Shown here: positions 1 through 40,373 of the stretch, in pieces
Numbering within the stretch: the first letter of the stretch is position 1
How the letters are laid out: every line of letters starts with the position of its first letter
Assembly (NCBI RefSeq): GCF_001466305.1
Contig: NZ_JWID01000014.1
Coordinates: 1 to 40,373 of the forward strand
Direction of reading: 5' to 3'
From: Defluviitalea phaphyphila
GTDB lineage: Bacteria; Bacillota; Clostridia; Lachnospirales; Defluviitaleaceae
Length of the DNA: 40,373 nucleotides
Position numbers and translations under genes: made by a program
Notes under the pieces: generated by a model
Databases searched by the model: none
The model's input: the letters and a program-made list of their open reading frames with translations, nothing else
What the model was told of the DNA's origin: nothing

Positions 1-30
1 CTTAAGGCTAATTTTATACTTTAACACCTA

Positions 31-46
31 AAATCAAGCATGATTT
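31..46. promoter_or_regulatory. Short dyad AAATCA-N4-TGATTT downstream of the yfcE-type gene
   Basis: A perfect 6-bp inverted repeat with a 4-base centre lies in the 81 bases between the window edge and the end of the first minus-strand gene. The same half-sites with the same spacing recur at 40356-40371. It could be an operator for a gene outside the window. No U-tract follows it, so it is not a convincing terminator. Function is unknown, and short dyads are common in AT-rich DNA. Confidence 0.25.
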
Positions 47-81
47 CTACTAAACATAAGTGTTGCATTTAATATTGCAAT

Positions 82-588
82 TTAGAATCTATTTAAATTA
101 TTCTTTTCTACACTCATAATAACAGCTTCTATTTTCCCATTTTTTTCAATATCTAATATCCCAAAAGTAGGATTTAAAATATCTCCCCTAGGCATACTTA
201 TGCTCCCTGGATTTAAAAATAATATCCCATTATAGTATTCAATTATAGGTATATGAGTATGCCCAAAAAGTACAATATTTGCTCCTTGTTCTTCTCCATA
301 ATAGCTTATCCTATTATATCCCCATTTTACTTTGTATTTATGTCCATGAGTTATTAATATTTTTTTATTATAAATATTTATTATTTCATCTTTTTTATCT
401 ATCCCAAAATCACAATTCCCTGCTACATGATGCAAAGGAATATTATTAATTTCTTTTCTTAATTCCTTTGCATCCTCATAATAATCTCCTAAATGAATAA
501 TCATATCTAATTTATCTTTTATTTTTTCTATTACTTTTTTACTATAAGAAAGGATTCCATGGCTATCGCTTAAAATTAAAAGCTTCAT
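82..588 (-). CDS. yfcE: YfcE/MJ0936-family metallophosphoesterase
   Basis: A 168-residue single-domain calcineurin-like phosphoesterase. Metal-binding motifs appear in the expected order: DSHG (residues 8-11), GD (34-35), GNCD (57-60), THGH (80-83) and GHTH (109-112), followed by NPGS. The family hydrolyses phosphodiester bonds with two divalent metals; the physiological substrate is not settled. The length is normal for the family and no signal peptide is present, so it should be cytosolic. The ATG directly abuts the TAG of rdgB, and with rph this makes a tightly packed rph-rdgB-yfcE operon, a common clostridial order. It is the last gene of the operon inside the window, and no terminator is visible between it and position 1. 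Family assignment is firm; substrate is not. Confidence 0.9.
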   Translation of the reverse strand: MKLLILSDSHGILSYSKKVIEKIKDKLDMIIHLGDYYEDAKELRKEINNIPLHHVAGNCDFGIDKKDEIINIYNKKILITHGHKYKVKWGYNRISYYGEEQGANIVLFGHTHIPIIEYYNGILFLNPGSISMPRGDILNPTFGILDIEKNGKIEAVIMSVEKNNLNRF

Positions 589-1194
589 CTATACCATGTC
601 CCCCAATCTTTCCATAAGCTTATATTTCATTTCTTTTAATGCTTTTCCCCTATGACTAATTCTATTCTTTAAATCTTTTGGCATCTGAGCCGTTGTCATC
701 TTATACTCTGGAACATAGAATATGGGGTCATATCCAAAACCATTTTTCCCTTTTATTTCATAACCTATCATTCCTTCTATTGTTCCTTTAGTAGTAATAA
801 TACTTCCATCTTTAAAGCCTGCTGCTATTATACATACAAATCTAGCAGTTCTTTTTTCTTCTTCTACTCCCTCAAGCATATTTAAAATCTTTTTATTTTT
901 AATATCATAAGGCGTATTTTCTCCTTCAAAACGGGCAGAGTATACTCCTGGAGCTCCATTTAAATAATCTATTTCTAATCCTGAATCATCTGCCATTACA
1001 ATATCACTTGTAAATTTCATAACTGATTTCACTTTTATTATTGCATTTTCTTCAAAAGTATTTCCATCTTCTATAATATCTACATCAATTCCTGCTTCCT
1101 CCATTGATACTATTTCTATATCAAGATCTTTCATTATATCATTTATTTCCACTATTTTATTTTTATTCTTAGTAGCAAATATAATTCGTTTCAT
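589..1194 (-). CDS. rdgB: RdgB/HAM1 dITP/XTP pyrophosphatase
   Basis: A 201-residue nucleoside triphosphate pyrophosphatase of the RdgB/HAM1 family, which hydrolyses dITP, ITP and XTP to monophosphates and keeps deaminated purines out of DNA and RNA. Visible signatures are the N-terminal ATKNKNK (7-13), the acidic DDSGLEID (69-76, metal and catalytic), FGYDP (153-157) and SHRGKA (180-185). The length is typical. The start codon overlaps the rph stop by one base (TAATG), and its ribosome binding site GGAGGAAG lies in the end of rph, so translation is probably coupled. The stop abuts the start of the downstream phosphoesterase gene. Confidence 0.96.
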   Translation of the reverse strand: MKRIIFATKNKNKIVEINDIMKDLDIEIVSMEEAGIDVDIIEDGNTFEENAIIKVKSVMKFTSDIVMADDSGLEIDYLNGAPGVYSARFEGENTPYDIKNKKILNMLEGVEEEKRTARFVCIIAAGFKDGSIITTKGTIEGMIGYEIKGKNGFGYDPIFYVPEYKMTTAQMPKDLKNRISHRGKALKEMKYKLMERLGDMV

Positions 1195-1940
1195 TAATAA
1201 CTTCCTCCAATAATATCTGCAATCTCTCCTAATACTTCTTTCTGTTTTTGTATTAATTCAATATTTCCTTTATTACCTAATTGTATTAAGGTATTTAAAA
1301 TATCAAAAGAAAATGGAGATTTTTCTCCTGTCCCTTGAATTTCAATATATTCTTCTTTATCTGTCATAATGATATTCATATCTACATCTGCCCTACTATC
1401 TTCTTCATAACATAAATCTAGCATTGGTATTCCTTCCACTACTCCTACACTAATTGCTGAAACAAAATTTCTAATAGGCATTTTTTCTATAACTCCATTT
1501 TTTAATAAACCATAACAAGCATCTGCTAAAGCAACAAAACTTCCTGTAATTGATGCTGTTCTTGTCCCACCATCTGCTTGTATTACATCACAATCAAGAG
1601 TAATAGTTCTTTCTCCTAATGCTGAAAAATCTATCACTGAACGAAGAGACCTTCCTATTAGTCTTTGAATTTCAACTGAACGGCTATTCATTCTTAATTT
1701 GTGAATATCTCTTATATTTCTTGTTTCAGTTGCCCTAGGAAGCATGGAATATTCCGCTGTTATCCACCCTTCTCCTGATCCTTTTTTAAATGGTGGTACT
1801 CTATCTTCTACACTTGCATTACATATAACCTTTGTTTCTCCCATTTCAATTAATACAGACCCTTCTGGGTATTTAATATAATTACGAGTTATCTTTACAG
1901 GTCTAATTTCTGCGTAATCTCTTTTGTCCATTCTTTCCAT
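1194..1940 (-). CDS. rph: Ribonuclease PH
   Basis: A 248-residue 3'-5' phosphorolytic exoribonuclease that trims tRNA 3' ends using inorganic phosphate. The sequence covers the whole RNase PH fold: the N-terminal RPVKITRNY region (13-21), [11 protein letters not shown] (58-68), the Arg-rich [15 protein letters not shown] (86-100) used in hexamer contacts and RNA binding, and the phosphate-binding stretch [11 protein letters not shown] (123-133). The start ATG lies immediately after the stop of the GerMN gene; a second Met three codons in is possible. It is the first enzyme gene of the rph-rdgB-yfcE unit. Confidence 0.97.
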
Positions 1941-2375
1941 TTATTTTTCTTCCTTTCTTTTTAGCCAATCTTCTTTTTTGTAGGAGTCAATTATTGTTCC
2001 TTCTGGAAAATAATCTTTTTCTCCTTCAATAAGAATTGTTATACTATTTACATCGTTAGCAGAAAAACCAATAGATAAAATCTTATCTATTATCCATTCT
2101 TCTGTTAAAGTTCCTCCATAATTTTTTATTTCTTTTGAAATATTTAAAATTAAATGTCCATCTTGAAACGTAACATTTATAAGTTTTGTGTTCTCTGGAA
2201 TTAAATTTTCTTTATCAGTAGTATTCTCAAAAAAAGAAGTCAATTCCTTTCCAACCTTTTCTTCAGGTTTTTTCATTTCATAATTATTAACATAAGTTAT
2301 TTGTTCTGTCAACGCAGGTGAAACAAACATTAGTCCCATAAATACTAAAATAAATAAATAAGTTGTTTCATTCAT
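1941..2375 (-). CDS. GerMN-domain exported protein
   Basis: A 144-residue protein with an N-terminal hydrophobic signal or anchor (about residues 3-22, no lipobox Cys) followed by a GerMN domain. Diagnostic features are PENTKLINVTFQDGHLILNI with its beta-strand pattern, then a helix and a closing ITILIEGEKDYFPEG segment. GerM of Bacillus is a sporulation and germination lipoprotein that binds the SpoIIIAG ring; the single-domain versions next to rph in Clostridia are poorly characterised. The ATG at 2375 is preferred over an upstream in-frame ATG because AAGGAGG sits 7 bases before it. It abuts rph and may be co-transcribed with it. A role in spore envelope biology is inference from the domain. 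Confidence 0.8.
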   Translation of the reverse strand: MNETTYLFILVFMGLMFVSPALTEQITYVNNYEMKKPEEKVGKELTSFFENTTDKENLIPENTKLINVTFQDGHLILNISKEIKNYGGTLTEEWIIDKILSIGFSANDVNSITILIEGEKDYFPEGTIIDSYKKEDWLKRKEEK

Positions 2376-2521
2376 TATATCTACCTCCTTGGTATTTACC
2401 ATTTTATACCAATCGGTAGATAAGTACAAGTTATTTCGTCTAAGAGATTTCTACATAATCTTATTTTATAATATATTTGCTATATTTAAAATATATAATT
2501 TCAAAATAAATGACAAATTTT

Positions 2522-2546
2522 AAGGAACCCTTTTACAGGTTCCCTA
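2522..2546 (-). terminator. Hairpin terminator after the amidase gene
   Basis: On the minus strand an 8-bp stem (AGGGAACC paired with GGTTCCTT, one G-U pair) lies just after the amidase stop codon and is followed by a weak U-rich stretch. It would separate the amidase gene from the downstream GerMN-rph unit. The poor T-tract suggests incomplete termination. Confidence 0.6.
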
Positions 2547-2552
2547 TATATT

Positions 2553-4796
2553 TTATCTATTAGTAGGATATTTTTCAAAAATATCTATTATTCCCTTATA
2601 AAGAGCTTCTGCTGCATTTTGTTTAAAAGAATCTGATTTAAGAAGATTAGCGTCTTCTACATTACTTACAAATGCAATTTCAACTATAACAGCCGGCATT
2701 TTAGTTGTTCTAAGTACATAAAGTTCTGGTCTTTCTTTTATACCCCTATCTTGAGTTCCTAAAGTCTCTACAAGATATTTTTGAAAAATTTGAGCCATTA
2801 TTTTCCCTGTTAATTCAGAGCTATCGCTAGTTGATGTCGGATAATATAAAACTTCCGTCCCTCTATGCGTACTATAAAAGGAATTATTATGTACACTTAA
2901 AAATATATCAGCTTCTACTTCATTTGCTAAATTACTTCTATCCTGTAGTGTAGGATATGTATCACTTGTCCTTGTAATATATACTTTAATATCTTCACTA
3001 TTATTTTTAAGAAGATCATATAATCTTAAACTTATATCTAAATTTAATTCTTTTTCATATAATCCATTTCCTATAGCTCCTGGGTCTTTACCACCATGCC
3101 CTGGATCTAAAACCAATATTTTTTTATATTTTTCCCTTGGTCTTAAAATTGAAATAACTATGTAATTATCTTCTTCATATATATCATAAGCAAATACCTT
3201 CTTCTCTAAAAACTTAAATTCTGTTTTTCCCTCATCATTTAATCCTATTTCAATACTATCTAATTTCCCATCTCCTATATGAAAAATACCATGACCATAT
3301 ACATTTATATAATTATATGGAAAAGTAATTTTATATATTTTATTCATATAATCATCTTCTTGAACAATTGAATTAATATTAAAATCTTCATCTGGTTTTA
3401 CTAATATTAATTTAGTACTATCATCATTTATATATTTTATATTTTTATAACTTGGAATAGATAACTGAATAGCAACTGCATTATTTTCTAAAGGAATAAT
3501 TTCATATGCCGGTTGCCCATTTAAATCTAATACAATTCTAAAAGTATTTTCATCAAACTGTGATGTTCTTATTCCACTAATATATTGACCTTTTACTAAT
3601 TCTTCAATAAATCCTAAACTAGATTCACAATTAAAAACATCTATGACTAATCTATCAGGAGTAGTTAATCTAAACACATTAATATTAGGAGTGTTATCTC
3701 CATTTATAATTATCATATCTCCTATTGTATTTTGAGTCAGCTCTATACTAGTTAATATAGTCTTCCTAATTTCTACAATTAAATTTTGTCTATCTTCAGA
3801 CATTATAATATTATAATTTGATGGATTATTTAAATCAAATACAACTCTTACTACTTTAGGTTCAGAACTGTATTGGCTAGCTCTTATGGATTTAATAAAA
3901 TTATTATCATCAACCTCTATTATTGTTTTTTCAAGTTCCATATTAGCATTATTTATATCTATAACTATTTTATCTTCCCAAAGCATATGGTCTACAGAGC
4001 TTATAGGGCCTGATGCTGAAATTTTAAATTGATAAGAATTATCAAGTATTTCTACATCAATAATATCTGTTGTAGGATGCGATTGACTTTCAATAATTGA
4101 ATTTATTTCTTCTTTTTCTTTTATATCAATATCTGTTTCTAAAATTATTGGCTCTTCTGCTAGTTCTGTAGGTAAAGATGGAATGTCTTCTATATCTATA
4201 TATTCTATTTCTTCCTCTATTTTTTCCTCTATTTCTTCTTCTATTTCTTTATTATTATCTATTTCTTCATCTATAATTTCTTCATTATTATCTATATCAT
4301 CTTCAATATTTTCTTCTACTGTATTATCAATTTTTATCATACGTTCTGATTGAACCCATTCTACATTAAATCCTATTGTTTCTGCTACAAATCTAAGCGG
4401 AATCATAACCTTATCATTAATAATTTTAGGCTCCATAGGAATAGAAACATCTACACCATTTACCCATGCTTTATCAGTATTCATTTTAAGAATAACTAAT
4501 GTATCTTCCATGCCTATATAGGCTTCCTTAGTATCAGCTTTCCATTCTACTATAGCTCCCATTGCTTCAAAAACTTCCCTTGTAGGAACTAAAGTATTTC
4601 CATCAAATATAATAGGAGGCATAACTGAATTAATTTCTTCTCCGTTTATAACTAATTTAATAGGTTTTTCATTATAAATATGAGTTTCTCCATCATATAC
4701 CAAAGTAATTCCTGTATTCTCTTCAGCATAAATCTGAATTGTAGAAAAATTTATAATAAATATTAATATGTATGCTATATATTTTAATAATTTCAT
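2553..4796 (-). CDS. Modular N-acetylmuramoyl-L-alanine amidase (stalk domain, two AMIN domains, Amidase_3)
   Basis: A 747-residue exported cell-wall hydrolase cleaving the amide between muramic acid and the stem peptide. Order: signal peptide (1-24); copper amine oxidase N-like stalk domain (about 30-157); a Glu/Ile/Asp-rich low-complexity linker (159-205); AMIN-like domain 1 (about 245-345); AMIN-like domain 2 (about 350-447); a poorly assigned segment; and Amidase_3 (about 560-745). In the catalytic domain the zinc ligands are H567 (DPGHGG), E581 (YEKEL) and H636 (SVHNNS), and the catalytic Glu is E706 (VEIAFVSN), so it should be active. AMIN domains usually target peptidoglycan or septa. 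It is a monocistronic unit with its own promoter, a GGAGG ribosome binding site and a terminator. Whether it serves division, sporulation or germination cannot be told. Confidence 0.92.
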   Translation of the reverse strand: MKLLKYIAYILIFIINFSTIQIYAEENTGITLVYDGETHIYNEKPIKLVINGEEINSVMPPIIFDGNTLVPTREVFEAMGAIVEWKADTKEAYIGMEDTLVILKMNTDKAWVNGVDVSIPMEPKIINDKVMIPLRFVAETIGFNVEWVQSERMIKIDNTVEENIEDDIDNNEEIIDEEIDNNKEIEEEIEEKIEEEIEYIDIEDIPSLPTELAEEPIILETDIDIKEKEEINSIIESQSHPTTDIIDVEILDNSYQFKISASGPISSVDHMLWEDKIVIDINNANMELEKTIIEVDDNNFIKSIRASQYSSEPKVVRVVFDLNNPSNYNIIMSEDRQNLIVEIRKTILTSIELTQNTIGDMIIINGDNTPNINVFRLTTPDRLVIDVFNCESSLGFIEELVKGQYISGIRTSQFDENTFRIVLDLNGQPAYEIIPLENNAVAIQLSIPSYKNIKYINDDSTKLILVKPDEDFNINSIVQEDDYMNKIYKITFPYNYINVYGHGIFHIGDGKLDSIEIGLNDEGKTEFKFLEKKVFAYDIYEEDNYIVISILRPREKYKKILVLDPGHGGKDPGAIGNGLYEKELNLDISLRLYDLLKNNSEDIKVYITRTSDTYPTLQDRSNLANEVEADIFLSVHNNSFYSTHRGTEVLYYPTSTSDSSELTGKIMAQIFQKYLVETLGTQDRGIKERPELYVLRTTKMPAVIVEIAFVSNVEDANLLKSDSFKQNAAEALYKGIIDIFEKYPTNR

Positions 4797-4837
4797 ATTT
4801 CCCTCCGCTAGTATTTTATATTCTATCTTACATAAGA

Positions 4838-4866
4838 ATTATATCAGAAATTATTTGTATATAAAA
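4838..4866 (-). promoter_or_regulatory. Extended -10 promoter for the amidase gene
   Basis: On the minus strand TGATATAAT gives a perfect -10 hexamer (4838-4843) with the extended TGn motif. The -35 region around 4860-4866 is weak. It lies about 40 bases upstream of the amidase start. Confidence 0.5.
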
Positions 4867-4992
4867 GTTTTTTAATGAATTTGAAATAATTTTGTAATAA
4901 AAAAATATTTCTTTTGGAATATTATGTCGAATTTAATAAGTGTGCTTATTTAATGTTTTTCTGTACAAACTATATTTAGGAGGTGTATATTT

Positions 4993-5172
4993 ATGATTAA
5001 TATAAATTGTTCTTATAAATGTAGTCATCAATTAGATGGAAAATGCACATTAAAAACGGCCTCTAATGTCTCTAAATATACCGATGAAAATTATTCTATT
5101 GACTGTCCTTATTTTGAAAACAAAAACATTCATAAAAAAAATCTTTCATCCTTAAAATCTTCTCTAAAATAG
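4993..5172 (+). CDS. Small Cys-rich protein, 59 residues
   Basis: ATG at 4993 follows a strong AGGAGG (8 bases away) and the frame runs 59 codons to TAG at 5170-5172. Four cysteines (C6, C10, C18, C38) occur as CSYKC, GKC and DCPYF, which suggests a small metal-binding fold. The tail after residue 42 is Lys/Ser/Asn rich. Similar short Cys-containing proteins are widespread in Clostridia and are sometimes misannotated as lipid enzymes; I do not assign a function. It stands alone on the plus strand between two minus-strand genes and shares a bidirectional terminator with ligA. A small dyad (AATAAG-N4-CTTATT, 4935-4950) upstream may be an operator. The gene call is well supported by the ribosome binding site and terminator. 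Confidence 0.75.
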   Translation: MININCSYKCSHQLDGKCTLKTASNVSKYTDENYSIDCPYFENKNIHKKNLSSLKSSLK

Positions 5173-5189
5173 GGTCCTAAATAGGACCC
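5172..5189. terminator. Bidirectional terminator between ligA and the Cys-rich gene
   Basis: A GGGTCCTA/TAGGACCC inverted repeat sits exactly between the two convergent stop codons, flanked by TATTTTA on each side. It can act as an intrinsic terminator in both directions, although the T-tracts are short. Confidence 0.7.
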
Positions 5190-7127
5190 CTATTTTATCA
5201 TATTTAAAAATTCTTCTTCTGTAATAATAGTAATTCCTAATTCTTTTGCTTTTCTATTTTTAGAAGAATTAGATTCTATATTATTATTAATCAAATAATC
5301 TGTATTTTTTGTTACAGTTCCTGTTACTTTCCCTCCTAAAGATTCTATTTTTTCTTTTAATTCTTTTCTATTCTTAAAATGCTCCACTTTTCCAGTAATA
5401 ACAAAAGTCTTATCTTTTAAAATTTGTTCTTCATTTATTTTAGTAACTTGTATTTGTAGAAGGTCTTTTAATTTATATATTCTTTCTTTATTTTCTTCTT
5501 TATTAAAATATGTGTAAATAGAATTAGCAATTATATCGCCAAATCCTTCTATATTTATAAGTTCTTCCATTTTACAATTAATTATTTTTTCTAAATCATA
5601 ATTATAATATTTACAAAGTAATTTTGCATTACTAAGTCCTACATGATTTAATCCTAAAGCATATATTAAATTAGGTAATTCAACTTGTTTTGATTTTTCT
5701 ATAGAATTTATTAAATTTTTATAGGATTTTTCACCAAATCCATCCATATTTTTTATTTCTTCTTCATATAAATATAAATTATAAATATCAATAAAATCTT
5801 TTATAAATCCTTTTTTTACAAATTTTTCAATAGTGGCCTCTGATAATCCTTCTATATTCATAGCATCTCTAGAAACAAAATGGGTTAATGTTTTAATCCT
5901 TTGAGCCTCACAATTTGGATTAGTACAATAAAGCGCTTTCCCTTCTCTAACTTGTATAATCTCCGTTTTTCCTTTACATACAGGACATTCTTTAGGAATC
6001 TCTATATTATTACTTTTAGTTAAATTTTCTGCAACTTGAGGAATAATCATATTAGCTTTATACACTTTAATAGTATCGCCTATTCCTAGTTTAAGGTCTT
6101 CTAATATACTTAAGTTATGTAAACTAGCACGATTTACAGTAGTTCCCTCTAATTCAACACTTTCAAATACTGCTACAGGATTTATAAGCCCGGTTCTAGA
6201 TGTGTTCCATTGAATAGCTAAAAGTTTTGTTTCTTTCATCTCATCTTTCCATTTAAAAGCTATGGAATCTCTTGGAAATTTTGCAGTGCTTCCTAAAGAT
6301 AAAGAATAAGATATACTATCATAAGTTAACACTAATCCATCGGAAGCAAAATCATTATGGGAAATATTTTTTTCAAACTCATAAACTACTTCTTCTACAT
6401 TATCTTTTGTAACTAATTTATATTCTACTATATCAAACCCTAAACTTTTAAGCCATTCTAAGCTTTTAACTTTAGAATCTTCAAAATCTTTCCCTTGAGC
6501 TTCAACTAAACTAAAAGCAAAAAAATATACATTTCTTTTAGCTGTAATTTCATTATTTAATTGTCTTACACTTCCACTACATAAATTTCTTGGATTTTTG
6601 TATTGCTCCTCTGGAGGAAGATTTTCATTTATTTTTTTAAAATCAGAATATTTAATAACTGCTTCTCCCCTTAATATTAATTCTCCTTTAAAAGGAATAA
6701 AAAGAGGAATATTTTTAAATGTCTTTGCATTATTAGTTATATCTTCTCCAATTTCTCCATTTCCTCTTGTGACCCCTTGAAATAATTTACCATCTCTATA
6801 AGTTAATACAATAGTAAGTCCATCTAATTTCCATGAAAGTAGCCCTTTTTGATCTCCTAAAAAATTTTTTAATTGAGCAATTTCTTTTGTTTTATCCAAA
6901 GAAAGCATCCTTTGACTGTGTTTTACCTTTGGAAGACTACTAAGTATAGTATAACCTACTTTTTGCGTAGGGCTATCAGATAAAATTATTCCTGTTTTCT
7001 TTTCTAATTCTTGTAATTCATCATAAAGAGCATCATATTCTTTATTTGACATAATTTCCCTATCTTCTTGATAATAAGCTTTTGAAGCTTTATTCAAAAT
7101 ATTTATTAATTCTTTCATTCTTTCCAT
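5190..7127 (-). CDS. ligA: NAD-dependent DNA ligase LigA
   Basis: A 645-residue NAD+-dependent DNA ligase that seals nicks in replication and repair. Domains: Ia (about 1-65, with NKEYDALYDEL and DSPTQKVG); adenylation domain with the nucleophile K100 in WKLDG; OB fold; Cys4 zinc finger (C381, C384, C401, C406); helix-hairpin-helix region (about 420-555); and C-terminal BRCT (about 565-645, FVITGKVEHFKNR). It is slightly shorter than the usual ~670 residues, and the motif I context (SWKLDGLTIVL) and nearby motifs differ from textbook LigA, so it may belong to a divergent clostridial subgroup. It lies downstream of pcrA as in many Firmicutes, but a small gene with its own terminator separates them. 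Confidence 0.94.
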   Translation of the reverse strand: MERMKELINILNKASKAYYQEDREIMSNKEYDALYDELQELEKKTGIILSDSPTQKVGYTILSSLPKVKHSQRMLSLDKTKEIAQLKNFLGDQKGLLSWKLDGLTIVLTYRDGKLFQGVTRGNGEIGEDITNNAKTFKNIPLFIPFKGELILRGEAVIKYSDFKKINENLPPEEQYKNPRNLCSGSVRQLNNEITAKRNVYFFAFSLVEAQGKDFEDSKVKSLEWLKSLGFDIVEYKLVTKDNVEEVVYEFEKNISHNDFASDGLVLTYDSISYSLSLGSTAKFPRDSIAFKWKDEMKETKLLAIQWNTSRTGLINPVAVFESVELEGTTVNRASLHNLSILEDLKLGIGDTIKVYKANMIIPQVAENLTKSNNIEIPKECPVCKGKTEIIQVREGKALYCTNPNCEAQRIKTLTHFVSRDAMNIEGLSEATIEKFVKKGFIKDFIDIYNLYLYEEEIKNMDGFGEKSYKNLINSIEKSKQVELPNLIYALGLNHVGLSNAKLLCKYYNYDLEKIINCKMEELINIEGFGDIIANSIYTYFNKEENKERIYKLKDLLQIQVTKINEEQILKDKTFVITGKVEHFKNRKELKEKIESLGGKVTGTVTKNTDYLINNNIESNSSKNRKAKELGITIITEEEFLNMIK

Positions 7128-7186
7128 AATTTCCTCCTAAAGCCATAAATTATTTTTATACATATTTTTATAATACTATAATAGTC

Positions 7187-7214
7187 AAAAAAAATACAGA
7201 CAAAAGTCTGTATT
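7187..7214 (-). terminator. Strong intrinsic terminator after the 58-residue gene
   Basis: On the minus strand a perfect 8-bp stem (ATACAGAC/GTCTGTAT, loop TTTT) is followed by a run of eight U. It ends transcription of the small gene at 7219 and implies that ligA is transcribed from a separate promoter or by read-through. Confidence 0.88.
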
Positions 7215-7218
7215 CTAC

Positions 7219-7395
7219 TTATTTACTTATAACTTTCTTTTCTATATCATTTAAAAAACGAATCTTATTTTTAGTCATTTCTTGATACTGTTCTTTGGTT
7301 ATTTTACCATTTTTTAAAAGATTTTCTGCAAATTCTAAAAATCTTTTAGTAATTTCAATTAGTTTTAGAAGCTCTTGATTATTTTCGTTTTTCAT
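7219..7395 (-). CDS. Small hypothetical protein, 58 residues, helical
   Basis: An ATG at 7395 with AAGGAAAG upstream opens a 58-codon frame ending in TAA at 7219, followed at once by a strong terminator. The product is charged and helical: an N-terminal amphipathic helix (about 7-27), then NGKITKEQYQEM, a turn-helix resembling SHOCT-type short C-terminal domains, and a basic end. No signal or membrane segment is present. It sits between pcrA and ligA. I do not recognise the family; the ribosome binding site, codon use and dedicated terminator support it as real. Confidence 0.6.
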   Translation of the reverse strand: MKNENNQELLKLIEITKRFLEFAENLLKNGKITKEQYQEMTKNKIRFLNDIEKKVISK

Positions 7396-7591
7396 GGCAT
7401 CACTTTCCTTATCTCAAAATAGTAGATAAAGCTTTTCTTTTTTATGTATTATAACATATTTTACTTTTTATTACAATTTTTCCAGCTGTTATTATAGTTT
7501 AAATATAATTGTATATTTAATTTATCTCTTATTATCTTTGTTTTTTATAATATTGCTACTTTTTACTTATATTTTCTATTAAAAGAATGCT

Positions 7592-9805
7592 CTACTCTAC
7601 TACTTTTAGTTTTGCAAGCCCTGCCATTAATTTCTTTTTCCCGTATTTTGGAAATAAAACTGTAACTTCATAATCTGCTCCCGCATATCTAATATCTTCA
7701 ACAGTACCTATTCCAAATTTTAAATGTTTCACTAAATCTCCACACTGATATTCTAAAGAAATATTTTTAGATCCTAAATTTTCTTTACTTGAAAGAGCCC
7801 CTTGATAAGGTTTGTAACTTTGTAAAATTCTATTCTTATTTCTAATTCCCGCTAAAAGATCAGATGATTTTTTTTCTTTATTTTTTATATTTATAAGTTC
7901 TTTAGGAATTTCTTCAATAAATCTAGATTGTCTATTATATTGGGTTGTTCCTCTAATTGTTCTAGATTTTGCATAACATAAATAAAGTTTTTCTTTTGCC
8001 CTAGTTATTCCTACATAACATAATCTTCTTTCTTCTTCTATTGCATCTTCTTTTTCTGATACAATACTCATATAACTAGGAAAAATCCCCTCTTCTAATC
8101 CTGTAATAAATACATATGGAAATTCTAAACCTTTTGCGCTATGAAGAGTCATTAATGTTACAGCATTATTTGTTTCATCATAATTATCAATATCTGCTAC
8201 TAGAGAAACTTCTTCTAAGAATCCTTGTAAACTAGGTTCTTCTGCATTTTTATCATACTCTGAAGCTTTTGATATTAATTCTTTAATATTCTGTATTCTT
8301 TCTTTAGCTTCTTCTGTATTTTCCTTTTCTAGTTCTTTTAAATATCCTGTTTTTGATAGTAGTTCTTCTATAAGTTCCTCAACACTAGAAATTTCTGATT
8401 GAACTTGTAACCCACCTATTAAATCTGAAAACTTTTTTAATTTAGAGACAGCTCTTCCAAATTGAGATACTATTTCTTGTTCTCTAATAATATCAAAAAA
8501 ACTCATACCACTAGATAAAACATATTCTTCTACTTTACTTACAGTTGTATTTCCTATTCCTCTCTTAGGAACATTTATAATTCTTTTTAAAGATAAATCA
8601 TCAGAAGGATTTTGAATTACCCTTAAATATGCTAATAGGTCTTTTATTTCTTTTCTTTCATAAAATCTTACTCCTCCTAATAATCTATAAGGAATAGAAT
8701 GTTTTATAAAATGTTCTTCTAATACACGGGATTGTGCATTAGTGCGATATAAAATTGCAAAATCTTTATATTCTCTACCATCTTCAATTTGATTAATAAT
8801 TTCACTAGCAACTAAATCTGCTTCTTTATTTTCATTATCAGCTTCTATAATTTCTATTAAACTTCCATTTTGATTTTCTGTCCAAAGGGATTTTGATTTT
8901 CTTCCAAAATTATTTTTTATTACTGAATTTGCAGCTTCTAATATAATTTTAGTTGAACGATAATTCTGCTCTAATTTTATTATTTTTGCATTTTTAAAGT
9001 CTTTTTCGAAATCTAAAATATTTCTTATATTAGCCCCTCTCCACCCATAAATACTTTGGTCATCGTCTCCTACTACACAAAGATTCTGATGTTTAGAAGC
9101 TAAAAGACTTATTAATTTATATTGAGCAGTATTAGTATCTTGATATTCATCCACCATAATATATTCAAATCTATTTTGATAATATTCTAAAATATCTGGA
9201 TGATATAAAAATAACTCTACAGTTTTAAATATAATGTCATCAAAATCTAATGCATTATTACTTTCTAGTTTTTTCTGATACATCTCATATATATTGGCTA
9301 ATTTTTCTTTTCTAAAATCTCCCTTACTATTTTTATAAAATTCTTCAGGCCCTATTAATTCATTTTTTTGATTACTTATTGTTCCTAAAACATTATTTAT
9401 AGGATAATTTTTTTCATTATAATTTAATTCTTTTAAACATTCTTTTATAATATTTTTTTGGTCAGCAGTATCATAAATAGTAAAAGAACGATTATATCCT
9501 AACTTATCAATATCTTTTCTAAGAATCCTTACACAAGCTGAATGAAAGGTACTAACCCAAATTTCTTCTGCCATTTCACCTACTAAGGCATTAACCCTTT
9601 CTCTCATTTCTTTAGCGGCCTTATTAGTAAAAGTAATAGCTAGTATTTTCCATGGTAAAACATTTTCCTTTTCTATAAGATAAGCTATTCTATGGGTTAA
9701 TACTCTTGTTTTCCCTGAACCGGCTCCAGCTAAAATTAATACTGGGCCTTTTGTTTGCAACACAGCTTCTTTTTGTTTGGGATTTAACCCTTCAATTAAA
9801 TTCAT
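7592..9805 (-). CDS. pcrA: ATP-dependent DNA helicase PcrA (UvrD/Rep family)
   Basis: A 737-residue superfamily 1A 3'-5' helicase acting in excision repair, plasmid replication and removal of recombinase filaments. All SF1 motifs are visible: Q motif GLNPKQKEAV, Walker A AGAGSGKT (26-33), TFTNKAAKEM (Ia), VDEYQDTN (II), GDDDQSIYGWRGA (III), EQNYRS (IV), TLHSAKGLEFPYVF (V) and VGITRAKEKLYL (VI). The C-terminus carries the Tudor-like segment (GDLVKHLKFGIGTVEDI) typical of Gram-positive PcrA. Length is normal. The start is supported by AAGGAGAA 7 bases upstream. It is preceded by yerC and a terminator. In Bacillus pcrB lies between yerC and pcrA; no pcrB is present here. Confidence 0.97.
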   Translation of the reverse strand: MNLIEGLNPKQKEAVLQTKGPVLILAGAGSGKTRVLTHRIAYLIEKENVLPWKILAITFTNKAAKEMRERVNALVGEMAEEIWVSTFHSACVRILRKDIDKLGYNRSFTIYDTADQKNIIKECLKELNYNEKNYPINNVLGTISNQKNELIGPEEFYKNSKGDFRKEKLANIYEMYQKKLESNNALDFDDIIFKTVELFLYHPDILEYYQNRFEYIMVDEYQDTNTAQYKLISLLASKHQNLCVVGDDDQSIYGWRGANIRNILDFEKDFKNAKIIKLEQNYRSTKIILEAANSVIKNNFGRKSKSLWTENQNGSLIEIIEADNENKEADLVASEIINQIEDGREYKDFAILYRTNAQSRVLEEHFIKHSIPYRLLGGVRFYERKEIKDLLAYLRVIQNPSDDLSLKRIINVPKRGIGNTTVSKVEEYVLSSGMSFFDIIREQEIVSQFGRAVSKLKKFSDLIGGLQVQSEISSVEELIEELLSKTGYLKELEKENTEEAKERIQNIKELISKASEYDKNAEEPSLQGFLEEVSLVADIDNYDETNNAVTLMTLHSAKGLEFPYVFITGLEEGIFPSYMSIVSEKEDAIEEERRLCYVGITRAKEKLYLCYAKSRTIRGTTQYNRQSRFIEEIPKELINIKNKEKKSSDLLAGIRNKNRILQSYKPYQGALSSKENLGSKNISLEYQCGDLVKHLKFGIGTVEDIRYAGADYEVTVLFPKYGKKKLMAGLAKLKVVE

Positions 9806-9830
9806 ATTTATTCTCCTTTTCTAATTCAAA

Positions 9831-9862
9831 ATAAAAACCTTTCCATAAAAATATTGGAAAGG
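9831..9862 (-). terminator. Intrinsic terminator between yerC and pcrA
   Basis: On the minus strand an 8-bp perfect stem CCTTTCCA/TGGAAAGG with a 9-base loop is followed by TTTTTATTTT. It begins a few bases after the yerC stop and ends 26 bases before the pcrA start, so pcrA expression needs read-through or a promoter within this short gap. Confidence 0.8.
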
Positions 9863-9866
9863 GTTA

Positions 9867-10163
9867 TTATTTATTATTTTTTTCTAATCTATCAAGTACC
9901 ATATTATATCCATCTGAACCATATATTAATGAACGATTGACTCGACTTATAGTTGCTGTTGAGGCTCCTGTTTTTTCTGTAATTTCAGAGTAAGTTTTTC
10001 GCTGTCTTAACATCTTTGCTACTTCTAATCTTTGAGCTAAAGCCTTAATTTCATGAATTGTACATATGTCTTCAAAAAAGGAATAACATTCTTCTACACT
10101 ATTAAGAGTCAAAATTGCTTCAAAAAGATGGTCCGTAGCCTCATCTTTAATTTTGGAATTCAT
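9867..10163 (-). CDS. yerC: YerC/YecD-type TrpR-like regulator
   Basis: A 98-residue protein of the TrpR-related YerC/YecD family. The N-terminal helices (about 8-50, including CTIHEIKALAQRLEVAKML) form the TrpR-type dimer scaffold, and a helix-turn-helix follows (about 57-80, SEITEKTGASTATISRVNR). It should bind DNA as a dimer; no ligand or target is established. The neighbourhood yerC-pcrA-ligA matches Firmicute synteny. The start ATG has AAAGGAG 7 bases upstream. Its leader carries a promoter overlapping the end of the PHP gene and an inverted repeat covering the ribosome binding site, which suggests control at its own leader. Confidence 0.9.
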   Translation of the reverse strand: MNSKIKDEATDHLFEAILTLNSVEECYSFFEDICTIHEIKALAQRLEVAKMLRQRKTYSEITEKTGASTATISRVNRSLIYGSDGYNMVLDRLEKNNK

Positions 10164-10173
10164 TTTATTACTC

Positions 10174-10219
10174 CTTTCATACCTCCTATAACACTTTTTA
10201 ATATTTTACAGTATGAAAG
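10174..10219 (-). promoter_or_regulatory. Inverted repeat covering the yerC ribosome binding site
   Basis: Two perfect 9-base arms, CTTTCATAC (10211-10219) and GTATGAAAG (10174-10182) as read on the minus strand, are separated by 28 bases. The downstream arm includes part of the AAAGGAG ribosome binding site of yerC, and a second AGGAGG (10183-10188) is in the loop. The upstream arm lies inside the promoter spacer, so a DNA-level operator is as plausible as an mRNA hairpin. Confidence 0.45.
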
Positions 10220-10231
10220 TACTAAAGTCAA
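10203..10231 (-). promoter_or_regulatory. Sigma-A-type promoter for yerC
   Basis: On the minus strand TTGACT (10226-10231) and TAAAAT (10203-10208) are separated by exactly 17 bases. The -35 box overlaps the stop codon of the upstream PHP gene. It would start yerC transcription about 35 bases before its ATG. Confidence 0.65.
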
Positions 10232-10935
10232 GACAGAAAATTCTTTAATGTTTCTACTGAAGTATTTACAACTAAATGCTCTGGAACCTCTATGTCTTTT
10301 ATAAGTTCTTCAATATATCTAAAATTCCCTACATCAAAACAAATATGAGCATCACTTCCCATAATAAAAGGCATATTTATATTAATACATTCTTTTATTA
10401 TATTTAAAACAATGTCAGATCCTCCAGCTCTAAAACTTCCTGGTCTTAATGAATGATTGTTTATTTCAAGTAAAGTTTTATATTCTTTAGCAGCACTTAC
10501 TACTTCTTTTACATCAATAGGATATCTTGGATCTCCTGGATGTCCTATTATATCTATATGCGGATTTTCCATAGCTTTTATTAAAGCATTTGTATTTTCT
10601 TTCATACTCCCTGGATTAATACATGGGGGATGAAAACTGGCAATTACAATATCTAACATTTCTAAAGTTTCTTCATCTAAATCTACATTTCCACTATAAT
10701 CTATTATATTTGTTTCTACTCCTTTTAAAATTTCTACTCCATATATTTTTTTAGGAATTACAGACATATTATGAAAATGAAATAAATGAGCTCCTCCAGG
10801 TAATCTATCCGAATGGTCAGTAATAGCTATTAATTCTAAACCTGTATCAGAAGCATACTTAGCATTTTCTAATAATGTGCTATAAGCATGCCCACTAGAA
10901 ACTGTATGGCAATGAGTATCTAAAACAAATTTCAT
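10228..10935 (-). CDS. PHP-domain hydrolase (YcdX-like phosphatase)
   Basis: A 235-residue single-domain PHP-superfamily protein. Metal-binding motifs typical of PHP phosphoesterases are seen in order: DTHCHT (6-11), ITDHSD (37-42), GVETNI (72-77), SFHPP (100-104), GHPGDPRY, EINNHS and GSDAH. This pattern matches the YcdX-like trinuclear-metal phosphatases rather than the PHP domain of a polymerase or histidinol phosphatase HisK. No signal peptide is present. AAGGAG precedes the start. It is the gene just upstream of yerC and may give some read-through, but yerC has its own promoter. Substrate is unknown. Confidence 0.87.
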   Translation of the reverse strand: MKFVLDTHCHTVSSGHAYSTLLENAKYASDTGLELIAITDHSDRLPGGAHLFHFHNMSVIPKKIYGVEILKGVETNIIDYSGNVDLDEETLEMLDIVIASFHPPCINPGSMKENTNALIKAMENPHIDIIGHPGDPRYPIDVKEVVSAAKEYKTLLEINNHSLRPGSFRAGGSDIVLNIIKECININMPFIMGSDAHICFDVGNFRYIEELIKDIEVPEHLVVNTSVETLKNFLS

Positions 10936-11019
10936 TAAAATTCATCTCCTTAAGTCTCCTATATTTAATTAATATAAATATATTAACACATTATTATACT
11001 ATTGCAAGTTTATTATAAA

Positions 11020-11052
11020 TAAAAAATCCACTATACTTTTGTATAATGGATT
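11020..11052 (-). terminator. Intrinsic terminator after phoU
   Basis: On the minus strand a 12-bp stem around AATCCATTATAC/GTATAGTGGATT (one G-U pair, loop AAAA) ends in TTTTTTATT. It lies next to the phoU stop and closes the pst-phoU transcript. Confidence 0.88.
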
Positions 11053-11053
11053 T

Positions 11054-11707
11054 TTATTTATATTTTAAATTCCCTGTTATATTATATTTAATCCATTCAC
11101 ATATATTAGTAGCATGGTCAGCCATTCTTTCAAGATATTTTACTATAAAAATAAAATATGTTCCCTGCATAATAAAATTTGAATCTTTTTTCATTAATGC
11201 TTGAATTTCCTCTATAATATCATAAAAATATTGATCTACAATATCATCTTCTTTAATAACTTTATCAGCTTTTTCAATGTTTTTCTCTATATAACTATCT
11301 ATCGTTTCTTTTACCATTTCTTTTACTTTATCTGCCATTAAAGGTATATGAACAAGAGGTTTTTTATAATTTTCTTTTGCAAGTTTAATAACATACTCAG
11401 AAATATCTGCACAATGGTCTGCAATTCTTTCTAAATCAGTTATAATCTTTAAAATAGAAGTTATTAATCTTAAGTCACTAGCTATTGGTTGCTGTCTTGC
11501 AATAATCATAATACATTCTGTTTCCATAGAAATTTCCATATTATCAATTTTGTCATCTCTTTTTATTACTTCTTTTGCTAATTCTATATCTTGATTTTTC
11601 ATAGCCTTAATTGTATCACTTATAGATTGTTCTATCATTACTCCCATTTTTAATAAATCATTATGCATTTTATTTAATTCTTTTTCAAATTCATATCTAG
11701 TAGACAT
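11054..11707 (-). CDS. phoU: Phosphate signalling and transport regulator PhoU
   Basis: A 217-residue cytosolic all-helical protein with the two tandem PhoU three-helix repeats (about 10-105 and 115-210). Each ends in the characteristic acidic metal-binding segment: ITDLERIADHCADI in repeat 1 and VKYLERMADHATNI in repeat 2. PhoU dampens PhoR signalling and phosphate uptake through PstSCAB when phosphate is plentiful. It is the last gene of the pst operon, 26 bases after pstB, followed by a strong terminator. Confidence 0.96.
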   Translation of the reverse strand: MSTRYEFEKELNKMHNDLLKMGVMIEQSISDTIKAMKNQDIELAKEVIKRDDKIDNMEISMETECIMIIARQQPIASDLRLITSILKIITDLERIADHCADISEYVIKLAKENYKKPLVHIPLMADKVKEMVKETIDSYIEKNIEKADKVIKEDDIVDQYFYDIIEEIQALMKKDSNFIMQGTYFIFIVKYLERMADHATNICEWIKYNITGNLKYK

Positions 11708-11733
11708 ATTTTCAATCCTTTCATTTGATTTTA

Positions 11734-12489
11734 TTATCCAAATCTTCCTGTAATATAATCTTCTGTTTTCTTATTTTTAGGATTACTAAATATTTTTTCT
11801 GTCTTATCAAACTCAATTATTTCTCCTAATAAGAAAAATGCTGTATTATCAGAAATACGGGCAGCTTGCTGCATATTGTGAGTTACTATTATAATAGTAT
11901 ATTTCTTTTTAAGTTCTACTGCTAAGTCTTCTATTTTTAAAGTTGAAATAGGGTCTAAGGCTGAAGTTGGTTCATCCATAAGAAGAACTTCTGGTTCTAC
12001 AGCCAAAGCTCTAGCTATACATAGTCTTTGTTGTTGTCCACCTGATAATCCTAAAGCATTCTTTTTTAACCTATCTTTTAATTCATCCCAAATAGCAGCT
12101 GATCTAAGACTTTTTTCAACTATTTCATCTAATATAGATTTCTTTTTTATTCCATGAATACGAGGACCATAGGCTATATTATCATAAACACTCATGGGAA
12201 AAGGATTAGGTTTTTGGAAAACCATTCCTACTTTTTTTCTTAATTTTATGACATCTATATCTTCAAATATATCTTTTCCATCTAGCTTTACTTCTCCAGT
12301 AATTTTTACTCCTTCAATTAAATCATTCATTCTATTAAGGGTTTTTAAAAAAGTTGATTTTCCACAGCCTGAAGGACCTATAAAAGATGTAATTTCTCTA
12401 TCTGGAATATCTATACTAATATTTTTTAATGCTTGAAATTCTCCATAAAATAAATTTAAATTTTTTATGCTAAATTTTGCATTTTTCAT
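11734..12489 (-). CDS. pstB: Phosphate ABC transporter ATPase PstB
   Basis: A 251-residue ABC ATPase that energises phosphate import at the inner face of the membrane. Walker [10 protein letters not shown] (38-46), the PstB-specific Q-loop [15 protein letters not shown] (91-105), signature [15 protein letters not shown] (148-162), Walker [13 protein letters not shown] (169-180) and the switch His in [10 protein letters not shown] are all intact. The PNPFP segment separates PstB from other ABC importers. Gap to pstA is 15 bases. Confidence 0.98.
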
Positions 12490-12504
12490 TTTTATCTCCT
12501 TCCA

Positions 12505-13341
12505 TTACATTCTAGTCTTGTTAAATTTTTTGGACATAAAATTAGCCATAAAGTTAATTATTAAAACAACTATTATTAAAACTGTAGCCGTAGCAAATCC
12601 TTTATCAAAATCTCCTTCTTTTGTCAAAACATACATATGAACTGATAATGTCCTAGATGAATCCATAATACTCTTTGCCATCCTTGGTGCAAAACCTGCT
12701 GTAAAATAAACAGCAGCTGTTTCCCCAACAATACGACCAATACTTAAAATTATAGAAGTAATAATACCAGAAATAGCACTGGGAAGAATAACTTTTATTA
12801 TTGTTTTTAACTTTGAAGCGCCTAATCCTAAACTTCCTTCTCTATAAGAATTAGGAACTGCTTTTAAAGATTCTTCAGTTGTACGAATAATGGTCGGAAG
12901 AACCATAATACTTAAAGTCATGGCTCCAGATAATATGGAATATTTCCATCCTATTTGATTAACAAAAAATAAATATCCAAATAATCCAAATATGATAGAT
13001 GGTATCCCTGATAGACTTTCTGTCGCAAACCTAATGATTCGAACTATTTTCCCTTGTTTTGCATATTCAACAAGATATATAGCTGCACACACTCCTATAG
13101 GAGTAGAAATTAATATTGATAATAATACAATATAGATAGTTGTTATTATCATTGGGAAAATTCCACCTTCATTAAATCCTTTAGGAGCTGTAGATAAAAA
13201 TTCCCAATTAATTTTTCCTATTCCATTAGCTACTACATAAATTAAAATCCATGTAAGAATTCCTACTGTTATAAATGAGGATATAATAATCATTGTCATT
13301 AATATTGCGTCCTTAATTTTTCTAGTTTTCAAATTACTCAC
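12505..13341 (-). CDS. pstA: Phosphate ABC transporter permease PstA
   Basis: A 278-residue permease with six predicted membrane segments and the coupling-helix region SYREGSLGLGASKLKTIIKVILP typical of PstA/PstC. It forms the translocation channel with PstC. The frame opens at a GTG (13341) that overlaps the end of pstC by 8 bases; a TTG at 13332 lies after AGGTGAG and is an alternative start, so the N-terminus is uncertain by three residues. It is co-transcribed with pstC and pstB. Confidence 0.95.
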   Translation of the reverse strand: MSNLKTRKIKDAILMTMIIISSFITVGILTWILIYVVANGIGKINWEFLSTAPKGFNEGGIFPMIITTIYIVLLSILISTPIGVCAAIYLVEYAKQGKIVRIIRFATESLSGIPSIIFGLFGYLFFVNQIGWKYSILSGAMTLSIMVLPTIIRTTEESLKAVPNSYREGSLGLGASKLKTIIKVILPSAISGIITSIILSIGRIVGETAAVYFTAGFAPRMAKSIMDSSRTLSVHMYVLTKEGDFDKGFATATVLIIVVLIINFMANFMSKKFNKTRM

Positions 13342-14269
13342 CTACTTTATGAGTTAAAATGTTTAATATTATATTTAAAATAATAATGAAAATAAATAAA
13401 ATAACTCCTGTAGCAAAAAGTGCTTCTTCTGCTAATCCAAAAGCATAACCCATCTCTAAAGCTACATTAGCTGTTAGAGTTCTAATAGGTTTTAAAATAG
13501 ATTTAGGTATAATAGCTGCATTCCCAGAAATTAATATAACAGCCATAGTTTCACCTATAGCTCTTCCTATTCCTAAAACTATCCCTGCCATTATTCCAGA
13601 TTTAGAAGCAGGAAGTATTACCTTAAATATAGTTTGAATACGGGAAGCCCCCATAGCTAAAGAACCTTCTTTATATTCTTTTGGTACTGCACGAATTGAA
13701 TTTTCAGAAATACTAATAATAGTAGGCAATATCATTATTCCTAATATTATACATACAGCCAATAAACTATTTCCAGGTCCACCAAAATTCTTAGATATTA
13801 GAGGAACAATAGTAAGTAATCCAAAAAAACCATAAACAACTGATGGTATTCCTGCTAATAGTTCCACAGCAGGCTTTATAATATTTACTAACCATTTTGG
13901 CGCTATTTCTGCAATAAACACTGCTGTTAATATACCAACAGGAACTCCTATAATAATAGCCCCCAAAGTAGCATATAAAGACCCCAATATCATTGGCAAT
14001 ATTCCAAATATTTCTGCTTCTGGATTCCATTTCGTTCCAAGTATAAACTTAAATATTCCTATTTTAAATATTGCAGGACTTCCTTTAACAAATATAAAGA
14101 TTGTAATCATAGCAACACTTAAAACACTCATAAATGCACATAACAAAAAAATTTTTTCTGTTATTTTTTCTAATATTTCTTTTCCTTTAATTTTTTTCTT
14201 TTGATTTTCTTTTTTCTTTAAATTAATTTTATTTAGAAATATAGGTAGACCTACTTCTTTTATGCTCAT
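13334..14269 (-). CDS. pstC: Phosphate ABC transporter permease PstC
   Basis: A 311-residue permease, partner of PstA. After a Lys-rich cytosolic N-terminus (KINLKKKENQKKKIKGK) there are six predicted membrane helices and the conserved EAA-like loop (VPKEYKEGSLAMGASRIQTIFKVI). The ATG at 14269 is chosen because AGGAGG ends 6 bases before it; an in-frame upstream ATG at 14299 has no good ribosome binding site. A hairpin separates it from pstS, consistent with lower expression than the binding protein. Confidence 0.95.
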   Translation of the reverse strand: MSIKEVGLPIFLNKINLKKKENQKKKIKGKEILEKITEKIFLLCAFMSVLSVAMITIFIFVKGSPAIFKIGIFKFILGTKWNPEAEIFGILPMILGSLYATLGAIIIGVPVGILTAVFIAEIAPKWLVNIIKPAVELLAGIPSVVYGFFGLLTIVPLISKNFGGPGNSLLAVCIILGIMILPTIISISENSIRAVPKEYKEGSLAMGASRIQTIFKVILPASKSGIMAGIVLGIGRAIGETMAVILISGNAAIIPKSILKPIRTLTANVALEMGYAFGLAEEALFATGVILFIFIIILNIILNILTHKVGE

Positions 14270-14311
14270 ATCTTTCCTCCTATTTATAAACATTTTCATT
14301 AATGAAATAAC

Positions 14312-14332
14312 GGAACGATTTAAAATCGTTCC
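14312..14332 (-). terminator. Intercistronic hairpin between pstS and pstC (attenuator or mRNA stabiliser)
   Basis: On the minus strand a perfect 9-bp stem GGAACGATT/AATCGTTCC with a 3-base loop lies just after the pstS stop. No uninterrupted U-tract follows, so it should act as a partial terminator or as 3' protection of a pstS-only mRNA, giving more binding protein than permease. Confidence 0.65.
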
Positions 14333-14338
14333 TAAAAC

Positions 14339-15241
14339 TTATTTTGCTGGAATATATTTTTCTGCTACTATTTTTTGCCCTTCTTCTCCTAGAGCATAAT
14401 CAAGAAAGGCTTGTGCTTCTTTACTTATTTCTCCTTTAGTTACCATAAGAAGATGTCTAGAAATTTCATAAGTTCCTGCTTTTACGTTTTCTACTGTTGC
14501 TTCTACTCCATTAATAGTTAATGCTTTTACTGTTTCGTCTAAATATCCAAGGGAAAGATATCCTATCCCATTTTTTTGTTGTGATAATGAAGCTTTTAAA
14601 GCTCCATTACTATCAAATGTAAGAGCATCCTCTACCATAGCACTTACTTCTTTACCTTCATCATTTTTATCTAAAAGTCCTACAATTTCTTCAAAAGCTC
14701 CTCTCGTTCCTGAACCAGCTTCACGACCTAAAACAACTATTTGTGCATCATTTCCTCCAACTTCCTTCCAATTTTTAATTTCTCCTCTAAAAATTTTATT
14801 TATTGTTTCTTTATCTAAATCGGATACGGGATTTTCTGGATGTACAACCACTGCTATACCGTCATATGCCAACACATGTTCAGTTAACCCCCACTCTTTT
14901 TCTTCTTCTTTTAATTCACGAGAAGCATTTCCTATATCAACAGTTCCTGCATTCGCATCTTTAATTCCTGTAGAAGACCCTCCTCCTTGAACGTTAACAG
15001 TAATTCCAGGTTCTACTGATGCAAAAGCATCCGCTATTGCTTGTGCAACAGGCAATACTGTTGTTGACCCACTCATAGTTACTGTACCTTCTAGCTTATC
15101 TTCTCCTTGATTTACTACATTTTGTTCTTGTTGTGCTGTTTGATCTGATTGAGTTTCTTCTTTATCACTATTACATCCTACAAAAATTGTTACCACCATA
15201 GTTAATATTAAAATTAAATTAAATATTCTCAACTTCTTCAT
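14339..15241 (-). CDS. pstS: Phosphate-binding lipoprotein PstS
   Basis: A 300-residue periplasmic-type binding lipoprotein. The signal peptide ends at the lipobox before C23 (FVGC), and a Gln/Glu-rich linker follows. Phosphate-binding motifs are GSTTVLPVAQ, QGGGSSTGI, GNASREL and GREAGSGTRGAF. It delivers phosphate to PstCA. The ATG at 15241 is chosen over an upstream in-frame ATG because GAGGAGG lies 6-7 bases before it. It is the first intact gene of the pst operon and is directly preceded by a well-formed Pho box. Confidence 0.96.
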   Translation of the reverse strand: MKKLRIFNLILILTMVVTIFVGCNSDKEETQSDQTAQQEQNVVNQGEDKLEGTVTMSGSTTVLPVAQAIADAFASVEPGITVNVQGGGSSTGIKDANAGTVDIGNASRELKEEEKEWGLTEHVLAYDGIAVVVHPENPVSDLDKETINKIFRGEIKNWKEVGGNDAQIVVLGREAGSGTRGAFEEIVGLLDKNDEGKEVSAMVEDALTFDSNGALKASLSQQKNGIGYLSLGYLDETVKALTINGVEATVENVKAGTYEISRHLLMVTKGEISKEAQAFLDYALGEEGQKIVAEKYIPAK

Positions 15242-15276
15242 TATTTCCCTCCTCAATATTTTACTTTCTTATTTGT

Positions 15277-15347
15277 ATTTTACTCACAAGAATACTCTAA
15301 CAACTTTTTGTTAATGCTCTATAATGATTATGTTAATTTCATGTTAA
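15277..15347 (-). promoter_or_regulatory. Pho box and promoter of the pst operon
   Basis: Five hexamers with an exact 11-base period are read on the minus strand: TTAACA (15342-15347), TTAACA (15331-15336), ATTATA (15320-15325), TTAACA (15309-15314) and TTGTTA (15298-15303). This matches the direct-repeat architecture described for PhoP binding in Bacillus (TTAACA-like repeats, 5-base spacers). A -10-like TAAAAT follows at 15277-15282, 15 bases after the last repeat. The first ATG is 36 bases further on. Confidence 0.82.
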
Positions 15348-15358
15348 CTCTTATTATT

Positions 15359-17360
15359 TTATAATTTAAAAACATTAACTGTTTTCTTCAATTCCTGGGA
15401 CATCTGCATTAATTCTTCACTTCTTCTAAAAATTTTTTCCATATTTAAAACTTGATGTTCTACTGATATATGAATTTGTTTACACATTTTTGTTGATTTA
15501 TATATTTTTTTATTCATCTGTTCAATTTCTTTTATTATTTTTTTCTTTTCAGAATCTATATTTAAAATAGCTTTGTTTAATTGATTTATTTCATCAGAAA
15601 TTTTTCTGCTATATTTTCTATATCTCTAAAAATATTTTCTGTATTTAACATAGCTTCATATTGTAATTTTGAAGTTTCTTTTGTTTCTTTCATTATTTTA
15701 GTTGTTTTTTCAACTTGCAAAACCATATCATCTAAATAATTATAAATTGTACTAGTTAATTCTTCCGTTTGTTTTGATAACTCTCTTATTTCCTTTGCTA
15801 CAACTCCAAAACCTCTTCCATATTCTCCTGCTCTTGCTGATTCTATTGTTGCATTTAATGAAATTAAATTTGTTTGTTTTGCAATATTTTCAATATTATG
15901 TATAATATTTACTACTTTTTTAGTTTTTGTTTGTAATCCTTCTATTTCATATGTAACAATTTCCCCTAAATCCATATTTCTTTTAGAGGCTTTATGTAAC
16001 TCTCTAACTCTATAAATGCCTAATCTATTTATTTTTTTATTTTCTTTTATCTTTTCTAATACAACTTCTTCATTATGAATAATTTTATTTATATATTCTG
16101 AAAATTGTATAATTTGTTTTAATATTTTATCTGATTCTTGAAATTGATAATTAGAAATATTTGATAATTGTTCTAAAGAGGAAGATATCTCTTGAACTGA
16201 TACCGAATTTTGTTCACAAATTTGATAAAAATCTATAGAAGATTTATTTAATAACCCGCTAACTTTTAATATACTTTTTACTAAATTTCTTATTTGAGAT
16301 ATCATTTTATTAAATTGATTTGTTAATTTTCCTACTTCATCATTTGATTTTTTCTTCAAATGAATAGTTAAATTTCCCTTCTCTATCTTCCCCATTCCTT
16401 TCAAAAGTTCTTCCATTGGTTTAGTTATACTTTTTACAATTTTAATACTAAAACTTACTCCTAAAACTAATAATATAAACAATATAATTATATTTTTAAA
16501 AATTATATCTTTAATCTCTTTTTCTATCTCATTATTATCCATTGCTACGGCAAACTTCCAACCTGTTCTTGTATTTGTCACAAAATTCATAAAATATTCT
16601 ACTCCATCAATGCTATATTTTAATTCACCCGAATCTATATTTTTTATAGTTTGAAACTTAATTTCTTTTGATAAATCTTTTCCAATTATTTCCTTATTTC
16701 CATGAGCTGTTATTATTCCTTCAGAATTTAAGGCAAAAGCATATCCTGTTTTTCCTAATTTAATATCTTTTAAAATAGAGTTAAAATAATCTACAGAAAT
16801 TACAGCAGCAACAACTCCTATTACTTCTCCATCTTTATTAAATGTTTTTGAAATTATAATTTCTGGTTCTTTTGATTTTTCATTTAAAACAGGGGATGAA
16901 TATACAACTCTCCCTTTATTTTTCATTGCATTTATATACCATGATTCTGTAGTAGGATTATAATTTTGGGGACAGAACTTATTTCTGGATATTGATAAAA
17001 ATGATTTTTAAAACTAGCAACCATTAATTTTTTAATAACTCCATTACCTTCTTCATACTGTCTAAAATCTTCTAGTATTTTAATTTTATATTTTTCTGAT
17101 ATTAAAATATTAGTTACACTATTTTCCCTAGATATTCCTTGTAAAGTTAATTCAATACTTTTAAATAACATTTCAAAAGTTTTCTCAATTTGATTAGCTA
17201 ATAATACTTCTGATTCATTAGCAAAATTTTTTATTCTTTTTGTCATAACAATAGAGCTAGTAATGATTACTACTATTAAACTAAAAATTTGCATGATAAA
17301 AACTACAAATAAAATTTTAGTTAAAATCTTTGTATTTGTTTTTATTTTAGATATTATCAC
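15359..17360 (-). pseudogene. Methyl-accepting chemotaxis protein, disrupted by two frameshifts
   Basis: Three minus-strand reading frames together encode one chemoreceptor: (a) from about 17360 to 16972, a membrane helix and the start of a dCache sensor domain; (b) from about 16971 to 15605, the rest of dCache (resuming [15 protein letters not shown]), second membrane helix, HAMP and the signalling hairpin tip ([20 protein letters not shown]); (c) from about 15601 to 15359, the C-terminal helix ending VNVFKL. The first break is at a C4 run (16968-16971), where the dCache loop also looks shorter than usual; the second is at an A5 run (15601-15605), where one extra A would restore the frame. 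The preferred start is GTG at 17360 after GGGAGG. It lies between phoPR and pstS, so phosphate sensing is suggested but unproven. Sequencing error cannot be excluded. Confidence 0.82.
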
Positions 17361-17413
17361 CACATATCCTCCCATTTTAAGCTGTTTAGTTCCATCTAAA
17401 TATATATATTATT

Positions 17414-17452
17414 TATAAAGGTATAATTAATTTTTGATTAATTTCTTGTTAA
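17414..17452 (-). promoter_or_regulatory. Pho-box-like repeats upstream of the chemoreceptor gene
   Basis: Read on the minus strand, TTAACA (17447-17452), TTAATC (17436-17441), TTAATT (17425-17430) and TTTATA (17414-17419) keep an exact 11-base period. Only the first is a perfect Pho repeat; in such AT-rich DNA chance similarity is a real possibility. Confidence 0.42.
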
Positions 17453-17469
17453 GTTTTAGTTATACAAAT

Positions 17470-17500
17470 AAAAAAAGACAAGGTTTAACCTTATCTTTTT
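17470..17500 (-). terminator. Intrinsic terminator after phoR
   Basis: On the minus strand an AAGATAAGGT/ACCTTGTCTT stem (one G-U pair, loop TAA) is followed by a U-rich run. It sits immediately after the phoR stop, separating phoPR from the chemoreceptor and pst genes. Confidence 0.85.
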
Positions 17501-19263
17501 TATTGTTTATATGAAGTTAGTGGCAATAAAATTGTGAAAATAGTTCCTTCTCCTACATTACTTTCTACACTAATGCTTCCATTATATAATTTTACAATGT
17601 GCTTTACTATGGAAAGACCAAGCCCTGTTCCTCCCATTTTTCTTGATCTACCTTTATTAACCCTATAAAATCTTTCAAATAATCTTGGTATATGTTCTTT
17701 AGGAATTCCTATCCCTGTATCTTTTATGATAAATTTTAGAAAATCTCCTTCCCTTTTGCAAATAAGCGTCACTTTACCCTTTTCAGTATATTTTATTCCA
17801 TTATCAATTATATTAATTAATATTTGTTTTATTCTATCTTTATTGCAATAAAAAAACGGTATATCTTTTTCAATATTTTTCTCTAATCCAATATTCTTTT
17901 TATCTGCTTTAGGTTTTAAAATTTCAAAAACTTCATCTATTATGTCTTCAACATTATTCATATTCATGTCAATATCTTTTTCTCTTGTTTCAATTTCAGA
18001 TAAATATAATATATCTTGAATTAAACGATATAACCTTTCTGATTCTACATCTATAATTTCTAAAAATCTATTAGCTACTTTTTTATCCTCTATAGCTCCA
18101 TTTTTTAAAGTATCTATAAATCCTCTAATAGAAGTTAATGGCGTTTTTAATTCATGACTTACATTAGATACAAAATCTTTTCTCATTTGCTCTAATTTTT
18201 TTATCTTAGTTATATCTTCAATCACAAGAAGACTTCCCATAATATATTCTTTATACTCTGTAGACCCTATAGGATTAGCATATACTCTTAATATTTTGTT
18301 ATTTTCTCCATCAAATTCTAACTCTTGTACTATATATTTTTGACTTTTTAAAGAATTCTCTAATACTTCTAATATTTTTTGATTTCTTATTACTTCATAA
18401 ACTAACTTACCATAACAATCTTTTTCTATTGAAAATATTTCATATACCTTAGGATTTATTAACATAATATGAAAAGAAGAATCTACAGCTATGATTCCCT
18501 CTGTCATGCTATTTAATATTGATTCTAATTTTATATTTTGATTTTTAAATTTTACAAATGAATATTTTAATTCTTTTACCATATAATTAAATGTATAAGC
18601 TAATTTTTCTATTTCTTTATATCCATTTAAATATACCCTTTTATTATAATTACCTTTAGCAATTTCTTCTGCAGCCATTACTAATTGACCAATTGGCTTT
18701 GAAATTTTTTTTGAAAAAATAAAAGCTATAATAAAAGCTATAACAATTCCTATTAATATTCCTACTACACTATAATTAATAATCTCTATGTTCATTTGAC
18801 TAATTTCTGTTACAGGAATAGATAGTCTTAAAAAACCTGAAAATTTTTCTACATTTACATGATAAGCTATATACATATAATAAATTCCTAATGTACTACT
18901 ATATCTTTTACTAAATCCTACTTCTCCTTTAGCAGCTTGAGTTATTTCCAATCGATTTATATGATTTTCCATAGTTTCTGGTAATGTTTCTGAATCTCCT
19001 AATACTATACCATTTTCATCTATAATTGTTAAACGACCATTTACAACTTCTCCATATTTTTTGCTAAATTCCTGAAAATCTATTTTTTCATTAGAATTAA
19101 TTTCTTTTATAAAAATATCTGAAATAAGTTTTACTTTAACCAACAATTCTTCATTTAAACGATTATAATAATAATTTTGACTGGTCCTAATAGCAAAAAA
19201 ACCTGTGACTAAACATGAAAATATAATTAAAATTATATATGTAACTAAAAGCTTTCTTTTCAT
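17500..19263 (-). CDS. phoR: Phosphate-responsive sensor histidine kinase PhoR
   Basis: A 587-residue membrane histidine kinase. Order: TM1 (about 7-27), extracytoplasmic sensor domain (28-160), TM2 (about 162-184), HAMP (184-236), PAS (about 245-350), HisKA with the phospho-acceptor H370 in VSHELKTPLTSIRGF, and HATPase_c with IDNGIKYT (N box), DTGIGIP (G1) and GGTGLGLSI (G2). This is the standard PhoR/WalK-like layout; assignment to phosphate rests on the adjoining phoP and pst genes and the Pho box. It starts 3 bases after phoP and ends in a terminator. Expected to autophosphorylate and phosphorylate PhoP at low phosphate. Confidence 0.92.
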   Translation of the reverse strand: MKRKLLVTYIILIIFSCLVTGFFAIRTSQNYYYNRLNEELLVKVKLISDIFIKEINSNEKIDFQEFSKKYGEVVNGRLTIIDENGIVLGDSETLPETMENHINRLEITQAAKGEVGFSKRYSSTLGIYYMYIAYHVNVEKFSGFLRLSIPVTEISQMNIEIINYSVVGILIGIVIAFIIAFIFSKKISKPIGQLVMAAEEIAKGNYNKRVYLNGYKEIEKLAYTFNYMVKELKYSFVKFKNQNIKLESILNSMTEGIIAVDSSFHIMLINPKVYEIFSIEKDCYGKLVYEVIRNQKILEVLENSLKSQKYIVQELEFDGENNKILRVYANPIGSTEYKEYIMGSLLVIEDITKIKKLEQMRKDFVSNVSHELKTPLTSIRGFIDTLKNGAIEDKKVANRFLEIIDVESERLYRLIQDILYLSEIETREKDIDMNMNNVEDIIDEVFEILKPKADKKNIGLEKNIEKDIPFFYCNKDRIKQILINIIDNGIKYTEKGKVTLICKREGDFLKFIIKDTGIGIPKEHIPRLFERFYRVNKGRSRKMGGTGLGLSIVKHIVKLYNGSISVESNVGEGTIFTILLPLTSYKQ

Positions 19264-19266
19264 ATT

Positions 19267-19971
19267 TTAATTATTTTCCTCTCTAAATTTATATCCTATT
19301 CCTCGAACAGTTTTTATATAATATGGTAAACTATCATTTTCTTCTATCTTTTTTCTTAAATGTCTTATATGCACATCTACTGTACGTGTTTCCCCTAAAT
19401 AATCATATCCCCATATTTTCTCTAATAAATCATCTCTAGAAAAAACTCTTCCGGGATTTTTAGCTAACATTCTTAAAAGTTCAAATTCTTTTAACGACAT
19501 ATCAATTATTTTGTTATTTTTTCTCACTGTTCTAGTTGTTTCATTAATTTCTAGATTATCAATTCTGATTATTTTTTCTTTTTCTTCTAAATCTTCTTTA
19601 AATTTTTGACGTCTTAAAACAGCTTTTACTCTAGCTAAAAGTTCACGAATTCTAAAAGGCTTTCCTATATAATCATCTGCTCCCATTTCTAATCCTAGCA
19701 CAGTATCTATTTCTTCATTTTTTGCTGTAAGCATTATAACTGGAATATTCTTTATTTTATCATTATTTCTTATTCTCTGTAAAACTTCTAATCCATCAAT
19801 TCCTGGAAGCATAAGATCTAATATAATCAAATCTACAGAAGAATTTACTTTTTCTATTGCTTCTTCTCCAGATTCTGCTTGTATAACTTTATATCCATTT
19901 TCTTCAAGATTATATTTTAGTAACTCTAAAATATGTAATTCATCATCTACTATAAGTACCTTATTTTGCAT
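19267..19971 (-). CDS. phoP: Response regulator PhoP (OmpR family)
   Basis: A 234-residue OmpR/PhoB-type regulator. The receiver domain (1-120) has the acidic pair D9/D10, the phospho-acceptor D52 (LDLMLPG), T82 and K104 (GKPF). The C-terminal winged helix (about 135-232) includes the recognition segment TVDVHIRHLRKKIE and ends GYKF. The ATG at 19971 is preferred; a TTG two codons upstream (19977) is closer to AAGGAG and is possible. It forms a two-gene operon with phoR. Its leader contains a terminator-like hairpin. Confidence 0.93.
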   Translation of the reverse strand: MQNKVLIVDDELHILELLKYNLEENGYKVIQAESGEEAIEKVNSSVDLIILDLMLPGIDGLEVLQRIRNNDKIKNIPVIMLTAKNEEIDTVLGLEMGADDYIGKPFRIRELLARVKAVLRRQKFKEDLEEKEKIIRIDNLEINETTRTVRKNNKIIDMSLKEFELLRMLAKNPGRVFSRDDLLEKIWGYDYLGETRTVDVHIRHLRKKIEENDSLPYYIKTVRGIGYKFREENN

Positions 19972-20001
19972 TTTCAATCCACTCCTTTAATCAAATTATA
20001 C

Positions 20002-20025
20002 AAAAAAACGCTATATAATAGCGTT
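20002..20025 (-). terminator. Intrinsic terminator inside the phoP leader
   Basis: On the minus strand a perfect 7-bp stem AACGCTA/TAGCGTT with a 5-base loop is followed by seven consecutive U. It lies between the predicted phoP promoter (20064-20092) and the phoP start, about 30 bases before the ATG, where there is no upstream gene in the same direction to terminate except the distant glycosyltransferase. It may be a transcription attenuator for phoPR or a trap for read-through. Confidence 0.7.
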
Positions 20026-20063
20026 TATGAATTTATACCATATATATCCATATGCTTTGTTTT

Positions 20064-20092
20064 ATTATATTTTATTTTATTTTAAAAATCAA
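20064..20092 (-). promoter_or_regulatory. Promoter for phoPR
   Basis: On the minus strand TTGATT (20087-20092) and TATAAT (20064-20069) are separated by 17 bases. Transcription would begin near 20057, giving a leader of roughly 85 bases that includes the terminator at 20002-20025. Confidence 0.55.
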
Positions 20093-20237
20093 CAATTTAT
20101 AACAATATTTATTTGGATAGTATAAACATATATTACTTTTTAAACTAAATTAAACAAATATTAATTGTGTATTTTTTTTTCGTATTGCAAATATTAATAT
20201 TGAAAAATATTTATGCTGCAAGAAAGAAGGTATAATT

Positions 20238-20678
20238 ATGTATAATATTTTAACTAGCGAGCAGCTATTAAAAGAATTAAATAAATTAAAGTCAATAATA
20301 AATAATTTTGATTATTCAGAACTTAACAATGTAACTTTTCTAAATTTAGAATCTTTATATACTTATATTTCTGAAGTAGAAAATAATCCTTTTCAAAGAC
20401 AATATGAAGCTATCCAAGCTTCTCTAGATATATTAGAACCATTTATTCCTTTTGCTACAGGTAATAGAGCTAAAGAATTTTTAATTCAGGCTAGTCAGGC
20501 CAATTCTGATGAAGAAATTGAACTTTTAAAAAAGGAATTTGCATCTAAAATGAGAATAGATTTTATAAACACAATAAGAATGATAAATTCTGATTATGAA
20601 TGGGAATCTCTAGTTCAAATTTGTGAGGCAATAAGACAAAGTAAAGAAAATAACTTATCATATGAATACCAAGATTAA
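20238..20678 (+). CDS. Hypothetical protein, 146 residues
   Basis: Not recognised. The product is acidic, soluble and predicted almost entirely helical, with no signal peptide, membrane segment or Cys. A central stretch (NPFQRQYEAIQASLDILEPF) and the C-terminal EWESLVQICEAIRQS look well packed. The ATG has AGAAGG 7 bases upstream, and codon use matches its neighbours. It is a plus-strand single gene divergent from phoPR and convergent with the glycosyltransferase gene, with the two stop regions overlapping by 4 bases and no terminator between them. Confidence 0.7.
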   Translation: MYNILTSEQLLKELNKLKSIINNFDYSELNNVTFLNLESLYTYISEVENNPFQRQYEAIQASLDILEPFIPFATGNRAKEFLIQASQANSDEEIELLKKEFASKMRIDFINTIRMINSDYEWESLVQICEAIRQSKENNLSYEYQD

Positions 20679-21316
20679 ATATATCTATTTATACTAAACA
20701 AAGAGGATATAATATCAAAATACATTGAATACTTTTCTATCTTTCCCTTTATCCATCCTCTTTTTTTCTCTTTAGGGATATGTCTTAGATGAGGCATATC
20801 TACTTTTTTAACTTTTAATCTCTTCTTTAAAATATATTTAGTTATAGTAATTTCTACTCCGTATTTAGAACTTTTTAAATGAGGAATTTTAGTTAATATT
20901 TCTCTTCTAATTAATCTTTGTCCTGATAAACAAGGCAGGATTTTATGAGATATATCTGTAATAAAATTTCCTTTAGTGAACCTTCCTATTATCATATCTA
21001 TATTATCATATTTAATATATTCAACCATAGAAATAATATGTTCTTTTGTTAATCCTTTTAAGTCTGCATCTAAAAATAATACCCATTCTCCAGTACTTTC
21101 TTCAACTCCTTTCATCATGGCTGCACCTTTTCCTAAATTAATAGGTAGGTCTATAATTGTTATGGAATATCTGCTTGCTTCTTTTGAAGTTTTATCCGTT
21201 GAACCATCATTTACAACAATAATTTCTTTAATAAAATCACATTCTATTAATACTGATAAAACTTTTCCTATTCTTTCTTCTTCATTATAAGCAGGAATAA
21301 TAGCTGATATATTCAT
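20675..21316 (-). CDS. Family 2 glycosyltransferase
   Basis: A 213-residue GT-A fold glycosyltransferase. IIPAYNEEERIGKVLSVL (7-24) and VVNDGSTDKT (34-43) form the nucleotide-sugar site, NLGKGAAMMKG is typical of the polyprenol-phosphate glucosyl/mannosyl branch, and FLDADLKGL carries the DxD metal motif. No membrane helices are present, so it would act at the cytosolic membrane face or on soluble acceptors. The start has AAAGGAG upstream. It is a lone gene; donor and acceptor cannot be inferred. Confidence 0.85.
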   Translation of the reverse strand: MNISAIIPAYNEEERIGKVLSVLIECDFIKEIIVVNDGSTDKTSKEASRYSITIIDLPINLGKGAAMMKGVEESTGEWVLFLDADLKGLTKEHIISMVEYIKYDNIDMIIGRFTKGNFITDISHKILPCLSGQRLIRREILTKIPHLKSSKYGVEITITKYILKKRLKVKKVDMPHLRHIPKEKKRGWIKGKIEKYSMYFDIISSLFSINRYI

Positions 21317-21442
21317 AAATATACTCCTTTATTCATTGCTTATAAATAGTATTAACAATACTAATTATATTTATTTATCTTATTGACCTTTTTTTAATAA
21401 AGTTTTACTATAATAAATATATTTTAAGAATGGAGTTTTTAT

Positions 21443-22378
21443 ATGAAATGGGGAAATAAACCTTATTACTCTTTAGATTTTTATCTTCGTCAAAAATTTG
21501 GACAAAAAGTTTTTAAAATTTCATTAGATGGTGGATTTACCTGCCCTAATAGAGATGGAACTATATCTGAAAAAGGATGTATTTTTTGTAGTGAAAGAGG
21601 GTCTGGTGATTTTACTCCTCCTTCTCATCTTTCTATTACAGAACAATTTATAAAAGGTAGAAAACTTTTAGAAAAAAAATGGCCTTCCGGAAAATATATT
21701 GCCTACTTTCAAGCTTTCACTAATACATATGCTCCTATAAAAGAACTTAGAAAAAAATATGAAGAAGCTCTATCTATACCGGGTGTAGTCGGAATAGCTA
21801 TTGCTACTCGTCCTGACTGCTTAGATAATTCTGTTTTGGATTTATTGGAAGAAATTAATAAAAAAACTTATCTTTGGGTGGAATTAGGCCTTCAGTCCAT
21901 TCATGAAACTACAGCATCATTAATTAATAGAGGATATTCTCTTTCTTGTTTTGAAGATGCGGTTAATAATCTTTTCAAAAGAAAAATTGAAGTTGTAGTA
22001 CATTTAATATTAGGGCTCCCTGGAGAAAATAAAAATGATATGCTTGATTCTATTAAATATATAAATAATATGCCAATACAAGGAATTAAACTTCATCTTC
22101 TTCATGTTTTAAAAAATACTCCTCTGCATTCAATCTATAAAAAAAATCCATTTCATATCCTTGAAATGAAAGAATATGTTAATTTAGTGATTGATTGTTT
22201 AGAAATACTTTCTCCTTCTATCGTTATTCATAGAATAACTGGAGATGGTTCTAAAAATATTCTTGTAGCTCCTACTTGGAGTAAAAATAAACGGGCTGTA
22301 TTAAATGAAATACATAAAACTTTTAAATTAAGAAATACTTGGCAAGGTAAATTTTTTTCAATTTCTTGTACTAAATGA
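21443..22378 (+). CDS. TIGR01212-family radical SAM protein (YtqA-like)
   Basis: A 311-residue radical SAM protein. The cluster-binding cysteines are C34, C46 and C49 in CPNRDG...GCIFC, the noncanonical spacing of the TIGR01212/YtqA family related to Elp3-like enzymes. Later conserved segments are YFQAFTNTYAP, VGIAIATRPDCL, WVELGLQS, HLILGLPGE and the IHRITGDG end. Members are near universal in Firmicutes; the reaction is not established, with RNA or small-molecule modification suspected. GGAGTTTTTAT precedes the ATG. It is followed on the same strand by the DUF4364 gene. Confidence 0.9.
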   Translation: MKWGNKPYYSLDFYLRQKFGQKVFKISLDGGFTCPNRDGTISEKGCIFCSERGSGDFTPPSHLSITEQFIKGRKLLEKKWPSGKYIAYFQAFTNTYAPIKELRKKYEEALSIPGVVGIAIATRPDCLDNSVLDLLEEINKKTYLWVELGLQSIHETTASLINRGYSLSCFEDAVNNLFKRKIEVVVHLILGLPGENKNDMLDSIKYINNMPIQGIKLHLLHVLKNTPLHSIYKKNPFHILEMKEYVNLVIDCLEILSPSIVIHRITGDGSKNILVAPTWSKNKRAVLNEIHKTFKLRNTWQGKFFSISCTK

Positions 22379-22428
22379 TTTTTTAGTATAAAATAAATTT
22401 ATTACCTGTAAACAAAGGAGGGATTTTG

Positions 22429-22959
22429 GTGTTCCAATCTTCAAATGAATTAGCTATAAATAAACTTATACTTTTATACCTCATTTCTAAAATAAAAATG
22501 CCTTTATCCCATGCACAAATAACTCAGTTTATTATGGAAAAAACTTATACTGATTATTTCTCTCTTCAACAATACTTAACAGAATTAGTAAATGCAGATT
22601 TAATAAATAAATACCAAGAAAATCATACTACTCGTTATATTATTACTAATAAAGGTATAATGGCGTTAGAATATTTTTCTTCTCGTATTCCAGAAAATAT
22701 TAGATTAGAAATAGACGAATACATACAAAAAAATCGCCAAAATATAAAAAAAGAACTAGAAATTATTTCTGAATATATTCCTGAAAAATCAAATGAATAT
22801 ATGGTTTACTGCAAAGTAAAAGAAAATGACACTATTTTAATGAACTTGCAAATTAATGTAGCTTCAAAAAAACAAGCAAAATTAATTTGTGATAATTGGA
22901 AAAAAAATGCACCAAAATTATATAGCTCTATTTTATCCGATTTAACTAAAAATTCATAA
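22429..22959 (+). CDS. DUF4364 family winged-helix protein
   Basis: A 176-residue protein matching the clostridial DUF4364 pattern: an N-terminal winged helix-turn-helix (about 10-85; SHAQITQFIMEKTYTDYFSL, then NKYQENHTTRYIITNKG as the wing) and a C-terminal alpha/beta domain ending VASKKQAKLICDNWKKNA. A DNA-binding role is inferred from the fold; targets are unknown. GTG at 22429 is preferred because AAAGGAGG ends 7 bases before it; a TTG one codon upstream also fits. It probably shares a transcript with the radical SAM gene 50 bases upstream. Confidence 0.8.
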   Translation: MFQSSNELAINKLILLYLISKIKMPLSHAQITQFIMEKTYTDYFSLQQYLTELVNADLINKYQENHTTRYIITNKGIMALEYFSSRIPENIRLEIDEYIQKNRQNIKKELEIISEYIPEKSNEYMVYCKVKENDTILMNLQINVASKKQAKLICDNWKKNAPKLYSSILSDLTKNS

Positions 22960-22965
22960 TTAATT

Positions 22966-23208
22966 TTAATTAAAAAGCCCTCTTCGTTGAGCTTCTTGAA
23001 TAAGCATTTCATATTTTTCACGGGTAAATCCAAGAGCCAATTTAGCAATTTTTTTATGCGTATATTCAACTGTTCTCTTTTCTTCTTCTAATTCTTTTAA
23101 CCATTTTTTAGTATTTTTTAAATCTTCCTTTAATCTATTTATTTCATTTAATAAATCTTGGTCATCTAACTCTATATATTTAGAAATTATTTTTTTTTCC
23201 ATTTCCAT
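22966..23208 (-). CDS. Small coiled-coil protein, 80 residues
   Basis: Not recognised. An 80-residue protein with a heptad-like, Lys/Glu-rich coiled coil (about 12-52, LNEINRLKEDLKNTKKWLKE) followed by a conserved-looking C-terminus (KIAKLALGFTREKYEMLIQE). The ATG at 23208 has GGGAGG 7 bases upstream. It is convergent with the DUF4364 gene, 6 bases between stops and no clear terminator. No signal or membrane segment. Confidence 0.7.
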   Translation of the reverse strand: MEMEKKIISKYIELDDQDLLNEINRLKEDLKNTKKWLKELEEEKRTVEYTHKKIAKLALGFTREKYEMLIQEAQRRGLFN

Positions 23209-23367
23209 TTTGAATCCTCCCTAATATATGTTAATATAATACAAATAATATATACTATTACTATTATAACCATATTAATACAATATTAAGTTTATATTAC
23301 AATTTTATTTTTTTATTCCTGCCAAGTTTCTGATAAAAGTTATTTAATAAACCTACAATTTATTCAA

Positions 23368-23415
23368 AATAATAAAATCCAAAGCTTGTACTTATAAGCT
23401 TTGGATTTTATTATT
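23368..23415. terminator. Long bidirectional hairpin after the PspC gene
   Basis: A perfect 20-bp inverted repeat (core AATCCAAAGCTT/AAGCTTTGGATT, 8-base loop) whose outer part is A/T, giving a U-rich exit on either strand. The right arm touches the stop codon of the PspC gene. It serves as its terminator. Confidence 0.88.
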
Positions 23416-23627
23416 TATCTTAAATCTCTATATTCATCATCTAATGGTATTATAGCCCAAAAAGCAATATAAACTAAAATTCCTATTATTCCCATTCCTC
23501 CTATAATGCTAAATAATACCCACATTATCCTAACAACTGTGGAATCAACATTAAAATACTCCGCAATTCCTCCACAAACTCCTGCAATTTTTTTATCTGT
23601 ATTAGATAAATATAATTTTTTCTGCAA
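23415..23627 (-). CDS. PspC-domain membrane protein
   Basis: A 70-residue stand-alone PspC domain. The N-terminal KKLYLSNTDKKIAGVCGGIA is the family hallmark, followed by EYFNVDSTVVRIMWV and a single membrane helix (about 45-62). PspC proteins sense or respond to envelope stress in several bacteria; the short Firmicute versions are uncharacterised. The start is a TTG at 23627 preceded by AAGGAGGAG. It is a single-gene unit closed by the long hairpin at 23368-23415. Confidence 0.88.
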   Translation of the reverse strand: MQKKLYLSNTDKKIAGVCGGIAEYFNVDSTVVRIMWVLFSIIGGMGIIGILVYIAFWAIIPLDDEYRDLR

Positions 23628-23734
23628 TAAAACTCTCCTCCTTTTGATTATTTATTATAATATACTTTATTTTTTATATATACGTTCTATTTTAATAAAA
23701 GTTTATTTGCTAAAACATTTTTTTGAGCGTTTTT

Positions 23735-24322
23735 CTAATTAATAACCCATCGTTCGAAATTTTTCCATATTTCTTCTTTCCCCTGTTTAGTTTGAGCAGA
23801 AAATGGAATTATCATATGATTAGAATCCATTTCTAGTTTTTTACGTATAATAGATATATGCTTTTGGATTTGACTCTTTTTAATTTTATCTAATTTAGTA
23901 GCTACTACTATTACATCGAATTTATAATGACAAATCCAATTATACATCATCTTATCATTATTGTTAGGCTCATGTCTTATATCTACTAACAATACAATTT
24001 GTTTTAGCTGATTTCTTGTAGTTAAATAAGTTTCTATAAATTTACCCCATCTTTCTCTTTCTCTTTTAGAAACTTTTGCAAAACCATATCCCGGTAAATC
24101 AACAAAATATAATTTATCTTCTATATTATAAAAATTAATTGTTTGAGTTTTTCCAGGTTGAGAACTGGTTCTTGCTAAAGATTTTCTATTAATTAGAGTA
24201 TTTATTAATGAAGATTTCCCTACATTAGATTTTCCAACAAAAGCTATTTCATTTAAATTACTTTGTGGAAATTGATTAACATTTCCACATACTGCTTCTA
24301 ATGTTACATTATTAACTTCCAT
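23735..24322 (-). CDS. engB: Ribosome biogenesis GTPase EngB/YsxC/YihA
   Basis: A 195-residue TRAFAC-class GTPase needed for 50S subunit assembly. G1 is GKSNVGKSS (30-38), G2 lies in SQPGKTQTINFY, G3 is DLPGYG and G4 is TKLDK; the G5-like FSAQTKQG follows. Length is typical. It lies 11 bases after lonA in the conserved lonA-engB pair of Firmicutes and is probably co-transcribed. AAGGAG supports the start. No clear terminator is visible before the PspC gene. Confidence 0.96.
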   Translation of the reverse strand: MEVNNVTLEAVCGNVNQFPQSNLNEIAFVGKSNVGKSSLINTLINRKSLARTSSQPGKTQTINFYNIEDKLYFVDLPGYGFAKVSKRERERWGKFIETYLTTRNQLKQIVLLVDIRHEPNNNDKMMYNWICHYKFDVIVVATKLDKIKKSQIQKHISIIRKKLEMDSNHMIIPFSAQTKQGKEEIWKNFERWVIN

Positions 24323-24333
24323 GTAAACACTCC

Positions 24334-26652
24334 TTATTTTTTATAGAGTAGAGCATGTTTTAAAACTTCTTCCATTGATTTTACTAAAATAAATTCCATA
24401 TTTTCTTTTATTGAATCTTCTAGTTCATTAAGATCTTTTTCATTTTCTAATGGAATAATTACTTTTTTTATACCTGCTGATTTAGCTGCTAAAATTTTTT
24501 CTTTTAATCCTCCAATTGGAAGAACTCTTCCTCTTATAGTTATTTCTCCTGTCATTCCTACATCATTTTTTACAGCTATATTCGTGAGAGCCGAAATCAT
24601 AGCTGTTGCCATGGTAATTCCTGCAGAAGGACCATCCTTTGGAACAGCTCCTTCAGGTATATGAATATGAATGTCTGTATCTTTATAAAAATCCGAAGAA
24701 ATTTTAAATTTTTCTGCTTTCGAACGAATATAACTTATTGCTGCTTTTGCAGATTCTTTCATAACATCTCCTAATTGACCTGTAAGTTCTAATTTACCAT
24801 TTCCTTTCATTATATTAACCTCTATAGAAAGAGTATCTCCTCCTACAGGTGTCCATGCTAATCCCCTTGCAACTCCTATTTCTGGTTTTTCTATTATTTT
24901 ATTTAATCGGTATTTTTTAGGTCCTAAATATTTTTCTAGATTATTTTGTGTAATTCTAACTTGTTTTTTCTTTTTTTCAAGAATTTCTTTTGCAGCTTTT
25001 CTACATAATTCTCCTATGAATCTCTCTAATTTCCTTACTCCAGCTTCTTTTGTATAATAAGTAATTATATCTTTTATTGCTTTTTTATCAATACGTAGTT
25101 GAGACTTTGTCATACCATGTTTTTTTAATTGTTTTTCTATCAAATGATTATATGCTATATGAAACTTTTCTTCTTCTGTGTAACTTGATATATTAATCAC
25201 TTCCATCCTATCTAAAAGAGGCCTTGGAATAGTATCTAAAGTATTTGCTGTAGCTAAAAATAATACATTTGATAAATCAAAAGGAAGTTCTATAAAATGG
25301 TCTCTAAAAGCATAATTTTGTTCTCCATCTAACACTTCTAATAATGCTGCTGTAGGGTCTCCTCTAAAATCAGAATTCATTTTATCTACTTCATCTAATA
25401 ACATAAGAGGATTTTTCGTTTTAGCTTGTTTTAATCCCTGTATAATTCTTCCAGGCATCGCTCCTACATAAGTTCTTCTATGTCCTCTTATTTCCGCTTC
25501 ATCTTTTACTCCTCCTAATGAAATTCTTACATAATTACGATTTAGAGCTTTTGCTATAGAACTAGCTATAGATGTTTTACCAACTCCAGGAGGACCTACT
25601 AAACAAAGAATAGGACTATTTAGTTTAGGAGCTATTTGCCTTATTGATAAAAATTCTAATATTCTTTCTTTTACTTTTTCTAAACCATAATGATCTTTTT
25701 CTAATATTTTTTTTGCTCTTTTTATATTATTTGTTTCTTTATTCCAAGGTAAATCTAATATCCATTCTATATAATTTCTAACAACCGAACTTTCTGCAGA
25801 AGATAAAGGAATTTTTAACATTCTTTGTAATTCTTTTTCTACTTTTTCTTTGACCTCTATAGGAGGATTAATTTTATTTAATTTATTTCTATATTCATTA
25901 ACTTCTCCTTGTATTCCATCTTTATCTCCTAATTCATTTTGAATAATTTTTAATTGTTCCCTAAGATAATATTCTTTTTGGTTTTTATCAATATTTTCTT
26001 TAACTTTTTTCATTATTTCTTTTTGAGTATTTAAAATTTCTATTTCAGATTTTAAAATATTAATAACTTTAAAAAGTCTTTCCTCTTCATTAAAAACATT
26101 TAAAATTTCTTGCTTATTTTCTAATTTTAATTGAATATTAGAAGCAATTGCATCTGCCATTTTCCCAGGGCTTTCCATGGAAATTATATTTCTAATAGTA
26201 TCTGTTGAAATTCTATTATTAATCTTAGCATATTCTTCAAAAGTTTCTACTCCTATTCTTAAAAGAGCTTCATTTTTTATATTATCATTTTCTTCTTCTA
26301 AATATTCTTCTATATTTACTAAAAAATAGGATTTTTCTTCTTCAAAAGAAATTATTTTCCCTCTGGTTCTTCCTTCAACTAATACTCTAATTATTCCATT
26401 TGGTAATTTTAATATTTGTTTAATAGTAGAAATAGTTCCTACTTCATATAAATCTTTTATCTCCGGTTCTTCTATATCAACTTTTTTTTGAGCTACTAAA
26501 AATATTTCTTGGTCTTCTATCATTGATTTTTCTAAAGCTTTTATTGATTTTGGACGAGCTACATCGAAATGTAAGATCATATTAGGAAATACACTAAATC
26601 CTCTCAGTGCTATTAAAGGTAATTGCAATATATTTTTTTCACATTTTTTCAT
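24334..26652 (-). CDS. lonA: ATP-dependent protease LonA
   Basis: A 772-residue soluble Lon protease that degrades misfolded and regulatory proteins. The N-terminal substrate-binding LAN domain (about 10-205) is followed by a coiled coil (200-260), the AAA+ domain with Walker A GPPGVGKT (353-360), and the S16 protease domain with the Ser-Lys dyad S676 (DGPSAG) and K719 (GLKEK). Full length with no lesions. A sigma-A-type promoter overlapped by a CtsR-like repeat precedes it. It starts a lonA-engB operon. Confidence 0.97.
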
Positions 26653-26686
26653 AATAAGTCACCTCAAATATATTGTGTCTATTGTA

Positions 26687-26715
26687 ATTATGCTTATTTT
26701 GTCATAGATTGTCAA
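26687..26715 (-). promoter_or_regulatory. Promoter for lonA
   Basis: On the minus strand TTGACA (26710-26715) and CATAAT (26687-26692) are separated by 17 bases, about 35 bases before the lonA ATG. The -35 hexamer is a perfect consensus match. Confidence 0.7.
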
Positions 26716-26716
26716 A
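26700..26716. promoter_or_regulatory. CtsR-like tandem heptad over the lonA -35 box
   Basis: On the plus strand TGTCATA-GAT-TGTCAAA resembles the CtsR operator, a tandem RGTCAAA heptad with a 3-base NAN spacer; 11 of 14 heptad positions agree and the spacer fits. It covers the lonA -35 element, where a repressor would be expected. CtsR represses lonA in Bacillus subtilis. No ctsR gene is in the window. Confidence 0.4.
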
Positions 26717-26765
26717 TGATTTCTGTATAAATTAATATAATTATAATTTTTGTAATTTAATTGTA

Positions 26766-26797
26766 AATAAAAAAGAACAGCTTTTAAACCGTTCTTT
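26766..26797 (-). terminator. Intrinsic terminator after the acetyltransferase gene
   Basis: On the minus strand AAAGAAC/GTTCTTT (7 bp, 12-base loop) overlaps the stop codon and is followed by TTTTTTATTT. Confidence 0.75.
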
Positions 26798-27275
26798 AAT
26801 TAAATGATTTTTCTATAACATTATAGTTTAACTTCTGCATGTAAATATATTTTAATTCTTTATTAATTTCTACGGTTTTATATTCCATATATCCTAATTT
26901 TTTATATAAATTTATATTTCGCTGACTTTTATGTCCTATAAAAATTTCAAATCTAGAACATTCTTTAAATATTTTTTCCACTTCATATATTAACTTTGTT
27001 CCTATTCCTTGTCTTTGAAATTTAGGATGTACTACAAGCCTTCCTATATAACAAGTATCTCCTTCTTTATAAGCTCTTACAGAACCAATTATAACTCCAT
27101 TTATAATAGCTTTCAAAAAAAGATATGTAGAAAATTCTTTTTCTATTTCATCTAATGTTTCCTCTAATGGTAATATATGATGATTACGGTAAATTTCTGC
27201 TTCACTCATATAAGCTTGTTTTTGTAATAAAAGAATTTCCGCTAAATCTTTTACTTGGGCTTTTTCAATTATCAT
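26796..27275 (-). CDS. GNAT-family N-acetyltransferase
   Basis: A 159-residue GNAT acetyltransferase using acetyl-CoA. Motif A is seen as RLVVHPKFQRQGIGTKLIYEVE, with the acyl-CoA pyrophosphate loop QRQGIG, and the C-terminal NLYKKLGYMEYKT is the usual motif B. The ATG at 27275 is chosen because the domain begins there (MIIEKAQVKDL); upstream in-frame starts run into the terminator hairpin at 27309-27337. The ribosome binding site is modest (GGTGGGG). It lies between lonB and lonA as its own unit. Acceptor unknown. Confidence 0.85.
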   Translation of the reverse strand: MIIEKAQVKDLAEILLLQKQAYMSEAEIYRNHHILPLEETLDEIEKEFSTYLFLKAIINGVIIGSVRAYKEGDTCYIGRLVVHPKFQRQGIGTKLIYEVEKIFKECSRFEIFIGHKSQRNINLYKKLGYMEYKTVEINKELKYIYMQKLNYNVIEKSFN

Positions 27276-27308
27276 TTTACAACCCCACCCTATTTTAAAA
27301 AACATTTC

Positions 27309-27337
27309 AAAAACCAATGGTGTTAAAAATCCATTGG
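27309..27337 (-). terminator. Intrinsic terminator downstream of lonB
   Basis: On the minus strand CCAATGG/CCATTGG (7 bp, 10-base loop) is followed by TTTTTG. It is about 145 bases after the lonB stop and 34 bases before the acetyltransferase start, separating the two. Confidence 0.75.
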
Positions 27338-27481
27338 CTTAATATTTTATACAAGTAAATCTTTACATATCTGTCGATATGATAAAATTATATCATATTT
27401 AAAATTATTTTCTCAATATAAAATTAAAAAATAATATTAATTTGATTAAATTAACTATTTTATTGCATTAAATCTTTTAAA

Positions 27482-29155
27482 TTATTTATATCCTTGTGCT
27501 GTTAATACTTTAGATGTTGCATTTTTATTTTGTACAATATCAATACTATGTTCTTCAAAAACCTCGTTTAATAATTCTTCTACAGTCTTTACAGGTACAA
27601 TATTTATCTTATAATCTTTAAAAGTTTCTTGCCAATTATCCTGTGGAATAATAACTTTTTCAATTCCTGCTGCTTTTGCAGCATTTATTTTTGCATATAT
27701 TCCTCCTACAGGATGAACATTTCCACGAATAGAAATTTCTCCGGTTATGGCTATTTTATTTGATATTGGTATTTTCATTATTGCAGAATATACAGCAGTA
27801 AATATTGCTGTACCAGCTGATGGTCCATCAACAGGTATTCCTCCCGGAAAATTGATATGGATATCATAATCTTTGTATTGAATATTCAATATACTTTTTA
27901 TTGAAGTTAAGACATTTTCTATAGATCCTTTAGCAGTACTTCTTCTTTTCATTTTTCCATTATTCTTATTAAATTCTTCTTCTTCAATTATTCCAGTTAC
28001 AGTTAATGTCCCCTTTCCTTTTTCTTCTGCTTTATTAGCAATGACTTCTATCTGAAGAAGTGCTCCCATTCTAATACCATATACTGCAAGTCCATTTACA
28101 CATCCTATTGTCTTTTCATAAGAAATTTTTTTATCTATTCTCTTACTATATTGTCCAAATTCAATTACCCATTCTATATCTTTTATAGTAATTTCTTTTC
28201 TATTTTCAATAGTAGCTATACATCCTGCTGTTTGAACTATATTAACTGCATCTCGTCCATTAGCAGCATAATTAGTTATGATATCTACTACTCCTTTATC
28301 CAAAATAAAATTTCCTTTTTTAGCAGCATTTTTTATTATTTTTGCTACATCTTCTTTATTAAGAGGTTGAAAAAATATTTCTGTACATCTCGAACGAATG
28401 GCTGGGGGAATTTCTTCTGGAGTTCTTGTTGTAGCACCGATTAATCTAAAGTCTGCTGGCAACCCATTTTGAAAAATATCATGTATATGGGCTGGTATAT
28501 TAGAATCTTCAAGAGAATAATAAGAACTATCAAAATATACTTTTCTATCTTCTAAAACTTTTAATAATTTATTCATTTGAATTGGATGGAGTTCCCCTAT
28601 CTCATCAATGAATAGTACCCCTCCATGAGCTTTCGTTACTGCTCCCGGTTTAGGTTGTGGAATCCCTGCACTCCCATAAGCTCCTGCCCCTTGATAAATA
28701 GGGTCATGAACTGAACCTATAAGTGGATCTGCAATACCTCTTTCATCAAATCTTAAAGTTGTAGCATCTATTTCTATAAAACGAGCATTGGATTTAAAAG
28801 GTGATATTGCCATTTTTTTAGCTTCTTCTAATACAACCCTAGCGGCAGCTGTCTTTCCGACCCCCGGTGGGCCATATATTATTACATGTTGTGGATTAGG
28901 ACCACATAATGCAGCTTTTAAAGCTTTTAATCCTTCATCTTGTCCAATTATTTCTTCAAAAGAATTAGGTCTTGTCTTTTCAGATAAAGGTTCCGATAAA
29001 TGAATTGCTCTAAGTTTTTTTAATTTTTCTAATTCCTTTTTAGATTCTTTACTTATCGATATTTTTGTTGTTTGCTGAGTTTTTAAGAGAGTAAAGAAAT
29101 AAATTCCTATGATAATAGTAAATATAAATTGAATAATGATTAAAATATGATTCAC
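27482..29155 (-). CDS. lonB: Membrane-anchored ATP-dependent protease LonB
   Basis: A 557-residue LonB-type protease. It has an N-terminal membrane helix (about 2-22) instead of the LonA substrate domain, then an AAA+ module with Walker A GPPGVGKT and Walker B VLFIDEIGE, and an S16 domain with the Ser-Lys dyad S446 (DGPSAG) and K489. In Bacillus LonB is a forespore protease under sigma-F. GTG at 29155 is preferred because AGGAGG ends 8 bases before it; the ATG at 29161 is only 2 bases from the ribosome binding site. A CATACTA promoter upstream agrees with forespore expression. It sits in the clpX-lonB-lonA order common in Clostridia. Confidence 0.94.
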   Translation of the reverse strand: MNHILIIIQFIFTIIIGIYFFTLLKTQQTTKISISKESKKELEKLKKLRAIHLSEPLSEKTRPNSFEEIIGQDEGLKALKAALCGPNPQHVIIYGPPGVGKTAAARVVLEEAKKMAISPFKSNARFIEIDATTLRFDERGIADPLIGSVHDPIYQGAGAYGSAGIPQPKPGAVTKAHGGVLFIDEIGELHPIQMNKLLKVLEDRKVYFDSSYYSLEDSNIPAHIHDIFQNGLPADFRLIGATTRTPEEIPPAIRSRCTEIFFQPLNKEDVAKIIKNAAKKGNFILDKGVVDIITNYAANGRDAVNIVQTAGCIATIENRKEITIKDIEWVIEFGQYSKRIDKKISYEKTIGCVNGLAVYGIRMGALLQIEVIANKAEEKGKGTLTVTGIIEEEEFNKNNGKMKRRSTAKGSIENVLTSIKSILNIQYKDYDIHINFPGGIPVDGPSAGTAIFTAVYSAIMKIPISNKIAITGEISIRGNVHPVGGIYAKINAAKAAGIEKVIIPQDNWQETFKDYKINIVPVKTVEELLNEVFEEHSIDIVQNKNATSKVLTAQGYK

Positions 29156-29194
29156 AAACATATCCTCCTATCATACGTTCAAGGTGTTTAGATA

Positions 29195-29223
29195 TAGTAT
29201 GTGCATTTAAAAGGTTTTTATTA
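29195..29223 (-). promoter_or_regulatory. Candidate forespore (sigma-F/G) promoter for lonB
   Basis: On the minus strand TAATA (29219-29223) and CATACTA (29195-29201) are separated by 17 bases. CATACTA fits the sigma-G -10 pattern CATXMTA, and TAATA differs from the -35 pattern GHATR at one position. The SASP gene has the same arrangement. Confidence 0.42.
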
Positions 29224-29246
29224 CAATAACTAAAATAATTTTACAA

Positions 29247-29275
29247 TAATAAAAAGAGCGCAAAATGCGCTCTTT
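29247..29275 (-). terminator. Intrinsic terminator after clpX
   Basis: On the minus strand a 10-bp stem AAAGAGCGCA/TGCGCTCTTT with a 3-base loop leads into TTTTTATTATT. It ends the tig-clpP-clpX transcript 22 bases after the clpX stop. Confidence 0.9.
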
Positions 29276-29296
29276 AATATACAATTACACTAATCT

Positions 29297-30592
29297 TTAT
29301 GAAGCTGTTTCTCCTCTTTTAGTCCTTTTTTTCCTTGTTTTTTTTATGGGTTTTTTATTTTCATTAATAATTAATTCTGGCATACTTTTTAATTCTACCG
29401 TATCTTTTGTAATAATACACTTTTCTACGTTTTGTGTAGATGGAATCTCATACATTACGTCTGTCATAATTTCTTCTATTATCGCTCTTAATCCTCTAGC
29501 CCCTGTCTCACGTTCAATTGCTTTTTTAGCAATTAGCTCAAGAGCTTCTTCTTCAAATTCAAGAATAACATCATCCATTTCAAATAATTTCTTATATTGT
29601 TTAATAAGAGCATTTTTTGGCTTAGTTAAAATTTCTATAAGAGCTTTTTCATCCAAATTATTTAAAGTAACAATAACTGGAATACGCCCTATGAATTCTG
29701 GAATAAGCCCAAATTTAAGTAAGTCTTGTGGAAGAAGTTTATCTAATATTTCTCCTAAATTTTTCTCCTTTTTACTTTTTATTTCTGAGCCAAATCCCAT
29801 TCCTTTTGTTCCTATTCTTTTTTCAATAATTTTTTCTATTCCATCAAAAGCTCCACCACAAATAAACAAAATATTAGTAGTATCAATTTGAATAAATTCT
29901 TGATGAGGATGTTTTCTTCCACCTTGAGGAGGTACAGAAGCTACAGTTCCCTCTAAAATTTTAAGAAGTGCCTGCTGTACTCCTTCTCCACTTACATCTC
30001 TAGTAATAGAAGGATTATCTGATTTACGAGCTATTTTATCAATTTCATCAATGTATATAATTCCTTGTTCTGCTCTTTCTATATCATAATCTGCTGCTTG
30101 AATAAGTTTAAGAAGAATATTTTCTACATCTTCACCTACATAACCTGCTTCTGTTAAAGATGTAGCATCTGCTATAGCAAAAGGAACATTTAACATTTTA
30201 GCTAAAGTTTGAGCTAATAATGTTTTTCCTGAACCTGTTGGCCCAAGCATTAAAATATTACTTTTTTGTAATTCTACATTATCATAATGTTCATCTGAAA
30301 ATATTCTTTTATAATGATTATATACTGCAACTGACAAAGCTTTTTTAGCTTTATCTTGACCTATTACATATTCATCTAATATAGCTTTTATTTCTTTTGG
30401 CTTGGGAAGATTTGACATTTCACTAGGCTCTGGAATGTCCCCAAATTCTTCTTCTATTATCTCAGAGCAGAGTTCTATACATTCATCACATATATATACT
30501 CCTGGACCTGCAATTAACCTTCTTACTGTTTCTTGAGTCTTACCACAGAATGAACACTTAAGCTGTTTTTTATCTTCATATCTACCAGCCAT
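29297..30592 (-). CDS. clpX: ClpX, ATPase subunit of the ClpXP protease
   Basis: A 431-residue AAA+ unfoldase that feeds substrates to ClpP. The N-terminal zinc-binding domain has C13, C16, C35 and C38; Walker A is GPTGSGKT (117-124), Walker B is [10 protein letters not shown], and the pore loop YVGEDV and the ClpP-docking IGF-type loop ([10 protein letters not shown] is nearby) are recognisable. The C-terminus has a Lys/Arg-rich tail ([11 protein letters not shown]) that is a little longer than usual. Gap to clpP is 18 bases; GGGAGTGA supports the start. Confidence 0.97.
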
Positions 30593-30610
30593 TCACTCAC
30601 TCCCTATCAT

Positions 30611-31195
30611 TTACTTTCTAGCGGCAATAACATCATCGATTATTCCATATTCTTTTGCTTCTTGTGCAGACATAAAATAATCTCTTTCCACATCTTTTTC
30701 AATTTTTTCTAAAGGTTGCCCTGTATTTTCACTTAACATTTTATTCATTCTTTTTTTAATTTTCATAATATGTTCTGCATGAATTTGAATATCTGTTGCT
30801 TGACCTCTTGCTCCACCTAAAGGTTGATGAATCATTACTTCTGCATTAGGAACAGCAAACCTTTTTCCTTTTGCGCCTCCACTAAGTAGAAAAGCTCCCA
30901 TACTAGCAGCCATACCTATGCAAATAGTAGATACATCTGGCTTAATATAATTCATAGTATCATAAATAGCCATCCCAGCTGTTATAGATCCTCCTGGACT
31001 ATTAATATATAAACTAATATCTTTATCAGGGTCTTCTGCTTCTAAAAACAAAAGCTGAGCAACAACTAAATTAGCAGTAACATCATTTATCTCTTCTCCA
31101 AGAAAAATAATTCTATCCTTTAAAAGCCTAGAATAAATATCATAGGACCTTTCTCCCCTATTAGTTTGTTCCACAACTACTGGTACTAAACTCAT
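30611..31195 (-). CDS. clpP: ClpP protease subunit
   Basis: A 194-residue serine protease forming the tetradecameric chamber. The catalytic triad is S98 (GMAASMGAF), H123 (MIHQPLGG) and D172 (ERDYFMS). The N-terminal [21 protein letters not shown] is the usual axial-loop start. It lies 23 bases after tig and 18 before clpX in the standard tig-clpP-clpX order. GAGGAGG supports the ATG. Confidence 0.98.
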
Positions 31196-31218
31196 ATGAT
31201 ACCCTCCTCACACTTTTA

Positions 31219-32505
31219 TTATTCTTCTTTTGCACTATTTACTACTAAATCAACAGCTTTTCTAATCTTAAGGTCTTCTCTTATAGCTTCTTTTTCAGAT
31301 TCTCCTATTGTACTCTTTAACTTATCTAATTCCATTTTATATTGTTCTGCCATTTTCTTTAATTCATCTTCTAGTTCTTCATCAGTTATATCTATATTCT
31401 CAGTATTAACAATTTGTTCTAATACTAACCTTGCTTTAACTTGAAATTCTGCATCTGAACGGAAATTTTCTTTAAATCCTTCAACAGTTTTCCCAGTTAT
31501 TTGAAGGTATTGCTCTATAGAAAGTCCTTGATATCTCATTCTCATGCTAAAATCTTGTACCATTTGTTCTATTTGATTTTCTATCATAACTTCTGGTACA
31601 TTCATTTCTGCATTTTCAATAATTTTTTCGAGTACATTTCTTTCCTTTTCTGACTTAGCTATTTTTTCTTTCTGCTCTAAAAGTTTTGACTTAATATCTT
31701 GTTTATATTCATCTAATGTCTCAAATTCAGATACATCTTTTGCAAATTCATCATCTAATTCTGGAAGTTCTCTTTCTTTTATTTCTTTGATTTCTACTTT
31801 AAACATTGCTGGTTTCCCTGCTAATTCCTTTTTATGATAATCTTCTGGAAAAGTAACATTAACTTCTAGCTTATCTCCTGTTTTTGCTCCTATTAATTGT
31901 TCTTCAAAATTATCTATAAAAGTGTTAGATCCTATTTTGAGCGAATAATCTACTCCTTTTCCACCTTCAAATGCTTCTCCATCTATAAATCCTTCAAAAT
32001 CAATTACAACTTCATCATCTTTTTTTATTGGACGGTCTGTTACTGTAATAACACGAGCATTCTTATTTTGTTCTTGCTTTAATTGCTCTTCGATTTCTTC
32101 CTCTTTTACTTCAATGTTAGTTTTAGGAACTACTATTTCTTTATATTGTCCTAACTTAACTTCCGGTTTTACTGTTACAAGTGCAGTAATTATTAAATCC
32201 TGTCCTTTTTCTACTTTTTCTACATCAAATTCAGGTTTAGATACTACTTCTAAATCATGTTCAGATACAGCTGCCTCATAAGCTTCAGGAAGTACAAAGT
32301 TGATTGCATCTTCATAAAAAATTTCTGGTCCATAAGTTTTCTCGATAAGCATTCTTGGTGCTTTACCTTTACGGAAACCTGGAATAGAAATATGTTTTTT
32401 ATTTTTATTAAAAGCATATTTCATTCCTTCTTCAAATTTTTCTGCTGGAACTTCAATTGTTAATTTAACTTGATTATCTTCTAACCTTTCTAATTGTGAA
32501 CTCAT
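31219..32505 (-). CDS. tig: Trigger factor
   Basis: A 428-residue ribosome-associated chaperone with peptidyl-prolyl isomerase activity. The N-terminal ribosome-binding domain carries the signature GFRKGKAPR, the central FKBP-type domain is seen as DDEVVIDFEGFIDGEAF through GDKLEVNVTFPEDY, and the C-terminal helical substrate-cradle domain follows. The start at 32505 is supported by AAGGAGG 7 bases upstream; an in-frame upstream TTG is rejected. First gene of tig-clpP-clpX. The promoter could not be assigned with confidence in the 167-base gap upstream, which is otherwise very AT rich. Confidence 0.97.
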   Translation of the reverse strand: MSSQLERLEDNQVKLTIEVPAEKFEEGMKYAFNKNKKHISIPGFRKGKAPRMLIEKTYGPEIFYEDAINFVLPEAYEAAVSEHDLEVVSKPEFDVEKVEKGQDLIITALVTVKPEVKLGQYKEIVVPKTNIEVKEEEIEEQLKQEQNKNARVITVTDRPIKKDDEVVIDFEGFIDGEAFEGGKGVDYSLKIGSNTFIDNFEEQLIGAKTGDKLEVNVTFPEDYHKKELAGKPAMFKVEIKEIKERELPELDDEFAKDVSEFETLDEYKQDIKSKLLEQKEKIAKSEKERNVLEKIIENAEMNVPEVMIENQIEQMVQDFSMRMRYQGLSIEQYLQITGKTVEGFKENFRSDAEFQVKARLVLEQIVNTENIDITDEELEDELKKMAEQYKMELDKLKSTIGESEKEAIREDLKIRKAVDLVVNSAKEE

Positions 32506-32672
32506 TATTTGTCCTCCTTGAGCGTTATTATAATTTATGTACAACTTATTTCGTACATATCATTTAAAATCAATAGTATATTATGCAAATATCCATTCTA
32601 ATATTATACTATATAAAAAAATTAAAATCCACTTGAAACATTATATCTAATTAAAAAAATAACGTCAAGGTA

Positions 32673-32954
32673 TCAAATTATTTCTATTTTTATATCATAA
32701 ACCTCTCCTTCTATATTATTTTCAATAAAATTAATTACATTTTGAATAATTTGATCTGCATGATGAATATTTGTAGTAACACAAGCAAATCCTATAGCAC
32801 CATTATGATGAACATCCTGCATTTCTATTTCTGCAATGGAAACATTAAATTTGTTTTTTACTTTACTAATAATGCTTTTTAAAATCATTCTCTTGTCCTT
32901 TAATGAAGTTACCCAAGGAGCTCTAAAATAAACTTTACAAGTTCCTACAATCAT
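32673..32954 (-). CDS. DUF503 family protein (YlxP-like)
   Basis: A 93-residue DUF503 protein, recognised by LKDKRMILKSIISKVKNKFNVSIAE and the following QDVHHNGAIGFACVT. The family has a ferredoxin-like alpha/beta fold; the Bacillus member YlxP lies in the nusA-infB cluster and is linked to ribosome maturation, but the biochemical role is unclear. Here it lies alone upstream of tig. AGGAG precedes the ATG. Confidence 0.85.
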   Translation of the reverse strand: MIVGTCKVYFRAPWVTSLKDKRMILKSIISKVKNKFNVSIAEIEMQDVHHNGAIGFACVTTNIHHADQIIQNVINFIENNIEGEVYDIKIEII

Positions 32955-33049
32955 ATGTTTACTCCTAATTTATAATTATATTTTATATTATAATATTCTA
33001 AATTTAAATATAAAGCAACTATTATAATTATTTTTATAGCATAATTAGT

Positions 33050-33086
33050 AAAATAAAAAGATGACAAAATGTCATCTTTTTATTTT
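33050..33086. terminator. Bidirectional terminator after the SASP gene
   Basis: A perfect 17-bp inverted repeat (core AAAGATGACA/TGTCATCTTT, 3-base loop) with A/T outer arms that give a U-run on both strands. It ends 4 bases before the SASP stop region and serves that gene on the minus strand. Confidence 0.9.
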
Positions 33087-33090
33087 AACA

Positions 33091-33297
33091 TTATTTCATA
33101 GGATTCGCATTTCCTGCCATCTGCTGTTCTTGTCTTTCAATCATTTTTTTAACCATATATCCTCCAACTGATCCATTCTGAGCAGATGTTAAATCTCCAT
33201 TATAACCTTGTTTTAAAGGTACTCCAATTTCATTAGCAACTTCATATTTAAATTGTTCTAAAGCTGCTTTTGCTTGTTTTTTATTGTTATATGCCAT
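33091..33297 (-). CDS. Alpha/beta-type small acid-soluble spore protein
   Basis: A 68-residue DNA-binding spore protein that coats forespore DNA. The family signature is clear: KYEVANEIGVPL (17-28), including the germination-protease cleavage region around E19-V20, and SAQNGSVGGYMVKKMIE (38-54). Length is typical. A GGAGGTGA ribosome binding site precedes the ATG, and a candidate forespore promoter lies upstream. This gene is the strongest evidence that the organism forms endospores. Confidence 0.96.
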   Translation of the reverse strand: MAYNNKKQAKAALEQFKYEVANEIGVPLKQGYNGDLTSAQNGSVGGYMVKKMIERQEQQMAGNANPMK

Positions 33298-33316
33298 TTT
33301 ATCACCTCCATAATAG

Positions 33317-33345
33317 TATTATGTCTCTTTTTGTAAAATATATTA
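33317..33345 (-). promoter_or_regulatory. Candidate sigma-G promoter for the SASP gene
   Basis: On the minus strand TAATA (33341-33345) and CATAATA (33317-33323) are 17 bases apart, the same layout as before lonB. CATAATA fits CATXMTA. The ATG is 20 bases downstream of the -10, so the 5' untranslated region would be short. Confidence 0.45.
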
Positions 33346-33466
33346 GAATTTTTATTGGTAATTAAATCCTAAGTTTTCTATACCAACTATTACATATGAA
33401 AAAATAATTAACTTTTGATATAATAATATAACAATAAATGCTTTATTTTATAAGGAGGACAATATA

Positions 33467-33907
33467 ATGGCTTCATCACAGCCTCGTCAATTCTATAATG
33501 GCACATTCTTACAAATTTACGAAACAAACATCGAAGAAAAACTTAAAAAAATTGATTTGTTTTTAAAAAGTTCCCCAGACCAATTAAATATACATATTAC
33601 TTCAGAACTTTTAAATATTAAAGAAGAAGAAATAAAAAACATCATGTTAAAAAATAATATTGATGTTATTAATCCTGCTTCTTTTTTCATTATTATGGTT
33701 GAAGGGAATAGTTATATATGTGGTCTTTTACAAAGACAATTAAAAACAGGAAGTAAAACTACTTATTCTATAGAAGATATTTCTTACATATATCAACTTA
33801 ATCCTGAAAAAGTAAAGATAGCTTGTAAAAAATCTAACATAGATAAAATTACATCTAATAATATAAAAAAACTATTTGAGTATATCCCTATTCAAATTTT
33901 TATATAA
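33467..33907 (+). CDS. Hypothetical protein with duplicated helix-turn-helix-like unit, 146 residues
   Basis: Not recognised. The product has no signal peptide. Two similar units are visible: residues 43-69 (TSELLNIKEEEIKNIMLKN) and 100-129 (IEDISYIYQLNPEKVKIACK), both ending in NID-[VK]-I; 7 of 21 aligned positions are identical. Each reads as helix-turn-helix with a hydrophobic pattern like small DNA-binding repeats. Between them is a hydrophobic strand-like stretch (ASFFIIMVEGNSYICGLL). The start has AAGGAGG 8 bases upstream, and a strong bidirectional terminator follows. It is divergent from the SASP gene and convergent with oppF. Confidence 0.72.
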   Translation: MASSQPRQFYNGTFLQIYETNIEEKLKKIDLFLKSSPDQLNIHITSELLNIKEEEIKNIMLKNNIDVINPASFFIIMVEGNSYICGLLQRQLKTGSKTTYSIEDISYIYQLNPEKVKIACKKSNIDKITSNNIKKLFEYIPIQIFI

Positions 33908-33920
33908 TAAAATATTATTT

Positions 33921-33963
33921 AAAAAAAAGCTTGCCTTAATAATTTTTAGGCAAGCTTTTTTTT
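33921..33963. terminator. Strong bidirectional terminator between oppF and the orphan gene
   Basis: A perfect 16-bp inverted repeat with GC-containing core AAGCTTGCCT/AGGCAAGCTT, an 11-base loop, and eight-base A and T runs on the outside. It serves both convergent genes and touches the oppF stop. Confidence 0.93.
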
Positions 33964-34945
33964 ACTTTTGTTTTTCTACTTCTCTCCAGTAATGACAAGC
34001 AACATAATGTCCTGGTTTTACTTCCTCAAAATTTGGTCTTTCCATTTTACATTTCTCTGTTGCCATAGAACAACGATCTGCAAATTTACACCCTTTAGGT
34101 GGATTAATAGGACTTGGTACATCCCCTTTTAAAACAATTCTTTGTCTTTCTCTTTGTACTTTTGGATCTGGAATAGGAATTGCAGATAAAAGTGCTTTAG
34201 TATAAGGATGTAATGTATTTTCATATAATTCATCACTATCTGCTAGTTCCATCATAGATCCTAAGTACATTACAGCTATTCTATCAGATATATATCTTAC
34301 CATTGATAAATCATGGGCTATAAATAAATAAGTAAGCCCCATTTTCTTTTGTAAATCTTCCAATAAATTTACAACCTGTGCTTGAATGGATACATCTAAA
34401 GCAGAAATAGGTTCATCACATACAATAAATTCAGGATTTACTGCAAGAGCCCTAGCAATTCCTATTCTTTGTCTTTGACCACCACTAAATTCATGAGGAA
34501 ATCTATTAGCATGTTCTTTATTTAACCCTACTAATTCAAGAAGTTCTTGAATACGTTTTTTCCTTTCTTCTCCTTTTAATAAATTATGGACATCTATTCC
34601 TTCTGCTATAATATTAGATACTAACATTCTAGGATTTAAAGAAGCATAAGGGTCTTGAAAAATCATTTGAGCCCTCTTTGTAAATTCTTTCTTTTGTTTT
34701 CCTTTTAATTTATATATATCTATTCCATCAAATTCTACACTTCCACCATCTGCTTTATATATATTAATAATAGTTCTCCCTGTAGTTGACTTACCACAAC
34801 CAGATTCTCCAACTAATCCTAAAGTCTCTCCCCTATATATATCAAAAGAAATATCATCAACTGCTTTTAAATAAACATTTTTATCTACTTCAAAATACTT
34901 TTTTAAATTTCTTACTTTAACCAAAACTTCTTTATTTTTACTCAT
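33962..34945 (-). CDS. oppF: Oligopeptide ABC transporter ATPase OppF
   Basis: A 327-residue ABC ATPase. Walker A GESGCGKST (46-54), Q-loop MIFQDPYASLNPR, signature FSGGQRQRIGIARAL, Walker B FIVCDEPISALDV and H-loop FIAHDLSMV are intact. The C-terminal oligopeptide-type extension includes GCKFADRCSMATEKC and HYVACHYW, a Cys set seen in many Opp/Dpp ATPases. Pairs with OppD to drive peptide import. Last gene of the opp operon, 17 bases after oppD. Confidence 0.95.
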   Translation of the reverse strand: MSKNKEVLVKVRNLKKYFEVDKNVYLKAVDDISFDIYRGETLGLVGESGCGKSTTGRTIINIYKADGGSVEFDGIDIYKLKGKQKKEFTKRAQMIFQDPYASLNPRMLVSNIIAEGIDVHNLLKGEERKKRIQELLELVGLNKEHANRFPHEFSGGQRQRIGIARALAVNPEFIVCDEPISALDVSIQAQVVNLLEDLQKKMGLTYLFIAHDLSMVRYISDRIAVMYLGSMMELADSDELYENTLHPYTKALLSAIPIPDPKVQRERQRIVLKGDVPSPINPPKGCKFADRCSMATEKCKMERPNFEEVKPGHYVACHYWREVEKQK

Positions 34946-34962
34946 TTATTTCACCTCCTCTT

Positions 34963-35973
34963 TTAAGCCCTTTTTATTGGATTTTCTACTTTAGGAGCTT
35001 GTTCATGATTAAGCCAACAAGCAGAATAATGATTTTTCCCTACTTCAAACTGTGGAGGCATTCTTTTTTTACAAATTTCCATAGCATATTCACATCTATC
35101 TGCAAAAGGACATCCTTTTGGTGGAGAAAATAAATCAGGAGGAGTTCCTTCAATAGAATCTAATCTACTATTTTCTTTTTTAATATCTAATCTAGGAACT
35201 GATTTTAATAATCCCCATGTATAAGGATGTCTAGACTCATAAAAAATTTGATCTGTAGTTCCATGCTCTACTATCTTACCTCCATACATAACTACTATTC
35301 TTTGAGCTGCGTCTGCTACAACTCCTAAATCATGAGTGATTAATATTATTGATGTTTTTATCTTGTTTTGCAAATCTTTCATCAAATCTAATATTTGAGC
35401 TTGAATAGTTACATCTAATGCTGTTGTTGGTTCATCAGCAATTAATATCTGAGGATTACATACTAATGCAATAGCTATCATAGCTCTTTGCCTCATTCCT
35501 CCTGAAAACTGATGAGGATATTCATTGAACCTCTTTTCAGGATTGGGGATTTGAACCATACGAAGCATTTTTAAAGCTATTTCTTTTGCTTCTTTTCCCT
35601 TTACTTTTTGATGTTTTTTTAAACCTTCCATAATCTGTTTCCCCACCGTCATAGTTGGGTTTAAAGACGTCATAGGATCTTGGAAAATCATTCCTATATG
35701 ACTTCCTCTTATTTTTTGCATCTCTTTTTCTTTTTTTTCTAATATATTTTCTCCATTAAGCAATATTTGCCCGCCTTTATATCTAACTGGAGGTTCTGGA
35801 TTTAATCTCATAATAGATTTGGCTGTTACTGATTTCCCAGAACCTGATTCTCCTACAATAGCTAAGGTTTGTCCTTCATATAAATCAAAAGATACATCTC
35901 TTACAGCTTGTACTTCTCCAGCGTAGGTATCAAAAGATACTTCTAAATTTTTAACTTCTAGTATTTTTTTCAC
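34963..35973 (-). CDS. oppD: Oligopeptide ABC transporter ATPase OppD
   Basis: A 336-residue ABC ATPase. Walker A GESGSGKS (41-48), Q-loop MIFQDPMTSLNPT, signature FSGGMRQRAMIAIAL, Walker B LIADEPTTALDV and H-loop LITHDLGVV are intact, with the C-terminal Opp extension (GCPFADRCEYAMEIC, SACWL). GTG at 35973 is preferred because AGGAGGT ends 7 bases before it; another GTG at 35982 overlaps that ribosome binding site. The oppC stop TAG is part of this ribosome binding site, so translation is probably coupled. Confidence 0.94.
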   Translation of the reverse strand: MKKILEVKNLEVSFDTYAGEVQAVRDVSFDLYEGQTLAIVGESGSGKSVTAKSIMRLNPEPPVRYKGGQILLNGENILEKKEKEMQKIRGSHIGMIFQDPMTSLNPTMTVGKQIMEGLKKHQKVKGKEAKEIALKMLRMVQIPNPEKRFNEYPHQFSGGMRQRAMIAIALVCNPQILIADEPTTALDVTIQAQILDLMKDLQNKIKTSIILITHDLGVVADAAQRIVVMYGGKIVEHGTTDQIFYESRHPYTWGLLKSVPRLDIKKENSRLDSIEGTPPDLFSPPKGCPFADRCEYAMEICKKRMPPQFEVGKNHYSACWLNHEQAPKVENPIKRA

Positions 35974-35985
35974 AAATATCACCTC

Positions 35986-37272
35986 CTACTTTCTAAGTCT
36001 TGGGTCAAGAGCATCTCTTAATCCATCTCCTAATAAATTAAAAGCAAACATAGTTAAACTAATAGCAATTGCTGGTATTAATAATTGATGTGGAAATTGT
36101 CTAAAAATCTTAGCTCCCTGATTTGCAAGAACTCCCCAAGAAGCATAAGGGACAGGAACTCCTAATCCTATAAAACTTAAAAATGCTTCAGCAAAAATCA
36201 TTTTTGGAATCATCATAGTCATATTAACAATAATAGGTCCCATAGTATTAGGAATAAGATGTTTTAAAATTATCCTTTTTGCATCAGCTCCTAAGGTTTG
36301 TGCAGCTATAACATATTCTGAATGTTTAAGTCTCATTACTTCTCCCCTAACAATACGGGCTGTTCCCATCCATCCCGTTGCAATAAGAACTATCATAATA
36401 GGTTTTATTCCTGGGTCCATAAATGTTAATAATAATATGGTATAAAGCATATCAGGTACTGTCATTAACACTTCAATTATACGCATTAAAATGTCGTCGA
36501 TTCTTCCTCCTAAATAACCTGAAATTCCTCCATAGAATATTCCAAAAATAGATGTCACAAATACTGATATAAATGCAATAAAGAAAGATATTCTACCACC
36601 TTCCCAAAGGCGAGTAAATAAATCTCTTCCAAATTCATCTGTACCAAACCAATGTTTAGAATTAAACCATTTTTCTCCTTTAGTTTCTACAATAAGACTA
36701 GAACCTTTCTTTTTAAAACTAATTCCCCTAAAATCTGGGTCATCAGCTAAAATCTTTTCTCCTTCAGCATTTAATTTATCAATAATACTACTCCATGTAT
36801 CTGTACTAACTACATCCACAGTAAGTATATATTCCTTTTTATCTCCTTGCCAAGATTCTTCTGATTCCTTACCAATTTTAAAACTTATTTCTCCTGTAGA
36901 TTTAAGTTTTACATTTTTAAAAGTTATTTCAGTTTTACGATAATTAGATGTATACTTTTCATATTCAAAAACATCATTGGACAAAAGCGAAATACTTCTA
37001 GCATTACTCATAATTGTCACTTGATTTTGTTCTAATAAATTTTGCTTTTCATAGGTATAACCATATAAAGATTTTGTTATAATAGGTCCTACTAAAGACA
37101 TTATTATTAGTATAATTAAAATCCAAAATGATGCCATAGCTACTTTATTTTTCTTTAATCTTCTATATGCATCTTTCCAATAGGATAAACTAGGTCTTTT
37201 TATTTCTTGAGATGCTTGTAAATTTTTCCCCACATGTTTAAAATCATTCTTATCTAACTGTATATTTTCCAT
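35986..37272 (-). CDS. oppC: Oligopeptide ABC transporter permease OppC with a large loop insertion
   Basis: A 428-residue permease, about 120 residues longer than typical OppC. The cytosolic N-terminus and TM1 (about 47-67) are normal. Residues about 85-203 are a hydrophilic, largely beta-predicted insertion on the outer face, after which the standard segment HWFGTDEFGRDLFTRL, five membrane helices and the coupling loop (EYVIAAQTLGADAKRIILKHLIPN) resume. No Cys or known motif stands out in the insertion. It forms the channel with OppB. The gene abuts oppB; its ribosome binding site AAGGAGGG is made from the last codons of oppB. Function of the extra domain is unknown. Confidence 0.92.
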   Translation of the reverse strand: MENIQLDKNDFKHVGKNLQASQEIKRPSLSYWKDAYRRLKKNKVAMASFWILIILIIMSLVGPIITKSLYGYTYEKQNLLEQNQVTIMSNARSISLLSNDVFEYEKYTSNYRKTEITFKNVKLKSTGEISFKIGKESEESWQGDKKEYILTVDVVSTDTWSSIIDKLNAEGEKILADDPDFRGISFKKKGSSLIVETKGEKWFNSKHWFGTDEFGRDLFTRLWEGGRISFFIAFISVFVTSIFGIFYGGISGYLGGRIDDILMRIIEVLMTVPDMLYTILLLTFMDPGIKPIMIVLIATGWMGTARIVRGEVMRLKHSEYVIAAQTLGADAKRIILKHLIPNTMGPIIVNMTMMIPKMIFAEAFLSFIGLGVPVPYASWGVLANQGAKIFRQFPHQLLIPAIAISLTMFAFNLLGDGLRDALDPRLRK

Positions 37273-38202
37273 TTATTTCCCTCCTTTCTTCGATACTCTA
37301 AGTCTTGGGTCAATAAAGCCATATGCAAGATCTACTGCTAACATTGAAAGAATAATTAATGTAGCATAAAAAATGGTGATTCCCATAATCATAGGATAAT
37401 CTTTTTCCCAAATAGTTGATACAAAATATTCTCCCAACCCTGCAACAGCAAAAATTTTCTCAACAACAATAGACCCTGTAATAAGAGCAGCAAATAAAGG
37501 CCCTAAAATTGTAATTATAGGCATAATAGCATTTCTTAGTACATGCTTCCATACAATTTGAACTTTGGATAATCCCTTTGATTTAGCTGTACTAATATAA
37601 TCTTGCCCTAAAACTTCTAAAGTAGTCGTTCTCATTAATCTAGAAATTGTAGCTAAAGAACTTAAACCAAGAGTAAGTGATGGAAGAACAAGAGATAATT
37701 GAGTCTTATCTACAGTCACGGGAAACCATCCTAGTTTTACTCCAAAAAAATATGCTAAAATTGGTCCTAAAATAATAGATGGTATGGATACTCCAATAAT
37801 AGCAATAAAAATAGATAAATAATCCCAGGTTTTTTGGTGATTAAGAGCTGCAATAACTCCTAAAAGCAATCCAAATACAAGTGCAATAACTAAAGCTCTC
37901 CATCCAAGGGAAAAAGACTTAGGAAAACTTGTTTTAATCATATCTTTTACAGAACGCCCTGGATATTTCATAGAAGTTCCTAAATCCCCTTTTATTAAAT
38001 TTTTCATATAAATTACATATTGTTCACTAAGAGGTTTGTCTAATCCATATTTTTCCCTTAAAGCTTGTTTTACTTCTGGCTTTAATTTAGGATCTGTGAA
38101 AGGGTCATTGGGAAGTGCATGCATTAAAATAAATGTAAGAGTTGATATAACCCATAGGGTAGCAACTGCCATAAGAAGTCTTTTAATAATATATCTAAGC
38201 AT
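37273..38202 (-). CDS. oppB: Oligopeptide ABC transporter permease OppB
   Basis: A 309-residue permease with the usual OppB N-terminus (YIIKRLLMAVATLWVISTLT, HALPNDPF), six membrane helices and the EAA loop (QDYISTAKSKGLSKVQIVWKHVLRNA). It ends FIDPRLRVSKKGGK. AGGAGG supports the ATG. It follows oppA after a 129-base gap that contains a large hairpin, and it precedes oppC with no gap. Confidence 0.95.
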   Translation of the reverse strand: MLRYIIKRLLMAVATLWVISTLTFILMHALPNDPFTDPKLKPEVKQALREKYGLDKPLSEQYVIYMKNLIKGDLGTSMKYPGRSVKDMIKTSFPKSFSLGWRALVIALVFGLLLGVIAALNHQKTWDYLSIFIAIIGVSIPSIILGPILAYFFGVKLGWFPVTVDKTQLSLVLPSLTLGLSSLATISRLMRTTTLEVLGQDYISTAKSKGLSKVQIVWKHVLRNAIMPIITILGPLFAALITGSIVVEKIFAVAGLGEYFVSTIWEKDYPMIMGITIFYATLIILSMLAVDLAYGFIDPRLRVSKKGGK

Positions 38203-38275
38203 ATTTCCCCTCCTATCTGTAATATAATTTTAAAAGTTTTAAATTTCATTAAAATCAAAAAAATTTTTCATATTA

Positions 38276-38307
38276 AGAAAGGTATATGTATATACATATA
38301 CCTTTCT
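38276..38307 (-). terminator. Perfect palindromic hairpin between oppA and oppB
   Basis: A 32-base perfect palindrome (half AGAAAGGTATATGTAT) lies 24 bases after the oppA stop. On the minus strand it is followed by TTAATATG rather than a U-run, so it looks like a leaky terminator or 3' stabiliser that lets oppA be made in excess over the permease genes. Confidence 0.65.
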
Positions 38308-38331
38308 CTGGTATTTGGTTAGTAAATATAT

Positions 38332-40173
38332 TTATTCTTGTTCTGCATTTTTTGCAGCCATGTCAATATCTGCCCAATAGAAATCAGTAGTAGAACCTAC
38401 TCCTCTTATTACAACTCCAGACACATAGTTTTTAAAAGTAAAATGAACATTTCTAAAATATTGTGGTGCTATAACTGCATCTTCTATAAGAATTTTTTCT
38501 GCATCATACATATATTGAATACGTTTAGCAGGGTCTGTTTCTGTTTTAGCTGCTTCAATTAATTTATCATAATCTGGATTACTATATCCACCACTATTAT
38601 TAGGATTTCCAGTTTGGAATAAATCTAAGAAAGTCATCGCATCTGGGTAGTCTGGACCCCATCCAGAACTTGACATAGCAAAATCGCCACTTTGAAGTCT
38701 TGATAATCTTTCTCCCCATGGTAGTGGAATAAGATTTACATTAATTCCAATTTCCTTCCAGTCAGCTTGGAATTTTTCAGCTATTTTTTGTTCTATGTCT
38801 GAATCTCCAATTAGGAAATCAATAGCTGGAAGTTCTGTCATTCCAAGTTCTTCAAGTCCTGCTTCTAAATATTCCTTAGCTTTTTCTTTATTATTATCTT
38901 CAAATAGTTCCATTCCATTTTCTTCACGGAAAGTTTTTTCAAGCCCTGGGAAAAGTTTTGGAATAACAGCTAAAGCTGGTTCATCCCCTATATTTATTTT
39001 TTCAACAAAGCTAGTTCTATCCATAGCATACATTATAGCTTTACGAATATTTGCGTTAGACATAATAGGATCATTATGATTAAATTCTGTATAGAACACA
39101 GCAAAATCAGGACGATTAATAAGTGGTTGTAAATTTAATTCATTTAATGTAGCCATATCTTCAAAATCAGGTACATCATTAGCCTGAATTGCTGAACCGT
39201 CTAATTTTCCTGTTTTTAAAAGGTTAGTTCTTGTTTCTACATTATCAACAATTTTTAAGTTAATTACATCTATATTTATATTATCCTTATTCCAATAATT
39301 CTCATTTTTAACTAATTTAAAGTAATCATTGTGAGCCCATTCTTCAACTTTCCAAGGACCATTACCCATAAGTCCTGTTGCCTCAATACCATATTCATTT
39401 GATGCCATTTTTTCATTATAAAAATCTTCTCTTGCTGGTGCATATACAGCAAATGCTGTTAAACTTGGGAAATATGGTGCAGGAACACCAACAGTGATTT
39501 TAATGTTATTTCCTTCTGCTACAGCTTTTACATTGTTCCAAAGCTCGTCCTTTTTAGCTTGGAATTCATTTAATTCTTCTTCTGTCATATTTTCTATACG
39601 AGCATCTTGTTCTTCTTCACTAAGATCAGCAAAACTAGGATCTTTTTCTGTTAAGAAAGCACTTTTATCATATGCTGCATATTCGTCTGCTCCTTCAATA
39701 TATTCATATATTAGGAAGCTATATGCTCCAGAAGTATCAATGGCATTTCTCCATGCAAAAAAGAAATCATCTGCTGTGACAGGAGTTCCATCAGCCCATT
39801 TTGCATCTTCTCTTAATTCAAAAGTATAAGTGTTAGTTGCTTCATCATAAGTATATCCTTTAGCAACTCCTGGCTCTAAACTAGAGTCATCCTTACCAAA
39901 TCTTAATAAACCTTCCATAAACATATTTTCTACAAAAAGGTCTGGTTGTCCCCACATTTGTTGAGGGTCTAAAGTTTGAGGTTCAGAAGATAAATAATAA
40001 TCTAAAACCTTTTCTCCTTCAAATTCTGTATTTTGTTCTTCTTGTTGTTCTGATTGTTCTTGAGCTTCTCCAACAGTGCCTTCATCTTCATCTTTAGCTC
40101 CACAGCCTGTTAAAGCTACTCCTCCAATCATTACAACAGCTAAGATCATAGCCCATAATTTTTTAAAACTCAT
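38332..40173 (-). CDS. oppA: Oligopeptide-binding lipoprotein OppA
   Basis: A 613-residue family 5 extracellular solute-binding lipoprotein. The signal peptide ends in the lipobox LTGC (C24), followed by an acidic Glu/Gln-rich linker (about 27-55). Family 5 landmarks include EPQTLDPQQMWG, YTFELREDAKWADGTPVTADDF and ADWKEIGINVNL; DYPDAMTFLDLFQ and GGYSNPDYDKLI lie near the end. It captures peptides for OppBCDF. It is longer than typical (~540) mainly through an acidic segment around residues 165-210. GAGGAGG lies before the ATG, and a strong promoter is present. Confidence 0.94.
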   Translation of the reverse strand: MSFKKLWAMILAVVMIGGVALTGCGAKDEDEGTVGEAQEQSEQQEEQNTEFEGEKVLDYYLSSEPQTLDPQQMWGQPDLFVENMFMEGLLRFGKDDSSLEPGVAKGYTYDEATNTYTFELREDAKWADGTPVTADDFFFAWRNAIDTSGAYSFLIYEYIEGADEYAAYDKSAFLTEKDPSFADLSEEEQDARIENMTEEELNEFQAKKDELWNNVKAVAEGNNIKITVGVPAPYFPSLTAFAVYAPAREDFYNEKMASNEYGIEATGLMGNGPWKVEEWAHNDYFKLVKNENYWNKDNINIDVINLKIVDNVETRTNLLKTGKLDGSAIQANDVPDFEDMATLNELNLQPLINRPDFAVFYTEFNHNDPIMSNANIRKAIMYAMDRTSFVEKINIGDEPALAVIPKLFPGLEKTFREENGMELFEDNNKEKAKEYLEAGLEELGMTELPAIDFLIGDSDIEQKIAEKFQADWKEIGINVNLIPLPWGERLSRLQSGDFAMSSSGWGPDYPDAMTFLDLFQTGNPNNSGGYSNPDYDKLIEAAKTETDPAKRIQYMYDAEKILIEDAVIAPQYFRNVHFTFKNYVSGVVIRGVGSTTDFYWADIDMAAKNAEQE

Positions 40174-40225
40174 TATTAAATCCTCCTCTTTAAGTATTAT
40201 TTAAAACTAGCAAAAAACAAAGTAT

Positions 40226-40254
40226 AGTATACCACTAAATTTAGTATTTTGCAA
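40226..40254 (-). promoter_or_regulatory. opp operon promoter with a palindromic spacer
   Basis: On the minus strand TTGCAA (40249-40254) and TATACT (40226-40231) are separated by exactly 17 bases. The spacer holds the perfect 12-base palindrome ACTAAATTTAGT (40234-40245), a plausible operator. The leader to oppA is about 45 bases. Confidence 0.7.
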
Positions 40255-40338
40255 TTTATAATTTATTTCCTATCAAAATATTTTATTTTGGTTCGTTGTA
40301 AAATTAAATGCAACAGATAAAAAAATATAAAAAAATAA

Positions 40339-40371
40339 TTGACAACCATAGTGAGAAATCATGTATGATTT
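40339..40371 (+). promoter_or_regulatory. Possible outward promoter with an overlapping dyad at the window edge
   Basis: On the plus strand TTGACA (40339-40344) and TATGAT (40364-40369) are 19 bases apart, longer than ideal. The dyad AAATCA-N4-TGATTT (40356-40371) overlaps the -10 and could be an operator. Any gene driven by it lies beyond the window. Confidence 0.35.
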
Positions 40372-40373
40372 AG

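Follow-up and report, generated by a model that had tools for sequence, protein, structure and literature searches.

The window, i.e., the whole stretch of DNA analysed here, spans 40,373 bases and is an entire contig of a 2.54-Mb genome. Its minus strand carries a phosphate locus in the order phoP-phoR-mcp-pstS-pstC-pstA-pstB-phoU, in which mcp has the make-up of a chemoreceptor gene with dCache, HAMP, and MCP signalling regions (Table 1). A preliminary description had placed such a gene between phoPR and pstS, and both this placement and its coordinates proved exact. A terminator-like hairpin closes phoR, which makes a separate promoter for mcp likely. Judged from the sequence, mcp most likely starts with a GTG at about 17360, behind the ribosome-binding site GGGAGG. 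A search of the window against Rfam gave no matches. Further along the minus strand, a short ORF with a TTG start (23415-23627), too small for the 80-residue cut-off of the ORF list, encodes a PspC-like protein and is 63% identical to copies in a sister genus.

Table 1. Coordinates of the phosphate locus genes, the parts of mcp, and the associated signals in the window
Feature	Position	Strand	Remarks
phoP, response regulator	19267-19977	minus	intact
phoR, sensor kinase	17500-19263	minus	intact
Terminator-like hairpin 3' of phoR	17471-17501	minus	1 found vs 0.2 expected
Candidate PhoP-binding array 5' of mcp	17414-17452	minus	TTAACA/TTAATC/TTAATT/TTTATA, exact 11-bp spacing
Ribosome-binding site GGGAGG	17368-17373	minus	read from the sequence
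mcp remnant, dCache-HAMP-MCP	15359 to about 17360	minus	between phoPR and pstSCAB-phoU
mcp part 1: first transmembrane helix and first part of dCache	16971-17360	minus	
Frame break 1, C4 run	16968-16971	minus	net -1 relative to intact orthologues, within dCache
mcp part 2: remainder of dCache, second transmembrane helix, HAMP, methylation helix 1, signalling hairpin	15606-16967	minus	Pfam dCache_1, HAMP, MCPsignal
Frame break 2, A5 run	15601-15605	minus	net -1, past the signalling hairpin
mcp part 3: C-terminal helix to stop	15359-15598	minus	third frame; stop at 15359-15361
Candidate Pho array 5' of pstS	15298-15347	minus	five units, 11-bp spacing; holds the best four-unit site of the window
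pstS, phosphate-binding lipoprotein	14339-15256	minus	
pstC, pstA, pstB, phoU	11054-14299	minus	all intact

Frame breaks in mcp and intact orthologues

Receptor copies were searched for in 40 relatives, and unbroken copies of mcp were found in a single sister genus, namely in its genomes G003, G005, and G006. The intact orthologue is 669 aa long and about 60-62% identical to the window protein (60% over 661 aligned codons). In one of these orthologues (L041) the domain scores for dCache_1 (91.7 bits), HAMP (43.4), and MCPsignal (89) all exceed the cut-off. An unbroken mcp between phoR and pstS, the arrangement that was sought in relatives, is thus present in the sister genus: the order phoP-phoR-mcp-pstSCAB-phoU is kept in all three of its genomes with the locus, together with further conserved genes beyond phoP.

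Each of the three orthologues (L041, L042, and L043) is encoded in one open reading frame, whereas the window copy contains two net -1 breaks and was therefore filed as a pseudogene of the dCache_1 methyl-accepting chemotaxis protein family. Two separate breaks, at the C4 and A5 runs, had been reported before, and alignment with the 669-aa proteins bears out both. The dCache domain is split over two frames, and HAMP and MCPsignal both fall in the second frame (Pfam). Translation from the GTG would run into a stop within the sensor domain after 142 codons. Just one start codon occurs among codons 1-100 of the second open frame, and no Shine-Dalgarno-like motif precedes it. In the alignment, break 1 leaves three residues of the relative unaligned and break 2 another six, all of which were excluded from the translated pieces. 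The loss of a dCache loop, a possibility raised in the preliminary description, was rejected; part 2 aligns to the relative without internal gaps, so no sensor loop is missing.

Compared with the relative, mcp shows 0.27, 0.19, and 0.50 differences per site at codon positions 1, 2, and 3, respectively, and a pN/pS of 0.34. For eleven neighbouring genes, pN/pS ranges from 0.12 to 0.34, with the pstA entry of this set taking in a few bases 5' of the gene and one stop inside. Since the substitutions in mcp are mostly at third positions, most of the divergence dates from a time when mcp was still being translated; if the breaks are real, they are therefore recent. Part 3 is the least conserved (42% identity, pN/pS 0.60), which is not taken as a sign of relaxed selection, since another MCP tried as a C-terminal yardstick has six G003 matches at 48-51%, none of them a clear orthologue.

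Real lesions or sequencing errors

The alternative that survives best is that both breaks are sequencing or assembly errors and that the living organism has an intact, working Pho-controlled chemoreceptor. It would fit the observation that each break is the loss of one base within or beside a short homopolymer, i.e., at a site where some sequencing methods fail, as well as a codon constraint in mcp that is close to that of its intact neighbours. However, the C4 and A5 runs are short, and a second MCP gene in the same genome is also broken, there by an in-frame stop plus a frame change. Moreover, all 12 neighbours with sister-genus matches are essentially complete and read in a single frame, and the 70 ABC_tran matches in the genome are free of stops (10 are partial and 60 near full length, i.e., cover at least 130 of the 137 profile positions). 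Two breaks in the 2 kb of mcp thus stand against none in an estimated 36 kb or so of control coding sequence, which favours real lesions, although the comparison is post hoc in that mcp was chosen for its breaks. Artefactual breaks are considered unlikely, and the breaks would then be present in the living cell. With an intact orthologue in the sister genus and unbroken control genes, the earlier proposal that mcp has decayed is probably correct.

Direct-repeat arrays upstream of mcp and pstS

The Pho unit of Bacillus subtilis is the hexamer TT(A/T)A(C/T)A. Units resembling this hexamer are found at 11-bp spacing upstream of mcp, as would be expected of a Pho regulon member. Arrays were scored with a simple weight table, and the best four-unit score was compared with dinucleotide shuffles of the intergenic region. 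The array upstream of mcp scores 20.8 and the one upstream of pstS 22.4, values reached by 0 of 2000 shuffles in either case; when the whole window was shuffled (n=30), scores as high as that of the mcp array occurred 0.07 times per shuffle on average. Among periods from 9 to 13, a period of 11 scores highest in the window. In the relative (L041), the region upstream of mcp has an array of the same 11-bp period at a similar place (score 21.1, 0/2000 shuffles), and the region upstream of pstS scores 19.1 (P 0.003). Upstream of phoP the array score was not significant in either genus (P 0.14 and 0.15).

In PMC4415409, the PHO box is likewise given as an 11-nucleotide direct-repeat unit. The exactly spaced, TTAACA-like array noted in the preliminary description withstood the shuffling comparison, and its reading as a Pho regulon element is strengthened by the recurrence of the period upstream of the intact copy. 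What did not hold is its description as a remnant: with 20.8 compared to 21.1 in the relative, the array is not visibly degraded. The mcp and pstS arrays are good candidates for PhoP sites, and PhoP may be expected to bind the mcp array and to induce mcp upon starvation.

It could be argued that mcp is an ordinary MCP gene that merely happens to be located in this locus, that the array has no role, and that phosphate is irrelevant. The window has a GC content of 27%, and a loose two-unit TTAACA pattern is no commoner in it than expected by chance (419 matches vs 416 expected), so the evidence for the array consists of its four-unit period and its conservation rather than of the hexamer. Furthermore, the site at 23262-23300 ties with the mcp array in score even though it lacks an exact TTAACA. 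Against this, no shuffle reached the four-unit score of the mcp array in either genus, its spacing is that of the pstS arrays, and the position of mcp in the locus is kept across the genus split, which leaves an ordinary, phosphate-independent receptor improbable.

Another AT-rich array with 11-bp periodicity (23229-23311, minus strand), the four best units of which include no exact TTAACA, lies just upstream of an 80-residue ORF (22966-23208). Conservation of this ORF in the sister genus is 54-55%.

Distribution and history of the arrangement

The phoR orthologue is present in four of the eight family genomes, including the window genome, and mcp is found in those same four. Neither gene was detected in G001, G002, G004, and G007 at the thresholds used, G007 being 78% complete. 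In an order-wide search of 392 genomes (sensor domain, E 1e-20 or better), nine genomes outside those four gave matches at 21-32% identity. None exceeded 32% beyond the window genus and the sister genus, and the arrangement is thus narrow. No pst or pho genes were found within about 1.5 kb of other MCP genes of the order in 26 loci; in 9 further MCP loci, weak phoR-like matches occur in two.

The three intact genes encode an identical protein except for one residue in G006. G003 and G006 are two species, and their DNA identity is mostly 99.8-100% in the tract that begins at the start of pstS, includes mcp, and reaches into phoR, whereas it is mostly 81-92% in the pst genes and beyond phoP. The near-identity of the phoR-mcp tract points to recent recombination, so that the three intact copies represent about one independent lineage. 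The split of this lineage from the window genus, at 60% protein identity, nevertheless spans a long time over which the receptor has kept its place. In L041, the near-identical phoR-mcp tract covers about 8500-13500 in comparison with L043, with diverged flanks on either side.

Putative ligand and likeness to known receptors

The solved sequences closest to the sensor are mostly dCache chemoreceptor domains. For comparison, 5ave (Mlp37), an amino-acid sensor, was used. Its R-P-W-Y reads E-V-W-Y in the orthologue and E-S-W-Y in the window copy, and its F-Y-D-V reads A-A-A-V and A-A-V-I, respectively. The second position of the amino-acid motif is presumably D173. The dCache_1AA motif includes R126 (PctA numbering) and D173 (PMC10104139). 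The PctA-like receptors of this class, like 5ave, belong to the same sensor family as mcp, with the W-Y pocket pair kept. The motif arginine is replaced by glutamate and the aspartate on the next strand by alanine; with these two charged pocket residues absent, amino-acid sensing of the dCache_1AA class was set aside as unlikely.

The adjoining pstS suggests phosphate or phosphate-loaded PstS as a possible ligand, by analogy with CtpL of Pseudomonas aeruginosa (PMC4926252). CtpL is likewise a chemoreceptor of phosphate starvation and mediates low-phosphate taxis via the Pst binding protein PstS; its ligand-binding domain of 286 residues, however, is predicted to contain nine helices and was not assigned to a known fold in that paper, compared to dCache_1 here, and, unlike CtpL, the window mcp is broken and sits between phoPR and pstS (PMC4926252). 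A second phosphate chemoreceptor of P. aeruginosa, CtpH, binds phosphate directly through a four-helix-bundle domain, not dCache (PMC4926252). The gene for Tlp2 of Campylobacter jejuni adjoins the phosphate gene phoX, and its deletion lowers phosphate taxis (PMC6250842). Tlp2 is a dCache_1 receptor (PMC9769880) and thus of the same sensor family as mcp; its effects extend to taxis towards aspartate, pyruvate, and iron, and its control by PhosR was left open in the passage concerned (PMC6250842). A comparable gene arrangement is that of Mcp of Agrobacterium tumefaciens GW4, the gene of which adjoins the arsenite system and is under the control of that system's regulator, the receptor sensing the substrate, although both the substrate (arsenite) and the regulator (AioR) are different ones (PMC7533571). 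Coupling of phosphate starvation to taxis has been documented in few bacteria: in the literature searched, mostly at the level of titles and abstracts, the experimental cases noticed were from Proteobacteria and Campylobacter, with none noticed in Clostridia.

Proposed role and loss of the receptor

The reading preferred here, to which a probability of roughly two in three is assigned, is that mcp is a Pho-controlled chemoreceptor of a clostridial family which was recently turned into a pseudogene by two frame breaks. Its ancestor would have been a chemoreceptor within the Pho regulon of this family. At low phosphate, phosphorylated PhoP would bind the 11-bp array 5' of mcp, as at pstS, and thereby switch on a dCache-HAMP-MCP receptor feeding the common CheA pathway, so that the swimming of starved cells would follow a cue connected with the supply of phosphate. 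In the window genome, two single-base frame breaks would then have produced a recent pseudogene, with the remainder of the gene behind no evident ribosome-binding site. That the breaks are instead functional, with programmed frameshifting or reversible slippage (phase variation) yielding a full receptor in some cells, is hardly credible: both breaks are in or beside homopolymers and of the same sign, but neither site has the canonical heptamer X XXY YYZ in the incoming frame, runs of C4 and A5 are short for high-rate slippage, one protein would need two separate events, and a single frame suffices for the protein in the sister genus.

The window mcp is a probably recently broken member of a Pho-linked chemoreceptor class; as a pseudogene it is nothing unusual, but it hints at phosphate-controlled taxis in Clostridia. 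A further-reaching and rather doubtful version of the Pho-controlled reading is that a clostridial family maintains, within its phosphate locus, a dedicated dCache chemoreceptor under PhoP induction, the signal for which is the PstS lipoprotein loaded with phosphate or else some compound connected with the supply of phosphate. Such a receptor might constitute a taxis module of the Pho regulon in Firmicutes, with a sensor fold unlike that of CtpL. The module may have passed from one species to another in the form of a phoR-mcp recombination tract and just been lost here, with motility and Pst uptake kept. The intact mcp of the sister genus, with its clear 11-bp array and its place beside pstS, makes the idea of Pho-controlled taxis directly testable, and the broken window copy offers a natural loss for comparison.

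Chemotaxis genes and other receptors in the genome

The window genome contains one CheA (an open frame of 690 aa) and four flagellin matches, which suggests that motility and chemotaxis are retained. It has about 13 MCP genes (15 matches, two pairs of which share one frame each). The second broken MCP lies on the minus strand of contig C27 (L070, 1450-2708) and consists of three pieces, separated by an in-frame TAA and a frame change; its relatives in the family are 29-33% identical and encoded by open frames some 500 residues long. Matches to the receptor number 39-45 in the three sister-genus genomes vs 19 in the window genome. Together with the two broken MCPs and the retained CheA and flagellins, this suggests chemoreceptor pruning in the window lineage.

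Among the family genomes, G001 encodes a PstS-like lipoprotein upstream of pstC, pstA, and pstB (contig C66; L071, 1399-2322) that is apparently circularly permuted: within one frame of 308 residues, the two halves of PstS are found in swapped order, with the match to the C-terminal half first and that to the N-terminal half second.
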